DNA of 64,000 nucleotides from Acidobacteriota bacterium (GTDB taxonomy: Bacteria > Acidobacteriota > Vicinamibacteria > Vicinamibacterales > SCN-69-37). The stretch covers positions 1 to 64,000 of the forward strand of contig JADYYY010000019.1 of assembly GCA_020853395.1 (NCBI GenBank), in the 5' to 3' direction. The translations under genes and the position numbers were made by a program. Under the pieces are notes generated by a model that was not told the origin of the DNA, made no database searches, and saw only the letters and a program-made list of their open reading frames with translations. This document shows, in pieces, positions 1-64,000 of this stretch (position 1 is its first letter; each line of letters begins with the position of its first letter).

Positions 1-42
1 ATCAACATTGCGAGGTACCTGGACCGGCGAGCCGCCGCGTAG
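1..42 (+). CDS. Possible 3' end of a gene entering the window
   Basis: Frame 1 reads INIARYLDRRAAA followed by TAG. The residues and GC-rich third positions fit a genuine C-terminus of a gene that starts outside the window. With only 13 codons visible the assignment is weak and no family can be named. Bases 43-175 after it show no gene. Confidence 0.25.
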   Translation: MNIARYLDRRAAA

Positions 43-192
43 TCGGAACCCGTGAACAAACAGAATTGAAGCGCCCTGCCACATTCCCGGACCCACCGAG
101 GCCGCGAACGCGCATCGCCAGAGGTCACTTCTTCACCGGAAAGTAGACTAGCGCCCCCTGCGATTGGCGCGTGCGCTACGGAGCTGGCGTGA

Positions 193-912
193 TCACGAGG
201 CGTCTGAAGTCCCCGTCGCTGCCGGTCCAGCGCCTACCTCACCACCCCTGAGCTGGCCTGATCGCTTGACCTCGAGAGTGGGCGCAGTGGCATCGTCAAC
301 ATAGGCCTGCAACCGGCCAGTAGACACGACAACGCGAAGAACGACCCAATCGTTGGGTCCGACTGACGTGACAGGTCTGGCGACCGCCGCCCATTTGTCG
401 GCATCGAAGTCGCGACGACGCCTGTCGCGCTCGTGCTCGGGCATCGTGATGTACTGCACCGTCTGGTGTTTGAGGCGCAGATCCGCGATGCGAAACGTGT
501 ACGGTCTCACGTACACGGCTTCGTACGTGTTGTCGTCCGCGCGGTGGAACGCGACGCCGACGAACGAACACACGCGACGGTCCTTGCCGCGCAGCTCGAT
601 GTCGATGGTCCCGTGCTGGAAGTTCGTGCCTTCAATCCAGGCCACCGTGTATCCGTCACGACCTGGCAGGTGCACCCCATCTCGATCAGGGAGGGTCGTG
701 ATCGAGCTCGAGCCCCTGAACAGGAATCGCTCCAGGAATGACTGGCTGCCGAGCCGGAACCTCTGCTCGTCGAAGGCACGAGCAAGGTCTATCGTCTGTT
801 GGACGGTGATGGGCCCGTCCTCTCTGGACGGCTGCTTGTCGCAGGCGGCTGCCAGGGCGAGGGCCGAGACGACCGTCAGGCGCCATCGGAGCTGTCGTGA
901 AGTCCCGCGCAT
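193..912 (-). CDS. DUF1080/LamG-fold exported lipoprotein, C-terminus frameshifted
   Basis: 239 residues as read. The N-terminus has a basic start, a hydrophobic stretch and the lipobox LAAAC, so it should be lipid-anchored. The body has the beta-rich pattern of DUF1080 (3-keto-disaccharide hydrolase-like) or LamG jelly rolls: FQHGTIDIELRG, FVGVAFHRADDNTYEAVYVRPY, and W..LRVVVSTGRLQAYVDD. DUF1080 proteins are common in Acidobacteria and act on oxidised glycosides or bind carbohydrate. The start ATG at 912 has an AAGGG-type ribosome site. The last residues (GAGPAATGTSDAS) are out of family. The expected ending WTGSDGDFRRLVITPAP with a TAG stop at 178-176 lies in another frame, so one base appears to be missing around 229-237. 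Enzyme activity is inferred only. Confidence 0.75.
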   Translation of the reverse strand: MRGTSRQLRWRLTVVSALALAAACDKQPSREDGPITVQQTIDLARAFDEQRFRLGSQSFLERFLFRGSSSITTLPDRDGVHLPGRDGYTVAWIEGTNFQHGTIDIELRGKDRRVCSFVGVAFHRADDNTYEAVYVRPYTFRIADLRLKHQTVQYITMPEHERDRRRRDFDADKWAAVARPVTSVGPNDWVVLRVVVSTGRLQAYVDDATAPTLEVKRSGQLRGGEVGAGPAATGTSDAS

Positions 913-980
913 GAATCGCCCTTTCGGCGGCGAGGCTCGCGTCGCAGGACGACGCCTGACACGCCGCCCAGCGCGTGTTC

Positions 981-2984
981 TTACTTCCGCGCGGCTCTCA
1001 TCAAAGGCCCCTGGCCCTGCACGGTCATCTGGAAAATGCCCTTCTCGTCCGGGGCGAACGAGATCACGCTGGTGACCGGACCAGCGGTGATGAAGCTCGT
1101 GTCCGACGTCGGCTGCATGTCGACCTTGGGGCTGTTCGCGAACTGCATCTTCAACACGCCGTCCTCGAGCGTGACCGTCATGACCAAAGGCGGCTGCCTC
1201 GGACCACCGAGCGGCAGCGCGAACGTGCCGACGTACCGGGGAAGCAACTCCGGCGCGATCGTCACGATCGGCGGCAACGGCGGCGGGCCGGGGAATCGCG
1301 GCGCCGGCAGCGGCGGCACCGTTCCACCCAGCTTGAACGCCCAGAGGTTGTCGCCCGGCTGCGAGTTCATGTACTGGTTGCCGCCCGCCAGAATCGCGAC
1401 GTACTGTTCGCCGTCGACTTCGTAGGTGACGACGGGCGCGTCGGCGCCGGCACCGGTCTGAAACGACCAGAGCACGTTGCCGTTCGTCGCATCGTGCGCG
1501 ACGAGCAGGCCGTCGGCCTGACCTCGGAAGAGCAGGCCGGACGCCGTGCTCAAGACCCCGCTGCCGCCGCCGCACTGAAACGGCAACGTCTTCTGCCAGA
1601 CGATCCGGTTCGTCGTCGGATCGATGGCGTTGAGCGTGCCGGCGAACCGCGTCCGGAACGGAAAGCCGTCGAACGTGTTGACGTCGAAGCTGTTGGCGCG
1701 ATGGCTGGCGCAGAGGTACAGCAGCTTCGTCTGCGGGCTGTAGCTCATCGGCGCCCAGGCGAGGCCGCCGTTCGTGCCGGGAGCCGTGGCGACCCGCTCG
1801 TCCCAGAACGGCGTGAACACGCAGCCCGACGGATACCAGGCCGGGATGCCTTCCGGGCAGAGCGGCACGAACGCGTCGCCAATCGGGAACGGCTGGGTCT
1901 TCGCCGTCTTCTGTTCGGGCTGCTGCGTGACGGGCTTCTCTTCGATGCCGATGAGCGGCCGACCGTTGGTGCGATCGAGGATGTACATCATCCCGGTCTT
2001 GCTGCCGTGCATGAGGATCTTGCGCGGGGCGCCCTGATACGTCACGTCAGCCAGCACGGGGCTGGCCGGGCCGTCGTAGTCCCACAGATCGTGATGCACT
2101 TCCTGGTAATGCCACTTCCGCTGGCCGGTCTTCAGATCGAGCGCGACGATCGAGCAACTGAAGAGGTTGTCGCCGCCTCGCTTCGAGCCGTCGGTGTCGG
2201 GCCACGGGTTGCCGGTCGTGATGTACACCACGCCGAGCTCCGGATCGATCGCCGGATGCGTCCACACGGGCGCGCCGCCGCGCTGCCACGAATCGCCTTC
2301 CCAGGTGTCGTGGCCGAGCTCGCCGGGGCCCGGCACGGTGTAGAACTTCCACACTTCGCGGCCGGTCTTCGCATCGTAGGCGCCGAACTGCCCGCGAACG
2401 CCCTGCTCGCCGCCCGCGACGCCCATGTAGACCAGACCGTCGTAGTAGACCGCCGCCGCGTTCGCGAACGACGGTCCGCCCCCGGGCGCTGTCTTCAGCT
2501 CGGTCTGCCAGACGAGATCGCCGCTCTTCTGATCGAGCGCCAGGAGCGTCGTGCCGAACGACGCCGCGAAAACCTTGCCCTCCGCCACCGCCACGCCGCG
2601 GTTGAAGTGGTTGTCGGGCCCGCCGACGGGCCCGCCGCCGCGCCCGATGTCGCCCTTCGGATACTGCCATTTCACGGCGCCGGTCCTGGCGTCGCGCGCG
2701 GTGATGTGACCGGCCGCCATGTACATCACGCCGTCGACGACGATGGGCGTCGCCTGCATCCAGAGGTTGGGCTTGCCGGGCTCGACGTGCGCCATCCACG
2801 CCCCGCCGAGCCGCGCGACGTTGGCCTTGTCGACCCTCGTCAGTGCCGAGTAGCGCGTGTTGGCGAGCGTGCCGCCCACGAGCGGGAAGTCCTTGCCCGG
2901 CGGCGTTTCCCACTTGATCTGGGCTGACAACCCCACGGTGAGACACGTGCCGACCACGAGCGTGCCGAGGTACCCTGGGCGCAT
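981..2984 (-). CDS. Exported PQQ-type beta-propeller dehydrogenase with DUF3471-like tail
   Basis: 667 residues with a signal peptide ending near LSAQ. The core has the recurring quinoprotein strand pattern (ALDQKSGDLVWQTEL, AYDAKTGREVWKF, ALDLKTGQRKWHYQ, AHDATNGNVLWSFQTG), matching PQQ-dependent alcohol or glucose dehydrogenases. It acts in the periplasm, oxidising an alcohol or sugar and passing electrons to a separate carrier, because no CxxCH haem motif is present. After about residue 545 there is a Pro-rich linker (PPLPAPRFPGPPPLPP). A C-terminal domain of roughly 100 residues follows, starting LLPRYVGTFALP, which looks like the DUF3471 beta domain of penicillin-binding-like hydrolases. 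It is transcribed in the same direction as the DUF1080 lipoprotein 68 bases downstream. The substrate is unknown. Confidence 0.85.
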   Translation of the reverse strand: MRPGYLGTLVVGTCLTVGLSAQIKWETPPGKDFPLVGGTLANTRYSALTRVDKANVARLGGAWMAHVEPGKPNLWMQATPIVVDGVMYMAAGHITARDARTGAVKWQYPKGDIGRGGGPVGGPDNHFNRGVAVAEGKVFAASFGTTLLALDQKSGDLVWQTELKTAPGGGPSFANAAAVYYDGLVYMGVAGGEQGVRGQFGAYDAKTGREVWKFYTVPGPGELGHDTWEGDSWQRGGAPVWTHPAIDPELGVVYITTGNPWPDTDGSKRGGDNLFSCSIVALDLKTGQRKWHYQEVHHDLWDYDGPASPVLADVTYQGAPRKILMHGSKTGMMYILDRTNGRPLIGIEEKPVTQQPEQKTAKTQPFPIGDAFVPLCPEGIPAWYPSGCVFTPFWDERVATAPGTNGGLAWAPMSYSPQTKLLYLCASHRANSFDVNTFDGFPFRTRFAGTLNAIDPTTNRIVWQKTLPFQCGGGSGVLSTASGLLFRGQADGLLVAHDATNGNVLWSFQTGAGADAPVVTYEVDGEQYVAILAGGNQYMNSQPGDNLWAFKLGGTVPPLPAPRFPGPPPLPPIVTIAPELLPRYVGTFALPLGGPRQPPLVMTVTLEDGVLKMQFANSPKVDMQPTSDTSFITAGPVTSVISFAPDEKGIFQMTVQGQGPLMRAARK

Positions 2985-3344
2985 GTTCGGTTCTCCTCGC
3001 GTCAGATGGCGACGGGTGGATGATTAGACACTGCGAGGCACGATTCGGCCCGGCTCCGGGTCGGCATCGGGGCGGTTCCCGCGATCGACGGCACACCGCT
3101 CGCGGTTCGCATGTGTCGGGTCAGGGCCTGGAAAGAGGCCACCAACGCCCGCATCGTCGTCTACGCGTCCTCGACGATGCGCGCTCGCCAAAGGGCGAAA
3201 CGGAAACGCCGATCGAGACCGCCTTGGAGCAAAGGTGATGAGGATCAGGTTCCTTGGACGACGGCCGCCGCGTGCTCGCCAACTGTTCGGGGCCGTGCGC
3301 TCGACGTCAATCCTCGTCGTCCCGAGCTGGGTTGAGGTGAAACG
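2985..3344. other. 360-base gap without a recognised gene
   Basis: This is the divergent spacer between the PQQ propeller gene (minus) and a small exported protein (plus), so it should hold both promoters. Open frames exist on both strands, but none has a family pattern, signal peptide or good ribosome site. An AAAGG tract occurs at 3231-3235 without a plausible gene behind it. Confidence 0.5.
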
Positions 3345-3716
3345 ATGGGTTCGTTCGTTCGAGTCGCGGCCATCCTGTGCGTCATGACCGTCGCGCGTCC
3401 GGTCGACGCGCAGCAGGCTGACGTGCGGCCGGCGCCGGCACGCGTCGACCGCCAGGTCTTCCTCGGTCGGCTTCCGGCCCCGACGTTCCCGACAGATGAC
3501 CGCTGGCGAGTGCGCGTCGTCCGCCAAGCCCCGCGAGATTCGATTCGGGACGGCGCGCTCATCGGCGCGGCGCTCGGTGCTGCGTACGGCGTCGTGGTCG
3601 TGAGCTACCTCAGCGGATCGTCCGACAGCGTTGGCGCGGCGGGGAACACACGAATCATCCTGGGCTCCGCCGGGATCGGCCTCGCGGCCGGCGCGCTGAT
3701 CGATCGCCTCCGGTAG
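3345..3716 (+). CDS. Small exported protein with glycine-rich membrane-like tail
   Basis: 123 residues. The signal peptide MGSFVRVAAILCVMTVARPVDA ends in an A-x-A type site before QQAD. The C-terminal half has two Gly/Ala-rich hydrophobic stretches (ALIGAALGAAYGVVVVSYL and SAGIGLAAGALIDRLR), a pattern resembling glycine-zipper membrane or envelope proteins. The start has a GAGGTG ribosome site 8 bases upstream. The gene ends 32 bases from a convergent small gene. I do not recognise the family; an envelope role is inferred from the export signal alone. Confidence 0.65.
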   Translation: MGSFVRVAAILCVMTVARPVDAQQADVRPAPARVDRQVFLGRLPAPTFPTDDRWRVRVVRQAPRDSIRDGALIGAALGAAYGVVVVSYLSGSSDSVGAAGNTRIILGSAGIGLAAGALIDRLR

Positions 3717-3748
3717 CCGTCTTCGCCAACGGAGCCAGACCAGCGCTG

Positions 3749-3991
3749 CTATTGCTTCAGCGGGTGAACGTTCGGACGCGACACCGGCGGCGCGATCTCG
3801 ACCGTCATCCACTGACCGTTCACCTGAGCGGTGAGCTTGCCGAGGAGCATGCCGTCGTGAGTGCCGGTCTGCACGAAGCGCACGGCGTAGCCCGGGTCGT
3901 TCGACGGCTTCTGGGCGGCCGCGCCGAGCTGCGCCGCGGCGACGAGCGACAACGCCCACAAGGAAACAAGAACCAGCTTTCGCAGAGACAT
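3749..3991 (-). CDS. Small exported protein of unknown function
   Basis: 80 residues: a signal peptide of about 26 residues (MSLRKLVLVSLWALSLVAAAQLGAAAQ) followed by a compact mature part containing VRFVQTGTHDGMLLGKLTAQVNGQWMTVEIAPP. The mature part may be a small beta structure. Start ATG at 3991 has a strong GGAGGG ribosome site 5-6 bases upstream. It is a stand-alone gene, convergent with the previous one. No family is recognised. Confidence 0.65.
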   Translation of the reverse strand: MSLRKLVLVSLWALSLVAAAQLGAAAQKPSNDPGYAVRFVQTGTHDGMLLGKLTAQVNGQWMTVEIAPPVSRPNVHPLKQ

Positions 3992-4164
3992 GAGCCCTCC
4001 ACGGGGTTGGACGCGCGGTCTGGACGTACGGCTTGGCGCGCCGCCGCCGGCCGGTGCGCCGTGCGCCGGCAGCCTTCACCGGCGCACCTCGTGCGCAGGA
4101 CTGACGACGACGGCAGGCGTTGCCCTCGGGGCGGGACGTCTGCCGCGCGCCGCCGAGGCCGCCC

Positions 4165-4470
4165 TCAGAGTGTGACCGTCGTGAGCGCGTCCCGGCCCGT
4201 GACCGTGGTCCATTCGCGCACGCGCCAGCCGGTGACGAGGCCTTCAGTGACGTAGGGATCCGCGCGCGCGAAGTCCTCGACCGTCCGCCGATCGGCCACC
4301 TTGAAGACGAGGACGCCGATCGGCGGGCCGTCGTCCGTGCAGGCGCCGGCGAGGAAGAGATCGCCGCGATCGACGGCCGCGCGGGCGTGCACGAAGTGCG
4401 CCGGGCGAAGCGCCGTGCGCCGGTCGAGGTAGTCGGCGACGTAGTCGTAGAAGAGCAGGAAGTGCTTCAC
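4165..4470 (-). CDS. YCII-family protein (YciI-like)
   Basis: 101 residues with the YCII pattern: MKHFLLFYDYVADYLDRR at the start, a conserved His in PAHFVHARAAVDRGDLFLAG, and the DPY..EGLVTGWRVREW segment at the end. YCII domains are ferredoxin-like dimeric folds with a His/Asp pair and an uncertain enzymatic role; some are dehalogenase-like or accessory to sigma-factor genes. Length is normal for the family. No sigma factor gene is adjacent. It is probably cytoplasmic. Confidence 0.85.
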   Translation of the reverse strand: MKHFLLFYDYVADYLDRRTALRPAHFVHARAAVDRGDLFLAGACTDDGPPIGVLVFKVADRRTVEDFARADPYVTEGLVTGWRVREWTTVTGRDALTTVTL

Positions 4471-4558
4471 GCGTGATCCTCCAGCCGGGTCAGATTACCG
4501 CGAGGCCGGGCCGGCCGCGCGGCGGCGTCGCCGTTCGGGCGGCTCGCGGCCCGGGCGT

Positions 4559-5338
4559 ATGATCGAGAGGATGCCGCGACACGCAGGCCGGTCCGCGCTG
4601 CGTCTGCTCCACTACGTCTGGCCGCTCGCGCTCGGTTGGTCGGCGTCGGTCGTCGTCCACCGCGCGACGGGACGCGCGCCGAGCGCACCGGGCCTCGTCA
4701 CGTTGCTGTCAGGGATCCTGGCGGCCTACACCCTTGACCGGGTCTTCGAGCCCGGAGTGTCGCGCGCATTGCGCGGCGTCCTGGCGGTCATCGGGACGGC
4801 AGCCGCGGTGCTCTGCGGGCTGGCGGCGTGGCGGTTGCCCGTCGAGACGTCCGCGATCGTGCCGGTGCTGGCCGTCGCGTCGCTGTTCTACGCGCGGCTG
4901 AAGCGCCTCGTGCTCACGAAGACGTTCGCGCTGCCGCTGATCTGGACGTGGGCCTGCCTCGCGTTGCCCTTCAACGACGGCACGTGGCTGGGCTGGCGCG
5001 CGCTCGCGATTCCGGTCGCCCTGCCGCTGTTCCTCCTCATCAGTGCCGGCTGCCTGCTGTGCGATCTCAAGGACGAGACGCGCGATCGGGAGGCCGGCGT
5101 GCAGAGCGTGCCGGCGATGTTCGGCCGATCCGCCACCGTACGAATCGCGATCGTGCTGGTGCTCCTGGCAGGCGGCGCGGCCGTCGCCGAAGAGCGCCCC
5201 GGGCTGCTCGTGAGCGCGCTCGCCCTGGGGCTGGCCACGACCTCACCCGCGCTGCTCGCCACCGACGCGGCCGGACCGCTGCTCGTCGACGCCATCCTGA
5301 CCCTGCCCGGCATCCTCATCGCCGCACGCCTGGTCTAG
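4559..5338 (+). CDS. UbiA-like prenyltransferase-family membrane protein
   Basis: 259 residues, largely hydrophobic, with about seven or eight membrane segments. The second Asp-rich motif of UbiA enzymes is visible as CDLKDETRDREAGVQSVP (about residues 164-181), which binds the Mg-diphosphate of a prenyl donor. The first motif is reduced to AYTLDRVFEPG, so the active site is not classical. Family members prenylate aromatic rings (quinone, haem or chlorophyll pathways). No quinone gene is adjacent, so the acceptor is unknown. Two in-frame ATGs (4559, 4571) lie 12 bases apart; the first is used because a purine-rich ribosome site sits too close to the second. Confidence 0.7.
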   Translation: MIERMPRHAGRSALRLLHYVWPLALGWSASVVVHRATGRAPSAPGLVTLLSGILAAYTLDRVFEPGVSRALRGVLAVIGTAAAVLCGLAAWRLPVETSAIVPVLAVASLFYARLKRLVLTKTFALPLIWTWACLALPFNDGTWLGWRALAIPVALPLFLLISAGCLLCDLKDETRDREAGVQSVPAMFGRSATVRIAIVLVLLAGGAAVAEERPGLLVSALALGLATTSPALLATDAAGPLLVDAILTLPGILIAARLV

Positions 5339-6126
5339 TGCCGTCTCGAGCGGTGAGCCGTGAGTGAGACCTGAGAGCTCCAGATCAGCACGTTGCGACT
5401 CGATCGCCACCCCGTTGCAGTTGCCGCAGGGCGATTCGCACCACCCGTAGCTCGACCCGGTGACGGCATTCGCGAACGTCGCATCCACGTGAGCAAGCGC
5501 CACACGTCCGAACACCAGCACCGGATGTCGCGAAAGCGATCGATGAAGTAGGCGACGCGCGAGCCCGCGGTCACCGGAGCATGGCGCGCAGCACCGAGAC
5601 GTTGGGTCAGACAGCGCGGCACGGATCGCTGCGGTACCGGATCGCCGACCACGAGCACGCGGATCGCGGCGGCACACTGCCGGCACGATGCCGGCGTACC
5701 GACCGGAGCGGCCGCCGCATCCACGGTGCGTCGCCGCACACATCCGATCCCGATCGCTGCAGTCACGAACGCGAAGATGGTCGCTTCTCCGAATGCGGCC
5801 TCTAAATCACTGACGCCTCGCAACTTACGATCTGCAGGTCCATGTGCGGCAACTTCAGCGCCCCGAAGCGGTTGCCGCAGCGCCCCGACACGGTTGCCGC
5901 AGCGCCTCGACGCGGTTACTACAGTGCGCCGACACGGTGCCTGCAGCCCTCGACACCATGGCTGCAGCGCCTCGGCGCCCGAGGTGCCGTCTGCGCGGCG
6001 GCTACGGCATCAGCCACGAACGGTGACTTGCGAGCCGCGCAACTTTCAGATCAATTCAGCGAAACCTTCAGGACTTTGCCCCCGCAACCTTGCGACGATG
6101 CCGTCGCCCCACAGGAGGGGGCTCCG
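5339..6126. other. 788-base gap with tandem repeats and possible decayed frames
   Basis: No intact gene is convincing. On the minus strand between about 5823 and 5340 two frames show protein-like pieces: one with a hydrophobic stretch (EATIFAFVTAAIGIGC) and another ending in GWCESPCGNCNGVAIESQ. They are in different frames, as expected for a decayed gene, but no family can be named. Bases 5842-5972 carry a 22-base tandem repeat. The words GCAACTT or GCAACCTT recur at about 5819, 5850, 6039 and 6085. The ribosome site of the next gene (GGAGGGG) ends the gap. Confidence 0.45.
5842..5972. repeat. Six imperfect tandem copies of a 22-base unit
   Basis: Units run 5842-5863, 5864-5885, 5886-5907, 5908-5929, 5930-5950 (21 bases) and 5951-5972. 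The best conserved form is CGACACGGTTGCCGCAGCGC plus two bases. The second and third copies differ at only a few positions and the outer copies are more diverged. There are no spacers, so it is not a CRISPR array. It lies about 155 bases upstream of the next gene's start. Confidence 0.8.
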
Positions 6127-6933
6127 ATGACACGCACACAACGGTACAAGCACGAGATGTTGGTCAGGGTCAGGGACTTCGGGATCGCCCATCGCGATCG
6201 GTTTCCGGGGTCGAGCACGGGCGGGGAGTTGTTCGATCAGGTCGCGGCGGTGGTGCAGACCATCGACGCGCACCTGCGAGGACGGCTCCTCGGCGAGACC
6301 GGAGGGCGACGGATCTCGCCCCGCACCCGCGCCCTCGTCCGCGCCCGGATGAAGACGATCGCCCGGGCGGGGCGGCGAGTGACGCGCGAGGAACGGCGTC
6401 CCAACCCGTTTCGCCTGCCGGCCCGGCGCACGCTGAAGGTCGACGTCGCGACCGCACGCGTGTTCGTCGAGGAGGCGCGCACGCGGGAGGAGGCGTTCGG
6501 CCGGTTCGGCCTGCCCCAGTCGTACTTCAGCGCGTTCGCGGCGCTGGTGGACGAGCTGGAGCAGGCGATCGACGCGCGCCTGAGCAGCAAGACGGTGCGG
6601 GGCCACGCGAAGGCGGGGGGCACCGTCGCCGTCAGGCAGGGGCTCGAGCTCGTCCGCGACCTCGACGTCATCGTCGAGGTGGCCACGCAGCAGGATCCCG
6701 CGCTCGCCGACGCCTGGAAGACAGCGCGGCACATCGAGGGACAGGGGACGCCGGTTTCGGCATCCAACCCCGTCCCGATGCCGGTCGCGCCGCCGATCCC
6801 GGATGACGCGTCGCGCGGGGGCGAGGCGGCCTCGCCGCCCGCGAGCGTAGCCGGTTCGGTGACGACGGCCGGATCCGGGACGCACGCGGCGGCTGACACG
6901 CCGCCAGACGGAGAGCTGCGGAGGGCGTCATGA
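6127..6933 (+). CDS. Helical protein of unknown function
   Basis: 268 residues. The start ATG at 6127 is fixed by the GGAGGGG ribosome site at 6114-6120, although the open frame runs much further upstream through the tandem repeats. The first 190 residues look alpha-helical and basic (MTRTQRYKHEMLVRVRDFG; RTRALVRARMKTIARAGRRVTREERR; FSAFAALVDELEQAIDARL). The last 75 residues are a low-complexity Pro/Ala/Ser tail. No signal peptide or membrane segment is seen. No catalytic motif is recognised. A strong hairpin follows 31 bases after the stop, so it is probably a single-gene transcript. Confidence 0.65.
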   Translation: MTRTQRYKHEMLVRVRDFGIAHRDRFPGSSTGGELFDQVAAVVQTIDAHLRGRLLGETGGRRISPRTRALVRARMKTIARAGRRVTREERRPNPFRLPARRTLKVDVATARVFVEEARTREEAFGRFGLPQSYFSAFAALVDELEQAIDARLSSKTVRGHAKAGGTVAVRQGLELVRDLDVIVEVATQQDPALADAWKTARHIEGQGTPVSASNPVPMPVAPPIPDDASRGGEAASPPASVAGSVTTAGSGTHAAADTPPDGELRRAS

Positions 6934-6964
6934 GATGCCGGCGCCGAACGCGGCAGTAGGAGAA

Positions 6965-7000
6965 CACCGGGTTCCCGCAGAGGACCGCGGGAACCCGGTG
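6965..7000. terminator. 14-base-pair hairpin, terminator-like
   Basis: Arms CACCGGGTTCCCGC (6965-6978) and GCGGGAACCCGGTG (6987-7000) pair perfectly around an 8-base loop. It sits 31 bases after the preceding stop codon. The T-tract is weak. A second perfect 8-base-pair hairpin (CCCAGAGA 7016-7023 with TCTCTGGG 7036-7043) follows, so the spacer before the next gene is highly structured. Confidence 0.7.
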
Positions 7001-7146
7001 CCTTGTCTCGACAGCCCCAGAGATGCTCGTCCACGTCTCTGGGCCTGCCTTCTGGACGATTCGTCCTGCTTGGTGCGAGAGAGAGCCATCGAGTGCGCGC
7101 TGGAACCATCGGAGCGCAGAATGGTCAATCCAACGGCGGGACCCCG

Positions 7147-7650
7147 ATGGCCTTGATCCTCATCTGTCTGCTTCTATCGACGACGGCCTCGGCTCGAGGA
7201 GCGCAAGACGTCATTCCAGAGCAGGTGGTCGCGAACATCCAGGCCGTCGCCCGGCAGACCGGCCTCGGCAAGTTCATGGGCATTCCCGCATTGGAGAACG
7301 GCGTCCTACACGCCAGACGGATCTTGCGTGTGCGGGACGAGTCGCCGCGGCCGGAGTACTTGGTCGTGGAGCTGGAGGCGTTGAACGGCACTCCAGTCGC
7401 GCGTGTGGGCATCACTGTCGGCGGTGTGATTCGAATCGCCGAGCCGATGAATGGCACGGCGGAAGGAGGCATATCGATTCTGCGGCCTCTCGTCCAAGTT
7501 CATACGGAGAAAGGCTCTCTGTACTTCAACTCCCGCGGCGAGGTGTTCGCGGAAGTGGGGTCAGAGATTGCGAAGGAGTTCCCGGGCCCTCCGGTACCGC
7601 AAAGAACGACACCCGGACTCAAGGCGCTTCAGCGGCTGTCGAGCTGGTAG
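7147..7650 (+). CDS. Exported protein of unknown function
   Basis: 167 residues. The chosen start (ATG 7147, CGGGA upstream) gives a clean signal peptide, MALILICLLLSTTASARGA, followed by QDVIPEQVV. An upstream in-frame start would add a non-hydrophobic extension and hide the signal. The mature part is a mixed alpha/beta domain (YLVVELEALNGTPVARVGITVGGVIRI; LYFNSRGEVFAEVGSEIAKEF). No known motif is seen. It is probably periplasmic and monocistronic. Confidence 0.6.
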   Translation: MALILICLLLSTTASARGAQDVIPEQVVANIQAVARQTGLGKFMGIPALENGVLHARRILRVRDESPRPEYLVVELEALNGTPVARVGITVGGVIRIAEPMNGTAEGGISILRPLVQVHTEKGSLYFNSRGEVFAEVGSEIAKEFPGPPVPQRTTPGLKALQRLSSW

Positions 7651-7730
7651 ATGAATCTGGACGGAGTGTCAGCTTCCAGGCTGGCGATGAGCACTGCACG
7701 ATTGCTGGAGGCGGCTGCGCGCGACGGCGT

Positions 7731-9254
7731 TCAGGGCCCCGCCGCGAGGCCGGTGCACAGATAGTGACCGGCCACGCGCTCCCCGCCGGCACACGGTTCG
7801 GTCTGAATCGTGATCGCTTTGTCGCCGGCGTCGCGTGCGAGCCGCTGGTACTCCTGGATCCGGACGACGTCGGTCGAGGCGATCTTCACGCGCTCGCCGG
7901 TCAGAAACGTCAGCTTGTAGGCGCGCCAGTAGCCGGCACGGGCCACCGTGGTGCCGCGCGCTACGAGCGCATCGGCGAGCACGCGGATCTCGTTGGGTTC
8001 GCGCCCGCCGCGGTACCGCTCGTACAGGTGCAGGTGATCGACCGCCGATCCTCCCGCCAGGAGCGCGACACAGCCGGCGGCGGTCAGGCGGATCCATCGA
8101 GGTGCCGCCACGAACAGCAGCGAGGCCGCGCCGACCGGAAGATACAGCGCGAGCAGCATGTAGCGATCCTGGAAGAAGTCGGACGGGCGAGTAACGACGT
8201 AGCTCGCCATCGCGACGAGACCCACGCCGAGGAGAAAGACCGGCAGACCGGCGCGCGCGCAGCGTGAATCGGCGCTCGCGTGCGCGGCGGCGCGTCGCGT
8301 CCACCACCGGCAGCGCGCGAGGACGCCCGACGCGCAGACGGCGGCCGCGGCCAGCAGCGCGGCCAACGGCCAGAACAGCCACTCGTGTCCCTGAACGGCA
8401 ATCGATCCGCGGCGCAGGCGCCCGCCCACCAATCCCGGCATGTGTTCCAGCAGCATCGTCGTCACGCGATCCGGCAGCTCGGTGGCGACGAACTCGATGC
8501 GTTCGGTGACGGCTCCGACGCCGGCCGCGGCGTCGAGGCGCATGCCGCGCGTGCCCGGCCCGAGCGGATCGGCCAACGGCCTGAGCGCCTGTCCGGCCTG
8601 CCACGTGGCGAGCGCCGCGGCGCCGGCGACGAGCCAGGCACGCAGGCGCGGTGCGCGCCAGAGCGATCCGTCCCAGGCTTGCTGCGCGAGCAGCACCGGC
8701 ACGGCGTACGCGGTGAACTCCCGGTGCAGCACGCCGACGCCGAGCACGCCCCCGAACCAGAGCGGCCGGTTCCTGAGCAGCCACAAGAGCGGCACGTAGA
8801 GCAGCGGGCCGACGTTGCCCGCCGCTTCGAGCAGCGTTGCCGCGGTCTCGGGCGGCACGAACGCCAGCGGCACGACGGCCGCGAACGACTCCGCGGGCGT
8901 GAGCCCGGCGTGCCGGTGGAGGGCGACGATCACGAGGGTCACGACGATGAGGTTGCTCGTGACGAGCGAGGCGTGCAGCGCGCCGACCGTCGGCCCGGCG
9001 AGCGCGAAGAACGGCACGGCGAACCACGCGTCCACGGCGAGCATGTAGGTCTGCCCGTAGCAGAAGAGCGGGAACGCACGCCCTTCCATGAGGTGCTTCG
9101 CCATCAGGCCGAAGACGGCTTGATCCGAGTCGAAGAACGCCTGCTCGTACGCGAGGTAGACCGCGCTGCGCGCGACGACGAGCGCCCAGGCGAGCGCGAG
9201 GGCGACGAAGAGGCCGCGGCGATGCGCCAGGAATGCAGCGGCGCGGCTAGGCAC
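7731..9254 (-). CDS. GT-C fold (GT39-like) membrane glycosyltransferase
   Basis: 507 residues with about ten or more membrane segments. The first periplasmic loop carries the acidic motif YEQAFFDSDQAVFGLMAKHL (about residues 34-53), the position of the catalytic Asp in PMT/ArnT-like GT-C enzymes. These use polyprenyl-phosphate sugars to glycosylate proteins, lipids or glycans on the outer face of the inner membrane. A short C-terminal soluble part includes VAGHYLC. Its start overlaps the end of the MFS gene upstream by 8 bases, so the two are probably co-transcribed. The acceptor is unknown. Confidence 0.7.
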   Translation of the reverse strand: MPSRAAAFLAHRRGLFVALALAWALVVARSAVYLAYEQAFFDSDQAVFGLMAKHLMEGRAFPLFCYGQTYMLAVDAWFAVPFFALAGPTVGALHASLVTSNLIVVTLVIVALHRHAGLTPAESFAAVVPLAFVPPETAATLLEAAGNVGPLLYVPLLWLLRNRPLWFGGVLGVGVLHREFTAYAVPVLLAQQAWDGSLWRAPRLRAWLVAGAAALATWQAGQALRPLADPLGPGTRGMRLDAAAGVGAVTERIEFVATELPDRVTTMLLEHMPGLVGGRLRRGSIAVQGHEWLFWPLAALLAAAAVCASGVLARCRWWTRRAAAHASADSRCARAGLPVFLLGVGLVAMASYVVTRPSDFFQDRYMLLALYLPVGAASLLFVAAPRWIRLTAAGCVALLAGGSAVDHLHLYERYRGGREPNEIRVLADALVARGTTVARAGYWRAYKLTFLTGERVKIASTDVVRIQEYQRLARDAGDKAITIQTEPCAGGERVAGHYLCTGLAAGP

Positions 9255-10572
9255 GTGCGAGCGCCTCGGCTTCGGCTTCCCGGGCGCGGCGGCGGCCCCG
9301 GTCGACGTCCACGTTGGCGACGAGAACGGCGCCGAGCACGAAGAACACGACGAGCGAGAGGATGGCCGGCCGGCTCGAGCCGGTCAGCGAGAGCACGGTG
9401 CCGAAGATCATCGCGCCGAACGCGCCGCCGAACCGATCGCACACGCCGAAGATGCCGAACAGCTCGCCCGCCTTGTGCCGTGGGGTCATCGCCGCGAAGA
9501 GCGAGCGCCCCAGCGCCTGCGCTCCGCCCTGCACGGTGCCGACGAGAAACGCGAGGACGAAAAACTGCGTCGCGGTCCGCAAGAGGAACGCGTAGACCGA
9601 GATCCCGCCGTAGACGGCCAACGCGATGAAGAGCGCGCGGCGGGCGCCGATCCGGTCGGCGAGCAGCCCGAAGCCGAACGCGAACGGCACCCCGACGAAC
9701 TGCACCATGACGAGCGCGCCGATCAGCGCGGACGCCGAGATGCCGACCTCGTCGCCGAACGTCACCGCCAGGCGGACGATCGTGTTGATCGCGTCGTTGT
9801 AGACGAGAAACGCGAGCAGCAGCAGTCCCGCGTCGCGATGGCGCCGGAGATCGCGGATCGTCTCGCGCAGGCGGCCGAACGCCAGGCGGAGCGCCGGCTC
9901 GCCGGGCCGCTCGCCGGCCTCGAGCGTCGCGGGCGGCTCGGGGACGCGGCGGAACAGCGGGATCGAGAAGAGCACCCACCAGACGGCGACGGTCAGGAAC
10001 GACAGCCGCACCGCCGTGCTGGTGTCGGCGAGGCCGAACGCCGACGGGCTGGCCATCATCGCCGCGTTCACCGCGAAGAGCAGGCCGCCGCCGAGATAGC
10101 CCATCGCGAACCCGGCCGTCGAGACGCGGTCGACTTCGGCCTGGCCGGCAATGCCCGGCAGGAGCGCGTTGTAGAAGGCCAGCGTCGCCATCACGCACAC
10201 GTTGCCGATGGCGAACGTCGTCAAGCCGTACAGCCAGGCGCCCTCGCGGATGCCCGCCATGGCCGCTGTCGCGATGGCGCCCGGCACGAGGAAGGCGGCG
10301 AGGAAGAGCTTCTTGCGCCGGCGATAATCCGCGACGGCGCCGAGCACGGGGCCGGTGAGCCCGACGAGCACGACCGACGCCGACGTCGCGAACGCGAAGC
10401 GCGATCGCGCGACGTCGGCGGGGAGGTCGCTCGCCGCGACGCGGACGAAGAACAGCGGGAACACCTGGAGGATGGTCGTCATCCAGGCCGAGTTCGCCAC
10501 GTCGTAGAGCGCCCACGCCCGGAGCTCCCGCCGGTGGAGGCCGAGCCGATCGAGCAGGGACGCGTAGCGCAT
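9247..10572 (-). CDS. UMF1-type MFS transporter (Atg22-like)
   Basis: 441 residues with 12 predicted membrane helices. The N-terminus ELRAWALYDVANSAWMTTILQVFPLFF is characteristic of the UMF1 (unknown major facilitator 1) family related to the yeast vacuolar effluxer Atg22. The loop GAVADYRRRKKLF matches the MFS A-motif position. Transported substrates are not known for most bacterial members. It overlaps the GT-C gene by 8 bases. Start ATG at 10572 is the only good candidate. Confidence 0.85.
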   Translation of the reverse strand: MRYASLLDRLGLHRRELRAWALYDVANSAWMTTILQVFPLFFVRVAASDLPADVARSRFAFATSASVVLVGLTGPVLGAVADYRRRKKLFLAAFLVPGAIATAAMAGIREGAWLYGLTTFAIGNVCVMATLAFYNALLPGIAGQAEVDRVSTAGFAMGYLGGGLLFAVNAAMMASPSAFGLADTSTAVRLSFLTVAVWWVLFSIPLFRRVPEPPATLEAGERPGEPALRLAFGRLRETIRDLRRHRDAGLLLLAFLVYNDAINTIVRLAVTFGDEVGISASALIGALVMVQFVGVPFAFGFGLLADRIGARRALFIALAVYGGISVYAFLLRTATQFFVLAFLVGTVQGGAQALGRSLFAAMTPRHKAGELFGIFGVCDRFGGAFGAMIFGTVLSLTGSSRPAILSLVVFFVLGAVLVANVDVDRGRRRAREAEAEALARA

Positions 10573-10653
10573 CGCGGTGAGCCGTCCCGCGTATGTTAGA
10601 GCGTCACGAGCGCGGAACGATCGACCGGCGCGTCGTGGGCGTCGACGCGCGCG

Positions 10654-11559
10654 CTACAGGTTCGCGAGCAGCAGGTCGTAGACCGCCTGCACGCCCTCGT
10701 AGTTGTCGCCGGCGCCCTCGAACTCGATGGAGTAGAGCCCGTTGTACTTCAGCTCTTTCGTCAGGTTGATCGCCGCCACCAGGTCGTAGCGCGGCGGGTT
10801 CAGCATCTTCATGTGGCAGTTGCCGCCGTGGAGCGGAAGCAGCACGCGCATGCCGGCGTGCTGGAACGCCTGGTCGCCGCCGAAGTTGCCCACGTCCGGA
10901 TTCGACCAGGCGCCGGTGGCCTTGATGGCCTCGGCCATGACCTCGTACGCGGGCCGGCGCGGCGGTTCGCCCGGCTGCAGCGCGGGGCCGTTGCCGCGCG
11001 TCTCCATCGTGATCCGGATGTTCTTCGTCTTCGCGTACGCCGTCATGCGGCCGAGCGCGTCGATCGCGACCTGCTTCGTCTGATCGGTGAGCGGCCCCTG
11101 GTTGATCATCACGCGGGGCGATCCGAGGACGACCGCGTGATCGACCCAGCGCTTCGTGAGATCCACCGCCTGCGACCGCAGGATGGGATCGGGCGACGAG
11201 ATGTTCATCGTGCTGAGCTCGAGGTTGATGTTCGACACCCGCGACTTGGCCTTGGCGAGGCGCGCGCGGAAGTCGTTGAAGTACGCCGTCTCGGTCGACG
11301 CGAAGTGGCCGTGCTGCACCTCGACGTTGTGGACCTTGTAGCGATCGGCCAGCATGTCGGGCATGTCGAAGAAGTCCAGCACGCGATCCGGACTCGACGG
11401 CGCGTTCGGCACCTTGAGGATCCGCTGGAAGCTGTAGGTCATGATCGCGAGCCGGTCGAGCTTCGCCTGCGTGGCGGCCGGCGACGACGCCTGCGCGAAC
11501 GCCTTGCCCGCGGCGCCGAGCGCGAGCGCCGATCCAATCAGAAATTCACGACGTTCCAT
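10654..11559 (-). CDS. Tat-exported sugar isomerase/epimerase-like TIM barrel
   Basis: 301 residues. The N-terminus MERREFLIGSALALGAAGKAFA is a twin-arginine signal, and the body has the AP-endonuclease-2 / xylose isomerase-like barrel (IMTYSFQRIL; HNVEVQHGH; NINLELSTMN; IRITMETRGNG; NPDVGNFGG; LYSIEFEGAG). Candidate metal ligands are the Glu of METRG, the Asp of NPDVGN, the His of CHMKM and the Glu of IEFEG. Related proteins isomerise or epimerise (keto)sugars. This is one of three paralogues here (also 14966-15973 and 34753-35619). The frame stays open far upstream, but the Tat signal and ATG at 11559 fix the start. It may process periplasmic 3-keto sugars (inference). Confidence 0.8.
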   Translation of the reverse strand: MERREFLIGSALALGAAGKAFAQASSPAATQAKLDRLAIMTYSFQRILKVPNAPSSPDRVLDFFDMPDMLADRYKVHNVEVQHGHFASTETAYFNDFRARLAKAKSRVSNINLELSTMNISSPDPILRSQAVDLTKRWVDHAVVLGSPRVMINQGPLTDQTKQVAIDALGRMTAYAKTKNIRITMETRGNGPALQPGEPPRRPAYEVMAEAIKATGAWSNPDVGNFGGDQAFQHAGMRVLLPLHGGNCHMKMLNPPRYDLVAAINLTKELKYNGLYSIEFEGAGDNYEGVQAVYDLLLANL

Positions 11560-11716
11560 GGGCCGTTCTCCGTGTAGCGGGTGTGTGGTCAGCGTGATGA
11601 TACACGGTCGCCCGCGCGGCGAGTGACGCGCAGCCGCTTCGCCCACGCTCGGTGCGGACGGGCGCCGCCCGCCACCGCTTCCGGGACGAGCCCCGAGTTC
11701 CGGCATACTTGATCGG

Positions 11717-13555
11717 ATGCCTCCTCGCGCCGAGCCGCCGCTGATCGCCCTCCAGGGCATCTCGATGGCCTTCGGCCACCTGCCGCTGCTCGACGATGCC
11801 GCGATGCAGGTGGACGCGCGGGAGCGGGTGGCCGTGATCGGCCGCAACGGCACGGGTAAGTCCACGCTGCTGAAGATCCTCGCCGGCGACGTGGTGCCCG
11901 ATCGCGGAACCGTGTGGCGGCGGCCGGCCGTGCGCGTCGCGCGCCTCGAGCAGGACGTGCCACTCTCCACCGGCCGGCGCGTGTTCGACGTCGTGGCGGA
12001 CGGCCACACCGGCCACTCGACGGACGACGAGGCGTGGGTGCGCGAGCACCAGGTGGACCAGATCCTGTCGCGGCTGGGCCTCGCGCCGGACGTGATCGTC
12101 GAGACGCTGTCGGGCGGCTGGCGTCGCCGCGTGCTCCTCGCGCGCGCGCTCGTCGGCCAGCCCGACGTGCTCCTGCTCGACGAGCCGACGAACCACCTCG
12201 ACGTCGACGCGATCACCTGGCTCGAGGAGCTCCTGGCCGGCTATGCCGGCGCGGTGCTGTTCGTGACGCACGATCGCGCCTTCCTCCAGCGCCTCGCCAC
12301 GCGCATCGTCGAGCTCGACCGCGGCCGGTTGACGTCCTGGCCCGGCGACTACCGGACGTACCTGCGGCGCAAGGAGGAGGCGCTCGCGGCCGAGGCGGCG
12401 GCGCACGAACGGTTCGATCGCAAGCTCGCGGAGGAGGAGGCCTGGATCCGGCAGGGGATCAAAGCGCGCCGGACGAGGAACGAGGGGCGCGTGCGCGCCC
12501 TCCAGGCCATGCGCGTCGAGCGCGCGTCCCGGCGCGAGCAGGTGGGGCGCGTCCGGCTCGAGAGCGTGATGCAGGATGCGCGGGCCGAGCAGACCGGCCG
12601 GGTCGTCTTCGACGTGGACGACATCAGCAAGTCGTACGGCGGCACGCCGGTGGTGCGGCACTTCTCCATGCGCATCGTGCGGGGCGATCGGATCGGCGTG
12701 ATCGGCCCGAACGGCGCGGGGAAGACCACGCTGCTCCGGATGCTGATCGGCGCGCTGCCGCCCGACGAGGGCGAGGTGCGTGCCGGCACGAACGTCCGCA
12801 TCGCCTACTACGATCAGCAGCGCGAGCAGCTCGATCCCGAGCGCACCGTCGTCGACACCGTCGGCGGCGGCAACGACACCTTGACGGTCAACGGCACGTC
12901 GCGGCACGTCATCGGCTACCTGCGCGATTTCCTCTTCCCGCCCGAACGTGCGCACTCGCCGGTGAAGGCGCTGTCGGGCGGCGAGCGCAACCGCCTGCTG
13001 CTGGCGCGGCTGTTCACCGCCCCCGCCAACGTGCTCGTGCTCGACGAGCCGACGAACGACCTCGACGTCGAGACGCTCGAGCTCCTGGAGGAGCAGATCG
13101 CCGAGTGGCCCGGGACGATCCTGCTCGTCAGCCACGACCGCACGTTCCTCGACAACGTCGTCACCTCGACGCTCGCGTTCGAGGGTGACGGCCGGGTCGT
13201 CGAGTACGTCGGCGGCTACCAGGACTGGCTGCGGCAGCGGCCCGCGCCACGGACATCCGAGCCGCCGGGTGACACGGCGCCCCCGGCCCGATCGCCGCGG
13301 CCGGCCGAGAAGCCGAGAAGGCTGTCGTACAACGAGCAGCGCGAGCTCGATCGATTGCCGGCTGCCATCGAGGCGCTCGAGACCGAGCAGCGGCAGCTCA
13401 ACGAGCGCATCGGATCGCCGGACTTCTACAAGGAACCTGCCGGCGCGATTGCCGCCGCGCTCGCACGGCTGGGCCAGGCCGGGCGGGAGCTCGACGACGC
13501 CTACGCGCGCTGGCACGAGCTGGAGACGGCTTACGACTCGAGCCGTAAAGTCTGA
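11717..13555 (+). CDS. uup: ABC-F ATPase Uup
   Basis: 612 residues with two ABC domains and no membrane part. Walker A is GRNGTGKST near residue 42 and GPNGAGKTT near 330; signatures are LSGGWRRR and LSGGERNR; Walker B/D-loops are LLLDEPTNHLD and VLDEPTNDLD. After the second domain comes a Pro-rich linker and a C-terminal coiled coil (LPAAIEALETEQRQLNERI), which distinguishes Uup from EttA or YheS. ABC-F proteins act on ribosomes; Uup has also been linked to branched DNA intermediates and transposon excision. It overlaps the convergent GT-C gene by 25 bases. Confidence 0.9.
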   Translation: MPPRAEPPLIALQGISMAFGHLPLLDDAAMQVDARERVAVIGRNGTGKSTLLKILAGDVVPDRGTVWRRPAVRVARLEQDVPLSTGRRVFDVVADGHTGHSTDDEAWVREHQVDQILSRLGLAPDVIVETLSGGWRRRVLLARALVGQPDVLLLDEPTNHLDVDAITWLEELLAGYAGAVLFVTHDRAFLQRLATRIVELDRGRLTSWPGDYRTYLRRKEEALAAEAAAHERFDRKLAEEEAWIRQGIKARRTRNEGRVRALQAMRVERASRREQVGRVRLESVMQDARAEQTGRVVFDVDDISKSYGGTPVVRHFSMRIVRGDRIGVIGPNGAGKTTLLRMLIGALPPDEGEVRAGTNVRIAYYDQQREQLDPERTVVDTVGGGNDTLTVNGTSRHVIGYLRDFLFPPERAHSPVKALSGGERNRLLLARLFTAPANVLVLDEPTNDLDVETLELLEEQIAEWPGTILLVSHDRTFLDNVVTSTLAFEGDGRVVEYVGGYQDWLRQRPAPRTSEPPGDTAPPARSPRPAEKPRRLSYNEQRELDRLPAAIEALETEQRQLNERIGSPDFYKEPAGAIAAALARLGQAGRELDDAYARWHELETAYDSSRKV

Positions 13556-14805
13556 GCCGTACGCCGGCTCATCATCCTCGTCCACCAGACGAAGATCGCC
13601 ACGTTCACCACGCTGAGCCACACGGTCAGGTCGATGGCCGTCCAGTCGCGGCGGAGGAGAATCGGCCAGCCTTCGCCCAGGCCGTAGAACACGTACAAGT
13701 TGAGCGCCACCATGGCTGAGAGCGCAATGAAGGGCCGTCGCCAGGCGGGATCGACCGCGGCGGCGAGGCCGGCGAGCGGTACGGCGAGGAAGAGGTGGTT
13801 CTCGTGGACCTGCACGCCGAACATCGTGTAGGCGTACACGCACCAGGCGCTGGCGGCGGCCGTCGTGGCGAGATCCGCGCGCCGGCTCGCGCGCCAGGTG
13901 CCCCAGGCCCAGCAGAGCAGCACGACGGCCGTGGCGAACGGCCGCGGATTCGAATAGAGGCGCGACCAGTCCGTGATGCCGAGGATGCGGACGGTGAGCG
14001 TCAGCGCGCTCGACAGCGCCATGTCGTTGAGCGAGTCCACGACGCGCGCGTACCACGTGGCGATCCACCAGACGTTGAGCGCGTTGCCCGACAGCATGTC
14101 GTGCGCGCCAAGCCTCGCGAGCGCCTGCACCATGTTGGGCAGCGCGCCACGGACCGCAATTGGCGCGAGGATCGCCGCGGTCGCGCCGACGCCGCCGGCG
14201 AGAAACGGCAGCAGCGGCCGCGCGCGCCGGTCGCCCGAGGCGGCGGCCGCAACCGCGAGCACCGGCACGACGAACACGGCCTGCGCTTTCGTGAGCACGG
14301 CCGCGGCGGCGAAGGCTCCGGCGAGCGCCGGCCGGCCGCCCGCGAGCGCGAGCACCGCGAGCACCGCCGGCACCGCCATTTGCGCGTCGAGGTAGCCGAG
14401 CACGGCGCCGCCGAGCACGACCGCCGGGTTGAGCCAGAAGGCGAGCGCGGCGTACGTCGCGGCGCGGTCGCCGAGCACGCGCCGGCCCCAGGTGAGCAGC
14501 ACGGCGACGAGCAGGATCTCCGCCGCGAGGCCCGGCGTCTTGATCAGCATCGTGAGCGCCGGCGAGTCGTCGAACAGCGGATCGATGCGCTGGTAGATCT
14601 TGCCCATCGCGCCGATCTCGTAGAGCGCGAGCGGCGGGTACTCCGTGGTCCCCTGCATGCCGCGCCACTTGAGCAGCCGGCGCTCCGGCGGCGTGCCGCC
14701 TACGCCGTACAGCCCGGTCGTGTCGGTGGCCCCCGCGAAGCTCCAGATCTTCCAGGACGGCACGTCGACCATGCCCGGCTGCGGAAGCGCCAGGACGCGG
14801 ATCAC
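13531..14805 (-). CDS. GT-C-like membrane glycosyltransferase or mannosyltransferase
   Basis: At least 424 residues with about ten membrane segments. An early periplasmic loop contains TEYPPLALYEIGAMGKIYQRIDP, and FGVQVHENHLFLAVPLAG near the end resembles GPI-type mannosyltransferase-like proteins. It probably transfers a sugar from a lipid carrier. GTG 14805 is the first standard start I can see. However, the same frame continues upstream with a hydrophobic run (ALLIIALLAGG), which would be the first membrane helix, so translation may begin further upstream around 14850-14870 at a rarer start codon. It overlaps uup tail to tail. Confidence 0.65.
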   Translation of the reverse strand: MIRVLALPQPGMVDVPSWKIWSFAGATDTTGLYGVGGTPPERRLLKWRGMQGTTEYPPLALYEIGAMGKIYQRIDPLFDDSPALTMLIKTPGLAAEILLVAVLLTWGRRVLGDRAATYAALAFWLNPAVVLGGAVLGYLDAQMAVPAVLAVLALAGGRPALAGAFAAAAVLTKAQAVFVVPVLAVAAAASGDRRARPLLPFLAGGVGATAAILAPIAVRGALPNMVQALARLGAHDMLSGNALNVWWIATWYARVVDSLNDMALSSALTLTVRILGITDWSRLYSNPRPFATAVVLLCWAWGTWRASRRADLATTAAASAWCVYAYTMFGVQVHENHLFLAVPLAGLAAAVDPAWRRPFIALSAMVALNLYVFYGLGEGWPILLRRDWTAIDLTVWLSVVNVAIFVWWTRMMSRRTAQTLRLES

Positions 14806-14965
14806 GCCGCCGGCGAGCAGCGCGATGATGAGCAGAGCTCGGGAACGCGGCGCGCTAGACAGGATTGAGCTCAGAGCCGTGAGCCTCGAGTGCCGTTGCG
14901 TCGAACCGCTTCGCGGTATTCACGACTGGGCGACCCACGATGACGCTCGTCAATCTCGGAGGAGG

Positions 14966-15973
14966 CTAGGCCTTCCCGAGCACCACCTTGCGGATCGCAG
15001 TGGCCGTCCAGCGAACCGCCGTCCACTCCTCGCGCTGAACCTGCAGCGGCGGGAGCGCGGGCGGCGGCGTCGCCGGCGCGGACGCCGGACGCCGCATGCT
15101 CGACTCGATGCCCCAGAAGCCGGTGTACCGGAACTCCTGCTTGCAGATCCGCAGCGCCTCGTCGAGGCTGAAGCGCGGGTGCGTCCCGTCGGGCGCCCAC
15201 GATCCCTTCACCGAGATGTCGACCGCGTGCGGCATCATCGTCCGGATCCGCTGGTAGGTCGTCGCGGGTTCGGGCGCGGCGAAGTTGCCGAAGTCCGGCA
15301 GCAGGCCGAAGTTGGGGTTGTCGATCTTCTTCGCCAGGGCCGCGAGCCAGTCGGCGTTCGACGCGAGGCCCCCGCCGTGGTTCTCGATGCAGACGACGAT
15401 CTTCGAGGCCTTCGCGTACTCGAGGAGCGCGTTGAACGACTCGGCGGAGCGCTCGAGCGCATCCGGATCCTCCTGCACGGTGTTGCCGGTGCCGGTGCAG
15501 TTGCAGCGGATCGCGAAGCAGCCGAGATACGCCGCGATGTCGACCCACTTGCGATGGTTCACCGCGGCCTGCATGCGCGCCTTTCGATCGCGCGCGCCCA
15601 TGTCGCCTTCCTGGTCGACCATGATGAGCACGTTCCGCAGGCCGTAGTCGGCCGCGCGCTGGTTGAGATGGCGCAGCATCGACTGCTCGCGCACGTCCTT
15701 GAAGTAGATCGTCACGTACTCCAGGCCGTCGACGTCGAAGTCCTCCCGCGCGATGCGCGCGATGTCGAAGAGATCCCAGAGGCCGGCGGAGAAGGATCGA
15801 TTGAGGGAGTACATCGCGAGCGAGATGGCGTCCTTCGTGGGACGTGGAAAGACCTCCCCGCGCTGGCTGCCCGCCTGCGCCGATGCCGCGCCGGCCGACG
15901 ACGCGCCGAGCCCGAGGCCCGACGCACCGGCGGCGGCCTGTTGCAGGAACGATCGTCGCGAGTGGTCGCTCAC
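14966..15973 (-). CDS. Tat-exported sugar isomerase/epimerase-like TIM barrel
   Basis: 335 residues from a GTG start with an ideal GGAAGGAG ribosome site 6 bases upstream; a longer frame upstream is discarded. The N-terminus SDHSRRSFLQQAAAGASGLG is a Tat signal. Barrel segments include ISLAMYSLNRSF, GLEYVTIYFKD, NVLIMVDQEGDMG, KIVVCIENHGGG, NFGLLPDFGNF and GFWGIESS. The Glu of CIENHGG, the Asp of LPDFGN and the Glu of GIES are likely metal ligands. It is the second of three paralogues. It is divergent from an alcohol dehydrogenase-SDR operon that could act on the same class of substrate (inference). Confidence 0.8.
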   Translation of the reverse strand: MSDHSRRSFLQQAAAGASGLGLGASSAGAASAQAGSQRGEVFPRPTKDAISLAMYSLNRSFSAGLWDLFDIARIAREDFDVDGLEYVTIYFKDVREQSMLRHLNQRAADYGLRNVLIMVDQEGDMGARDRKARMQAAVNHRKWVDIAAYLGCFAIRCNCTGTGNTVQEDPDALERSAESFNALLEYAKASKIVVCIENHGGGLASNADWLAALAKKIDNPNFGLLPDFGNFAAPEPATTYQRIRTMMPHAVDISVKGSWAPDGTHPRFSLDEALRICKQEFRYTGFWGIESSMRRPASAPATPPPALPPLQVQREEWTAVRWTATAIRKVVLGKA

Positions 15974-16136
15974 ACGGGGCTCCTTCCGTTCGGCCGTGAT
16001 CGCCGCGCCGCGACCGCTGCCAATCTTCCGGCGCCGGCGCGGCGGTCCGTCAACCGGCGGGAGCGTATCATCTATCCTTGCCATCGGCCGTCGTTCTTCG
16101 GAGCCGGCGCCGGTTCCGGTGAGGTGCGTCCGTCCC

Positions 16137-17159
16137 ATGCCCGCAGCCGTGGTCAACTACGCGCCCGTCAGGGGATCCGTCGAGCTTCGCGACGTCCCCG
16201 TGCCGACGATCGGCGACGACGACGTGCTGCTCGAGGTGGCGAACGTCGGAGTGTGCGGCAGCGACATTCATCAGTGGATGGCGGATCACTCCTGGCCGGT
16301 GAACTACCCCGTCGTGCTCGGGCACGAGTTCGCCGGGCGCGTCGCCGGCGTCGGCGCGCGGGTCAGCGCCTGGCGGCTGGGCGATCGCGTCGTCAGCGAG
16401 ACGGCGGCGGTCGTGGACGTCGCGAGCCCGCTCTCGCGCGTCGGGCTCTACAACCTCGACCCGGCGCGCAAGGGCTTCGGCTACGGCGTCAACGGCGCGA
16501 TGACGCAGTACGTGCGCGTGCCGGCGCGCTGCCTCCACCGCGTGCCCGACAGCCTCGGCTTCGAGCAGGCGTGCCTCGCCGAGCCGTGCAGCGTGGCGTA
16601 CAACGCGGTGGTCGAGAACACGCGGATGCGTCCCGGCGACCGCATCGTCGTGCTGGGTCCCGGCACGATTGGCCTGCTGTGCGCAGCGATCGCGAGGCTC
16701 GGCGGCGGTGACGTGCTCGTCGTCGGCCTGGAGCGCGACCGCCGGCGGCTCGAGGTGGCGCGGCAGTACGGGTGCGAGACGGCCGTGGGCGACGCGACGG
16801 AGTGGGCGCGGGCTCGCGACGGCCTCGGCGCCGACTGCGTCGTCGACGCGTCGGGTTCGACCGAGGCGCTCCAAACGGCACTGAACCTGGTGAGACCGGC
16901 CGGGTGGATCACGAAGGTCGGGTGGGGCAGGGATCCGCTGCAGTTCAGCCTCGATCCGCTCGTGCAGAAGAACGTCACGCTGCAGGGATCGTTCAGCCAC
17001 AACTGGCCCGTGTGGGAGCGTGTGCTCGGTCTGCTCGCGAGCGGCGCGCTCGACGTGCGGCCGATCGTCGTCGGCGTCTGGCCCATCACCGAGTGGCGCG
17101 AGGCGTTCGAGACGATGCACGAGGGCGACGTCGTGAAGTGCGTGCTGAGGCCGGTGTAG
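16137..17159 (+). CDS. Medium-chain zinc alcohol (polyol-type) dehydrogenase
   Basis: 340 residues. The catalytic zinc site is visible: Cys in NVGVCGSDIHQW (about residue 40), the GHEFAGRV motif (about 62-69) and a Glu in AEPCSVAYN. The Rossmann fingerprint is VVLGPGTIGLL (about 170-180). It is close to sorbitol or threonine dehydrogenase-like enzymes that oxidise polyols or keto-sugar alcohols with NAD(P). The lobe that normally holds four Cys for structural zinc (here TAAVVDVASPLSRVGLYNLD) has none. The ATG at 16137 follows a GGTGAGGTG purine-rich site. The SDR gene starts one base after its stop codon. Confidence 0.85.
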   Translation: MPAAVVNYAPVRGSVELRDVPVPTIGDDDVLLEVANVGVCGSDIHQWMADHSWPVNYPVVLGHEFAGRVAGVGARVSAWRLGDRVVSETAAVVDVASPLSRVGLYNLDPARKGFGYGVNGAMTQYVRVPARCLHRVPDSLGFEQACLAEPCSVAYNAVVENTRMRPGDRIVVLGPGTIGLLCAAIARLGGGDVLVVGLERDRRRLEVARQYGCETAVGDATEWARARDGLGADCVVDASGSTEALQTALNLVRPAGWITKVGWGRDPLQFSLDPLVQKNVTLQGSFSHNWPVWERVLGLLASGALDVRPIVVGVWPITEWREAFETMHEGDVVKCVLRPV

Positions 17160-17160
17160 C

Positions 17161-17976
17161 GTGCGGCTTCGGGACAAGGTCGTCATCGTCACGGGCAGCT
17201 CCACCGGCATCGGCAAGGCGATCGCCGAACGCGTCGTCGCTGAGGGCGGCCGCGTCGTCATCAACGGCCTCGAGCCGGATCTGGTGGCCGACGTCGTCGC
17301 CGCGCTCGGAGGGTCGGCAGCGGTCGCGCACGTCGAGGACGTCGCGCGCGACGGCGCGCCCGAACGGCTCGTCGAGATCGCCGTGCGCGCGTTCGGGCAG
17401 CTCGACGCCGTCGTCAACAACGCGGCGATGCTGGATCGGGCGAACCTCCAGACCACCGACCTGCCGCTCTTCAGGCGGATGCTCGAGGTCAACACGATCG
17501 CGCCGTTCGCGCTGATCAAGGCGGCGCTGCCGGAGCTGCGGAAGACGCGCGGCGCGGTGTTGAACATCGGATCGGTCAACGCGTGGAGCGGCGAGCCGAA
17601 CCTCCTGCCCTACAGCGTGAGCAAGGGCGCGTTGATGACGCTGACGCGGAATCTCGGCGACACGCTCTTCCGCGAGGACGGCGTGCGCGTGAACCAGATC
17701 AACCCGGGCTGGGTCCTCACCGAGCGCGAAGCGGCGCGCAAGCGGGCCGATGGGCTGGCCGACGACTGGTACGCGCAGGTGCCGGCCGTGTACGCGCCGG
17801 CGGGGCGGCTCATCCGGCCGCAGGAGATCGCGGCGGCGGCCGTCTACTGGCTCGCGGACGAGAGCGGCCCGATCAGCGGACAGGTGGTGGATCTCGAGCA
17901 GCACCCGTTCATCGGACGCAACCCGCCGAAGGACGCGAGCACCATGCCGTCGCGCCGTGCCGACACGACGGGATGA
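17161..17976 (+). CDS. Short-chain dehydrogenase/reductase
   Basis: 271 residues. Classical SDR features: NAD(P)-binding TGSSTGIGKAIAE (about 11-23), NNAAML, a catalytic Ser in LNIGSVNAWSG, and the YSVSK active-site motif. The GTG start immediately follows the dehydrogenase stop, and its own stop overlaps the start of the YdcF gene, so the three form a tight operon. It probably reduces or oxidises a hydroxyl or keto group on a sugar-like substrate, judged from its partner. The C-terminal 25 residues extend beyond the usual fold. Confidence 0.85.
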   Translation: MRLRDKVVIVTGSSTGIGKAIAERVVAEGGRVVINGLEPDLVADVVAALGGSAAVAHVEDVARDGAPERLVEIAVRAFGQLDAVVNNAAMLDRANLQTTDLPLFRRMLEVNTIAPFALIKAALPELRKTRGAVLNIGSVNAWSGEPNLLPYSVSKGALMTLTRNLGDTLFREDGVRVNQINPGWVLTEREAARKRADGLADDWYAQVPAVYAPAGRLIRPQEIAAAAVYWLADESGPISGQVVDLEQHPFIGRNPPKDASTMPSRRADTTG

Positions 17977-18632
17977 GCGGTGTGACGATCGCGGCGGAGG
18001 TTCGTCCGGCGCTCATGAGCGCGTGCGCCACGCTGCTCGGCTATCTTGCGCCGAGCGATCCGCCAGCCGCGTCCGACATCATCTGGGGCCTCGGGAGCCA
18101 CGAACCGCGCGTGGCCGAGCGCGCGGCGGATCTGTTCCACGGCGGGTTCGCGCCGCTCATCGTGTTCTCGGGCGGCAAGGGACATCGCTGGTCGCACCTC
18201 CCGCGATCCGAGGCCGAGCTGTTCGCCGAGATCGCCGCCGCCCGTGGCGTGCCGGCGGATCGCATGGTGCTCGAGACGCGTTCCACCAACACGGCCGAGA
18301 ACATCCTGCTGTCGAGCGATCTGTTCCGTGAGCGCGGGCTGCACGTTGCGACGGCCCTGCTCGTCACGATCCCGCCGTTTCAGCGCCGCGCGTCGCTGAC
18401 GGTGCGGACGCATCGTCCAGACATCCAGTGCCTGAACTGTCCGAGCGACTGGGGATCGCCCGACGAGTGGGACGATGAGACGCTTGCGCTCGTGGCACGC
18501 CTGTGCGCGGGCGAGATCCAGCGCTTGCGCACGTATCCGGCGCGCGGCTTCCTCTGCGCCGATCCGCAGCCAATCCCGGCGGAGGCGATACGCGCGGCCT
18601 CGGCGATCGAAGCCCACCTGCCCGCGTTCTGA
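17973..18632 (+). CDS. YdcF-family (DUF218) protein
   Basis: 219 residues with the YdcF/SanA fold pattern: DIIWGLGSHEPRVAERAADLF, LIVFSGGKGHRWSH, DRMVLETRSTNTAENILLS and VTIPPFQRRASLT. No membrane segment is present, so this is the cytoplasmic YdcF type rather than SanA. YdcF of E. coli binds S-adenosylmethionine; a general enzymatic role is not established. ATG 17973 overlaps the SDR stop (ATGA), so translation is coupled. The frame continues upstream inside the SDR gene, but the coupling decides the start. Confidence 0.85.
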   Translation: MSGVTIAAEVRPALMSACATLLGYLAPSDPPAASDIIWGLGSHEPRVAERAADLFHGGFAPLIVFSGGKGHRWSHLPRSEAELFAEIAAARGVPADRMVLETRSTNTAENILLSSDLFRERGLHVATALLVTIPPFQRRASLTVRTHRPDIQCLNCPSDWGSPDEWDDETLALVARLCAGEIQRLRTYPARGFLCADPQPIPAEAIRAASAIEAHLPAF

Positions 18633-18665
18633 AGCCGTTCACTTGAGCTGCCACACCCGAAGGGC

Positions 18666-19160
18666 GTGGTCGCCAACGAAGATGTAGAGCGCGCAGATCG
18701 TGCCATCGCCGAGGGCGACGCCCGCCTCACACTGGTCGCCGACAAGCAGGTGTACCGGCTTGGTGAAGACGTCCAACTTCAGGCAGTACTCGCGAATACG
18801 TCCAATGTGGCCTTCTACCTGGATCGCCGTATCGGTTGGAACGGGGGGATGAACGACTTCGTGCTGCTGGCGAGAGATGCGGAATCCAACGAAGCTCTGC
18901 CCAGAGGCTGGGGAGGATCGTTCACCAGTCCACCACGGTCACGGGACGACTTCGTGAAACTCGATCCTGGCCAGGTGTTCGGCGAACGCCGAGCATACCC
19001 GATGAGGGACATGGGTATTCTGAGGCGTGGCACGTACGAGTTGACCGTCGAGTACGTCAGTGTCCTCACGAAGGAAGAGGCGCTCGGGCTGCCGGTGTGG
19101 TTGCCGTCGCGCGATCATCCGTTGATTTCGAACACCGTCGTGATTGTCGTCAGGGACTGA
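18666..19160 (+). CDS. Ig-like-domain protein, possibly N-terminally truncated
   Basis: 164 residues from a GTG with AAGGG 5 bases upstream. From residue 20 it reads as a beta sandwich: LTLVADKQVYRLGEDVQLQAVLANTSNVAFYLDRR, then W.G..NDFVLL, and a last strand YELTVEYVSVL. The pattern resembles Ig-like domains of exported proteins such as BsuPI-type inhibitors, but no signal peptide precedes it. The first 18 residues overlap, on the other strand, a stretch that looks like the end of another protein. The gene may therefore be a fragment joined to foreign sequence. Function unknown. Confidence 0.55.
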   Translation: MVANEDVERADRAIAEGDARLTLVADKQVYRLGEDVQLQAVLANTSNVAFYLDRRIGWNGGMNDFVLLARDAESNEALPRGWGGSFTSPPRSRDDFVKLDPGQVFGERRAYPMRDMGILRRGTYELTVEYVSVLTKEEALGLPVWLPSRDHPLISNTVVIVVRD

Positions 19161-19191
19161 GTCGACAGCACGCCGGCAACGATCACGTCCA

Positions 19192-19527
19192 CTACCGCCG
19201 AACCGCGAGCGCGTAGGCGTCGAAGTACCGCTGGAGGTTCTCGGCCGTCGAGCCGTACTCGTTCGGGCCGTCGAAGAAGTCGACGACGACCTCGCGCGCG
19301 CGGGCGATTTCCCGCAGCCTCGGGGGTGACTGCCGGTGGCGCGGGTCGTCGAGTGTCAGGTCGAACAGCTCGAGCGCGCGTTCGAGTGCCCCGTGCGCGA
19401 GCGTCGGGTTGCGGCCGGACCACTTCACGGCGCGACTGATTTCGCTGCCGATGTTCCCGAGTTGCTCGGCGAGCGACAACTGCCACCAGCGGCCGTTCGC
19501 CAGGTCACGATGCTGGATCACGCTCAT
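19192..19527 (-). CDS. Small helical HEPN-like protein partnered with DUF5674
   Basis: 111 residues, almost all helical. It begins MSVIQHRDLANGRWWQLSLAEQLGNIGSEISRAV and ends ENLQRYFDAYALAVRR. Proteins with this opening occur as the downstream partner of DUF5674 genes in diverse bacteria (recalled, not searched). The four-helix character and the size fit HEPN-type toxins or helical antitoxins, but the Rx4-6H RNase motif is not clear. Its ATG overlaps the DUF5674 stop (ATGA, 19524-19527), so the pair is made together. It may be one half of a toxin-antitoxin module. Confidence 0.65.
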   Translation of the reverse strand: MSVIQHRDLANGRWWQLSLAEQLGNIGSEISRAVKWSGRNPTLAHGALERALELFDLTLDDPRHRQSPPRLREIARAREVVVDFFDGPNEYGSTAENLQRYFDAYALAVRR

Positions 19528-19871
19528 CGGCGCACCAACCTCGAGACCAGCGTCCTGATGCCATCGCGCGTCGTCGCATCGTCCACGCCCCGCGATCGGT
19601 TGCCGAACGACGGCCTCATGTTGATCATCGAATCGAACTCGAGCCAGTCCTCGCCGTCGAGCTGCGGGTACAGGTTGATTCCCCAGAGGTCGCGCTGCCG
19701 CGATCCTTCGGCGAGCAGCACGGCCTCCTGATCGGCGTGCATATCGGCGTCGAGGATCATCACCTGCCGCCGCAGGTCGATGACAGCCTTCACGAAATCG
19801 CGGAATCGCCCGGGCACGAATTGCCGGAGGTCGGCGAGCTGAATGGGCTCCTCGAGCGTCACACGGCGCAT
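19524..19871 (-). CDS. DUF5674-family protein
   Basis: 115 residues. The DUF5674 core is clear: LADLRQFVPGRFRDFVKAVIDLRRQVMILDADMHADQE, GSRQRDLWGINLYP, and LEFDSMINMRPSFGNRSRGV. The invariant acidic and His residues (ILDADMHADQE) could form a metal or active site. The family has no assigned function, is usually about 110 residues and is often paired with the small helical protein encoded next. ATG 19871 (MRRVTLEEPIQ) is the first plausible start; the ribosome site is weak. A further 140 bases upstream hold no gene. Confidence 0.75.
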   Translation of the reverse strand: MRRVTLEEPIQLADLRQFVPGRFRDFVKAVIDLRRQVMILDADMHADQEAVLLAEGSRQRDLWGINLYPQLDGEDWLEFDSMINMRPSFGNRSRGVDDATTRDGIRTLVSRLVRR

Positions 19872-20011
19872 GATCTCGCGGCTAGTGTAGCGTGCAGCGT
19901 GATGGGTCGCACGCTCATGTCGTCTGCCGCGAGGCGTCTCGCCCCGAGTGTCCACGACGTACCAGCCGTTCCGGCACATCGCAGTTCCCGAGGTTGGCCT
20001 CGACCTGGATC

Positions 20012-20650
20012 TCAGCCGAGCGTGGCGCGCACGCCCGCGGCGATGACCGCGACGCTGGCGATCTGCACGAGGTGAAACAGACCGTTGTGATCGAACCGGA
20101 AGACGAGCCGCGCGCGCAGGCGGCTCGTCTGAATCGCGGCGGCGATCATGCTGAGCAGCAGGCCGGCCGCGATGGCCGTGGCACCCGGCGTGCCGGCCGT
20201 GGCGAGCGTCACGTAGATGGCGATCGCGGCGATCAGCGCGACCGCCTCGTACGCGACGAACATCGCGAACGAGCCGCGTGCCGCCTGGCTGACGGCGAAG
20301 AAGCCGGCGGCGGCCGCGACGGCCCAGGGAAGCGACCGCGCGGCCACCGCGTCGCCCCACCCGTCGGCAATCGCGCAGACAACGACGAGCGCGGCCGTCA
20401 GGCCGAGCGACAGGTAGATCGGCTTCCAGAGGAGCAGACGCGCCCGCGGCGACCATTCCACGCCGTGCACGGCGGCGCCGAGCAGAGCGGCGACGGCCAT
20501 CGACGAGAGGACGGCGAGCCACGCGTGCTGCTTCCACGGCGACGCCGCGGGCAGGCCGGCGAGCCGCCAGGCCTCGACCGCGCACACCGCCGCGAGCAGG
20601 GCGTCGGTCGCCGCGGTCGTCAACTCGGTCTCGGAGCGGACGAGGGTCAC
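20012..20650 (-). CDS. Seven-helix membrane protein of unknown function
   Basis: 212 residues from a GTG that overlaps the stop of the quinohaemoprotein gene (GTGA), so it is translationally coupled to it. The sequence is hydrophobic with about six or seven membrane helices (TAATDALLAAVCAVEAWRLAG; HAWLAVLSSMAVAALLGAAVHG; PIYLSLGLTAALVVVCAIADGW). The last helix carries FDHNGLFHLVQI, the best candidate for a functional motif. It resembles the DUF6962 type of small membrane proteins. Coupling to a PQQ dehydrogenase suggests a role in electron transfer or membrane anchoring, but this is inference. Confidence 0.55.
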   Translation of the reverse strand: MTLVRSETELTTAATDALLAAVCAVEAWRLAGLPAASPWKQHAWLAVLSSMAVAALLGAAVHGVEWSPRARLLLWKPIYLSLGLTAALVVVCAIADGWGDAVAARSLPWAVAAAAGFFAVSQAARGSFAMFVAYEAVALIAAIAIYVTLATAGTPGATAIAAGLLLSMIAAAIQTSRLRARLVFRFDHNGLFHLVQIASVAVIAAGVRATLG

Positions 20651-22758
20651 GGACGCGGCAGAGTGTAGGCGATGAACGCGCCCGTCTCTCCGGCATTCGG
20701 CGCCTTGCCGAAGGCGGTGACGACGACGAACTGGCGGCCGCCGGCGTCGTAGGTGATCGGCGTCGCGGTGGCGGAATTCGGCAAGGTGGTTTCCCACAGC
20801 AGCGCGCCGGTGTGCTTGTCGAACGCGCGGAACTTCCGGTCGAAGACCGTCGCGCCGATGAACAGCACGCCGCCTGCCGTGACGATCGGCCCGCCGTAGT
20901 TCTCCGAGCCCGTGTCCTTCAGCCCCTGCGCGGCGAGAGCCGGATACTCGCCGAGCGGGATCTTCCACTCGAGCTCGCCGGTGTTCAGATCGATGGCGTT
21001 GAGCGTGCCCCAGGGCGGCGCCACGGCGGGAAAGCCTTCGGGATCGAGAAAGCGCTTGTATCCAGTGAACCGGTACTTCAGGTCGACGGGCGATGGCGGC
21101 GTTGCGCCGGCGCCGGCAGTGCCGCCCGAAACGACGTAGCGCACGACGGCGTCGAGCGCGTCGGTCGACAGCGAGCTGAATCCCGGCATGCGCGCGCTGC
21201 CGCTCCGCACGATGGCGCGCACGTCGGCAGCGCTCCGCGGCGCTGTGGCGATCGGTGCCAGAGCCGGCGCCTGGCCGGCGACGCCGCCGAGATCCGCGCC
21301 GTGGCACGCGGCGCACTGGGTGAAGTAGGTCTGCCTGCCGAGGTCCGCCGGTGGAACCGGCGCGAGCGCGCCGGTCCACGCGATGTCGTTCGCGTTGACG
21401 TAGAGCACGCCGGTCGCCGGATCGACCGCCGAGCCACCCCATTCGGCGCCGCCGTCGAATCCGGGAAAGATCACGGTGTCCTTGCCGACGCTCAACGGCA
21501 CGAACTGCCCGTCGCTCCGGAACGATCGGAACTGCTCCAGCGCCCACGCGCGCATCGCCGGCGTGCGGTTCGTCAGGAGGTCTTCGGTGAGCCGCTGGCG
21601 CGCGAACGGCACGGGCCTCGTCGGCCACGGCTGCGCCGGCGCCGCGACCTCGCCATCCACCGTGCTCGGCGGCACGCGGCGTTCCTCGATCGGAAACAAC
21701 GGCGTGCCGGTCGCACGATCGAACACGAAGACGACGCCGGCCTTCGTCGGCTGCGCCACGGCATCCACCATCCGGCCGTCGCGCCGGAGGCGGACCAGCA
21801 CGGGCGGCGAGGGGAAATCGCGATCCCAGATGTCGTGGCGCACGGCCTGGAAGTGCCAGCGCCGCCGGCCCGTCGCCGCGTCGAGCGCGAGCAGCGTGTT
21901 CGCGTAGAGGTTGTCGCCCAGCCGGTTCGCGCCGTAGAAGTCGGCGGCCGCCGATCCGGTCGGCACGTAGACGATGCCGCGCGCGGCGTCGACCGACATG
22001 CCGGCCCAGTTGTTCGCGGATCCGATGTAGGTCCAGGCGTCTTTCGGCCACGTCTCGTAGCCGGGCTCGCCCGGATGCGGAATCGTGTGGAACGACCAGC
22101 GCAGCCGGCCCGATCGCACGTCGTACGCGCGCACGTCGCCGGGAGAGGCCGGCAGTCCTTCGCTCGTGCGTCCCCCGACGATGAACAGATCGCGGTAGAC
22201 GACGCCGGGCGTCGTGAGCCCCACCGATTGGCGCTCGGGATCGCGGCCGAGGTCCTGGTGCAGATCGAGCCGTCCCTCCGCGCCGAACGTCGTGATGACG
22301 CGGCCCGTGACCGCGTCCACCGCGTAGACGTAGCGGCCGAACCCGGCGAGGATGCGCGCGTCTCTATGGGTGGGGCCGTCCGCCCAGTAGGTCACGCCGC
22401 GCACCGGGTTGCGTCCCAGGCCAGGCGTCCATTCCCACTTGACCGAACCGCTGGCCGCGTCGAGGGCCACGAGGCGTCCGCCCGGCGTGACGACGAACAC
22501 GACGCCGTCGACCATGATGGGGCTGAAGGGCGAGCCGCCCGCCTCGGCGACCTCGTACCGCCACGCGACCTCGAGGCGCGACACGTTCGCTGTCGTGATC
22601 TGCGCCAGCGGCGAGTAGTGCGCGCTCGACGCGTCGCCGCCGTAGACACGCCATTCGCGTGAGCCCGCGTCCGGCGACTGCGCAAGACCCGCGATCGACG
22701 GCACGCCGGCGAACGATGCAGAGACCAGCCCGGCCAGGATCAGCAGACGCCCGCGCAT
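20647..22758 (-). CDS. Exported quinohaemoprotein dehydrogenase (PQQ propeller plus cytochrome c domain)
   Basis: 703 residues. ATG 22758 with CGGAG 7 bases upstream gives the signal peptide MRGRLLILAGLVSASFAGVPSIAG. Propeller repeats include VALDAASGSVKWEW, AVDAVTGRVITTFG, ALDAATGRRRWHFQ and FDKHTGALLWETTL. A c-type cytochrome domain is inserted around residues 475-570, with CAACHGADLGG as the haem site and an axial Met likely in RMPGFSSL. It oxidises an alcohol or sugar in the periplasm and passes electrons through its own haem. Coupled downstream to a membrane protein. Upstream of the start the spacer is filled by the inverted-repeat element. Confidence 0.9.
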   Translation of the reverse strand: MRGRLLILAGLVSASFAGVPSIAGLAQSPDAGSREWRVYGGDASSAHYSPLAQITTANVSRLEVAWRYEVAEAGGSPFSPIMVDGVVFVVTPGGRLVALDAASGSVKWEWTPGLGRNPVRGVTYWADGPTHRDARILAGFGRYVYAVDAVTGRVITTFGAEGRLDLHQDLGRDPERQSVGLTTPGVVYRDLFIVGGRTSEGLPASPGDVRAYDVRSGRLRWSFHTIPHPGEPGYETWPKDAWTYIGSANNWAGMSVDAARGIVYVPTGSAAADFYGANRLGDNLYANTLLALDAATGRRRWHFQAVRHDIWDRDFPSPPVLVRLRRDGRMVDAVAQPTKAGVVFVFDRATGTPLFPIEERRVPPSTVDGEVAAPAQPWPTRPVPFARQRLTEDLLTNRTPAMRAWALEQFRSFRSDGQFVPLSVGKDTVIFPGFDGGAEWGGSAVDPATGVLYVNANDIAWTGALAPVPPADLGRQTYFTQCAACHGADLGGVAGQAPALAPIATAPRSAADVRAIVRSGSARMPGFSSLSTDALDAVVRYVVSGGTAGAGATPPSPVDLKYRFTGYKRFLDPEGFPAVAPPWGTLNAIDLNTGELEWKIPLGEYPALAAQGLKDTGSENYGGPIVTAGGVLFIGATVFDRKFRAFDKHTGALLWETTLPNSATATPITYDAGGRQFVVVTAFGKAPNAGETGAFIAYTLPRP

Positions 22759-22794
22759 ACCGGCTCCGACGGCCTCGGAGTCTAGCACTAGGAC

Positions 22795-23048
22795 ACGGTC
22801 CTGGGTCCCGGGTCCCGGGTCCGCTGGTCCTAGGTCCCGGGTCCGCTGGTCCCGGGTCCCGGGTCCGCTGGTCCTAGGTCCCGGGTCCGCTGGTCCTAGG
22901 TCCCGGGTCCTAAGTCCCGGGTCCCGGGTCCCGGGTCCCCTGGTCCCAGGTCCCGGGTCCCCTGGTCCTAGGACTGAGGTCCCATTGTCCCGGGACCGGG
23001 TCCGCTGGTCCCAGGACTCGGGACCCGGGACCCGGGACCCAGGACCGT
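22795..23048. repeat. GGTCC-rich element with 28-base perfect inverted termini
   Basis: The whole spacer between two divergent genes is built from short words GGTCC, CCCGGG, CCTAGG and GCTGG. The left end (22795-22822, beginning ACGGTCCTGGGTCCCGGGTC) is exactly the reverse complement of the right end (23021-23048, ending GACCCAGGACCGT). The inside has about ten imperfect repeats of GGTCCTAGGTCCCGGGTCCG-type units. No reading frame is present. It could form a long cruciform or an RNA hairpin. Confidence 0.85.
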
Positions 23049-23066
23049 TTTATATGATGGTCGCCG

Positions 23067-24059
23067 TTGAAAGATCCGCTTCACCTCGCGTTCCTGGGGT
23101 GCGGGTTCATCACCCGGGTGCACAGCCGCAGGCTCCGGTCGCTTCGGAACGAATTCCGGCTGAGCTATGCCAGCCGGGATCGCGCGAAGGCCGAATCGTT
23201 CCGGCGCCAGTACGGGGGCGTCGGCGCCTACGGTCATTACATGGAGGCGATCGGCGATCCGGCGGTCGACGCCGTGGTCGTGGCGGTTCCGCCGGTGTTT
23301 CACTTGTCGCTGGCCGAGGGCGCGCTCGCCGCCGGCAAGCACGTGCTCGTGGAAAAGCCTGCGTTCCCGCGGCTCGCCGACTACGAGTCGGCGGTACGCG
23401 CGCGCGATCGCGCCCGCACGGTCGTGCTCGTCGGCGAGAACGATCACTACAAGCCGCTCGCGGTCGAGCTGCGCCGGTTGCTGGCCGGCGACGCGGTCGG
23501 CGACGTGGTCTTCGTGCAGGTGTCGACGATCGCTCATCGGCCGAAGCCGGCGGAGGACTGGCGGAACGACGAGCGGATGGCCGGCGGCGATGCCTTCTTC
23601 GAGGAAGGCATCCACTGGCTGCACCTGGCCAACAGCCTGGGGCCGTCGATCACGTCCATTCACGGCTACCGTCCCGCCGTGGCGACGTCGGCGTCGGGCG
23701 ACGTGCGCGTCAAGAGCATGCTGATTTCATTTCGCTACGACACCGGCGCGGTCGGGTCGCTGTTCTACTCGCGGGAGATTCCCTCGTTGTTCATGGGGCT
23801 GCGGCTGTCGAAGATCTTCGGCCGGCGCGGCGTCATCACGTTCGAGTCCAACGGCGCGCTCGTCGTCGCGCGCGGTCGCGGCCTGCCGCGGGTGCGCTTC
23901 CCCGGTTACCACGACATCCGGGGCTACCGGGCGATGTATCGCGACTTCGCCGCGGCGATTCGCGGCGGCCGTCAGCCGGAGATGAGCCTCGAGCGCGCCA
24001 TCGGCGATCATCGGCTGATGGATCAGGTCTACGCGACCGTCGGGCCAGCGGGGCAGTGA
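23067..24059 (+). CDS. Gfo/Idh/MocA-family oxidoreductase
   Basis: 330 residues from a TTG start; an in-frame TGA lies just upstream, so no earlier start exists. The N-terminal Rossmann part begins LHLAFLGCGFITRVHSRRL, and the family motif VLVEKPAF is at about residues 94-101. The C-terminal alpha/beta domain carries GGDAFFEEGIHWLHL with the usual His. Members oxidise or reduce sugars and inositols with NAD(P), including C3 oxidation of glycosides. It is followed by a GMC oxidoreductase whose GTG overlaps its stop codon. An AT-rich TTTTATAT at 23048-23055 may be the -10 region. Confidence 0.85.
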   Translation: MKDPLHLAFLGCGFITRVHSRRLRSLRNEFRLSYASRDRAKAESFRRQYGGVGAYGHYMEAIGDPAVDAVVVAVPPVFHLSLAEGALAAGKHVLVEKPAFPRLADYESAVRARDRARTVVLVGENDHYKPLAVELRRLLAGDAVGDVVFVQVSTIAHRPKPAEDWRNDERMAGGDAFFEEGIHWLHLANSLGPSITSIHGYRPAVATSASGDVRVKSMLISFRYDTGAVGSLFYSREIPSLFMGLRLSKIFGRRGVITFESNGALVVARGRGLPRVRFPGYHDIRGYRAMYRDFAAAIRGGRQPEMSLERAIGDHRLMDQVYATVGPAGQ

Positions 24060-25579
24060 CGGATCGGTTCGACGTCGTCATCATCGGCAGCGGCGCTGGC
24101 GGCGGCACGATGGCACGGGCGCTGGCCGGCTCGTCGGCGCGCGTGCTGGTCCTCGAGCGCGGCGGGCCCGTCGCGCAGGAGCCCGAGAACTGGAACCCCG
24201 CGGCGGTCTGGCGCGACTTGCGCTATCGCGTGTCGGAGCAGTGGGTGGGCGGCGATGGATCGCCCTTCGTGCCGTACACGCACTACAGCGTCGGCGGCAA
24301 CACGCGGTTCTGGGGGAGCGTGCTCTACCGGCTGCGCCGGGAGGACTTCCAGCCGATCGAGCACGCCGACGGGATCTCGCCGGCGTGGCCGATCGACTAC
24401 GAGACGCTCGCGCCGTACTACGACCGCGCCGAAGCGTGGTACTTCGTGCACGGCCAGCACGGCGCCGATCCCACCGATCCGCCGCGCGGGCCGTTTCCCC
24501 ACGCGCCGATCCCGCACACCGGCGTCATGCCGGCGATCGTCGAGCGGCTTCGCGGCCTGGGGCTGCATCCGGCGCCGCTGCCGCTCGGCCTGATCGCGCC
24601 CGGCGAGCCGGGCGGCTGCTGCCTCTGCAACACCTGCAACTCGTTCCCCTGCCGGATCCGCGCGAAGAGCGACGCGGACGTCTGCGGCATCCAGCCGGCG
24701 CTCCGTCACGAGAACGTGGAGCTGTGGACGCACGCCGACGCGCGGCGGCTCGTCACCGATCCGAGCGGCCGTCGCGTGGAGAGCGTCGAGGTCGTGCGGG
24801 GGGGCGAGACCGTGCGGGTGGGCGCGTCGATCGTGGTCGCGTCGTGCGGCGCCGTGAACTCGGCCGCGCTGCTGCTGCGATCGGCGAGCGGCCGGCACCC
24901 CAACGGGCTCGGCAACTCGTCGGGGCTCGTCGGCCGCCGCTACATGGCGCACCTGGCGACCATGATGCAGGGCTTCCATCCGGCGCGGCGCAACCCGACG
25001 GTGTTCCAGAAGACGGTCGCGCTCAACGACTTCTATCGCGAAGGACCGTCGTCGCGCTTTCCGCTCGGCCACGTGCAGTCGCAGGGGCGCACGCACGGCG
25101 TGATGGCCAAGGTCGTCGGCGACACGATCGTGCCCGGCATCCCGCTCTGGGCCTACGACGCGTGGGTGGCGCGCGGCGTCGACTGGCTGGCGATGTCGGA
25201 GGATCTGCCCCGCGACGACAACCGCGTGGTCGTCGACGCCGCGGGCCGGATCCACCTCGTGTACGAGCCGAACAACGTCGCGCCCCATCGCCAGCTCGTG
25301 CGGGAGATGACGCGCGTGCTGCACTGGCTCGGGTTCTGGAAGGTGATGGCGCACTCGCACCTCCATCGCAACACGACCCATCAGTGCGGCACACTGTGCT
25401 TCGGCGCCGACCCGCGAACCTCGGTGCTCGATCCGTGGTGCCGCAGCCACGACGTCGAGAACCTCTTCGTCGTGGACGCGTCGTTCTTCCCCTCGTCGGC
25501 GGCCGTCAATCCCGGCCTGACGATCGTCGCGCAGGCGATCCGCGTGGCGGATCACATCAAGGACACGGAGCTCAGGTAG
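24056..25579 (+). CDS. GMC-family FAD oxidoreductase
   Basis: 507 residues. FAD-binding VVIIGSGAGGGTMARAL at the N-terminus, GGNTRFWGS near residue 80, a Cys-rich loop CCLCNTCNSFPCRIRAKSD at about 188-206, and the C-terminal GMC signature (HQCGTLCFG, LFVVDASFFPSSAAVNPGLT). GMC enzymes oxidise alcohols or sugars at C2 or C3 using FAD. The GTG start overlaps the previous stop (GTGA), so it is coupled to the Gfo/Idh/MocA protein. The pair resembles systems that oxidise glycosides to 3-keto forms, in line with the DUF1080 and TIM-barrel proteins nearby. No signal peptide is seen. Confidence 0.85.
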   Translation: MTDRFDVVIIGSGAGGGTMARALAGSSARVLVLERGGPVAQEPENWNPAAVWRDLRYRVSEQWVGGDGSPFVPYTHYSVGGNTRFWGSVLYRLRREDFQPIEHADGISPAWPIDYETLAPYYDRAEAWYFVHGQHGADPTDPPRGPFPHAPIPHTGVMPAIVERLRGLGLHPAPLPLGLIAPGEPGGCCLCNTCNSFPCRIRAKSDADVCGIQPALRHENVELWTHADARRLVTDPSGRRVESVEVVRGGETVRVGASIVVASCGAVNSAALLLRSASGRHPNGLGNSSGLVGRRYMAHLATMMQGFHPARRNPTVFQKTVALNDFYREGPSSRFPLGHVQSQGRTHGVMAKVVGDTIVPGIPLWAYDAWVARGVDWLAMSEDLPRDDNRVVVDAAGRIHLVYEPNNVAPHRQLVREMTRVLHWLGFWKVMAHSHLHRNTTHQCGTLCFGADPRTSVLDPWCRSHDVENLFVVDASFFPSSAAVNPGLTIVAQAIRVADHIKDTELR

Positions 25580-25582
25580 CCC

Positions 25583-26095
25583 ATGCGAGTCCGAACGTTC
25601 AGTCACGTCGGGATCACGGTGTCGGACTTCAATCGCGCCGTGCGGTTCTACTGGGAGGTGTTCGGCTGCCCGCTCGTGGGCGTCGCGGACACGCCGTCCG
25701 AGCGCGTGCGCGCGTTCTTCGGCGTCGACGCGCCCGCGCCCACGTGCAAGATCGGCTGGATCCGCGTGCCCGGCGGCGGCGTCCTCGAGATCTTCGAGTT
25801 CCGGCCGGATCAGCCGCCCGCGCCCGTGCCGTGGAACCGCGTCGGGCTCACGCACCTCTCGTTCAACGTCAGGAACCTGCCACGCTGGCACGACGCGCTC
25901 GTGCGCAAGGGCGTCGAGTGCGTCAGCCGTCCGGAGCGATCGCCGCGCGGGCACTCGTTCTTCTTCTGCCGGGACTTCGACGGGAACCTGATCGAGCTGA
26001 TGGATCTCGGCTACATGTACTACGTGCTCGGCTGGCTGGGCCCGCTCGGCGGATGGCTGTTCAGGCGCGGGATGTACAGCCAGTACTACCGGTGA
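25583..26095 (+). CDS. VOC-superfamily (glyoxalase/dioxygenase-fold) protein
   Basis: 170 residues. It starts MRVRTFSHVGITVSDFNRAVRFYWEVFG, the first beta-alpha-beta module, with His8 as a metal ligand candidate. The second module has GLTHLSFNVRNL (His), and the terminal strand FDGNLIELMDLG supplies a Glu. This is the normal metal-binding set of the glyoxalase/extradiol dioxygenase fold. It follows the GMC gene by 3 bases and is part of that operon, so it may isomerise or cleave the oxidised product (inference). The last 25 residues form a hydrophobic tail (YYVLGWLGPLGGWLF) that is unusual for the family. Confidence 0.8.
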   Translation: MRVRTFSHVGITVSDFNRAVRFYWEVFGCPLVGVADTPSERVRAFFGVDAPAPTCKIGWIRVPGGGVLEIFEFRPDQPPAPVPWNRVGLTHLSFNVRNLPRWHDALVRKGVECVSRPERSPRGHSFFFCRDFDGNLIELMDLGYMYYVLGWLGPLGGWLFRRGMYSQYYR

Positions 26096-26098
26096 TCA

Positions 26099-26115
26099 CG
26101 TCCGGTCGACGGACG
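26099..26115. terminator. Short hairpin between convergent genes
   Basis: CGTCCG (26099-26104) and CGGACG (26110-26115) pair around a 5-base loop, just after the VOC stop codon and before the convergent sthA gene. There is no T-tract, so it is a weak candidate. Confidence 0.3.
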
Positions 26116-26177
26116 AGCCGCCGCGCGATTCGTTCCCACGGGAGACCGTCACTGCCGTTCTGGCGCCGGGTCCGACG

Positions 26178-27587
26178 TCATCCAGCGTGCCCCACCGCGC
26201 CGGCGGATCGCCCTTCGAGCTTTCCGAGCGCGTCGTACGCGGCCTGCTTGTAGGCGTCGCTGAGCGACGGGTACGTCATGACCGTCTCGAGGAAGTAGTC
26301 GAGGCCTCCGCCGAGGCGCATGACGGCCTGCCCGATGTGAATCAGCTCGGTCGCGCGCTCGCAGATCAGGTGCGTCGCGAGCAGCCGCGTCGTGTCGCGA
26401 TGGAAGATCAGCTTCAGGAAGCCGTCGGTGTCGCCGATGATCTGCCCGCGCGCGTTGTCCATGATGGACGTGCGGCCGACGACGATCGGCACGCCCGACG
26501 AGACCAGCTCTTCCTCGGTCGGGCCGCACGCGCACGCCTCCGGAATCGTGTAGATGCCCGACGCGAGCGCGCGCCAGTCGCGCTCGGGGAACGCGAGGCC
26601 GAACATCTCGCCGACCGCCATACGGCCCTGCTCGATCGACGCCGAGGCGAGCGCCGGCCGGCCGATGACGTCACCGGCGGCGAAGACGTTGGGCTGCGAG
26701 CTGCGGAAGTGACGGTCGACGACGACGAGCCCGCGCGCGTCCAGCGCGACGCCGGCCGCGCTCGGATTCAGTCCCGCCGTGTTGCCCGTCCGGCCCGCGG
26801 ACACGAGCACCCGGTCGACGACCTCCGTGCGGCCGCTCTCGAGCGTCAGCACGAGGTCGTCGTCGCACCGCTCGATGCGCGCGACCGCGTCGTCGAAGCG
26901 CACGGTGATGCCTTGACGCTGCATGGCGGCGGCGATGGCGTCGGAGATCTCGCGGTCGAGGAACGAGAGCAGCCGGCTGCCCGATTCGATCAGCGTGATC
27001 GTCGTGCCGAGCGCCGCGAACACGCAGGCGTACTCGCTGCCGATGACGCCGCCACCGACGATCGCGAGCGACGCCGGCACGCGATCGAGACCCAGCACGG
27101 TGTCGCTGTCGAACACCTCGGGATCGCCGAAATCGAACCCGGGCGGCCGGCGGGGACTCGATCCGGTGGCGATGAGCACGTGCTCGGCGTCGAGCACGCG
27201 ATCGCCCGCGCGCACGCCGTGCGGATCGACGAAGGAGCCGTGAGCCTGGACGAGGTCCACGCCATGCCGGGCCAGGTTCGCTCGAATCTGGTCGGTCTGG
27301 AGCCGGCGGACGGTCGCGAGCCGGCGGGTGAGCGTGGCGGTGAGGGGCCGGCCGTCGCCCAATGGCTCGCGCACCATGTCGTACAGCTCGCGCCGGCGGA
27401 ACCCCGTGAGATAGAGCGCGCTCTCGCGAAGCGTCTTCGATGGCAGCGTGCCGGTGTGCGCGGCGGCGCCGCCAGGTCCTGCCGGCGATGCCTCGACGAG
27501 CGCCACGCGCTTGCCGAAGAAGGCCGCCGCCACGGCGGCCTTCTCGCCGGCCGGTCCGCCTCCGATGACGACGAGGTCGTAGCGCAT
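26178..27587 (-). CDS. sthA: Soluble pyridine nucleotide transhydrogenase (SthA)
   Basis: 469 residues of the flavoprotein disulfide reductase fold. FAD-binding VVIGGGPAGEKAAVAAA is at the N-terminus. The region that holds the redox disulfide in lipoamide dehydrogenase is instead GGAAAHTGTLPSKTLRES, with no Cys pair, which is typical of SthA-type proteins. A second Rossmann GGGVIGSEYACVFAALG sits near residue 180 and the FAD motif VFAAGDVIG near 310. It interconverts NADPH and NADH in the cytoplasm. It is 13 bases upstream of the CNNM gene on the same strand in reading order, but no functional link is evident. Confidence 0.9.
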   Translation of the reverse strand: MRYDLVVIGGGPAGEKAAVAAAFFGKRVALVEASPAGPGGAAAHTGTLPSKTLRESALYLTGFRRRELYDMVREPLGDGRPLTATLTRRLATVRRLQTDQIRANLARHGVDLVQAHGSFVDPHGVRAGDRVLDAEHVLIATGSSPRRPPGFDFGDPEVFDSDTVLGLDRVPASLAIVGGGVIGSEYACVFAALGTTITLIESGSRLLSFLDREISDAIAAAMQRQGITVRFDDAVARIERCDDDLVLTLESGRTEVVDRVLVSAGRTGNTAGLNPSAAGVALDARGLVVVDRHFRSSQPNVFAAGDVIGRPALASASIEQGRMAVGEMFGLAFPERDWRALASGIYTIPEACACGPTEEELVSSGVPIVVGRTSIMDNARGQIIGDTDGFLKLIFHRDTTRLLATHLICERATELIHIGQAVMRLGGGLDYFLETVMTYPSLSDAYKQAAYDALGKLEGRSAGAVGHAG

Positions 27588-27600
27588 CCGGGTTCGTCTC

Positions 27601-28908
27601 CTACGCGTCGTCTCGCGAGGCCGCGTCGGCCGCGCGCGTGACGCGCACTTCGCGCACGCCTCGTCCCGCCGTGGACAGCACTTCGAGCCGCAGCGGCCCG
27701 TACTCCACGACGTCGCCCACCGCCGGCAGCCGGCCGAGGCGCTCGAGCACCAGCCCGCTCACGCTGTCGACGTCCTCGTGCTGGAGGTCGATCTCGAAGT
27801 ACTGACCCAGCTCGTCCAGCCGGACCGTGCCGGCGACGCGCGCCGAGCCGTCGGGCAGCGGCGCGATCGGCGCCAGGGCCGGCGCGCCCTCGTCGATCTC
27901 GCCCACCACTTCCTCGAAGAGATCTTCGAGCGCCACGATGCCGGCCGTGCCGCCGTGTTCGTCGATCACCACCGCCAGGTGCGCGTGCGCCCGCTGCATC
28001 GTTGCGAGCACGTCGTCGAGCGAGGCCGTCTCGGGGACGACGGGCAGGCGGCGAACGTCGGACGGCCCGAGCCGCTCGTTGGCGGCGAGGCTGCGCAGCA
28101 GATCCTTCACGTGGAGCATGCCGACGATGTGGTCGAGATCGCCGTCGTAGACCGGGTAGCGGGTGTGACGCTGCTTGGTGATGATCTGTCGCAGCTCGTC
28201 GGGTCCCGCGCCGAGCGGGATGCCGACGGCGCGCACGCGCGGCACCATGATCTCGGCGGCCGTGAGATCGCCGAACTCGAACAGCTCCTGCAGAATGCGG
28301 CTCGACTCGGCGCGGATGGCGCCGCCGCGCTCGCTCTCCTCGACGATGAGCTGCAGCTCCTCTGGCGTGTAGACCTGTTCGGCCGCCTGCTGCCGCCGCA
28401 GGCCCACCAGCCGGAGCACGAGCAGCGCGAGGCCGTTGGACAGCCGCACGAGTGGATAGCAGATCAGCCACGTCACGCGCATCGGCCAATGGGTGAATCT
28501 CGAGACCGGCACGGGATGCTGGAGCGCGACGGCCTTCGGCACCATCTCGCCGACGACGATGTGCACGATGGTGAGCAGGGCGAGGGCGAGCAGGCTCGCG
28601 ACTGCCGGCGCGGCGAGCACGTGCGGGACGGCCGGCATGCGCGCTTCCAGCAGGCCGGCCAGCGCATGCTCGCCGTACATGCCCAGGCCGAGGCTGGCGA
28701 GCGTGATGCCGATCTGCGACGTGGCGACGTACTCGTCCTGCCGCTTGGGTGACTCGCGCGTGCCGAGAATGCGCTCTGCGAACCGGTCGCCCTTCGAGGC
28801 GCGCTGCTCGAGGGCCGGTTTCGGCGCCGCGATGAGGGCGAACTCCGCCGCCACGAACACGGCGTTCAGCACCACGAGCACGAAGGAAATGCCGATGACC
28901 GCGGTCAT
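27601..28908 (-). CDS. CNNM/CorC-family membrane protein with CBS pair
   Basis: 435 residues. DUF21/CNNM membrane domain at the N-terminus (VVLNAVFVAAEFALIAAPKPALEQ; QIGITLASLGLGMYGEHAL), then a CBS pair (DLTAAEIMVPRVRAVG; YPVYDGDLDHIVGMLHVKDLL), and a CorC_HlyC domain at the end. Related proteins export Mg2+ or Co2+. The ATG at 28908 overlaps the stop of a second CNNM gene (ATGA), so the two may form a heterodimer. The longer upstream frame is not used. Confidence 0.85.
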   Translation of the reverse strand: MTAVIGISFVLVVLNAVFVAAEFALIAAPKPALEQRASKGDRFAERILGTRESPKRQDEYVATSQIGITLASLGLGMYGEHALAGLLEARMPAVPHVLAAPAVASLLALALLTIVHIVVGEMVPKAVALQHPVPVSRFTHWPMRVTWLICYPLVRLSNGLALLVLRLVGLRRQQAAEQVYTPEELQLIVEESERGGAIRAESSRILQELFEFGDLTAAEIMVPRVRAVGIPLGAGPDELRQIITKQRHTRYPVYDGDLDHIVGMLHVKDLLRSLAANERLGPSDVRRLPVVPETASLDDVLATMQRAHAHLAVVIDEHGGTAGIVALEDLFEEVVGEIDEGAPALAPIAPLPDGSARVAGTVRLDELGQYFEIDLQHEDVDSVSGLVLERLGRLPAVGDVVEYGPLRLEVLSTAGRGVREVRVTRAADAASRDDA

Positions 28909-29981
28909 CGGCGGCCTCGCTCCCGCCCTTCGCCTCGCGGCGGATCCCCGGCCGGCGTGCGGGGGCCGAGCAGCTCGTTCAGCAGATCGTGGACCGTGAT
29001 GAGGCCGATCACGCGGTTCTGCTGATCGGTGACGGCCGCCAGGTGCGCACGGCGATCGCGAAGCTCGTACACGGCCCGATCGGCGGGGAGCTGTTCGTCG
29101 AGCCGCGAGATGGGCCGCAGCAGCCGATCCATGCCGAGCCGCCCATCCGAGGCGTAGCGCTCGGCGAGATCCTTGACCCTGATGAAGCCGACGACCTGCT
29201 CGCGCGACCCGCGATACACCGGCAGCCGGCTGTACGGCGTGGCGGTCGCCTGGTGGAGGATCTCGGCGGCCGGAGCGCCCTCCTGCAGCATCGCGAGCTG
29301 CGCGAGCGGCACCATCAGGTCGCGCACCTTGCGCGTGCCGAGGTGGAGCGCGCGGCGCAGCCGCTGCTGCTCTTCCGGCTCGAGCAGCCCGCCGTCGCGG
29401 CTCTCCGCGATCAGCAGGTCGATCTCCTCCGGCGAATGGAGATGCCGGTGGGTGTGGCCCGCGGCGCCGAGCGCGCGCAGCAGGAGCAGCGCCGCGCCGT
29501 TGAGCACGACGAGCAGCGGCCGGAAGACCGCGAGCGACCAGCGCATCGGCAAAACGGTTGCGAGCGCGGTTTCGGTCGGGTACTGGAGCGCGAGCGCTTT
29601 GGGCACGAGCTCCCCGAGCACGAGCTGCAGCGCCGTCATCGTTGCCAGCACGAGGCCGGCCGACAGCGAGAGGGCCGTGACCTCGCTCATGCCGAGCCAC
29701 GCGTTCAGCACGGGGACCATGGCCTCGCTCAGTGTGGCCTGCGCGACGGCGCCGAGGACGAGGCTCGAGAGCGTGATGCCGATCTGCGACACGCCGACGT
29801 AGCGATCGAGGCCCGCGGCGTCCTCGAGGAACGGCAGCAGCCGCCGCGCGAGCCAGCCGCCCTCCTCGGCCAGCCGGCGGACCCGGCTGCGCCGTACGCT
29901 CACGGCGGCGAACTCGGCCGCGACGTACAGCGAGTTCGCACCGATGAGGATCGCGAGGACGATCCAGACCGTGGCCGACAT
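28905..29981 (-). CDS. CNNM/CorC-family membrane protein, lacks CorC C-terminal domain
   Basis: 358 residues. The CNNM membrane domain begins MSATVWIVLAILIGANSLYVAAEFAAVSVRRSRV and is followed by a CBS pair (TRKVRDLMVPLAQL; LPVYRGSREQVVGFIRVKDL; RAHLAAVTDQQNRVIGLITVHDLL). It stops soon after the CBS pair with a charged tail, about 80 residues shorter than its neighbour, so the CorC_HlyC domain is missing. It is coupled to the full-length paralogue downstream. A paired full and short CNNM arrangement is common; the pair probably assembles as one divalent-cation transporter (inference). Confidence 0.85.
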   Translation of the reverse strand: MSATVWIVLAILIGANSLYVAAEFAAVSVRRSRVRRLAEEGGWLARRLLPFLEDAAGLDRYVGVSQIGITLSSLVLGAVAQATLSEAMVPVLNAWLGMSEVTALSLSAGLVLATMTALQLVLGELVPKALALQYPTETALATVLPMRWSLAVFRPLLVVLNGAALLLLRALGAAGHTHRHLHSPEEIDLLIAESRDGGLLEPEEQQRLRRALHLGTRKVRDLMVPLAQLAMLQEGAPAAEILHQATATPYSRLPVYRGSREQVVGFIRVKDLAERYASDGRLGMDRLLRPISRLDEQLPADRAVYELRDRRAHLAAVTDQQNRVIGLITVHDLLNELLGPRTPAGDPPRGEGRERGRR

Positions 29982-30176
29982 GGCCTCCTAGTGTAGTGGC
30001 GGGCCGCGTCGAGGCCCGAGCCGAGGCTCGGAAGGCGGCCGGCGCTCGCGCGCGGTCGCGGCGTCGACGGCCATGCGGCGGACGGCACGTTGTGCTCGTC
30101 GATACGCACGAATGGCGGACGGGCGCCGGTTGTAGAATGCGGCACCGGTCTCCTCGGCCGCGAAAGGGGTCCCGCC

Positions 30177-30518
30177 GTGTTCGGAGAATTCAAGGAATTC
30201 ATCAACAAGGGCAACGCGCTCGACCTGGCCGTCGGCGTCATCATCGGCGCCGCGTTCGGCAAGATCGTGGACTCGCTCGTCAACGACATCCTCATGCCCG
30301 TGCTGTCGATCCTGACCGGCGGCGTGGATTTCGGCGCGCGGTTCCTCGTGCTCGCGCGCGGAGCCGCCACCTATGCCACCGTCGCGGACGCGAAGGCGGC
30401 CGGCGTCCCGGTTCTGGCGTACGGCAACTTCCTCAACACGGTGATCCAGTTCCTCCTCATCGCCTTCGCCCTGTTCCTGATCGTCCGCCAGATCAACCGG
30501 GTGCGAGGGGCGAAGTGA
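30177..30518 (+). CDS. mscL: Large-conductance mechanosensitive channel MscL
   Basis: 113 residues from GTG 30177, with the purine run AAAGGGG ending 7 bases upstream. [34 protein letters not shown] is the N-terminal amphipathic helix and TM1 with the conserved pore pattern, and [24 protein letters not shown] is TM2. The C-terminus is short (RVRGAK), lacking the longer E. coli bundle. It releases solutes on hypo-osmotic shock. Divergent from the CNNM genes. A TAGAAT at 30133-30138 is a possible -10 element. Confidence 0.95.
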
Positions 30519-30528
30519 TCGTGCGGGC

Positions 30529-32376
30529 GTGACGTCGCCTCTTCGACGGTCGGCGATCACCGCGCTCGTCGTTCTGTGCGCGGGCGTCCTCGGATCGCTC
30601 GAGGCGCAGCCGGCGGTGCCGCGGTCCGAGCATCCGCGGCCCGACTTCGTGCGCCGCGACTGGCAGACGCTGAACGGCACGTGGGAGTTCGAGTTCGACG
30701 ATCGCGATGAAGGAATGAGGGCGCGGTGGTTCGCGGCGGATGCTGCGCGGTTCTCGCGCACCATCGTCGTGCCGTTCGCGTTTCAGTCCTCGTTGTCGGG
30801 CATCCGCGACACGGCGTTTCACGACGTCGTGTGGTACCGCCGCCGGTTCACCGTGCCGGCCGCCTGGCGCGACCGCCGTGTGCTGCTCAACTTCGGCGCG
30901 GTCGACTACGAGGCCATCGTCTGGGTCAACGGCACGGAGGTGGGCCGGCATCGTGGCGGACACGTGGGGTTCGGCTTCGACGTGACCGACGCGCTGCGAT
31001 CCGGCGAGAACGTGGTCAGCCTTCGCGTGGTCGATCCGGGGACGGACCGCACCGTGCCCCGCGGCAAGCAGTACTGGCGGCCGTCGTCCGAAAGCATCTT
31101 CTACACGCGGACGACGGGGTTGTGGCAGCCGGCGTGGATCGAGGCGGCCGGCGCCGTGCGGATGGCGAACCTGCGCGTGACGCCGGACGTGGACCGCGCT
31201 CAGGTTCGCGTCGAGGCCGACCTCGTGCGGGCACGCCGGACGACGCCGGCGCCTGCCACGGCGCTCCGCGTGCGGATGACCGCCGCGATCGAGGGCGTCG
31301 AGCAGGCCGATCAGACCACCACGGTGTACGGCGATCGCATCGCCGCGACGCTCTCGCTTCCCGCGCAGCGGCTCTGGAGCCCGGATCGACCGGTGTTGTA
31401 CGACCTCGCCGTGGAGCTGTCGGGCCCCGATGGCGTCGTCGACCGTGTCGAGAGCTACTTCGGGCAGAGGAAGGTGAGCCTGCACGACGGACGCGTCTAT
31501 CTGAACAACGCCCCGTACTACCTGCGGCTCGTGTTGGACCAGGGCTACTGGCCCGACGGCATCCTGACGCCGCCGAGCGACGACGCGATGCAGTACGACA
31601 TCCGGATGACCAAGGCGTTCGGATTCAACGGCGCGAGGAAACACCAGAAGGCGGAAGATCCGCGGTGGCTCTACTACGCCGACCGGATGGGCCTGCTCGT
31701 GTGGGGCGAGATGGCCAACGCGCAGGACTTCAGCCCGGAGTACGCATCACGCTTCGCCGACGAGTGGGCGCAAGTGATCGCCCGCGACTACAACCACCCC
31801 GCCATCGTGGCCTGGGTGCCGATCAACGAGAGCTGGGGCGTGCCGCAGATCCTGACGAGCGCCGAGCAGCAGGCGCACGCGAAGACGCTGTACCAGATGA
31901 CGCGATCGCTCGACGCGACGCGGCCGGTGGTGGACAACGACGGCTGGGAGCACACCGACCAGACGGACCTGATGACGCTGCACGACTACGCGCGCACCGG
32001 CGAGGAGCTCGCCGCCAAGTACGCGCACCTCACCGCCGAGCCCGCGCGCATCCCGCGCAACGGCCGCGAAGCGTCGGTCTACGGCGCGCGATACAACGGC
32101 GCGCCGTTCGTGATGAGCGAGTTCGGCGGCATCGCGTTCCGGCTCGGACCGCAACAGCGATCCAACGAGTGGGGCTATGCCGGCGTGGAGCCCACGCGAG
32201 AGACGTTTCTCGCCAGGCTCGACGGCCTGGTCAAGGCGCTGCGCGGCAACCGCGCGTGGGCGGGGTTCTGCTACACGCAGCTCACGGACGTCGAGCAGGA
32301 GATCAACGGCCTCATGACGTTCGATCGGACGCCGAAGGCCGATCCAGACGTCTTGAAGAAGATCATCGCTCAATGA
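30529..32376 (+). CDS. Exported GH2 glycoside hydrolase
   Basis: 615 residues, with signal peptide SAITALVVLCAGVLGSLEA. The three GH2 parts are present: N-terminal jelly roll (DWQTLNGTWEFEFDD; DTAFHDVVWYRRRFTVP; VWVNGTEVGRHRGGHVGFGFDVT), an Ig-like domain, and a TIM barrel from about residue 310. The acid/base Glu lies in VPINESWG (about residue 433) and the nucleophile in VMSEFGG (about 530). It is likely a beta-galactosidase, glucuronidase or mannosidase acting in the periplasm or outside. The GTG start follows mscL by 10 bases. Confidence 0.88.
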   Translation: MTSPLRRSAITALVVLCAGVLGSLEAQPAVPRSEHPRPDFVRRDWQTLNGTWEFEFDDRDEGMRARWFAADAARFSRTIVVPFAFQSSLSGIRDTAFHDVVWYRRRFTVPAAWRDRRVLLNFGAVDYEAIVWVNGTEVGRHRGGHVGFGFDVTDALRSGENVVSLRVVDPGTDRTVPRGKQYWRPSSESIFYTRTTGLWQPAWIEAAGAVRMANLRVTPDVDRAQVRVEADLVRARRTTPAPATALRVRMTAAIEGVEQADQTTTVYGDRIAATLSLPAQRLWSPDRPVLYDLAVELSGPDGVVDRVESYFGQRKVSLHDGRVYLNNAPYYLRLVLDQGYWPDGILTPPSDDAMQYDIRMTKAFGFNGARKHQKAEDPRWLYYADRMGLLVWGEMANAQDFSPEYASRFADEWAQVIARDYNHPAIVAWVPINESWGVPQILTSAEQQAHAKTLYQMTRSLDATRPVVDNDGWEHTDQTDLMTLHDYARTGEELAAKYAHLTAEPARIPRNGREASVYGARYNGAPFVMSEFGGIAFRLGPQQRSNEWGYAGVEPTRETFLARLDGLVKALRGNRAWAGFCYTQLTDVEQEINGLMTFDRTPKADPDVLKKIIAQ

Positions 32377-32383
32377 GCGCGCC

Positions 32384-33490
32384 GTGCGTGACGCCGAGAC
32401 GCTGACCGTCGCCGGCCGCGAGATCGTCCTGTCGCATCCGGAGAAGGTGCTGTTCCCGGAGGCGGGGTACACGAAGCGCGACCTCGCCGGCTACTACCTC
32501 ACGGTGGCGGATGGCGCGCTGCGCGGCGCCGGCGGCCGTCCGAACATGTTGAAGCGCTACCCCGGCGGGATCGCGGGCGAGTTCTTCTATCAGAAGCGCG
32601 CGCCAGCCTCGCGGCCCTCGTGGATCGAGGTCGTGACGCTGCGGTTTCCGTCGGGCCGGACGGCCGACGAGGTCGTACCGCGTGACGCGGCCGCGCTGAT
32701 CTGGATGGCGAACCTCGCGTGCCTCGAGCTGCACCCGCATCCCGTGCGCGCCGAGGATCTGGATCACCCCGACGAGCTTCGCGTGGATCTCGACCCGGTG
32801 CCCGGCGTCGGCTGGAAGGAGATCCGCCGCGTGGCCGCCATCGTCCGCGCCGCGCTCGACGCCTTCGGCCTGCGAGGCTGGCCGAAGACGTCGGGATCGC
32901 GCGGGCTGCACGTGTGCGTGCGCATCCAGCCGCGATGGACGTTCGACGACGTGCGGCGCGCCGCGCTCGCGCTGGCACGTGAGGTCGAGCGCCAGGCGCC
33001 GGCGCTCGCGACGAGCAAGTGGTGGAAGGAAGAGCGTCACGGCGTCTTCCTCGACTACAACCAGAACGCGAAGGACCGGACGGTCGCGTCCGCGTATTCC
33101 GTCCGCCCGACGCCGCGCGCCACCGTGTCGGCGCCGCTCGCGTGGGACGAGATCGACGGCTGCGAGCCGGGCGACTTCACGATGGCGACGATGCCGCGCC
33201 GATACGCGGCGCTGGGCGATCCGCACGAGCCGATCGACGGCCACGCGGGATCGCTCGACGCGCTGCTCGAGCTGGCGGCCCGCCAGGCGGCGGAAGGGCA
33301 GGGCGACGCTCCGTGGCCGCCGCATTACCGCAAGCACGCGGGCGAGGCACCGCGCGTGGCGCCGTCTCGACGCCGCGCTCCGAGCCCCGTCGCCGCGGCC
33401 GGCGGCCCCGACGACGCGGACGCGCCGGACGTCAGCGCGAAGAAGAAGACCGCACGCCGAAGACCTTCGACAGCTCGTAAGCGGGCATGA
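32384..33490 (+). CDS. LigD-type polymerase (PolDom, archaeo-eukaryotic primase fold)
   Basis: 368 residues. The polymerase domain of LigD is recognised from SHPEKVLFPEAGYTKRDLAGYY, PNMLKRYPGG, FYQKRAP, the metal-binding DLDP of RVDLDPVPG (about residues 130-136), and KTSGSRGLHV. These enzymes fill gaps and add ribonucleotides in bacterial NHEJ. The C-terminal 50 residues are a basic tail (AKKKTARRRPSTARKR). No ligase domain is attached; a separate ligase gene faces it, and the two genes overlap by 59 bases at their 3' ends. No Ku gene is in the window. GTG 32384 is chosen for family N-terminal spacing. Confidence 0.88.
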   Translation: MRDAETLTVAGREIVLSHPEKVLFPEAGYTKRDLAGYYLTVADGALRGAGGRPNMLKRYPGGIAGEFFYQKRAPASRPSWIEVVTLRFPSGRTADEVVPRDAAALIWMANLACLELHPHPVRAEDLDHPDELRVDLDPVPGVGWKEIRRVAAIVRAALDAFGLRGWPKTSGSRGLHVCVRIQPRWTFDDVRRAALALAREVERQAPALATSKWWKEERHGVFLDYNQNAKDRTVASAYSVRPTPRATVSAPLAWDEIDGCEPGDFTMATMPRRYAALGDPHEPIDGHAGSLDALLELAARQAAEGQGDAPWPPHYRKHAGEAPRVAPSRRRAPSPVAAAGGPDDADAPDVSAKKKTARRRPSTARKRA

Positions 33491-34526
33491 CGTCGAGCTG
33501 CTCGTAGGTGCACTCGCGCGGCGGCTTGTCCATCCGCCAGCGCAGGAACGTCGTCGCGTGCCGGAACCGATCGCCCTGAAGGTGGTCGTACTTCACCTCA
33601 CAAACGCGTTCGACTCGCAACGGCTCCCACGACAGGTCCTTGCCCGCGCTCCACCGGCTTTGCGCGCCCGGCATTCGAGCACCGTTGCCTTGCTCCGCGC
33701 CGGCCCAGTTTCGCCACGGGTGTCGATCGAGCGCGCGCGCCCGCAGGGGCTCGAGCTCGCGCGCGAGCTCCAGGCGCCTGGCCATCGTGAACGACGACGT
33801 GACGCCGACGTGGTGCAGCGTGCCGGCGTCGTCGTACAGCCCGAGCAGGAGCGAGCCGACGAGCCTGTCCGGGCCGGCCTTGTGCCATCGGAATCCGCCG
33901 ACGACACAGTCCGCCGTGCGGACGTGCTTGATCTTGATCATCGAGCGCTTGCCCGGCTCATAGGGCGCATCAGCCGGCTTGGCCACCACGCCGTCGAGCC
34001 CCGCACCCTCGAAGCGGCTCAGCCAGTCCTCGGCGATGGACGGATCGGTCGTCATCGGCGTCACGTGCACGGGCGGCGTCACGCCGTCGAGCAGCCGTTC
34101 GAGCGCGCGACGACGATCGTGCTGGGGCGCAGCGCGAAGGTCGTGGCCGCCGGCGCTGAGCAGATCGAAGGCGACGAACGACGCCGGCGACTCGGCGGCC
34201 AGGCGGGCGACGCGCGATGCGGCCGGGTGCAGCCGCAACTGCAGCGCGTCGAAGTCGAGACCGTGCCGCGTCGCGATCACGATCTCGCCGTCGACGACGC
34301 AGCCGGGCGGCACCCGCTCGATCAGCGCCGCGTGCAACTCGGGAAAGTAGCGATCGAGCGGCCGCAAGTCCCGGCTCTGAATGAAGACATCGTCCGCGGA
34401 GCGGAAAACGATCGCCCGGAAGCCATCCCACTTGGGCTCGTACAGATAGGCGGCGTCGCGGGGGATCGCGTCCGCCAGCCTGGCGAGCATGGGTGGGACG
34501 GGCGGCGTGACGGGTGGAGAGGTCAT
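33432..34526 (-). CDS. ATP-dependent DNA ligase (LigD/LigC type)
   Basis: 364 residues. The adenylation motif is EPKWDGFR, whose Lys (about residue 30) forms the AMP adduct. Other ligase motifs follow: QSRDLRPLDRYFPEL, VVDGEIV, FVAFDLL, LDGVVAKPADAPYEPGKR and MIKIKHVRTADCVV. An OB-fold domain completes the protein. It is a stand-alone ligase of the kind that seals breaks with LigD-like polymerase. ATG 34526 gives the normal N-terminus MTSPPVTPPVPPMLARLADA; the open frame upstream is ignored. It is convergent with the polymerase gene. Confidence 0.9.
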   Translation of the reverse strand: MTSPPVTPPVPPMLARLADAIPRDAAYLYEPKWDGFRAIVFRSADDVFIQSRDLRPLDRYFPELHAALIERVPPGCVVDGEIVIATRHGLDFDALQLRLHPAASRVARLAAESPASFVAFDLLSAGGHDLRAAPQHDRRRALERLLDGVTPPVHVTPMTTDPSIAEDWLSRFEGAGLDGVVAKPADAPYEPGKRSMIKIKHVRTADCVVGGFRWHKAGPDRLVGSLLLGLYDDAGTLHHVGVTSSFTMARRLELARELEPLRARALDRHPWRNWAGAEQGNGARMPGAQSRWSAGKDLSWEPLRVERVCEVKYDHLQGDRFRHATTFLRWRMDKPPRECTYEQLDVMPAYELSKVFGVRSSSSR

Positions 34527-34700
34527 CGACCTTGCGGAACGCGTGCCGCGTGCCGCGAGCGTTCCACCGCCGATGGTGGACGCGCAGGGATCGAGCGTGA
34601 CCACCGATGGGCAAGGATCTGCTGGCGTTGCGACGGGACGAAGCATCCCAGGGTCGCGAGGATTCCCGGGTGCGAGGTCTCGAAGGTGACGGCTCGAACC

Positions 34701-34743
34701 GCGCGGATCGTCCCACTACGTTGTGCGAGACGACGATCCGCGC
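34701..34743. terminator. 12-base-pair inverted repeat after the sugar isomerase-like gene
   Basis: GCGCGGATCGTC (34701-34712) and GACGATCCGCGC (34732-34743) are perfect reverse complements around a 19-base loop. The element starts 9 bases after the minus-strand gene ending at 34753. No T-tract follows, so termination would be imperfect or factor-assisted. Confidence 0.45.
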
Positions 34744-34752
34744 CGGCGGGCA

Positions 34753-35619
34753 TCAGACCTGATAGGCGCGGAACAGCGCGCGGAAGTAGTGGAGCACGCG
34801 CAAGGGATCCGGCGACTCCGGGATCTCCGCGAAGCAGTATCCCTGGAAGCGCATCGCGACGAGCGAGGTGAGCAGCGCGCGCCACGGGTACTCGTCGAGG
34901 AAGAGGTCGCGCATGTGCACCTGGCCAATCTGGTGCTCGACGAGATCGAAGGCGGCGGCGAATCCACCGTCCAGAAGATCGGTCTGATTCGAGTTCCAAC
35001 AGACCTTCAGATGTGGTGGGTTTCCGGCGTGGTCGAAGATGCGGCGGATGCGCGGCAGGCGGGCCGTGTCTTCGCCGTGCACCTCGAGATGGAGGAGGAC
35101 GCCGGCGTCGCGGGCGAACGACGCGCATTCGGCCAGCGCGCGGCCGATCTGCTCGAGCGTCTTCTCTTCCGGCACCGTTTTGGGAAGGCCGTTCGGCCGC
35201 ACCTTGACGCCCGGCGAGCCGATGTCGTGCGCGAGTTGTATCCATGCCTTCGTCTCGTCGACGTTGCGCCGCACGACCGCGGGGTCCGGCGACTGGAACT
35301 CGCACGTCGTGCCGAGGCCGCCGATCTTCACCGGCGAGGCGTCGAACTGCCTGCGCACGGCGGCGCGCGCGGCCGGAGCAAGGGCGATCTCGACGCCGTG
35401 CCTGTGCGTCGTTCTCAGCTCGACGGCGTCGAACTCCGCGGCCGAGAGGTTCTCGATGATCGTCGGGATGTCCCAGTCCTTGGCGATGTTGTAGGTGACG
35501 GCGCCGAGCTTCAGGCCGGCGCGCGCCTGGAAGAGATCGCTCGAGGGGGCAAGTTCAGCCGGCAGCAGCGAGAACGCGGGAATGCCTGCCGCGCTCGAGA
35601 GGAAGTCGCGCCTGCGCAT
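34753..35619 (-). CDS. Tat-exported sugar isomerase/epimerase-like TIM barrel
   Basis: 288 residues with N-terminal Tat signal MRRRDFLSSAAGIPAFSLLPA. Barrel strands read LKLGAVTYNIAKDWD, FDAVELRTTHRHGVEI, GVKVRPNG, VLLHLEVHGEDT, HLKVCWNSNQTD, IGQVHMRDLF and GYCFAEIPES. Likely metal ligands are the Glu of LEVHG, the His of QVHMRD and the Glu of AEIPES. The Asn in CWNSNQ replaces the usual Asp of this position. It is the third Tat-exported paralogue of this window and the most diverged. A role in isomerising oxidised sugars in the periplasm is inferred. Confidence 0.8.
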   Translation of the reverse strand: MRRRDFLSSAAGIPAFSLLPAELAPSSDLFQARAGLKLGAVTYNIAKDWDIPTIIENLSAAEFDAVELRTTHRHGVEIALAPAARAAVRRQFDASPVKIGGLGTTCEFQSPDPAVVRRNVDETKAWIQLAHDIGSPGVKVRPNGLPKTVPEEKTLEQIGRALAECASFARDAGVLLHLEVHGEDTARLPRIRRIFDHAGNPPHLKVCWNSNQTDLLDGGFAAAFDLVEHQIGQVHMRDLFLDEYPWRALLTSLVAMRFQGYCFAEIPESPDPLRVLHYFRALFRAYQV

Positions 35620-35758
35620 GCCGCGAGATTACCGCGGCGTGCAGCGGATCGCGCAGGATCATTCGCAGACGCCGTACGCCAGGCTGAGCTCCCGGGACCG
35701 TTCTCGTCCCCCTCTCGTTGACAGCGTGCCGTTGGGCTGCGATAGTCGAAAGAGGCGA

Positions 35759-36367
35759 ATGCGGCCGACAGAAATCCCCAGCCTCGGCACTCGCGATTCA
35801 TCCGGCCACGACCGGTCCGAGCACCCGTGTGCCGAGGGGTTCTCGCGCCGGAGGTTCCTCGGGATGTTGGCGGTCGCGCTGCCCGCCTGTGCCGCGCCGC
35901 GGCTCGTGTTCGCCGATCCTGCCGCGCCAAGGGCGTTGAGTTTCGTCCACACGCATACGGCTGAGCGGTTGTCCGTGGAGTACTTCAGCGAAGGGGAGTA
36001 CCTGCCGGACGCGCTCGCCACGGTGAACCATTTCTTGCGGGATTTCCGGACGGGCGCCGTACACGACATCCATCCGGGGCTGCTCGACCTGCTGCATCGG
36101 CTCGCCGCCACGACCGAAACGAGCCGGCCGTTCCAGGTGATCTCGGGCTATCGATCGCCGCAGACGAATGCCGCGCTCCGCCAGCGCAGCGAGGGCGTCG
36201 CCGCCGGCAGCCTGCACATGCGGGGCGAGGCGATCGACATCCGGCTGACCGACGTGCCGCTGCCTCGTCTTCGATCGGCGGCGCTCGCGATCCATGGTGG
36301 CGGCGTCGGCTACTACCCGGCGTCGGATTTCGTGCACGTGGACGTCGGCCGCATCCGGACCTGGTAG
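35759..36367 (+). CDS. DUF882 (YcbK-like) murein-associated peptidase
   Basis: 202 residues from ATG 35759 with AGAGG just upstream. A Tat signal is clear: FSRRRFLGMLAVALPACAAP. The mature domain is peptidase M15-like: FQVISGYRSPQTNAALRQ, GVAAGSLHMRGEAIDIRL (His/Asp zinc ligands) and FVHVDVGRIRTW. YcbK-type proteins are predicted to cut peptidoglycan cross-links. It ends 8 bases from the convergent L,D-transpeptidase gene, a partnership also found in E. coli (ycbB-ycbK). Confidence 0.88.
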   Translation: MRPTEIPSLGTRDSSGHDRSEHPCAEGFSRRRFLGMLAVALPACAAPRLVFADPAAPRALSFVHTHTAERLSVEYFSEGEYLPDALATVNHFLRDFRTGAVHDIHPGLLDLLHRLAATTETSRPFQVISGYRSPQTNAALRQRSEGVAAGSLHMRGEAIDIRLTDVPLPRLRSAALAIHGGGVGYYPASDFVHVDVGRIRTW

Positions 36368-36375
36368 GCCGCGCG

Positions 36376-38061
36376 TCACCAGACGCGATCCAGCAGACGA
36401 TCCTGCCCGTACACATCGCTCGCGAAGTACACCGCACCGTCGGCCTGCATGACCGCCGCCGTGGTGTAGAAGATCATCACCTGCACGGGATCCACGAGAT
36501 CGACGCGCCGGTTCTCAGGGCCCTGCATGGCCGCGAGAATCGCCTCGCGTGGCCAGCCCGGCTGCCGCTCGAACACCCACTCGGCGAGCGCCACCGGATC
36601 CTCGACGCGAATGCACCCGTGGCTGAAGTCGCGCCGTGACTGGCGGAACAGCGCCGTCGCCGGCGTGCCGTGCAGGTACACCTCGTTCTGATTCGGGAAC
36701 ATGAACTTCACGAGGCCGAGCGAGTTGAAAGGGCCGGCCGCCTGACGCAGCCGCGCGGCGCCGCGCGCCAGTTCCGCCAGCGTCTCCGGCGAGAACGGCA
36801 CGACGGGCGACGAGTCCGACTGACCACGCACGATTTGGAGATGCTCGCGCTGCAGGTACGACGGATCGCGCCGGATTTCCGGCAGCAGCTCCTTGCGCAG
36901 GATCGACATCGGCACGTTCCAGTACGGCCGAAAGACGACGAAGCGCATGCGCTCCGCGAACACCGGCGTGCGCGTGTCGAGCGCGCGTCCGACGATGACC
37001 GCCATGTCGAGGCGGGGCGGATCGGCCGACGGCACGGCGTCCCACGCCCAGAGCCGGAACATCGGGATGTTGACGATGAGGACGCGGCCGCCGGTGAGAT
37101 CTGGCAGCCATCGCAGGCGTTCCAACGCGAACTCCAGTTGCCGCACGCGCCAAGCGAGCGGCACCTGAAGCGCGGCCGCCGTCGCCCGGCCGAGCGTGCC
37201 GTCGACGTCGAGGCCGTGCCGCCGCTGGAATCGCGCGACGGCGCGGCTCAGCGCCTCGTCGTACACGCCGGCGGCGGGAGGCGGCGTGCCGGGCGGCAGA
37301 TCGCCGAGCGCCGCCAGCCAGTCGAAGAGCGCGCGCGCGCCGGCATACGCATCGCCCTCGCGGACCGTCGTCGTGAACGCCGGCAGGGCGTTGGGCGCCG
37401 CCGCGAGCGTGCGGTAGCGCGCGAGAGCCGCCTTGAGCGCGCGGTACTGCGTGAACGGCGGCGCGAGCGTGGCCGCCGTGCGCTCGACGCCGTCGACGTC
37501 GCGTGCGGCGAACACGATCTCCGCGAAGTCGTGGTCGTCGGTCGGCATCGTGAGCTGCACGCCGAGCGTGAGAGGGTCCGTGCGGCCGAGATGGAGGTGG
37601 CGGTAGTAGCGCATCAGGCCCGCCGACAGCAGCACGTCGAATCGCGCGGCGATCGACGGCTCGCCGGGCTCGGCGAGCGCGGTCTCGAGACGCGTCAGTT
37701 CCGGCGCAGCGTAGTCGTCGGGGACGAGACCCTCTGCATCCGACTGACGAAGCCGCGAGAGCGCCACGCGCGCTTCGCCGGTCGTGCGGCCGTCTTCGCC
37801 CACCCAGAGCGGGGCGCCGGCTGCCCGGTCGTACAGCGTCGCGAGTCGAGCGGCTTCGCCGGGCGGCAGCGTGCTGCCGAGCGTCCGAACCGCGGCCGCG
37901 ATCGTGTCGGGCGCCGGGCGCTGGCCGGGAGCCGCCTGTTCTGCGCCGCCGGTCGCGAGATGCGACTCGCCGCTGCGATCGCGGAACGGCGCGCGCTGAC
38001 ACCCCGCCGTCGCGGCGGCGAGAACGATCGCGGCGAGCGTGTGTCGCGTCCTTCGGCTCAT
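36376..38061 (-). CDS. L,D-transpeptidase, YcbB (LdtD) type, lipoprotein
   Basis: 561 residues. The N-terminus has a lipobox (LAAATAGC). A large N-terminal scaffold region is followed by a peptidoglycan-binding helix bundle (VYDEALSRAVARFQRRHGLDVDGTLG) and the YkuD catalytic domain with HGTPATALF and SHGCIRVEDP, where Cys (about residue 479) is the nucleophile. It forms 3-3 cross-links in peptidoglycan and is carbapenem-tolerant in E. coli. Size is normal for YcbB. It is convergent with the DUF882 gene. Confidence 0.92.
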   Translation of the reverse strand: MSRRTRHTLAAIVLAAATAGCQRAPFRDRSGESHLATGGAEQAAPGQRPAPDTIAAAVRTLGSTLPPGEAARLATLYDRAAGAPLWVGEDGRTTGEARVALSRLRQSDAEGLVPDDYAAPELTRLETALAEPGEPSIAARFDVLLSAGLMRYYRHLHLGRTDPLTLGVQLTMPTDDHDFAEIVFAARDVDGVERTAATLAPPFTQYRALKAALARYRTLAAAPNALPAFTTTVREGDAYAGARALFDWLAALGDLPPGTPPPAAGVYDEALSRAVARFQRRHGLDVDGTLGRATAAALQVPLAWRVRQLEFALERLRWLPDLTGGRVLIVNIPMFRLWAWDAVPSADPPRLDMAVIVGRALDTRTPVFAERMRFVVFRPYWNVPMSILRKELLPEIRRDPSYLQREHLQIVRGQSDSSPVVPFSPETLAELARGAARLRQAAGPFNSLGLVKFMFPNQNEVYLHGTPATALFRQSRRDFSHGCIRVEDPVALAEWVFERQPGWPREAILAAMQGPENRRVDLVDPVQVMIFYTTAAVMQADGAVYFASDVYGQDRLLDRVW

Positions 38062-38472
38062 GACGGCGCGCTGCTTTCAGTCTACGGGCAGGCGGCACGA
38101 TGGCGGTGGGGCTCGCGTCCATCGTCCGGGCGCCGCGGCGCTCTCGCTGCGGTTGCCGAACGACGAGGCGGCGCGTCGAGCGCGGACCAACACGTGAGCG
38201 CTGGACGTCGCATTCGTGGCTGCGCGATGGCGGTGGGACCCTGCGGCGTCGCCAGTCGGCCGCCGCGAGCCGCGTCGGCGGAAGGTCGCCAGCACGTCAT
38301 ACGGTGACGTGCGAGGCTCGGGCGGACCGGCGTTTTGAGCCGCCGCTCCCAGGCGCCGCCGGCCATCCTCGGCGTCGCCAGTCGTCCGGCGCACACCCCG
38401 CCGGCCGACGTCCGCGTGTAACATGCGCGATAGAAATTCCGCATGTCTGATGGCGAGCGAACGGGTATTCAG
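38062..38472. other. 411-base spacer upstream of nhaR-like gene
   Basis: Divergent promoter region between the L,D-transpeptidase and the LysR-type regulator. It has no convincing gene. It holds two direct repeats of CGGCGTCGCCAGTCG (about 38259 and 38372), a repeat of CGATGGCGGTGGG (about 38098 and 38226), and a perfect inverted repeat at 38292-38312 listed separately. Confidence 0.5.
38292..38312. promoter_or_regulatory. Perfect palindrome, possible operator
   Basis: GCACGTCA and TGACGTGC are exact reverse complements around TACGG. It lies about 160 bases before the start of the LysR-type regulator. The symmetry suits a dimeric regulator. It does not show the T-N11-A core typical of LysR sites. 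Confidence 0.4.
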
Positions 38473-39378
38473 ATGGATTGGCTGAACTATCACCACCTGC
38501 TGTACTTCTGGACGGTCGTCCGCGAAGGCGGCGTCTCTCGCGCGGCCGAGAAGCTGCGGCTCGCGCAGCCGACCGTGAGCGCGCAGGTTCGGCAGCTCGA
38601 GCAGGCGATCGGCGAGCGATTGCTCGAGCGCCAGGGGCGGCGGCTGGTGCTCACGGACGTGGGCCGTCTCGTCCACCGCTATGCCGACGAGATGTTCGGC
38701 ATCGGGCGCGAGCTGATGGAGACGCTCAAGGGCCGGCCGGCGGCGGGCCGGCCGCTGTCGCTCACCGTCGGCGTCGCGAACGTCGTGCCCAAGCTCGTCG
38801 TGCACCGCCTGCTCGAGCCGGCCGTGCGCGGCTCGCAGCCCATCCGCCTGGTCTGCCGCGAGGACAGCACGGAGGAACTGCTCGCCGACCTCGCCACGCA
38901 CGCGCTCGACGTCGTCATCACCGACGTGCCGGCGCCGTCGCACGTTCGCGTCAAGGTGTTCAGCCACCTCCTCGGCGAGTCCGACACGACCATCTTCGCG
39001 GCCGAACCGCTGGCGGCGCGCCTGCGCCGCCGGTTCCCGCGCTCGCTGAACGACGCGCCCATGCTGCTGCCGACGCCGCAGACGGCCGCGCGTCGCGCTC
39101 TCGATCAATGGTTCGACGCCGAGGACGTGCACCCGCGCGTCATCGGCGAGTTCGACGACCCGGCGCTCATGAAGGCCTTCGGGCAGAGCGGCATGGCGGC
39201 GTTTCCGGGATCCTCGGCCATCGAGCGCGAGATCGTCCGTCAGTACCGCGTCCGGCCCATCGGCCGCGCGCGGGGCGTCAAGGAGCGGTACTACGCCGTG
39301 TCGGCGGAGCGGCGTCTCAAGCACCCCGGCGTCCTCGCGATCACGACCGCGGCCCGCACGGAGGTGTTCGGCGCGTAG
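38473..39378 (+). CDS. nhaR: LysR-family regulator, NhaR type
   Basis: 301 residues. The opening MDWLNYHHLLYFWTVVREGG is the hallmark of NhaR, followed by a winged helix (VSRAAEKLRLAQPTVSAQVRQLEQAIG). The effector domain contains LTVGVANVVPKLVVHRLLEP and a C-terminal VKERYYAVSAERRLKHPGV. NhaR proteins sense Na+ and activate a Na+/H+ antiporter and other envelope genes. A TerC-family gene follows 112 bases downstream in the same direction and may be its target (inference). ATG 38473 is chosen because the conserved N-terminus begins there; 38443 would add 10 unrelated residues. Confidence 0.88.
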   Translation: MDWLNYHHLLYFWTVVREGGVSRAAEKLRLAQPTVSAQVRQLEQAIGERLLERQGRRLVLTDVGRLVHRYADEMFGIGRELMETLKGRPAAGRPLSLTVGVANVVPKLVVHRLLEPAVRGSQPIRLVCREDSTEELLADLATHALDVVITDVPAPSHVRVKVFSHLLGESDTTIFAAEPLAARLRRRFPRSLNDAPMLLPTPQTAARRALDQWFDAEDVHPRVIGEFDDPALMKAFGQSGMAAFPGSSAIEREIVRQYRVRPIGRARGVKERYYAVSAERRLKHPGVLAITTAARTEVFGA

Positions 39379-39391
39379 CGCTCGCATAGCC

Positions 39392-39421
39392 TTTTTCGAT
39401 ATGAAGCGACAGAACTATCTA
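39392..39421 (+). promoter_or_regulatory. Putative promoter before the TerC gene
   Basis: An AT-rich island in GC-rich DNA gives TTTTCG (39393-39398) and TATCTA (39416-39421) with a 17-base spacer. The island starts 14 bases after the regulator's stop and 70 bases before the TerC start. The match to the consensus is modest. Confidence 0.3.
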
Positions 39422-39490
39422 TTTGCTCGCTGAGTCGCCCCGCTTCTATCGTCGGGGGAACGGGCCCGACGCCGGTCCCGGGAGGCGACG

Positions 39491-40510
39491 ATGCCGCTGC
39501 TGTTTCCCTTTGCGGAGTACTGGAGCTTCTACGCGGGCTTCACCGGGTTCGTGCTGCTGCTGCTCGCGCTCGACCTCGGCGTCTTCCACCGGCGACCGCA
39601 CGTCGTCTCGTTCCGCGAGTCGCTGGGCTGGTCGATCGTCTGGATCACGCTGGCGCTGATCTTCGCCTACGGCCTGTACCGGTATGCCGCCAGCCTGTTC
39701 GGCGCCGACATCGGCCGCCAGGTCGGCCTGGAGTTCCTCACCGGCTACGTCGTCGAGAAGTCGCTCGCGGTGGACAACGTGTTCGTGTTCGTCCTCGTGT
39801 TCGCGTACTTCGCGGTGCCGCCGCCCTACCAGCACAGGGTGCTGTTCTACGGCATCCTGGGCGCCCTCGTCCTGCGCGCGATCTTCATCGCGATCGGCGC
39901 CGCCCTGATGCAGTACCACGTCGTCGTGCTGCTGTTCGGCGCGTTCCTCGTGCTGACGGGCCTGAACATGTTGTGGGCACCCGAACGGAAGATCGAGCCG
40001 GACCGCAATCCGCTGGTCCGGCTCGTCCGGAGGCTCATGCCGGTGACGCCCGGGCTGCACGGCGCGCGGTTCGTCGTGAGGGTGCAGGGGCGATGGCACG
40101 CGACGCCGCTGCTCGTCGCGCTGCTGTTTCTCGAGATGAGCGACGTGATCTTCGCCGTGGACTCGGTGCCGGCCATCTTCGCGATCTCGCGCGAGCCGAT
40201 GATCGTGTTCACGTCGAACGTGTTCGCCATCCTCGGGCTCAGGGCGATGTACTTCATGCTCGCGGGAGCCGTCGAACGTTTCCACCTGCTGAAGTACGGG
40301 CTCGCGCTCATCCTGATCTTCGTCGGGCTGAAGATGGTGTGGCTGAACCGCCTGTTCGGCGGCGAATTCCCGATCGGCCTGTCGCTGGCGATCATCGCCG
40401 GCCTGCTGGCCGGAAGCATCGCCGCGTCGCTGCTGTGGCCGAAGTCCGCCGACGGTGCGGGAGGGCCGCGCGATCGGACGTTGATCAGGGATTCAGGAAC
40501 AGGACGTTGA
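39491..40510 (+). CDS. TerC-family (Alx-like) membrane protein
   Basis: 339 residues with about nine membrane helices. Typical TerC segments are present: LALDLGVFHRRPHVVSFRESLGWS, FLTGYVVEKSLAVDNVFVFVLVF (acidic residue within the membrane) and LLFLEMSDVIFAVDSVPAIFAIS. Alx and related proteins handle Mn2+ or other divalent ions and respond to alkaline pH. The gene follows an NhaR-like regulator. It overlaps the convergent lactonase gene by 26 bases. A GGGAGG ribosome site precedes ATG 39491. I see no yybP-ykoY riboswitch in the leader. Confidence 0.92.
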   Translation: MPLLFPFAEYWSFYAGFTGFVLLLLALDLGVFHRRPHVVSFRESLGWSIVWITLALIFAYGLYRYAASLFGADIGRQVGLEFLTGYVVEKSLAVDNVFVFVLVFAYFAVPPPYQHRVLFYGILGALVLRAIFIAIGAALMQYHVVVLLFGAFLVLTGLNMLWAPERKIEPDRNPLVRLVRRLMPVTPGLHGARFVVRVQGRWHATPLLVALLFLEMSDVIFAVDSVPAIFAISREPMIVFTSNVFAILGLRAMYFMLAGAVERFHLLKYGLALILIFVGLKMVWLNRLFGGEFPIGLSLAIIAGLLAGSIAASLLWPKSADGAGGPRDRTLIRDSGTGR

Positions 40511-41639
40511 CGGGCGCCGGCGCGTCGACGAGCGGGCCGGCCGGCGTCAGGGCACCCGTGCCCTGATCGATGCTGAACACGGCCAGTGAGTTCGACTCCT
40601 GGTTGGCGGCGATCAGCCACCGGCCGGTCGGGTCAATCGAGAAGTTGCGCGGCGTCCGCCCGCGCGTGGGCTCGTGTTCGACGAGCGTCAGCCCGCCATC
40701 GGAGCCGACCCCGAAGACCGCGATGCTGTCGTGCCCGCGATTGGATCCGTACACGAACCGGCCGCTCGGGTGCACGTGGATCTCGGCGGTCGTCCCGATG
40801 GTCACGCCCTCGGGCCGCGTGGGCACGCTCGCACCTCTCGTGAACGTTCCGGACGCGCCGTCCCACACCAGGCCGGTAATCGTCGAGTCCAGCTCGTTGA
40901 TGACGAACGCGTGCCGGCCGTCTGGATGGAACGCCGTGTGGCGTGGGCCGGCGCCCGGCGTCATCGACGCGAACGGCGGGTCGTTCGGCGTCAGCGCTCC
41001 CGTTGCCGCGTCGAAGCGGTAGACGAGCAGCTCGTCGAGGCCGAGATCGGTGCCGACGAGGAAGCGATTGTCGCCGCTGAACCAGACGGCGTGCCCGTGC
41101 GGCCCCTGCTGCCGCGCGGTCGGCCCGCGGCCTTGCCCGCCCACGACCGCGGCGGCCGGCGACAACGCGCCGTCCGCACCGACCGGCAGGAGCGCGTAGT
41201 TGCCACCCGTGTAGTTCGCGACCGCAAGGAAGCGGCCGCTGCGATCCAGCACCAAGTGGCACGGGTGTGCGCCGCGCGACGGCTGCACGCCGATCCTCGT
41301 GAGCCGGGCCGTGGCCGGATCGACGGCGAAGGCGCTGACGCTGCCGCTCGCGGCGCCCTCGAACGCATCGATCTCGTTGACGGCGAACACGACGCGGCCG
41401 TCGGCGCTCGCGGTGAGGAAGCTCGGGCTCGGCGTGTCGGCCGCGAGGCCCACCGGCGTGAGCGCGCCGCTCGCGTCGTCGAACCGGAACGCGTAGATGC
41501 CCTGGCTGCCGGTGTTGCCGCCCGTGTACGTCCCGACGTACACGATGCGCCCCGACGCCGGGGGCGCCGCATCCTGGCTGCACGCCGCACAGACCAACAG
41601 CAGGCACGTGGTGACGACGATGAAGGACATGACTCGCAT
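40485..41639 (-). CDS. Lipoprotein lactonase-like seven-bladed propeller (PF10282)
   Basis: 384 residues. Lipobox VCAAC follows a hydrophobic signal. Blades are recognised by YVGTYTGGNTGSQGIYAFRFD, PSFLTASADGRVVFAVNE, GAHPCHLVLDRSGRFLAVANY, GPRHTAFHPDGRHAFVINEL and FSIDPTGRWLIAANQESNS, typical of the 6-phosphogluconolactonase/lactonase propeller family. Those enzymes open sugar lactones, which PQQ dehydrogenases produce in the periplasm. Lipid anchoring outside the cytoplasm fits that role here. It is transcribed with the PhoD gene 21 bases upstream, on the same strand. Confidence 0.88.
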   Translation of the reverse strand: MRVMSFIVVTTCLLLVCAACSQDAAPPASGRIVYVGTYTGGNTGSQGIYAFRFDDASGALTPVGLAADTPSPSFLTASADGRVVFAVNEIDAFEGAASGSVSAFAVDPATARLTRIGVQPSRGAHPCHLVLDRSGRFLAVANYTGGNYALLPVGADGALSPAAAVVGGQGRGPTARQQGPHGHAVWFSGDNRFLVGTDLGLDELLVYRFDAATGALTPNDPPFASMTPGAGPRHTAFHPDGRHAFVINELDSTITGLVWDGASGTFTRGASVPTRPEGVTIGTTAEIHVHPSGRFVYGSNRGHDSIAVFGVGSDGGLTLVEHEPTRGRTPRNFSIDPTGRWLIAANQESNSLAVFSIDQGTGALTPAGPLVDAPAPVNVLFLNP

Positions 41640-41660
41640 GGGGAAGATCCTCGCGGCGAT

Positions 41661-43262
41661 TCACGCCGCCGACGTGCCGGGCCGGCCGGCTTCGACGACG
41701 AGCGAGCCGTCGATTCGCGCGGGCGCGCCCGGCGTCGTGACCTGTTCCAGCACGGTGAAATCCGCGCGCATGGTCTCGGGCGTCGCCGTGCAGGCGATGT
41801 AGCCGCGGCGATTGCTGTGATACCGGAGGTGCGGGTTGACTCGCTGGATCTCGGTCCAGTTGGCGGCGCGGGCCGTGCCGTTGCCGCCAGACGAGATCGA
41901 CGAGTTGGTGAACTCGACGGCGACGGTCTCGGACTCTGGGCGGCGGAAGTCGCGCTTGAGGTCGGCGCCGTAGTGCTGATGGACGTCGCCGGAGAGCACG
42001 ATCGGGTTGGGGGCGCGCGTCTCCACCAGCTGGGCGAACAGCCGATCGCGCGCCGCCGGATAGCCGTCCCACTTGTCCACGCGGAACCCGTTGGGAGCGG
42101 ACGCGTCGGGCAGGTCGCGCGCGAATGTCGGCACCTGCTGTCCGATGACCGTCCACCGGCAGCGGACGTCGGCCAGGTGATCGAACAGCCATCGCTCCTG
42201 TTCGGCGCCGAGCATCGTGCGTCCGGGATCGCGCAGTTCCGCACACTCGAACGGCTGGCCGTGTTCGCAGGCCTGGTTCGATCGGTATTGGCGGGTGTCG
42301 AGGACGCTCAAATCGATCAACGTGCCGAACTGGAACCGGCGGTAGAGACGGGCTGCCGGTCCGGACGGCAGCGCTTGATGGCGGACGGGCATCGATTCGT
42401 AGTACGCCTGGTACGCGGCGGCCCGGCGGAGGAGGAAGACTTCTGGCGGCGTGTCGTTCTCGTCCAGGTCGCCGGCGTAGTCGTTCTCCACCTCGTGATC
42501 GTCCCAGGTCACGATGAACGGCGCGGACGCATGAGCCGCGCGCAGGTCGGCGTCGAGCTTGTACTGCGCGTAGCGGTTCCGGTAGTCCACGAGCGTGTAG
42601 ATCTCCTGGCCGGCGTGGCGCCGCGCCAACGCCTCGTTTCGGCCGCCATCGTCCCGCCCCTCGTAGATGTAGTCGCCCGTGTGGAAGACGAAGTCGAAGC
42701 GCTCTTCGGCGATCCGGCGGTACGCCGTGAAGTAGCCGGCCTCGAAGTGGCTGCAGCCGCAGACGGCGAATCGAAGGCGATCGACGCTGGCACCGGAAGC
42801 GGGCGCGGTTTTCGTGCGACCCGTGACGCTCAGCTCGCGGCCGACGCGGAAGCGATAGAAGTAGTCGCGCCCCGGATCCAGCCCGTCCACCTCGACGTGC
42901 ACGGCGTGACCGAGCTCAGGCCGAGCGACCGCCGCGCCTTTCTGGACGATGCTGGCGAAGGCGGCATCGCGCGCCATTTCCCAGCCGACCTCCACGTTGG
43001 CCATGGGCATGCCGCCGCCTTCGAGAGGCTTCGGCGCGAGCCGCGTCCAGAGCACGACGCCCGTCGGCAGCGGATCGCCGGACGCGACGCCCAGCGTGAA
43101 CGGGTACTCGGCGAACGCCATCTGGGTGAGGACGCGCGTCGACGCGGCAGGCAGCACGACGGCGGCCGTGCCGAGCTTCCAGGCCGCGTTGAGCAGCTCG
43201 CGCCTCGACAGGCCGGCGACGACGCGTTCGTAGTGTCGGACGTTCGGTCGGCGATGGAACAT
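41661..43262 (-). CDS. phoD: Alkaline phosphatase D (PhoD-type)
   Basis: 533 residues. A Tat signal is visible (LSRRELLNAAWKLGTAAVV). The N-terminal Fn3-like domain includes FTLGVASGDPLPTGVVLWTRL. The catalytic part has FAVCGCSHFEAGYF, FVFHTGDYIYEG, VTWDDHEVENDYAGD and IVLSGDVHQHYGADL, the Asp/His metal-binding set of PhoD. It cleaves phosphodiesters and monoesters in the periplasm, using Fe and Ca in known enzymes. ATG 43262 is preferred over a much longer open frame that runs across neighbouring genes. A long spacer precedes it. Confidence 0.92.
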   Translation of the reverse strand: MFHRRPNVRHYERVVAGLSRRELLNAAWKLGTAAVVLPAASTRVLTQMAFAEYPFTLGVASGDPLPTGVVLWTRLAPKPLEGGGMPMANVEVGWEMARDAAFASIVQKGAAVARPELGHAVHVEVDGLDPGRDYFYRFRVGRELSVTGRTKTAPASGASVDRLRFAVCGCSHFEAGYFTAYRRIAEERFDFVFHTGDYIYEGRDDGGRNEALARRHAGQEIYTLVDYRNRYAQYKLDADLRAAHASAPFIVTWDDHEVENDYAGDLDENDTPPEVFLLRRAAAYQAYYESMPVRHQALPSGPAARLYRRFQFGTLIDLSVLDTRQYRSNQACEHGQPFECAELRDPGRTMLGAEQERWLFDHLADVRCRWTVIGQQVPTFARDLPDASAPNGFRVDKWDGYPAARDRLFAQLVETRAPNPIVLSGDVHQHYGADLKRDFRRPESETVAVEFTNSSISSGGNGTARAANWTEIQRVNPHLRYHSNRRGYIACTATPETMRADFTVLEQVTTPGAPARIDGSLVVEAGRPGTSAA

Positions 43263-43520
43263 GGTGGCGTTGATCCTCGCGTCGCGATGTGACGACCGCA
43301 TGACCCACGGGCGGACGCCGCTCCGCCGCGACGATTCGTACGGGAGGGCGGCCGATCCACGCGTCCGCTCATGGTTCCAGAGGTTTCGACTGCGGCAGTC
43401 TACTGCATCGCACGGCGTCAGGAATATTCCCGATTGGGCCCGGGATCGCAGCCAGGGCGGCGCGAACGCCGCGCCGACGGCGGCGGTACGACTCGTGCTC
43501 CTCTCGTCCGCCGGAGGCGT

Positions 43521-44027
43521 ATGCAGGCGAACGAGCTGCCGCGTTTCGATCCGTCGGACAACGAGACCGGATGCTGTCCGCGGTTTCATCCCGAGCCCTG
43601 GGAGAACCAGGATCTCCATTTCGATCGCAAGCCGTTCGTGCGCGCATCGACGATCAGCCTGTTTCACGTGCCCTTGAACATGGGATCCGTGTTCTCGCGA
43701 ACCTGGACGGCGATCCAGCAGGCGCATGCCGATACCGGCGGGTTTCTCGTGCTGAGCCGGGACGAGGGGCCCTGGCACGCCGAGCACCTCTTCGCCGTGG
43801 ATCGCCCGGTGCCAGGCGCGCAGATGGTCGAGCTGTCGGGCGACTTCATGACGCGGGTCTTCGAGGGACCCTACTCGGAAGCGCGAACCTGGTGCGACCA
43901 GATGACCGAGCACGTCCGCGCGAAGGGAAAGGCGCTCGACTCGCTGTACTTCTTCTACACGACGTGCCCGCGCTGCGCGAAGCACTACGGGAAGAACTAC
44001 GTCGTCGGCGTGGCCCAGGTGCACTGA
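43521..44027 (+). CDS. Conserved protein of unknown function
   Basis: 168 residues with a GGAGG ribosome site at 43513-43517. It begins MQANELPRFDPSDNETGCCPRFHPEPWENQDLHF, includes STISLFHVPLNMGSVFSRT and AEHLFAVDRPVPGAQMVELSGDFMTRVFEGPY, and ends FFYTTCPRCAKHYGKNYVVGV. Proteins like this are often labelled hydrolase, but no catalytic triad is evident. The Cys-Pro-x-Cys motif near the C-terminus may bind metal. It is cytoplasmic. The next gene follows 51 bases later. Confidence 0.7.
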   Translation: MQANELPRFDPSDNETGCCPRFHPEPWENQDLHFDRKPFVRASTISLFHVPLNMGSVFSRTWTAIQQAHADTGGFLVLSRDEGPWHAEHLFAVDRPVPGAQMVELSGDFMTRVFEGPYSEARTWCDQMTEHVRAKGKALDSLYFFYTTCPRCAKHYGKNYVVGVAQVH

Positions 44028-44078
44028 CGCGCTCGCGCGTGCGGCGCGCGCGGATATGCTTCCAGCCGCGGTTTCTCC

Positions 44079-45323
44079 ATGGACACGTCTCAGGTTGCCG
44101 GGCTGGTGATTGCCGCGCTGGGCGGCGCGGCCGTGGGCCTCGAACGGCAGTGGTCGGGCCATGCCGAGGGCGCCCGCGCGCGCTTCGCGGGGATCCGGAC
44201 GTTCGCGATGCTGGGCGGCGTCGGCGGTGTGGCCGGCTGGCTCTGGACCACGGGCGTGTCGTTGCCGGCGACGCTGCTGCTCGGCGGCGCCGTGGCGATC
44301 ATCGCGGCGGCGTACGTCGCCGGCGCGCGACAGGACGTCGACAGCACCACCGAAGTCGCCGCGCTCGTCGTCGTCGCGGCGGGCCTGCTCGCGGGGCTCG
44401 GCGCGATTCGCCTCGCGAGCGCCGTGTTCGCGATCACGACGCTGCTGCTCGTCGAGAAATCGCGCCTGCACGCGCTCGCGTACCGGCTCGATGACGTCGG
44501 GTTCCGATCGGGCGTGCGGTTCGCCGTGATGGCGCTCGTGGTGTTGCCGCTCCTGCCCGAAGGCCCGTATGGGCCGGCGGGCGGCGTCCGCCCGCGCGAG
44601 CTGTGGGCGCTCGTCCTGTTCTTCGCCGGCCTGAGCTTCGCAGGGTACGTCGCGCGGCGCCTCGTCGGACCAGATCACGGGTACTTCCTGACGGGGCTGC
44701 TCGGCGGGCTCGTATCGTCCACGAACGTGACGTTCACCTTCGCCAGGACGAGCCGCCGCGACGGCGGATCGGATCGCGCGCTGGCGGTCGGCGCGGTGGC
44801 GGCCAACGCCATGCTGTACCCGCGCGTGCTCGTCGCGGCGGGCGTGCTCAACCCCGCCGTGCTGGCACCGCTCGCCGCCTTCCTCGTGCCGCCGGCGGCC
44901 GTCGCGATCGCGATCGCGATTCTCGCTGCACGCCGGGCCGACAACAACGCGCCTCCACACGTGACGGGAGGGAACCCGCTCCAACTGCTCGGGGCACTGC
45001 AGATGGCCGCGCTGTTCCAGGCCGTGCTGATGCTCGTGCACCTCGCCCGCCGGTTCGGCGGCCAATCCGGCGTCTTCACCTCGGCCGCGGTCCTGGGGCT
45101 GAGCGACGTCGACGCGTTGACGGCGACGATGTCGCGCGAGATCGCGCGGACGATGTCGCCGGAGATCGCCGCGACGGCGATCGCGATCGGCGTGTTGGCC
45201 AACACCGGCATGAAGTTCAGCCTGGCGCTCGCGCTTGGAAGCGCACGGTTCCGGACGATCGCGGGCGGTGCGCTGGCGGTCGTCTTCGCGACGTCGGGCG
45301 CGGCGCTCCTTCTTTTGAGATAG
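44079..45323 (+). CDS. MgtC/DUF4010 membrane protein
   Basis: 414 residues with about 11 membrane helices. The MgtC/SapB-like N-terminal half starts with AGLVIAALGGAAVGLERQWSG and FAGIRTFAMLGGVGG. The DUF4010 half includes GYFLTGLLGGLVSSTNVTFTFARTSRR and ANAMLYPRVLVAAGVL. MgtC proteins affect Mg2+ homeostasis and F-ATPase; the role of DUF4010 fusions is not established. It is followed 47 bases later by a flavodoxin gene, with no clear functional link. Confidence 0.88.
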   Translation: MDTSQVAGLVIAALGGAAVGLERQWSGHAEGARARFAGIRTFAMLGGVGGVAGWLWTTGVSLPATLLLGGAVAIIAAAYVAGARQDVDSTTEVAALVVVAAGLLAGLGAIRLASAVFAITTLLLVEKSRLHALAYRLDDVGFRSGVRFAVMALVVLPLLPEGPYGPAGGVRPRELWALVLFFAGLSFAGYVARRLVGPDHGYFLTGLLGGLVSSTNVTFTFARTSRRDGGSDRALAVGAVAANAMLYPRVLVAAGVLNPAVLAPLAAFLVPPAAVAIAIAILAARRADNNAPPHVTGGNPLQLLGALQMAALFQAVLMLVHLARRFGGQSGVFTSAAVLGLSDVDALTATMSREIARTMSPEIAATAIAIGVLANTGMKFSLALALGSARFRTIAGGALAVVFATSGAALLLLR

Positions 45324-45370
45324 CCTCGGCCGGCCGACGCCGGGGCTCCTACAATGATCGAGGAGGCGCC

Positions 45371-45877
45371 GTGCGCGTGCTGGTTGGCTACGCGAGTCGA
45401 TTCGGATCGACGAAAGAGATCGCCGCTCACATCGCGGAGCGGCTTCGGCGAGCCGGCGTCGATGCGGACGCGCGGGACGTGCTCGAGATTGGCGACGTCG
45501 CACCCTACGGCGCCGTCGTGTTCGGCAGCGGCGTCTACGACGGGTCGTGGACGCCGAACGCGACGGCGTGGCTGCGCGGTCACGCCGCCGAGCTGACCGC
45601 CAGGCCCGTCTGGCTCTTCAGCGTCGGCTCGTTCGGCGATCGCCATCCCGTGATCGGCCATCTCATCGTCAGGGAGCCGAAGGACATCGGCGAGATCGAG
45701 CAGCTCGTCCATCCGCGCGAGTACCGCGTGTTCGCCGGCGTGCTCGATCTCCAGCATTGGCCGGCGTGGGGGCGTCTCGTGTTCAAGGCGCTCGGCGGAC
45801 GAGACGGCGACAACCGGCACTGGCCCGACATCGACGCGTGGGCTGACGCCATCGCGCAGGCGCTTCGGCCGGTCTGA
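45371..45877 (+). CDS. Flavodoxin-domain protein (HemG-like)
   Basis: 168 residues from GTG 45371 with a very strong GAGGAGG site 4-10 bases upstream. The FMN phosphate loop is YASRFGSTKEIAAHIAERL; later loops are VVFGSGVYDGSWTPNATAWL and FSVGSFGDRHP. The length and PWAW-type C-terminus (FAGVLDLQHWPAWGRLVFKAL) resemble menaquinone-dependent protoporphyrinogen oxidase HemG, but no haem genes are adjacent. It is a soluble redox protein by composition. Confidence 0.8.
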   Translation: MRVLVGYASRFGSTKEIAAHIAERLRRAGVDADARDVLEIGDVAPYGAVVFGSGVYDGSWTPNATAWLRGHAAELTARPVWLFSVGSFGDRHPVIGHLIVREPKDIGEIEQLVHPREYRVFAGVLDLQHWPAWGRLVFKALGGRDGDNRHWPDIDAWADAIAQALRPV

Positions 45878-45892
45878 GCCGCTGCCAGCGGC
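45878..45892. terminator. Short hairpin after the flavodoxin gene
   Basis: GCCGCT and AGCGGC pair around a 3-base loop directly after the TGA. No T-tract follows. A weak terminator candidate. Confidence 0.3.
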
Positions 45893-46003
45893 CGTCAACC
45901 ACTCGTCCGATCCGGCGGCTTCGGCCCGATTCGGCTGCGCTATGATGCGCGAAGTCCTCCGGCGCTCGCCGATCCTTCATCCGTCGTTCTCGCGGAGCGG
46001 TTC

Positions 46004-48775
46004 ATGACACGACTCCGGCTGATCGCGCTGCTCTTGGCCTGCGGCGCGGCGACGACCGTCGCCCAGCAGGTCACCGACCGGACCTGGTCGCCCGGCGTGC
46101 AGAAGGCGCCCGACGAATCGCCGGCGCTGTCGCCGGCCGACGAGATGGCGCGTTTCCACCTGCCGCCGGGATTCCACGTGGAGCTCGTGGCGAGCGAGCC
46201 GCTGATTCAGGATCCGGTCGCGATCGACTGGGACGCGGACGGGCGCATGTGGGTCGTCGAGTACCCCGAGTTCGTGCCCGATCTCGAGACGCCCGAGCCC
46301 AATCTCGATCCGATCGGCCGCATCGCCGTCCTCGAGGACGCCGACAACGACGGCCGGATGGATCGGCGGACCGTGTTCGCGGATGGTCTCGTGCAAGCGC
46401 GCGCCGTCAAGGCGCTCGATCACGGCATCCTCGTCCTCGAGCCGCCGAACGTCTGGCTCATGCGCGACACGAACGGCGACCTGAGGATGGACGCGAAGGA
46501 GCTCGTCGGCACCGGCTACGGGCGCCGCGAAGGCGGCGTCGAGGGCAACGCCAACAGCTTCCAGTGGGGCCTCGACAACTACCTGCACTCGGCCGGATCG
46601 AACGTGTCGTACTCGCTGCGGCTGAAGGACGGCGTCTTCGATCGCCGGCCGACGCTCTCGCGCGGCGAGTGGGGCGTGACGCAGGACGACTTCGGCCGGA
46701 TGTTCCGGAACTCCAGCGAGTCCACGCTGCAGGTGGACCTCGTGCCGACGCCCTACTACGCCCGCAACCCGACGCTCATCCGGACGCGCGGCAGCTACGA
46801 GGTGCTGACGAACGACGTCAACAACATCAACGAGGTCTGGCCCGTCCGGCCGAACCCTGGCACGAACCGGTCGTACCAGTACGGCGTCACCCGGGCGTCG
46901 GACGGCACCGTCGTGCAGGTCACCGCCGCATGCGCGCCGATGGTGTATCGCGGCGACCGGCTTCCCACCGAGCTGTACGGCAACGTCTTCGTCGGGGAAC
47001 CGACGGCGAACTTCGTCCGCCGGATCGTCCTGGAAGACGATGGCACGACGATCCGCGCGCGGAGCGCCTACGATCGCGCCGAGTTCCTGGGGTCGACCGA
47101 CGAGCGGTTCCGTCCGGTGTTCATCTCGAGCGCTCCGGACGGCACGCTGATGATCGTCGACTTCTACCGCGGCGTGATTCAGGACCGCGCCTCGACGACG
47201 GTCTATCTCAAGAACTACATCCGGCAGCGGAAGCTCGACGCGCCGATCGGCGTTGGCATGGGGCGCGTGTTCCGCGTCGTGCACGACACGACGCGCCGCG
47301 ACCCGGCGCGGCCGCAGCTCTCGCGCGCGACGCCGGCCGAGCTCGTCGCCGCGCTCTCGCACCCGAACGGATGGTGGCGCGACATGGCGCAGCAGCTCCT
47401 GGTCGAGCGCGGTGCGCGGGCGGCCGTTCCTCAGCTCGCCGCGCTGGCGAGCGACTCGGCCGCGCCGACGCCGGCGCGCGTGAAGGCGCTGTGGGTGCTC
47501 GACGGCATCGACGCCATCGACGTGCGCACGATCACCGCGGTGCTGCGGGATCGGTCGCGCGACGTGCGGACCTCGGCGTTGCGGATCGCCGAGCGATGGC
47601 TCGCCGATCCGACGAGCCCCGTGCAGGCGGCGGTGCTGGCGCTCTCCGACGATCCGGACTGGCAGGTGCGGGCGCAGGCCGCGGCCTCGCTCGGAACGCT
47701 GGCGCCTGCGCCGCGGGCGGCGGCGTTGGCCTCGCTGCTCGAGCGCCACGGCGACGAGCCGGTCGTCGCCGACGCCGCGCTGAGCGGCGCGCGCGGCGTC
47801 GAGCGCGCGATCCTCGAGAAGCTGCTGCACGATGCGCCGCAGACGGCCGCGCACGAGGCGGCGATCGTCATGGTGAGCGCGACGATCGTCCGTGCCGGGC
47901 AGGAGGACGCCGTGCAGGCGACGCTGTCGGCCGCCGCGACGCCGGTCCGCGCCGCGTGGCAGCGCGCCGCTGTGGTGCGCGGCGCCGAGGTCGCGCTCGT
48001 GCCGAACACGCCGATGCCGGGCGTTGCGCGGCGCGGCGCCGCACCGTCCATTACCGCGACCGCCACCAATACGCCGGGCGCGCCGTGTCCGACCTGTCCT
48101 GGCGGCCGCGCGGGCCCGGGCGGTGCGTACGCGTTCGAGGACGCACGCGGCCCGGCCCGCGGGACGCCGCCCGTCGTCGCGGCGCGCGGCCGTGCCGGCG
48201 GCGCGACCCAGGGCAGCGGCATCGCCGGGCGAGGCGGCGGGCCGCGGCTGCGCGTCCTCCGCGAGCCGACGGCGTTCACCACGCTGGCCGGCGGGACGGA
48301 CGATCTCTCGGCGCGCGCGGCCGCCGTGCTCGCGCGAATCGACTGGCCCGGCAAACCGGGCGCGGCGGCTCCGGCTCCGCCGCTCACGGCGGCCGAAGAG
48401 CGGCGCTTCGACGCCGGACGCGAGCTGTACCGCGACATCTGTCAGGCCTGTCATCAGCCCGACGGGCGAGGCCAGGCGCTCGTCGCACCACCGCTCGTCG
48501 GCTCCACGCTGGCGCTCGCGCCCGCGGACGTGACGTCGAGAATCCTCCTCAATGGCAAAGAAGGCGCGGTCGGGCTGATGCCGCCGATCGGCTCCACTCT
48601 CAGCGATGATCAGATCGCCGCGGTGCTGACGTACGTGCGACGCGAATGGGGACAGACGGGCGACCCGGTCGATCCGGCGACGGTGCGAGCCGTCCGCGCG
48701 CAGACGGCCGCCCGCGCCACGCCGTGGACCGACGACGAGCTGCTGGCGCTTGTCGCCAGCCGCGGCGGACAGTGA
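46004..48775 (+). CDS. Exported PVC-type haem-binding CxxCH protein with propeller and HEAT repeats
   Basis: 923 residues. Signal peptide ends near TTVAQQ. The N-terminal part (FHLPPGFHVELVASEPLIQDPVAIDWDADGRMWVVEYPEF) is the membrane-bound dehydrogenase-like propeller of Planctomycete/Acidobacterial proteins. It is followed by HEAT-like repeats from about residue 440 (LPRVKALWVLDGIDAI type), a Gly/Pro-rich insert near 690-750, and a C-terminal cytochrome c domain with CQACHQPDGRGQ near residue 812. It probably oxidises sugars or other organics in the periplasm, passing electrons to its haem. No operon partner is evident. Confidence 0.85.
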   Translation: MTRLRLIALLLACGAATTVAQQVTDRTWSPGVQKAPDESPALSPADEMARFHLPPGFHVELVASEPLIQDPVAIDWDADGRMWVVEYPEFVPDLETPEPNLDPIGRIAVLEDADNDGRMDRRTVFADGLVQARAVKALDHGILVLEPPNVWLMRDTNGDLRMDAKELVGTGYGRREGGVEGNANSFQWGLDNYLHSAGSNVSYSLRLKDGVFDRRPTLSRGEWGVTQDDFGRMFRNSSESTLQVDLVPTPYYARNPTLIRTRGSYEVLTNDVNNINEVWPVRPNPGTNRSYQYGVTRASDGTVVQVTAACAPMVYRGDRLPTELYGNVFVGEPTANFVRRIVLEDDGTTIRARSAYDRAEFLGSTDERFRPVFISSAPDGTLMIVDFYRGVIQDRASTTVYLKNYIRQRKLDAPIGVGMGRVFRVVHDTTRRDPARPQLSRATPAELVAALSHPNGWWRDMAQQLLVERGARAAVPQLAALASDSAAPTPARVKALWVLDGIDAIDVRTITAVLRDRSRDVRTSALRIAERWLADPTSPVQAAVLALSDDPDWQVRAQAAASLGTLAPAPRAAALASLLERHGDEPVVADAALSGARGVERAILEKLLHDAPQTAAHEAAIVMVSATIVRAGQEDAVQATLSAAATPVRAAWQRAAVVRGAEVALVPNTPMPGVARRGAAPSITATATNTPGAPCPTCPGGRAGPGGAYAFEDARGPARGTPPVVAARGRAGGATQGSGIAGRGGGPRLRVLREPTAFTTLAGGTDDLSARAAAVLARIDWPGKPGAAAPAPPLTAAEERRFDAGRELYRDICQACHQPDGRGQALVAPPLVGSTLALAPADVTSRILLNGKEGAVGLMPPIGSTLSDDQIAAVLTYVRREWGQTGDPVDPATVRAVRAQTAARATPWTDDELLALVASRGGQ

Positions 48776-48869
48776 CGCGGCCGCCGGCGACCGACGCGAT
48801 CGATCCGCGATCAATGCCCGTCATCACGCGCTGAGACGATCGCGGGCGCGGGAGGGCCGCGCCGCGGCT

Positions 48870-49400
48870 CTAGGCTTTCGCCGATCGGAGCCGCATCGTG
48901 GCGCCGTCGACGACGAACGTTCCAGCGCCGTGATGGTGGATCGTCCTGGGACGCTTCTGCGTCCGATCGATCCACGCCTTCACGACTTCCAGCACGAAGA
49001 GGTTGTACTCGCGCACGAGCCGCCGGTCGTGGACCCGGCATTCGAGGTTGGCGAAGCACTCCGCGATGAGCGGCGCCTGCACCCGCGCGGCCGGCACCGC
49101 GGTGAGGCCGAACGCGGCGAGCTTGTCGACGGTGCGTCCCGAGACGTTGCCGATCTTCACGACCGTGCGCGCCAGCCTGGCCGATGGAATCGCGATGACG
49201 CACTCGCTGGTGGCCCTAAGCGCCGCGAAGCTGAAGTTGGCCTCGCTCACGATGCAGGCGACGAGCGGCGGCTCGAACTCGACCATCATGTGCCACGACA
49301 TGGTCATCACGTTGGCGCGCCCCCGCCGGGCCGTCGTGAGCAGGACCACAGGGCCGGGTTCGATGAGCCGGTAGACCCGAGAGAGAGGAAGCGGCTTCAT
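48870..49400 (-). CDS. Flavin reductase-like domain protein
   Basis: 176 residues. The flavoredoxin/flavin reductase fold is seen in YRLIEPGPVVLLTTARRGRANVMTMSWHMMVEFEPPLVACIVSEANFSF and in a conserved R/T segment (GNVSGRTVDKLAAFGLTAVPA). These bind FMN and supply reduced flavin or act as redox proteins. ATG 49400 is used because the conserved domain begins there. It lies 153 bases downstream of the CbiX-like gene on the same strand; the spacer has a 6-base-pair hairpin at 49483-49499. Confidence 0.85.
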   Translation of the reverse strand: MKPLPLSRVYRLIEPGPVVLLTTARRGRANVMTMSWHMMVEFEPPLVACIVSEANFSFAALRATSECVIAIPSARLARTVVKIGNVSGRTVDKLAAFGLTAVPAARVQAPLIAECFANLECRVHDRRLVREYNLFVLEVVKAWIDRTQKRPRTIHHHGAGTFVVDGATMRLRSAKA

Positions 49401-49553
49401 GGCCGTGAGCCGGATCGTCTCACGGCGCGGGTGCGAGCGCAGCGGCTGATGGGGGAACGTCTGATCGGGGAAGCGCGGGGACGGTTGCTGCCGGCAACCC
49501 GGTCCGGCCGGCCGGCGCGTGGGCGCCAGCCGACCGGATCGTGACGTCAACGT

Positions 49554-50522
49554 TTACGGTGCGGCCGAGTCGAGAACCCAGCGCGACAGCCGATCGTCCG
49601 GCAGGAGTCCCTGCGTCGACATGCGGTAGTCCAGGCCTTCGAGCCGCTTGCGGATGCCGTTCTCGATGCCGCCGAAGGCCAGCACCAGCGGGACGATCAG
49701 GACGCGGCGGCCTTCGCCGATCGAGCGCGTGACGCGCTGGCGCAGCTCGGCCGTCGCCGCATCGCGCACCGCCGGCGGCGCGTCGTCTCGAACCGTCATG
49801 ACCTCGACGCCGGCGAACGGCGCCGCCTGGCGAATCGTGCCGGCGAGGATCTCCATGTCCCGGAGCCACAGATCGTTCTCTGCGTCGCCAACCGGGCCAT
49901 GAGCCACGACCATTACGACTTCGGACTCGGGCCGTTCGCTGATCGCCCGCGCGCGAGCCGTGAGGATGTCCGCCACGACCGGCGAGTGATCCAGCGCCGT
50001 CGCCACGCGAATCGGCACCGGCGAGACGACGGGCCGCGTCGCGTTCGGGTCGGCATGCCCGGCGTGCGCGGCCATGTCGCCCGCCGGACCGTGGTGCATC
50101 GCCGCGAACTTCGCGAGATCGGCTGGCGCCTCGGCGCGAGCGCCCAGCAGGAACTCGGACGACTCGAAGACCGAGCTGTGCGACGACACGAACAGCGGCA
50201 CCGCGACGATTCGCCCGACGCCACGTCGGACGAGCCGATCCACGGCGCCCTGGATGTTCGCGCGATCCGCCATGCCGAACGCCACTTCGATTGGCCTGCG
50301 TTCGTTGACGGTGCCGGCCAGCGCGCCGACCATCTCGTTCCAGGCCGGCGATCCGCCGTGCGCCAGGAGCAGGACGCCGGTGCTGTCCGTTGCCTGCTGC
50401 GCGTACACCCTCGTTGCGCTGACGAGCGCGAGGGCGAACATCGCGCAGCGTATGACGACTCGGCGGCGCGGACGCGCCGCACCACTCATCGATCTCATCG
50501 ATCTCATCGATCCCAGGACCAT
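49554..50522 (-). CDS. Exported CbiX/SirB-like chelatase
   Basis: 322 residues. ATG 50522 has a GGAGGAG ribosome site 5 bases upstream and gives a basic start (MVLGSMRSMRSMSGAARPRRR), then a hydrophobic signal ending VYAQQ. Two CbiX-type half-domains follow: GVLLLAHGGSPAWNEMV and VVMVVAHGPVGDAENDLWL, each with the metal-coordinating His. A His-rich insert between them (HHGPAGDMAAHAGHADP) is suited to binding metal. CbiX and SirB insert Co or Fe into sirohydrochlorin in the cytoplasm; export is unusual. The gene overlaps the TonB receptor gene by 19 bases, so they are co-transcribed. Confidence 0.8.
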   Translation of the reverse strand: MVLGSMRSMRSMSGAARPRRRVVIRCAMFALALVSATRVYAQQATDSTGVLLLAHGGSPAWNEMVGALAGTVNERRPIEVAFGMADRANIQGAVDRLVRRGVGRIVAVPLFVSSHSSVFESSEFLLGARAEAPADLAKFAAMHHGPAGDMAAHAGHADPNATRPVVSPVPIRVATALDHSPVVADILTARARAISERPESEVVMVVAHGPVGDAENDLWLRDMEILAGTIRQAAPFAGVEVMTVRDDAPPAVRDAATAELRQRVTRSIGEGRRVLIVPLVLAFGGIENGIRKRLEGLDYRMSTQGLLPDDRLSRWVLDSAAP

Positions 50523-52834
50523 CGCACTCCTCCACGGAATGACCGGCCGATTTCCGGCCGGTAGATCGGCAGCGCTGTGCCGGCGGCGGACGTCTGCCCC
50601 GTGTTCGGGTCCTGGCTGTCCGTCAGATTGTCGATCGCGACGAACAGCTCGACCCCTCGCACGATCGGCTTCGAGATCGCGGCGTCCCAGAGGGCGAACG
50701 CCTTGGCCTTCGTTTCCGCGCCCGAGCTCGCCGACCGCGACACGATCCACGCGTCGTAGAACGAGCCCCGCAGGTTCACCCGGAAGCCGCCCAGGTGCCG
50801 CGGAGTCCAGTCGGCCCGGAAGTTCCCCTGATGGCGATTGCGGCCCGTCAGCCGCAGTTTCGTCGCGACGTCCACGGCCGTGAGGAACGTGTACGAACCG
50901 CTCGCCCGGACCTCGAACGGGAGCCGCGCTTCGCCCTCGAGCTCCACGCCTTCCGTCCTGGCGTGCGTCACGTTCTTGTAGATGAACAGCAGCCGATCGA
51001 GCTGCACGTCGAACGCGGCGTCGATGCCTTCGGTCGCGCTGATCGCCGCGAGCTGTGCGGCCGACGTGATGGTCCCCAGGCTGACCGACTCGATCAGGTT
51101 CGTGATGTCGTTGTGGAAGTAGTTCACCCCGACGCGCCCCTGCGCACGGTTCAGATCGGCGCCGACCTGCCACGAGCCCGAGCGCTCGGGCGAGAGGTGC
51201 GGGTTGCCGATGACCTGATAGAAGTTCGTCGGATTGAGGAACCGGTAGTAGAGCTGACCCAAATCAGGCGCGCGGAACCCTCGTCCGAACGACAGATGCG
51301 CGGAGAGGCCGCCCGACGCTCGCATCGTCGCGGCGATCTTCGGCGACACGGCGGTGCCGAAGTTCGAATGCCGGTCGACGCGGACGCCGGCCACGATGTT
51401 GAGCGGCGCCACGGGGTGCACGCTGTACTGCGTCCAGAGCACTCCGGTGGACGCCGTGTTCCCGTCGATGTCGCGGATGCGATTGGTGCCGCGATACCGA
51501 TCGTGCATCCACTCGACGCCGCCGGACAGCTCGTGCCGCTCGCTGAACTCGCGGCGGATCGACGCGTCGAGCTTGCCCAGCTCCTGCAAGAGGTCGCCTG
51601 GCGTCAGGGGCGTCTGCGTCGCGTTCAGCAGGAATCCCGTGGCGGTCTCGCGGTACCGGCCGCGATAGGCGCGGAACTCCGCGGACGTGACGGGATCGAT
51701 CTGCAGCGTCGCCGTGCCGGCGAACGTCTGGGAGTTGGTCGAGACGTTGCTCTGCTCCGGGCCGGTTTCGCCGGTCGCTCGGCCGACCTGCGTGTTCCAA
51801 TAGCCGGTTGCAGTGCCGGTCAGCCGCCAGGAGGCGTTCGGCTGCGTGGTGCCGCGGACGGTCAGGTCGTTGCGTTCGAGGCTGGCGCCGGTCGTGTCGA
51901 GCGTCGACGGCGTCAAGTCGAACGAATCGCGCGTGTGCCGTCCCACGCTGAAGAACATCGTGCCCTTCGATCGCCGGACGCCGAGATCGGCGGCCGTGTC
52001 CACGACGCCGAAGTCGCCGCCCGACAGGCGCAGCGACGCCTCGAGTGGCCGGCGCGGCTCGCGCGTGATCAGGTTGATGACGCCACCGATGGCGTCCGAC
52101 CCGTAGACGGCCGACGATGCCCCCTTGACGACCTCGACGCGGTCGAGGCGCGAGACGGACTCGCGGTCGAGGTTCACGACGCCGCTCTTGACGCCGCGCG
52201 CGCCGACGATCGGCTGGCCGTCGACGAGCAGCAGCACCTGCCGGGAGTCGATCCCCTGAATCTGCTCGCCGGCAGCGGCGGTCCCTTCGGAGCCGCGGCG
52301 GGTCACGACGCCGGCGACGCCGCGAAGCGCCTCGCCCACGGTTTCGATGGCCGAGTCACGGAGCGCCTCGCCCGCGACCACCACCACCGGCACACCCGAC
52401 GTGTCGCGCGTCGTCACGTCGCGGGCGGCCGACGTCACGGTAATGGTTTCCTGATAGGGGCGTGGCTCGAGCACGACGCGAAGCGGTGCAGTGCCCGACG
52501 CCGGTACATCGACGGCGGCGGGGCTGAACCCGGCAATCGTCGCGACGACCTCGTAGCGCCCGGCGCCGACGCCGGGGAACACGAACTCGCCGGCGTGGTC
52601 GGTCATCCGAATCCGATCGTTGCCCGTCGTCGCGCTGCGCAGCACGACCGAGGCACCCGCCACCGGGCGGCCCTGGGTGTCGACGACGACCCCCGAGATC
52701 GCCCGTGCGACGCGTGAATCCGCGCCCGGCGAATCCTGGCCGAGCACGCGAGCCTGAATGGTTGACTGGCCACCATGGATGACGGTCATGCACAGCAGCG
52801 CGGCGGCGAGCTGCTGCACTCGCTTCCTGGACAT
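50504..52834 (-). CDS. TonB-dependent outer-membrane receptor
   Basis: 776 residues. Signal peptide ends near QARVLGQ. A carboxypeptidase-regulatory-like domain comes first (ISGVVVDTQGRPVAGASVVLRS), then the plug (VTVTSAARDV...VGEALRGVAGVVTRRG; VYGSDAIGGVINLITREP) and a 22-strand-type barrel ending in RGGVRWSWDR. Such receptors import chelated metals or cobalamin. It is followed by the exported CbiX-like gene with an overlap and stands divergent from a DtxR-family regulator. Start ATG 52834 has GGAGG upstream. A ligand with Fe or Co is likely. Confidence 0.9.
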   Translation of the reverse strand: MSRKRVQQLAAALLCMTVIHGGQSTIQARVLGQDSPGADSRVARAISGVVVDTQGRPVAGASVVLRSATTGNDRIRMTDHAGEFVFPGVGAGRYEVVATIAGFSPAAVDVPASGTAPLRVVLEPRPYQETITVTSAARDVTTRDTSGVPVVVVAGEALRDSAIETVGEALRGVAGVVTRRGSEGTAAAGEQIQGIDSRQVLLLVDGQPIVGARGVKSGVVNLDRESVSRLDRVEVVKGASSAVYGSDAIGGVINLITREPRRPLEASLRLSGGDFGVVDTAADLGVRRSKGTMFFSVGRHTRDSFDLTPSTLDTTGASLERNDLTVRGTTQPNASWRLTGTATGYWNTQVGRATGETGPEQSNVSTNSQTFAGTATLQIDPVTSAEFRAYRGRYRETATGFLLNATQTPLTPGDLLQELGKLDASIRREFSERHELSGGVEWMHDRYRGTNRIRDIDGNTASTGVLWTQYSVHPVAPLNIVAGVRVDRHSNFGTAVSPKIAATMRASGGLSAHLSFGRGFRAPDLGQLYYRFLNPTNFYQVIGNPHLSPERSGSWQVGADLNRAQGRVGVNYFHNDITNLIESVSLGTITSAAQLAAISATEGIDAAFDVQLDRLLFIYKNVTHARTEGVELEGEARLPFEVRASGSYTFLTAVDVATKLRLTGRNRHQGNFRADWTPRHLGGFRVNLRGSFYDAWIVSRSASSGAETKAKAFALWDAAISKPIVRGVELFVAIDNLTDSQDPNTGQTSAAGTALPIYRPEIGRSFRGGVRWSWDR

Positions 52835-52990
52835 CGAGCCTCCGGTATCTGGGGGTTGCGTCTGCGGCCCGAGGCCCGTACGATGCGGGCGGGACGCAGT
52901 CGCTTCCACGCGTGAAAGGTCCCTCCGGACCTGCGTCTCGGGGCCAATCGGGCGTTTGCCGCGCCCAATTGGCCCACTTCTATCGAGAGC
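52835..52990 (-). promoter_or_regulatory. Structured 5' leader of the TonB receptor transcript
   Basis: If transcription begins near 52990, as the promoter suggests, the leader is about 155 bases and strongly structured. A 14-base-pair hairpin (arms 52941-52954 and 52962-52975, one G-U pair) is followed by a 6-base-pair hairpin (52917-52922 with 52927-52932) and a longer one (TGCGTC 52857-52862 with GACGCA 52896-52901). I see no B12 box or other recognisable riboswitch motif. It may control translation or termination. Confidence 0.45.
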
Positions 52991-52996
52991 CAAATT

Positions 52997-53026
52997 ACAT
53001 TACCAACCGGCAGATTGGTATGTCAA
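52997..53026 (-). promoter_or_regulatory. Predicted promoter of the TonB receptor gene
   Basis: On the minus strand TTGACA (53026-53021) is a perfect -35 and TAATGT (53002-52997) a possible -10, with an 18-base spacer. An inverted repeat fills that spacer, so a bound repressor would block the polymerase. Confidence 0.5.
53001..53020. promoter_or_regulatory. Inverted-repeat operator candidate, TACCAA-N8-TTGGTA
   Basis: TACCAA (53001-53006) and TTGGTA (53015-53020) are exact reverse complements 8 bases apart. The site lies between the -35 and -10 of the TonB promoter and overlaps the likely -35 of the DtxR-family gene. Such sites are the classic layout for metal-responsive repressors. The sequence differs from the DtxR and MntR consensus. 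Confidence 0.6.
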
Positions 53027-53042
53027 ACACATGCGTTAAGAT
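53015..53042 (+). promoter_or_regulatory. Predicted promoter of the DtxR-family gene, possibly leaderless
   Basis: TTGGTA (53015-53020) and TAAGAT (53037-53042) have a 16-base spacer. Transcription would begin about at the ATG 53049. No ribosome site precedes that ATG, so a leaderless transcript is likely. Confidence 0.4.
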
Positions 53043-53048
53043 TCAAAC

Positions 53049-53576
53049 ATGGAGACGTGGAAAGAGTTCGACGCGAACGAGCTGACCCACAGCGCCGCTC
53101 ACCACCTGCTCGCGATCCACGACGTCGGCGAGCCCTACGGCGGATGGGCGCGGGTGTCCGACATCGCGCGAGCCTTGAACATCACGCGAGGCAGCGTGTC
53201 GATCACGTTGCGCGTGCTCAAGAAGCGCGGATGGGTCGAGACCGACGCGCATCGCCTCGTCAAGCTCTCGCCAGCCGGCCTGCAGATCGCGCACTCGGTC
53301 AAGGCCAAGCGCGCCGTCGTGAAGGCGTTCCTGACGAGCGCGTTGGGTCTTCCGGAAGCGCAGGCCGAGATCGACAGTTGCAAGATCGAACACTTGATCA
53401 GCGACCAGACCGGCCAGCGGCTCATTCAGCTCATGCAGTTCCTGACCTGCGACAGTTCGGCCGCCATGGAACGGCTGACGTTCTTCCAGCGCGAGCCCGG
53501 CCCGTGCCCGACGACCGGCACGTGCGAGGTGTGCAAAGGGCACTGCCTCATGACCGATCTCGAGCGGGCCGTCTGA
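53049..53576 (+). CDS. DtxR/MntR-family metal-dependent regulator with C-terminal Cys cluster
   Basis: 175 residues. Winged helix: WARVSDIARALNITRGSVSITLRVLKKRGWV (about 33-63). The metal-sensing helix retains Cys111, Glu114 and His115 of the C-x2-EH pattern (EIDSCKIEHLIS). The other residues expected in DtxR (His79, Glu83, His98) align with Arg, Lys and Glu. After it comes an unusual Cys set (Cys134, 153, 159, 162, 166; CPTTGTCEVCKGHC). The protein thus lacks the SH3 domain of DtxR and may sense metal or redox state differently. It probably represses the TonB receptor and itself from the shared operator. No ribosome site precedes the ATG. Confidence 0.85.
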   Translation: METWKEFDANELTHSAAHHLLAIHDVGEPYGGWARVSDIARALNITRGSVSITLRVLKKRGWVETDAHRLVKLSPAGLQIAHSVKAKRAVVKAFLTSALGLPEAQAEIDSCKIEHLISDQTGQRLIQLMQFLTCDSSAAMERLTFFQREPGPCPTTGTCEVCKGHCLMTDLERAV

Positions 53577-53589
53577 CGCGGCGTCTCCC

Positions 53590-54045
53590 ATGAACCTCGA
53601 GGAGGTCGTCGACGAACTGAACCGGCTGATGGCCGAGGAGCTGGAAGCCTCGCTGCGCTATCTCCAGATGCGCTTCCGCCTGGCGGGTCCGGGACAGGGC
53701 TCGGCGGCGCAGTTCTTCGAAGACGCCACCCAGGAGACGCTGGAACATGCGCACGCGATCGCTCATCAGATCACGATGCTGGGCTTCGTCCCCGCGCTTC
53801 GAATCAACCTGACGCTCGACGGCGACCCGATCCCGCCGGAAGACGCGCTGGCCGAAGCGCTCGAGATCGAGCAGCAGGCGCTCGAGGCCTATCGCGAGTT
53901 CCTCCCGCGCGTCAGCGACTCGCCGCCGCTGGCCGCCTTCATCCAGCATCAGATCGACGTCGAGACCGAACACGTGCGGGAGATCCTCGCGATCGTCAAG
54001 CGAGCCTCTGCGCTGAGAGTCGTCGAGCCCGATCCCGGTTCCTAG
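53590..54045 (+). CDS. Bacterioferritin-like protein
   Basis: 151 residues in four helices. The first helix has MAEELEASLRYLQMRF with Glu17; the second has TLEHAHAIAHQITMLGF with E52-x2-H55; the third has ALEIEQQALEAYREF; the fourth has VETEHVREI with E125-x2-H128. This is the diiron ligand set of ferritins, used to oxidise and store iron. It follows the DtxR-family gene by 13 bases, so iron storage and the regulator are made together. The haem-binding Met of typical bacterioferritin may be absent. Confidence 0.88.
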   Translation: MNLEEVVDELNRLMAEELEASLRYLQMRFRLAGPGQGSAAQFFEDATQETLEHAHAIAHQITMLGFVPALRINLTLDGDPIPPEDALAEALEIEQQALEAYREFLPRVSDSPPLAAFIQHQIDVETEHVREILAIVKRASALRVVEPDPGS

Positions 54046-54282
54046 CGATCGCAGTGCTGTGGGGCCGGAACCGCGTGGGCGCGCTCGACGGCCGCGCGAT
54101 CAACGGCGGGGTCCGCGTGGGGTTCTGATTCGGCGCGCCGTTCGCGTCGGGACGCGCTGATTCCTCTCCCGCGTGAGATTGCGCGCTCCGCACCCGTCGC
54201 ATAAGATCAGGCGCAAATCAGAACGATCGAGCGACGCGCAGCGGTCCGTGCGCGCGGAATTCATCGGGATGAGGCGAAGTGT
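54046..54282. other. Spacer between bacterioferritin and the antiporter gene (first part)
   Basis: No gene is convincing. Bases 54421-54635 also lack one. The promoter of the following antiporter operon should lie here. Confidence 0.4.
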
Positions 54283-54420
54283 ATGGTGCGTTCGAGGTCC
54301 TCTCGTGTGAGAGTGGTTCTGGCGGCGCCGCTCGCCGCGGCGTGCGGTTCCTCGAACGAGCTTGCGGCGGACCACAGGGATCGGCGCGAGATCTGGAACG
54401 GTTACAGGAGCGCGCGCTGA
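54283..54420 (+). CDS. Possible very small lipoprotein
   Basis: 45 residues: MVRSRSSRVRVVLAAPLAAAC then GSSNELAADHRDRREIWNGYRSAR. A basic start, a short hydrophobic run and a lipobox (LAAAC) are present. A GAGG site lies about 9 bases before ATG 54283. No family known. It stands alone in a 590-base spacer and may be chance. Confidence 0.3.
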   Translation: MVRSRSSRVRVVLAAPLAAACGSSNELAADHRDRREIWNGYRSAR

Positions 54421-54635
54421 CGGGCTGCCGCATCGGGCGCTGATCTTCGGCGTCCTCGACGGATTGGCAACTCGAAGAGACCTGGTTGGACACTCGCCAC
54501 GCGGGTCTTCCTCGTCGGCATCGGCACGCAGAAGACGACGCGTATCCCATCAGGCAACGCAACATTCGTGCGGCGCGAACATCGTTGTCGGCGCATCGCG
54601 TGAGCTGAGATCGGTGACTCCGTGAGACCAACAAC

Positions 54636-56366
54636 ATGCACGCCTACGACCTGATCCTCACGCTCACCGGCGGTCTCGGCGGTGCGCTCATCCTGGGCTA
54701 CATCACGCAGCGGCTCGGCCTGTCGCCGATCGTCGGCTACCTGCTGGCGGGCACGCTCGTCGGCCCGCACACGCCAGGATTCGTGGCGGACGCGGCGTTG
54801 GCCGAGCAACTCGCGGAGATCGGCGTCATCCTGCTGATGTTCGGCGTGGGCCTGCAGTTCCACATCGAGGAGCTGCTCGCGGTGCGCCACGTGGCCATCC
54901 CTGGCGCCGTCGCGCAGAGCGCCGTGGCCACCGTGCTCGGCGCTCTGCTGGTCCGCGCGTTCGGCTGGGACTGGTCGTCGGGTCTGGTCTTCGGGATGGC
55001 ACTCGCCGTGGCCAGCACGGTCGTCCTGGTGCGCGTGCTCTCCGACAACAACGATCTGCACACGCAGGCCGGGCACATCGCCGTCGGCTGGCTCGTCGTC
55101 GAGGACCTGTTCACCGTCATCGCGCTCGTGCTGCTGCCCGCGCTCTTCGGCGAGGCCACGGCCGGCACGCCGCTGTGGGTCGCGCTGGGGCTGACGGCCC
55201 TCAAGGTGTCGGCGCTCGTCGCGTTCACCGTGCTCGTCGGCACGCGCGTTATTCCCCGGGTGCTCGACTACGTCGCGGACACACGGTCGCGCGAGCTGTT
55301 CACGTTGACCGTTCTGGTCATCGCCCTGGGGATTGCCGTCGGGTCGTCGCTCGTCTTCAGCGTGTCGATGGCGCTCGGCGCGTTTCTCGCCGGGATGGTG
55401 GTGGGCCGCTCGGACTACAGCTTGCGAGCCGCCTCTGAAGCGCTGCCGATGCGCGACGCGTTCGCCGTGCTGTTCTTCGTCTCGGTGGGCATGCTGCTGG
55501 ATCCCGGTTCGCTGATGGCGTCGCCCGTGCTGGTCGCGGGCGCACTGGCGGTCGTGCTTTTCGGTAAGCCGCTCGTGGCGCTCCTGTTCGTCTGGGTCAT
55601 GAAGTATCCGTTCAGGACGGCCCTGACGGCAGGCATCGCGTTGGCGCAGATCGGCGAGTTCTCGTTCATCCTCGCGTCCGTCGGACGAGATCTGGGCGTG
55701 CTCACGCCCGAGGCCACGAACGTGCTCGTCGCCACGTCGATCGCGTCGATCGTGCTCAATCCGGTCGCGTACCGCACGATCCGGCCGATCGAACGGTGGG
55801 CGCTCGCGCGTCCGCGGCTGTGGGCGCTCTTGAACCGGCCATCCTCGGTTCCCGCGGACCTCGCGCGCTCGCGCCTCGACCGTGGCGATCCGAATCATCG
55901 GGCCGTCGTCATCGGCTTCGGGCCGACGGGCCGCACCGTCGTGCGGCTGTTGCGGGACAACGGCATCGCCCCGACGGTCGTCGAGCTCAACATGGACGCC
56001 GTGCGCGCGCTCCGGCAGAACGGCATCGACGCCATCTACGGCGATGCCACCCGTCCCGAGACGCTCGAAGCGGCCGGGATCGCGAAAGCCGGCAGCCTCA
56101 TCCTGGGTTCGGCCGGCATGGCGAACAGCGAGGAAGTGATTCGCACCGCGCGTACGGTGAATCCGCAGATCCGCGTGCTCGCGCGCGCCGCGTACCTGCG
56201 CGACGTCCCTCCGTTGAAAGCGGCCGGGGCGAACAGCGTCTACTCAGGGGAGGGCGAAGTCGCGCTCGCTTTCATCGAAGACATTCTGGACAATCTCGGT
56301 GCGACCCCCGAGCAAATCGACCGCGAACGCGCGCGGGCACACAGCGAGCTGGTCGGCAGCGCATGA
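54636..56366 (+). CDS. CPA2-family cation:proton antiporter (YbaL/RosB type)
   Basis: 576 residues with 12-13 membrane helices followed by a cytoplasmic TrkA-N (RCK) domain. Family motifs include LGLSPIVGYLLAGTLVGPHTPGFVAD, AEIGVILLMFGVGLQFHIEELL and VGWLVVEDLFTVIALVLLPALF with the conserved acid pair. The nucleotide-binding fold starts VVIGFGPTGRTVVRLL, near residue 425. It exchanges K+ or Na+ for H+ and is probably gated by bound nucleotides. It begins a set of genes with tight overlaps that runs to the SDR gene. Confidence 0.92.
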   Translation: MHAYDLILTLTGGLGGALILGYITQRLGLSPIVGYLLAGTLVGPHTPGFVADAALAEQLAEIGVILLMFGVGLQFHIEELLAVRHVAIPGAVAQSAVATVLGALLVRAFGWDWSSGLVFGMALAVASTVVLVRVLSDNNDLHTQAGHIAVGWLVVEDLFTVIALVLLPALFGEATAGTPLWVALGLTALKVSALVAFTVLVGTRVIPRVLDYVADTRSRELFTLTVLVIALGIAVGSSLVFSVSMALGAFLAGMVVGRSDYSLRAASEALPMRDAFAVLFFVSVGMLLDPGSLMASPVLVAGALAVVLFGKPLVALLFVWVMKYPFRTALTAGIALAQIGEFSFILASVGRDLGVLTPEATNVLVATSIASIVLNPVAYRTIRPIERWALARPRLWALLNRPSSVPADLARSRLDRGDPNHRAVVIGFGPTGRTVVRLLRDNGIAPTVVELNMDAVRALRQNGIDAIYGDATRPETLEAAGIAKAGSLILGSAGMANSEEVIRTARTVNPQIRVLARAAYLRDVPPLKAAGANSVYSGEGEVALAFIEDILDNLGATPEQIDRERARAHSELVGSA

Positions 56367-56398
56367 CGAAGGCGGCCGAGCGGATTCGAAGGAGTCAC

Positions 56399-56842
56399 AT
56401 GGCGAAGACGACGACACGCACACGTCGAGGCCGGCGGACGGGCCGGTTCACGCTGGACGAGGCGTTGATCGCGCTGTTCATCGGAGCGATGAACGCGAAC
56501 GATCACGTCGCGCCGGACGAGGCGGCGCGCGCCCAGCACTTGATCTGGTCGACACGGCGATTTCGGCGCAAGTCCGGAGACGCGGTGGGCAAGCTCACGC
56601 AGGAGATGCGGCGCCTGATCGAGGATTCGGACGCGAAAGCCGTGATCACGCGCGCGGCCCGGGCCGTTCCTGCCAAGCTTCGTCCATCCGCGTTCGCCTT
56701 GGTCGCGGATCTCTTGCTCGCGGACGGCGAGCTCGAGGGGCGAGAGCGACGGTTTCTCGTCGGGCTGGGCGGCGAACTGAAGCTGGACCAGGCCGCCGCG
56801 CGCCGGATCATCGACGTGATCGTGCTCAAGAACCAGCTCTGA
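56399..56842 (+). CDS. TerB-like protein
   Basis: 147 residues from ATG 56399, preceded by AAGGAG at 56389-56394. An alternative ATG at 56363 overlaps the antiporter stop (ATGA) and would add 12 residues. The basic start (TTTRTRRGRRTGR) is followed by helices carrying acidic loops AMNANDHVAPDEAARAQ and LLADGELEGRERRFL, which are typical of TerB metal-binding sites. TerB is linked to tellurite and stress responses at membranes. It separates the antiporter from the DUF1538 pair and may be a cofactor of either. Confidence 0.7.
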   Translation: MAKTTTRTRRGRRTGRFTLDEALIALFIGAMNANDHVAPDEAARAQHLIWSTRRFRRKSGDAVGKLTQEMRRLIEDSDAKAVITRAARAVPAKLRPSAFALVADLLLADGELEGRERRFLVGLGGELKLDQAAARRIIDVIVLKNQL

Positions 56843-56873
56843 CGCGCCCGGCTGCGTCGAACATCGGGTCGCC

Positions 56874-57563
56874 ATGCTCACACTTCTACGGACGAGGTTT
56901 CTGGAGACAGTCAAGGCGGTCGCGCCGCTCGTCGGCGTCGTCACCGCGCTCCAGGTCTCGATCGTCCAGGCGCCCGCGGCGTTGTTCGTCCAGTTCCTGG
57001 CGGGATCGGTGCTGGCGATGCTCGGGATGCTCCTGCTGTTCGCGGGAATCGACGGCGGCATTTTGCCCATGGGCAGGTTCATCGGTGCCGAGCTTCCGAG
57101 AAAGCAGTCGCTCTGGTTGATTCTGGGCGTCGCGTTCGCGCTGGGTTTCGCCACCACGGTCGCCGAGCCCGACGTCCTGGTCCTTGCAGGACAAGTCGAG
57201 CGCGCGTCTGAGGGCAGCCTCCGGAGCCACGTGCTCATCGTCATCATCGCGGTCGGCGTGGGGCTGTTCACGGCGATTGGACTCCTGCGCGTCGTGCGGG
57301 GGTTCTCCATGGCCGCGCTCCTGGCCACCGTGTACATCGTCATGATCGCGTTGTCGCTCGTCACGCCGGACAACTTCGTGCCGTTGGCGTACGACGCCGG
57401 GAGCGTGACGACCGGCGTGCTCACGGCGCCGGTGGTCCTTGCGCTCGCGCTGGGCCTCGCGTCGGTTCTCGGCGAACGATCGGCCGTCGACGACGGATTC
57501 GGGCTGCTCGGCCTGGCGTCGGCCGGGCCCGTCATCGCGGTGCTCTTGTTGGGCCTCCTGTGA
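56874..57563 (+). CDS. DUF1538 membrane protein A
   Basis: 229 residues with about six membrane helices. DUF1538 segments are LVGVVTALQVSIVQAPAAL, GMLLLFAGIDGGILPMGRFIGAELP, FALGFATTVAEPDVLVLAGQVE and LGLASAGPVIAVLLLGLL. The acidic motif TVAEPDVLVLAGQV within a helix is the best candidate for substrate or ion binding. The domain has no assigned activity. The second DUF1538 gene starts inside its stop codon (GTGA), so the two are probably a heterodimer. A PII-like protein follows. Confidence 0.82.
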   Translation: MLTLLRTRFLETVKAVAPLVGVVTALQVSIVQAPAALFVQFLAGSVLAMLGMLLLFAGIDGGILPMGRFIGAELPRKQSLWLILGVAFALGFATTVAEPDVLVLAGQVERASEGSLRSHVLIVIIAVGVGLFTAIGLLRVVRGFSMAALLATVYIVMIALSLVTPDNFVPLAYDAGSVTTGVLTAPVVLALALGLASVLGERSAVDDGFGLLGLASAGPVIAVLLLGLL

Positions 57564-58294
57564 ACGGCGCGCTGACGTTGACGGAGCTCGGCCGGCTCGC
57601 ATGGAGCGTCGCGGTGGCGGTCCTCCCGCTGGCCGCGCTGTTCCTGCTGTTTCAGTTGCTGTTTCTGAAGCTGCCGCGGCGCGAGGTGACCCGTCTCTTG
57701 ACCGGCACGCTCATGGCGTCCGCGGGGCTGTTCCTGTTTCTCGTCGGCGTCGGCATCGGGTTCCTGCCGTTCGGGCGCGTCATCGGCGAGGCCGTCGGCG
57801 CACTCCCGCAGAAGTGGCTGTTCGCGCCGTTCGGGATCGTGCTCGGCTTCGCGACGACGTGGGGGGAACCGGCCGTGCGCATCCTGGCGGACCAGGTGGA
57901 AGACACGTCGACCGGATCGATTCGGCGATCGCTCGTGCTCTGGGCGGTCTGCCTGGGCGTGGCGCTGGCCGTGGGCCTCGGCATGCTGCGCATTGCGTAC
58001 GGCATCCCGCTGCTGTATCTGCTCGTGCCTGGCTACGGATTCGTCGTCGCGATGCTCTGGTGGAGCGAGCGCCGGTTCGTGTCGATCGCCGTCGACGCCG
58101 GCGGCGTGGCGACGGGACCGCTGGCGAACACGTTCCTGCTGGCGCTCGCGTTCGGCACCTCTGCGGCCGTGGGCAATCAGGATCCGCTCGTCCAGGGGCT
58201 CGGGCTCGTGGCACTCATCGCGCTTGCGCCCCTGATCTCGGTGATGGCGCTGGGGTTGGTGGTGCGCTGGAAGGAGCGTCGAAAGGAGTCATGA
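57560..58294 (+). CDS. DUF1538 membrane protein B
   Basis: 244 residues, GTG start coupled to the first DUF1538 gene. It has six or seven helices with the equivalent motifs GVGIGFLPFGRVIGEAVG and GFATTWGEPAVRILADQVE, matching TTVAEPDVLVLAGQVE of protein A. The repeated motif shows the two proteins are homologues. Its stop overlaps the next start (ATGA). The terminal charged tail (KERRKES) is cytoplasmic by the positive-inside rule. The transported substrate is unknown. Confidence 0.82.
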   Translation: MNGALTLTELGRLAWSVAVAVLPLAALFLLFQLLFLKLPRREVTRLLTGTLMASAGLFLFLVGVGIGFLPFGRVIGEAVGALPQKWLFAPFGIVLGFATTWGEPAVRILADQVEDTSTGSIRRSLVLWAVCLGVALAVGLGMLRIAYGIPLLYLLVPGYGFVVAMLWWSERRFVSIAVDAGGVATGPLANTFLLALAFGTSAAVGNQDPLVQGLGLVALIALAPLISVMALGLVVRWKERRKES

Positions 58295-58632
58295 ACATGA
58301 CCAACGCCTCTCTCATCGTGAGCGTCGTCCGCAAGGGATGGGGCAGCACGGTGCTCGACGCTTCCGTGAAAGCGGGCGCGCGTGGCGGGACCGTGCTCTT
58401 CGGCCGCGGGGCCGGCATCCACGAACGGGAAAAGATCTTCGGCATGTCGATCGAGCCGGAGAAGGAGATCGTGCTGACGGTCGTCTACGCCGACCAGGTG
58501 GACACGGTCCTCAACGAGATCGTGCGCGCCGCGGAGCTGAACGACACCGGGCGTGGGATCGCGTTCGTGCTGTCCGTCGACCAGGTCGTGGGAGTGGCGC
58601 ACTTCATGAGGGACCGAGCGGAGAACGGGTGA
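58291..58632 (+). CDS. PII-like signalling protein
   Basis: 113 residues with an AAAGGAG ribosome site. The PII fold pattern is clear: ASLIVSVVRKGWGSTVLDASVKAGARGGTVLFGRG, then a T-loop region (AGIHEREKIFGMSIEPEKEIVLTVV) and NDTGRGIAFVLSVDQVVGV. The uridylylated Tyr51 of GlnB is absent and the T-loop is short, so this is not a canonical nitrogen regulator. PII-like proteins of this size (for example SbtB) bind adenine nucleotides and control a neighbouring transporter. Overlapping codons tie it to the DUF1538 pair, so it probably gates them. Confidence 0.82.
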   Translation: MNMTNASLIVSVVRKGWGSTVLDASVKAGARGGTVLFGRGAGIHEREKIFGMSIEPEKEIVLTVVYADQVDTVLNEIVRAAELNDTGRGIAFVLSVDQVVGVAHFMRDRAENG

Positions 58633-59567
58633 TTCAGGACATGGACGCCTTCAAGAGCATTCTCGTCGACATCGATGCCGCCGTCCCGGCGCATCCCGCC
58701 CTCGAACGCGCGATCCGCCTCGCCCGGGCTTCCGGCGCTCGGCTCACGATCGCGGATGTGATGACCGTTCCAGCGTACGCGCGACGCTATCTGCCGGCAG
58801 ACCTCGAAGAGGAGATGCTCGACCGTCGGCGTCAGCAGTTGGCGCGTCTGGCGCAGGCCGTGACGGGCGTGCGGGTCGAGGCCAAACTCCTGATCGGGCG
58901 GCCTGCGACCGCGCTCATTCAAGAAGTGCTGCGCTCGAACCACGACCTGCTCATGCGGTCGCACGCGCGGGACGTGACGGTCTCCGGTTTCCAGCCGTTC
59001 GGGGCCGTGGACATGGAGCTGCTGCGCAAGTGCCCCTGCTCGGTCTTGCTGGTTCGGCACGGCGCCCTGGAAGAGCACCCTCAGATCGTCGGGGCGGTCA
59101 ACGCCAGCACCGAGGAGCCCTCCGAACACGCGCTGAACGCCAAGATCGTCGAGACGATGCTGCTCATGGCGGAGCTGGAAGGCGGCGTGCCGATGTTGCT
59201 GCACGCCTGGGCTCCGTTCGCCGAGCACATGGTCCGCAGTCACTCGCCGGACGATGCCTTCGCGGCCTACGTGGAAGACGCGCGGCAGCGTACTGCGGGG
59301 GACTTGAGGCACCTGGCCCAGTCGTTCGGCGAGCGCCTCTCGGGCGTGCAGGTCGTGCATCGCCGCGGCGAGCCGGAGGCCGTCATCCCCGAGTTCGTCG
59401 TGGCGCAGGGCATCGATCTCGTGATCATGGGCACGGTCGCGCGCGGCGGCATCGCCGGCCTGCTCATCGGCAACACGGCCGAACGCGTGCTGCGAAGGCT
59501 GCCGTGCTCGGTGCTCGCCGTCAAGCCGGATGGATTCGTCTGTCCCGTGCGGCTCGACGGCGTCTAG
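58629..59567 (+). CDS. Universal stress protein, tandem UspA domains
   Basis: 312 residues from GTG 58629, overlapping the PII-like stop (GTGA) and with GGAG 5 bases upstream; an ATG 12 bases further in is an alternative. Two UspA domains: the first (FKSILVDIDAAVPAHPALERAIRLA) lacks an intact ATP motif, and the second has GTVARGGIAGLLIGNTAERVL, the G-x2-G-x9-G-type nucleotide site. Usp proteins sense ATP and support stress survival. Linkage with a PII-like protein and membrane partners suggests control of ion or energy state. Confidence 0.85.
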   Translation: MIQDMDAFKSILVDIDAAVPAHPALERAIRLARASGARLTIADVMTVPAYARRYLPADLEEEMLDRRRQQLARLAQAVTGVRVEAKLLIGRPATALIQEVLRSNHDLLMRSHARDVTVSGFQPFGAVDMELLRKCPCSVLLVRHGALEEHPQIVGAVNASTEEPSEHALNAKIVETMLLMAELEGGVPMLLHAWAPFAEHMVRSHSPDDAFAAYVEDARQRTAGDLRHLAQSFGERLSGVQVVHRRGEPEAVIPEFVVAQGIDLVIMGTVARGGIAGLLIGNTAERVLRRLPCSVLAVKPDGFVCPVRLDGV

Positions 59568-59702
59568 CGTCCGATTGAGGCGTCGGATGAAGAGCGTTTC
59601 AACACCGGCGGCGGGTTGGAACGTGGCGACTGTCATCGCTCTCGATGCGCGGCGCTGGCCGATCGGTTTGGCGGCGCGCGCGAAGGGCGGAGGGAGGGTG
59701 GC

Positions 59703-60731
59703 GTGGGCGCGGTGAAACGGCGAGCGGCGACGTCCCGCGGTCGCGGCGCGGCCGATCCGCCGCTTCACGGTCGAGTCGCCGTCGTCGCTGGCGCCACGCG
59801 CGGGGCCGGCCGCGGCATCGCACGCGCCCTCGGCGAAGCTGGCGCGACCGTGTACTGCACGGGCCGCAGCGTCGCGGGAAAACCGTCGCCGTATCGGCGG
59901 CCGGAGACGATCGACCAGACGGCGGACATGATCAACGCCGCCGGCGGGACCGCGATCGCCGTCCGCGTCGACCACACCAGCGAGGCTCAGGTGAAGGCGC
60001 TGTTCGCCCGCGTGGCTCGCGCGCACGAACGGATCGACATCGTGGTCGACAGCGTCGCCGGCGAAGACCCGCTGATGGGCCAATGGGACAGCTTCTGGAA
60101 CGCGACGCTCGAGCACGCCGACGCCATCTTCCGGCAGGCGCTGACGTCGCGCATCATCACGGCGAAGCACGCGGCGCGGCTGATGAAGAGGGGGCGTCGC
60201 GGTCTGATCGTCGAGGTCACCGAGAACGACATGCTCGGCGGCGGCGGCAACCCGATGTCCCAGACGGTCAAGCTCGCTCAGAAGTTGTTGCCCCTCAACT
60301 GGGCCGCCGAGTTGAAGCCGCACGGCATTGCCTGCGTCGCCGTCACGCCCGGGTTTCTCCGGTCCGAGTCGATGCTGCAGCACTTCAAGGTCACGGAGGC
60401 GAATTGGCGCGACGGCGGACGGCAGGATGCCAACTTCCTCATGTCCGAGTCGCCGTTGTTCGTCGGCCGTGCGGTCGCCGCGCTCTCGGCCGATCGCGAC
60501 GTGATGAGCAAGAGCGGGATGCTGCTGTCGTCGTGGGAGCTGTCGCGCGAGTACGGTTTCACCGATTACGACGGGCGCCGGCCCGACTGGGGCGAGCACA
60601 CGATCGATTGGTCGGTGCTGCCTGCGTCGTTCGTCGACACGTTGCGCACCGGCATCGAGCTGCAGGTGCAGTGGCTCAGGACCGTTTCGACGCGCACCAG
60701 GGCGTACCAGAAGAGGTTGCCGCGCGCGTGA
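59703..60731 (+). CDS. SDR-family protein lacking the catalytic Tyr
   Basis: 342 residues from GTG 59703 with an AGGGAGGG purine tract upstream. The Rossmann motif AGATRGAGRGIARAL is intact, and TGRSVAGKPSPYRRPETID is the cofactor 2'-phosphate region. The active-site line reads EVTENDMLGGGGNPMSQTVKLAQKL: the YxxxK Tyr is replaced by Ser, four residues before Lys. The usual NNAG motif appears as VDSVAGED. It may be a binding or regulatory protein rather than an active reductase. It follows the Usp gene by 135 bases and may be its own unit. Confidence 0.75.
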   Translation: MGAVKRRAATSRGRGAADPPLHGRVAVVAGATRGAGRGIARALGEAGATVYCTGRSVAGKPSPYRRPETIDQTADMINAAGGTAIAVRVDHTSEAQVKALFARVARAHERIDIVVDSVAGEDPLMGQWDSFWNATLEHADAIFRQALTSRIITAKHAARLMKRGRRGLIVEVTENDMLGGGGNPMSQTVKLAQKLLPLNWAAELKPHGIACVAVTPGFLRSESMLQHFKVTEANWRDGGRQDANFLMSESPLFVGRAVAALSADRDVMSKSGMLLSSWELSREYGFTDYDGRRPDWGEHTIDWSVLPASFVDTLRTGIELQVQWLRTVSTRTRAYQKRLPRA

Positions 60732-60895
60732 TCGAGCGAAGCGAGGGAGCTCGATTCGCCCGAGCCATCGGGGGGAGGGTGCACGTCAGCGTCGTTCGGC
60801 ACCGCGACAAAGCGAACGACAATCGGCGAGAATGAGACGGTTCGTCGAAAGCTGAAACGCGGAAGTCGTTCGATCAGCTAGACTTGTTTTTCCGC

Positions 60896-60989
60896 GGTGA
60901 GGTGGCCGAGTGGCTGAAGGCGGCGGTTTGCTAAACCGTTATACGGCCTAAAAGCTGTATCCAGGGTTCGAATCCCTGCCTCACCGCCA
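60896..60989 (+). tRNA. tRNA-Ser (GCU)
   Basis: The acceptor stem GGTGAGG pairs with CCTCACC, with discriminator G and encoded CCA (60987-60989). The anticodon loop TTGCTAA has anticodon GCT at 60930-60932, reading AGC and AGU. The T arm GGGTTCGAATCCC is standard, and the long variable arm typical of tRNA-Ser is present. It ends 119 bases before gltX. Confidence 0.97.
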
Positions 60990-61008
60990 GTTAAGACGTT
61001 CAGCGCGG

Positions 61009-61090
61009 CCTTTCCCGTTCTCCTTTCCCCTTTTTCCTTCCTTTTCCCTTATCCCTTTACCTTTGCCCTCTGCCCTTTGCCCTTTGCCCT
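61009..61090. repeat. Polypyrimidine tract with CTTTGCC heptamers
   Basis: About 80 bases of almost pure C and T, ending in repeated TTTGCCC words, lie between tRNA-Ser and gltX. The strong strand asymmetry could form triplex (H-DNA) structure. It ends 18 bases before the gltX GTG. Confidence 0.7.
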
Positions 61091-61108
61091 GACGTACGAT
61101 TCTCTCCC

Positions 61109-62563
61109 GTGTCCTCGTCCGTCCGCGTTCGCTTCGCCCCGTCGCCCACCGGCTATCTCCACATCGGAGGCGCGCGCACCGCGCTCTTCAACTGGCTCTA
61201 CGCCCGTCGGCACGGCGGCACCTTCATCCTGAGGATCGAAGACACCGACGTCGAGCGGTCGTCGGCCGACATGACGGCCGGCATCCTCGAGAGCCTCCGC
61301 TGGCTCGGCCTCGACTGGGACGAAGGGCCCCTCGTCGGCGGCCCGCACGGACCCTATCTGCAGAGCGAGCGGCTGGCGCTCTATCGCGAGGCGGCCGCGC
61401 GCCTCGTGAGCGCCGACGCGGCGTACTACTGCTACTGCCGGCCCGAAGATCTGAACGCGAAACGGCAGGCCGCCGAGTCCGCCGGCACGGCATGGAAGTA
61501 CGACCGGACGTGCCGCGCGCTTTCCGCCGACGAGATCGCCGCGCGCGAGCGTGCCGGCGTGCCGCGCGCTGTCCGCTTCCTCGTGCCGGCGGGCGAGACG
61601 TCGTTCGACGACAGCGTCCGCGGCCGCATCACCATCGCGCACGAGCACATCGAGGACTTCGTGATCCTCCGATCCGACGGCCATCCGACCTACCAGCTCT
61701 CGGTCGTCGTGGACGATGCGGCGATGGGCGTCACGGAAGTGGTGCGCGGCGACGACCACATCTCGAACACGCCGAAACAGGTGCTGCTCTACCGCGCGCT
61801 CGGCGCGCCCGTCCCCGGCTTCGCGCACGTGCCGCTCATCCTCGGGCCGGATCGCAAGCGCCTGAGCAAACGCCACGGCGCCACCTCCGTCGGCGAGTAC
61901 GAGGCGCAAGGCTACCTGCCGGAGGCGATGGTCAACTTCCTCGCGCTGCTCGGCTGGTCGCCCGGCAGCGGCGATCAGGAAGTGTTCGGCCGCGACGAGC
62001 TCGTCGCCCGCTTCGCGCTCACGGGCATCAGCGGCGGCAACGCGATCTTCAACCCGGAGAAGCTCGACTGGTTCAACCAGCAGCACATCGTGCGCATGCC
62101 GGCGGCGGAGATCCTGCGGCGCCTGCGTCCGCGACTCGACGCGGCCGGGCTGTGGCGCGCCGCCTTCGAGTCGGACCTGCGACCGTGGATAGAGGCGGTT
62201 GTCGATCTCGTGAAACCCCGCGCTCGCAAGCTCGACGACATCGTCAGCCAGATCCGTCCGTTCGTCGCCGACACCGTCGAACGCGACGAGGCGGCGGTGA
62301 CGAAGTACCTCGTGGCGCCGGAGATTCCCGAGCTGCTCGACGCGTTGCGGCAGCGGCTGCAGGACGTCGAGCCGTTCGACGCCGCGACGATCGAGTTGGC
62401 GCTGCGGCGGCTCGCCGACGAGCGCGGCGTCAAAGCCGGCCCGCTAATCCACGCAACGCGCGTGGCCGTTACGGGACAGGCGGTCAGTCCCGGGCTCTTC
62501 GAGGTGCTGGAGCTCATTGGCCGCGACCGCGTGCTCGCGAGGCTGGAGAATGCCGGTGCGTAG
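61109..62563 (+). CDS. gltX: Glutamyl-tRNA synthetase
   Basis: 484 residues from GTG 61109. Class I signatures: PSPTGYLHIGGARTALFNWL (HIGH motif near residue 17) and KRLSKRHGATSVGEYEAQGYLPEA (KMSKS near residue 250). The zinc-knuckle region reads YYCYCRPEDLNAKRQ. The C-terminal anticodon-binding domain is present. It charges tRNA-Glu in the cytoplasm. Its last 14 bases overlap the first possible start of the DNA glycosylase gene. Confidence 0.97.
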   Translation: MSSSVRVRFAPSPTGYLHIGGARTALFNWLYARRHGGTFILRIEDTDVERSSADMTAGILESLRWLGLDWDEGPLVGGPHGPYLQSERLALYREAAARLVSADAAYYCYCRPEDLNAKRQAAESAGTAWKYDRTCRALSADEIAARERAGVPRAVRFLVPAGETSFDDSVRGRITIAHEHIEDFVILRSDGHPTYQLSVVVDDAAMGVTEVVRGDDHISNTPKQVLLYRALGAPVPGFAHVPLILGPDRKRLSKRHGATSVGEYEAQGYLPEAMVNFLALLGWSPGSGDQEVFGRDELVARFALTGISGGNAIFNPEKLDWFNQQHIVRMPAAEILRRLRPRLDAAGLWRAAFESDLRPWIEAVVDLVKPRARKLDDIVSQIRPFVADTVERDEAAVTKYLVAPEIPELLDALRQRLQDVEPFDAATIELALRRLADERGVKAGPLIHATRVAVTGQAVSPGLFEVLELIGRDRVLARLENAGA

Positions 62564-63596
62564 TCCGAAGTCTCGCGTGCCGCGTCCTTCGTCTCGGACC
62601 AGCGGTGCACAGCCCGTCAAGACCGTCGCCCGCCAGAAAGCTCCCACGTCGTCCCGCCAGCGATCGGGGCGCGGCGACGAGCTCAGGACCGAAGACACGC
62701 CGGTCCGCGGCTTCGCATCGCGCGTGCCGCGCGCGTCCTCTCCGTCAGGTCGCGCACGGTCCACGAAGACGGTGGCGCGCCGAAAGACGTCCGCATCGCG
62801 GCGCGAGCGATCCGGCAGAGCCGATGCGACATCAGCGCAAGCTGCGCCGGCAGGTCCGAGCACCAACACACCGGACCGCGGACCATCGAGCAGCGCACCG
62901 AACCGTCCACCTGGTTACGCACGATCAGACCGAACCAACGGATCCGAGACGCAGGGCCGGGAACGCGGGAGCCTCCGTCCGCTCTCCAACGATGACCTCG
63001 AGTCCGCGTGCGCCCACCTGATACGCCGCGATCCACGGCTGGGCGCGCTGATCCGGCGCGTCGGCCCGTGCCGGCTTGGCGAGGGCCGCTCGCGCGCGCC
63101 GTTTGCCGCGCTCGTCCGCGCGATCCTCTGGCAGCAACTGTCCGGCAAAGCGGCCGAGACGATTCACGGCCGTGTGCTCGCGCTGCTCGGCGGCCACGAG
63201 CGGCTCACTCCGCCCGCGTTGCTCGCGGTCGATCCCGAGCATCTGCGCGCGGCCGGCGTGAGCCGGCCGAAGATCGCTTATCTTCGCGACCTCGCCGAGC
63301 GCGTTCACGATGGGCGTCTCGATCTCGACGCGCTCGAGCACGCGCCGGACGAGGACGTCGTCGCCGCCATCACTGCCGTGAAAGGCCTCGGCCGGTGGTC
63401 CGCCGAGATGTTCCTGATGTTCAGGTTGAACCGCCCCGACGTCTTTCCCGTGACGGACCTTGGCATCGTCAAGGGGGTGCAGGCGCTGCTCGGCATGAAA
63501 CAGCGGCCGAAGCCGGTGACGATGGTGCGGGCAGCGGAGGCGTGGCGGCCGTATCGATCGGTTGCCGCTTGGTACCTCTGGCGGATCAACGAGTAG
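62550..63596 (+). CDS. AlkA-type HhH-GPD DNA glycosylase with basic repeat N-terminus
   Basis: 348 residues if ATG 62550 is used. The last 205 or so are a typical DNA-3-methyladenine glycosylase: LVRAILWQQLSGKAAETIHGRVLALLGG, the helix-hairpin-helix (LRAAGVSRPKIAYLRDLAERV), VKGLGRWSAEMFLMFRLNRPDVFPVTDLGI with the catalytic Asp, and a C-terminal YLWRINE. The first 140 residues are basic and disordered, with a tandem repeat (about 40 residues, shared words SRVPR, KTVAR, RSGR). No start codon with a ribosome site occurs next to the core domain, so at least part of the tail is translated. Alternatively the repeats are noncoding spacer. Confidence 0.8.
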   Translation: MPVRSPKSRVPRPSSRTSGAQPVKTVARQKAPTSSRQRSGRGDELRTEDTPVRGFASRVPRASSPSGRARSTKTVARRKTSASRRERSGRADATSAQAAPAGPSTNTPDRGPSSSAPNRPPGYARSDRTNGSETQGRERGSLRPLSNDDLESACAHLIRRDPRLGALIRRVGPCRLGEGRSRAPFAALVRAILWQQLSGKAAETIHGRVLALLGGHERLTPPALLAVDPEHLRAAGVSRPKIAYLRDLAERVHDGRLDLDALEHAPDEDVVAAITAVKGLGRWSAEMFLMFRLNRPDVFPVTDLGIVKGVQALLGMKQRPKPVTMVRAAEAWRPYRSVAAWYLWRINE

Positions 63597-63652
63597 GGCG
63601 CGACGCGCGGCTGACGGCAACAGCCGGACGGCGCCTGGCGTATTGATCGGCG

Positions 63653-64000
63653 ATGATGCTCCCCGCGCGCACGTTCGTGAGCGCCCTGCTGATTGCGGCG
63701 CCTGTGGCCGTGCTCGCCGTCGCCCTGGTCGATCGCGTGCGCGATCGTGACATGCACCTGGCGCTGTCGCGCGTCGTCACCTCGCAGCTCAACGGACAGG
63801 TACGCGAACGCTGCGAGAGCGATCCGAAGTGGTTCCTGACCGGTCCGCTCGAGGGGCGCCCGCCGAACGGGATCTTCATCAGCCCCAATCCCGATGCGCT
63901 CGAGCCGCGGCCGAAGCCCAGCAACCAGGGATTCGACCTGTTCGCGTACGACGAGCAGTTCATCGGATCGAGCTCGGCGGCGCCCAGGTTTCCGAACGAG
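63653..64000 (+). CDS. Membrane sensor protein N-terminus (likely histidine kinase), cut at window end
   Basis: The first 116 codons are visible without a stop. After MMLPARTFVSALLIAAPVAVLAVALVDRV (a membrane anchor) comes an extracytoplasmic domain with SQLNGQVRERCESDPKWFLTGPLEGRPPNG. This pattern (a Cys, then DPxWFLxGP) is recalled from Acidobacterial sensor kinases. The kinase domains lie outside the window. Two adjacent ATGs (63653, 63656) are possible. Confidence 0.55.
   Translation, partial: MMLPARTFVSALLIAAPVAVLAVALVDRVRDRDMHLALSRVVTSQLNGQVRERCESDPKWFLTGPLEGRPPNGIFISPNPDALEPRPKPSNQGFDLFAYDEQFIGSSSAAPRFPNE

Follow-up and report, generated by a model that had tools for sequence, protein, structure and literature searches.

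A divergent PII-like protein encoded beside paired DUF1538 membrane proteins is a candidate regulator of cation/proton antiport

Within a 64,000-nucleotide stretch of an Acidobacteriota genome (hereafter the window), a divergent PII-like protein is encoded immediately downstream of two DUF1538 membrane proteins, and comparison across bacteria and archaea identifies these three genes, DUF1538 A, DUF1538 B and the PII-like gene, as a conserved core, a unit smaller than the six-gene operon first drawn. On balance, we favour a model in which the A/B pair swaps Na+ or K+ for H+ and is gated by a docked PII protein that binds a small ligand. We are evenly divided on a broader proposal: that this new PII clade is an overlooked, near-universal regulator gating antiparallel two-gene DUF1538/UmpAB antiporters, whose fold is not yet in the PDB; that the homeostasis of alkali cations and pH is under PII control in bacteria and archaea; and that one, two or three PII domains are carried per chain, depending on the lineage.

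The locus (54636-59567, all genes on the forward strand) contains the genes, in the order, that the first-pass annotation had read. A YbaL/KefC-like CPA2 antiporter with a TrkA_N domain (54636-56366; 495.8 bits to the YbaL model, cut-off 700) is followed by a TerB-like gene (56399-56842, or from 56363), whose profile match is weak (26.6 bits against a cut-off of 24.4). Next come DUF1538 A, an UmpA-like half of 229 aa (56874-57563), DUF1538 B, an UmpB-like half of 244 aa with a GTG start (57560-58294), and the PII-like regulator (58297-58632; 111 aa, or 113 aa if read from ATG 58291), which scores 32.3 bits to Pfam P-II (PF00543, cut-off 25). A co-directional, UspE-like, double-domain Usp gene completes the series (58629-59567; 164.1 bits to UspE, cut-off 227). 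The CPA2, TerB and Usp genes lie outside the conserved core. Neither a sigma-70-like promoter nor a usable terminator delimiting a transcript was found at the locus.

From DUF1538 A to Usp, every start had been said to overlap the previous stop, with a fixed stoichiometry as the consequence. The overlap holds between DUF1538 A and B, whose stop and start share GTGA at 57560, but its uniformity does not, the PII and Usp starts being ambiguous. For the PII-like gene, an overlapping ATG exists at 58291; the distance from an AAAGGAG sequence (58282-58288) is 2 nt for this codon and 8 nt for the alternative ATG at 58297, and it is from 58297 that the identical database protein, of 111 aa, begins. 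Usp may begin at GTG 58629, with an overlap, or at ATG 58641, without one. Further upstream, TerB may start at ATG 56399, led by AAGGAG, or at the overlapping ATG 56363, and a 31-nt gap separates it from DUF1538 A. Across our census, a start codon permitting a 4-nt overlap is present at only 71 of 293 DUF1538-to-PII junctions; the overlap is thus not conserved and carries no implication of fixed stoichiometry.

Both membrane proteins contain the full DUF1538 domain, matching positions 2-211 of PF07556 at 213.1 bits (A) and 215.7 bits (B), against a cut-off of 22.6. The membrane acid motif that they had been said to share is borne out by alignment. In A, the Glu of the AEP motif (residue 98, codon 57165-57167) occupies a column with E in 196, D in 8 and a gap in 3 of 207 split A proteins, giving E or D in 204, and the Asp of AYDAGSVTTG (residue 174, 57393-57395) is D in all 207. 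The corresponding residues of B, the Glu of GEP (residue 103, 57866-57868) and the Asp of AVDAGGVATG (residue 179, 58094-58096), are each invariant across all 207 split B proteins. Seven transmembrane segments with an N-in/C-out topology are predicted for A, whose loops carry 6 Lys and Arg residues on the odd side versus 2 on the even side; B is predicted to be N-out/C-in, with 2 versus 12. This opposite bias recurs among split pairs, with A positive in 202 of the 208 rows and reversed in none, and B negative in 208 of 208, and among fused proteins (A half 94/97, B half 97/97). Sequence predicts that A and B insert into the membrane in opposite orientations, the two units of this inverted repeat being separate genes, and that the acids of each protein lie on two broken helices. 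The suggestion that the two proteins are halves of one transporter gains support from these mirror-image loop charges, from the presence of both domains in a single ORF in 95 of 297 PII-linked units, and from a homologous heterodimer (PMC5484666). Fused two-domain versions of DUF1538 are present in Bacillota.

That heterodimer is UmpAB of Halomonas zhaodongensis, a Na+(Li+,K+)/H+ antiporter composed of DUF1538 proteins, which functions in Escherichia coli as a cloned pair; assays on everted vesicles recorded its antiport and yielded K0.5 values for three cations (PMC5484666). The transporter itself is consequently not undescribed, as had been supposed. Like UmpAB, the window's proteins are tandem homologous DUF1538 membrane proteins encoded by overlapping genes in the order A-B, with conserved acids. 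They differ in falling below the cut-offs of both NCBIfam equivalog models (UmpA, NF041627, 490 bits; UmpB, NF041628, 500 bits): A scores 122.9 bits to UmpA and 105.9 to UmpB, and B scores 103.6 to UmpB and 83.7 to UmpA. We therefore do not file the window's pair as UmpAB itself; judged by these scores, it is a family relative and not a proven UmpAB, and the identity of the transported ion is taken by extension from distant relatives. Five Pseudomonadota DUF1538 pairs with an adjacent PII gene reach 316-391 bits to the UmpA/UmpB models. In the available text of the UmpAB paper, a search returned no mention of PII, and the halves are not treated there as antiparallel (PMC5484666).

The evidence for a partnership between DUF1538 and PII comes principally from gene neighbourhood. 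We collected 379 DUF1538 clusters, which deduplication reduced to 336; a further 25 whose DUF1538 sequence was shorter than 900 bp were set aside, which gave 311 full-length units from bacteria and archaea. In 297 of these, a PII domain lies directly downstream, defined as within 700 nt on the same strand, upholding the earlier view of the PII-like protein as the partner of the pair; among the remainder, three lie at a contig edge, two have PII upstream and nine are without it. These counts describe genomes for which the locus was fetched, two of the draws having covered mostly the same genomes. A downstream PII was found in 12/12 Acidobacteriota units, in 5/5 plasmid units and in 75/80 of the named top-80 set, which was selected on resemblance to the window's B. 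Selection in the phylum draws did not depend on that resemblance, although best-scoring loci were taken first; these draws gave 114/121 for the phylum of a Burkholderiaceae anchor, 65/67 for that of a Bacillota anchor, 7/7 for that of a Pseudodesulfovibrio anchor and 19/19 for that of a Methanolobus anchor. Among 357 Acidobacteriota genomes, the 13 that encode this PII type (at least 100 bits to its profile, the next best being 49) are the same 13 that encode DUF1538. Pairwise distances between PII and B proteins are correlated, with r=0.86 for 152 pairs against at most 0.085 in 500 shuffles, a correlation that co-inheritance alone could yield. Among the nine units in which no PII was detected are three Sutcliffiella/Bacillus horikoshii loci whose downstream sequence was read for over 8 kb; PII is dispensable in such units.

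Modelled as a single chain, the PII-like protein has a PII fold (pLDDT 86.5). Its T-loop region (residues 40-56 counted from 58291; 58408-58458) is a low-confidence loop without a GlnB-like Tyr51, confirming the absence of this residue that had been noticed at first reading; in 167 single PII proteins encoded beside DUF1538, the equivalent column holds Phe (63%) or Leu (32%). In canonical PII proteins, residue 90 (Lys or Arg) is part of the ligand pocket. A role in the same pocket has been described for Lys58 (PMC4285133), and in phmmer and MAFFT alignments the window's protein has Glu and Ile at GlnB Lys58 and Lys90, respectively, so that the Lys or Arg of the GlnB/GlnK pocket at position 90 is replaced. 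The loss of Lys58 and Lys90 speaks against ordinary ATP/2-oxoglutarate sensing and, together with the missing Tyr51, suggests that the ligand is probably read differently from that of GlnB/GlnK. Two ordinary PII proteins with Tyr51 are encoded elsewhere in the same genome, beside an AmtB-like gene, making the DUF1538-linked protein a third, separate PII. Two homologous systems contain three PII domains in one chain. Control by a nucleotide, as first proposed, is plausible, being suggested by the PII fold and by the presence, in many Pseudomonadota, of a CBS-domain gene after PII.

In the mechanism we propose, DUF1538 A and B (56874-58632 with the PII-like gene) would together make up a membrane transporter, one half each, whose predicted activity is the exchange of Na+ or K+ for protons. 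The PII-like protein, presumably a trimer, would dock on the cytoplasmic face, its T-loops contacting the transporter, and would gate transport when it binds a small ligand that is probably an adenine nucleotide. We infer the docking, the ligand and the gating; PII proteins that act on transporters through direct contact are known (PMC4285133, PMC10710835). By analogy with GlnK on AmtB and SbtB on SbtA, binding would most likely inhibit transport. The activity of UmpAB as a cloned pair in E. coli points to PII as a brake or tuner and not as a required subunit. Against this mechanism, the PII-gated transporters known so far are trimers (PMC10710835), whereas UmpAB is reported to be a heterodimer (PMC5484666).

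Other readings of the neighbourhood deserve consideration. The pair might move another solute, such as an anion, ammonium or bicarbonate, with PII tuning uptake or efflux to the carbon, nitrogen or energy state. Transporter-linked PII proteins elsewhere do serve ammonium, nitrate, urea and bicarbonate (PMC10710835), and the antiporter assignment derives from one system in E. coli to which the window's pair is only distantly related; even so, the vesicle measurements on UmpAB, the Glu, Asp and Arg common to the whole DUF1538 family and the listing of DUF1538 among pH-adaptation genes (PMC13255231) weigh on the other side, and we hold this reading to be rather unlikely. A role for PII other than gating transport, whether as a chaperone, as an assembly factor or in the control of another target such as the CBS protein, is in our estimate distinctly improbable. 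The CBS-domain gene, which accounts for 35 of the 74 genes scanned downstream of PII, offers an alternative possible partner, and no ORF fusing DUF1538 to PII occurs among the census units; yet the CBS gene is missing from the window and, in the loci inspected, from those of archaea and most of those of Bacillota, while DUF1538 is the constant neighbour.

Still less probable is a single stress operon in which all six genes, CPA2, TerB, the DUF1538 pair, PII and Usp, act jointly. The genes are co-directional, with short gaps or possible overlaps, and Usp lies within 250 nt upstream of the pair on the same strand in two census loci (L033 and L034), while CPA2-type genes occur within 450 nt on the same strand in two others (L042, on both sides, and L062). 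Remaining matches to the flanking genes are farther off or on the opposite strand, however, and TerB has no match in the scanned loci, most read with 1.5 to 4 kb of flank and many with only 1.5 kb. In a related genome of the same family (G391), no match to TerB, CPA2 or Usp was found in a 14-kb locus (L366); in another genome (G014), Usp is 2.2 kb away. With few census matches, these three genes were rejected as parts of the core, and their earlier inclusion as system members finds no support in conserved neighbourhood. The Usp ATP motif has the consensus G-2x-G-9x-G(S/T), against which the second domain of the window's Usp reads G..A..........N; this degenerate glycine motif argues against the role of ATP sensor once assigned to it.

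PII-gated transporters as such are already known, and the new part of our preferred reading, a PII-gated antiporter, is the link to the DUF1538 family. GlnK-AmtB is the case of a PII protein gating an ammonium channel, and SbtB is a PII-like protein that controls the bicarbonate transporter SbtA by AMP. AmtB belongs to another transporter family and SbtA is not a DUF1538 protein; moreover, the window's PII lacks Tyr51, and it is the ordinary PII proteins of its genome that adjoin an AmtB-like gene. A further parallel is PII-NG, a group of PII proteins associated with metal efflux by CzcABC, in which a divergent PII and an exporter that couples cations to protons are likewise encoded together (PMC7726332). 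CzcABC is an RND pump and the neighbours of the window's PII are not CzcABC. A search of the open-access literature found no description of a control link between PII and DUF1538; in open-access papers on DUF1538 and cable bacteria, the sole match to PII or P-II was a sequence motif.

Most of what is known about PII proteins concerns nitrogen and carbon control. Should the proposed gating prove true, ion and pH homeostasis would join the processes under PII regulation and every genome with DUF1538 would gain a named partner for it, while the predicted antiparallel pair would provide another inverted repeat split over two genes, alongside the fused Bacillota versions.

The two DUF1538 genes in the window, A (56874-57563, +) and B (57560-58294, +), are followed by a PII-like gene, PII (58297-58632, or from 58291, +), within a run of six that opens with a YbaL/KefC-like CPA2 antiporter gene carrying a TrkA_N domain (54636-56366, +) and a weak match to TerB (56399-56842, +) and closes with a double Usp gene (58629 or 58641 to 59567, +). 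The first-pass annotation had every start from A onwards overlapping the previous stop. The overlap of A with B is clear, but PII is better served by the non-overlapping ATG at 58297, for which the ribosome site is better placed and at which a database protein identical to PII begins. Located 590 nt upstream of the run, an MntR/DtxR-like metal regulator gene (53049-53576) and a ferritin-like gene (53590-54045) represent a possible metal-responsive pair. An SDR gene lies downstream of the run; further along are genes for tRNA-Ser (gct; 60896-60989) and, after it, a protein of the glutamyl-tRNA synthetase type (61109-62563).

A (213 bits) and B (216 bits) each cover the whole Pfam DUF1538 model. 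A scores best against the NCBIfam model UmpA (122.9 bits, versus 105.9 for UmpB) and B against UmpB (103.6 bits, versus 83.7 for UmpA), although both scores fall far short of the respective equivalog cut-offs (490 and 500). Work in E. coli KNabc showed that UmpAB of Halomonas zhaodongensis is a heterodimer with pH-dependent Na+(Li+,K+)/H+ antiport activity (PMC5484666). Because this pair has been characterised, the transporter family is already known rather than undescribed. By homology alone, the window pair is predicted to exchange Na+ or K+ for H+.

The three-gene core of A, B and PII, and its conservation, are demonstrated. DUF1538 loci were gathered from a named-genome scan (80 loci), plasmid records, phylum draws and further loci and regions, the phylum labels of the draws being our reading of the anchor organisms. 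Matches occurred in 18 of 396 Acidobacteriota genomes (16 above cut-off) and, for the phyla of the Burkholderiaceae, Bacillota, Pseudodesulfovibrio and Methanolobus anchors, in 126 of 398, 84 of 249, 8 of 198 and 23 of 148 genomes; a second Bacillota-type draw comprised largely the same genomes as the first. Deduplication left 311 full-length units, and in 297 of these a same-strand PII domain begins at most 700 nt after the DUF1538 unit. The other 14 include three units cut by a contig end, two with an upstream PII and nine without PII; among the nine, three Sutcliffiella/Bacillus horikoshii loci (L055, L082, L101), with a split DUF1538 pair and no PII across the fetched 16 kb, are natural losses of the regulator. 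The two DUF1538 domains occupy one ORF in 95 of the PII-linked units and two in 202, and no DUF1538-PII fusion ORF was found among the census units. One locus (L066:4967-8753, +) places a double-domain PII gene between two fused DUF1538 genes. The module also resides on mobilizable or conjugative plasmids of Methylocystis rosea (L111) and Chelativorans (L112), where PII carries the annotation 'P-II family nitrogen regulator' although the residues checked do not place it in the GlnB/GlnK type.

In the reverse direction, a profile built from an alignment of DUF1538-linked PIIs was used to search 357 Acidobacteriota genomes. Matches of 109-148 bits occurred in 13, the next best reaching 49 bits, the level of an ordinary PII. 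These are identical to the 13 genomes with DUF1538 above cut-off once three are set aside: G055, whose lone 23.5-bit match is unsupported by our own DUF1538 profile, and G391 and G374, in both of which PII adjoins DUF1538, yet which are missing from the reverse-test output and so evidently were not drawn. Across 152 split units with a single PII, distances for PII and B correlate at r = 0.86, against 0.085 for the best of 500 shuffles and 0.96 for A with B; shared inheritance alone could explain the PII-B correlation.

TerB had no match in any scanned census locus, and only a few have a Usp or CPA2 gene near the DUF1538 unit. The same-family genome G391 retains the core (230, 244 and 107 aa) and, across its 14 kb locus, none of the window's flanking genes. 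For genes 3' of PII, 213 units were considered: 123 had too little flank, 16 had no candidate and 74 co-directional genes were scanned, 35 of which encode a CBS domain; most of these 35 are genes of about 135 aa with a 4-nt overlap. Many Pseudomonadota loci have this arrangement (for example L370:9955-10359, +). Since CBS domains are described as often binding adenine nucleotides (PMC10710835), the gene is consistent with nucleotide control in the relatives that carry it; the window has no CBS gene 3' of PII.

Topology was assigned using segments from the secondary structure of a modelled fused homologue from Mobilisporobacter senegalensis (L087; pLDDT 91.8, pTM 0.89), for which no confident structural match was found in the PDB. 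Subtracting Lys+Arg on even loops from that on odd loops (N-terminus, 2-3, 4-5, 6-7) gave, over 208 split rows with the window entered twice, a positive score for A in 202, zero in five and negative in one, and a negative score for B in all 208. Among 97 fused proteins, the first half was positive in 94 and zero in three, and the second negative in 97. Window A has six such residues on odd and two on even loops; window B, two and 12. By the positive-inside rule, these charges predict A to be N-in/C-out and B N-out/C-in, that is, antiparallel halves. In the model two helices of each half are interrupted, at Glu-Pro and Asp-(Ser/Ala)-Gly motifs, and the acids of both motifs are nearly invariant. 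Among 207 split pairs, the A columns hold Glu in 196 (Asp in eight) and Asp in 207, and the B columns Glu and Asp in all 207; fused first halves (97) have Glu in 94 (Asp in two) and Asp in 89 (Glu in seven), and second halves each acid in 96 of 97.

Census PII ORFs contain one PII domain in 242 cases, two in 85 and three in two. The three-domain chains (369 and 381 aa; L375:3324-4433, -, and L376:3388-4533, -), from the Pseudodesulfovibrio phylum draw, are the covalent equivalent of a trimer. The DUF1538 protein encoded beside each is fused (713 and 706 aa) and contains a large soluble linker and insert.

Transporters gated by PII have been described, as have DUF1538 antiporters; no account of PII and DUF1538 constantly occurring together was found in the open-licence literature searched. 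In the mechanism that we consider likely, the paired Glu/Asp sites of the predicted antiparallel halves would alternately bind a cation or proton, while a PII trimer would contact the cytoplasmic face of the transporter through its T-loops and block exchange in a ligand-dependent manner. According to a 2015 review, PIIs act by direct contact in every case then known (PMC4285133), and the transporters so far described as PII-gated are trimeric (PMC10710835), so that one would naturally predict a 3:3 assembly; UmpAB is reported only as a heterodimer. The cloned UmpAB pair is reported to be active (PMC5484666); PII would therefore be expected to tune the transporter rather than enable it, its most likely effect being inhibition.
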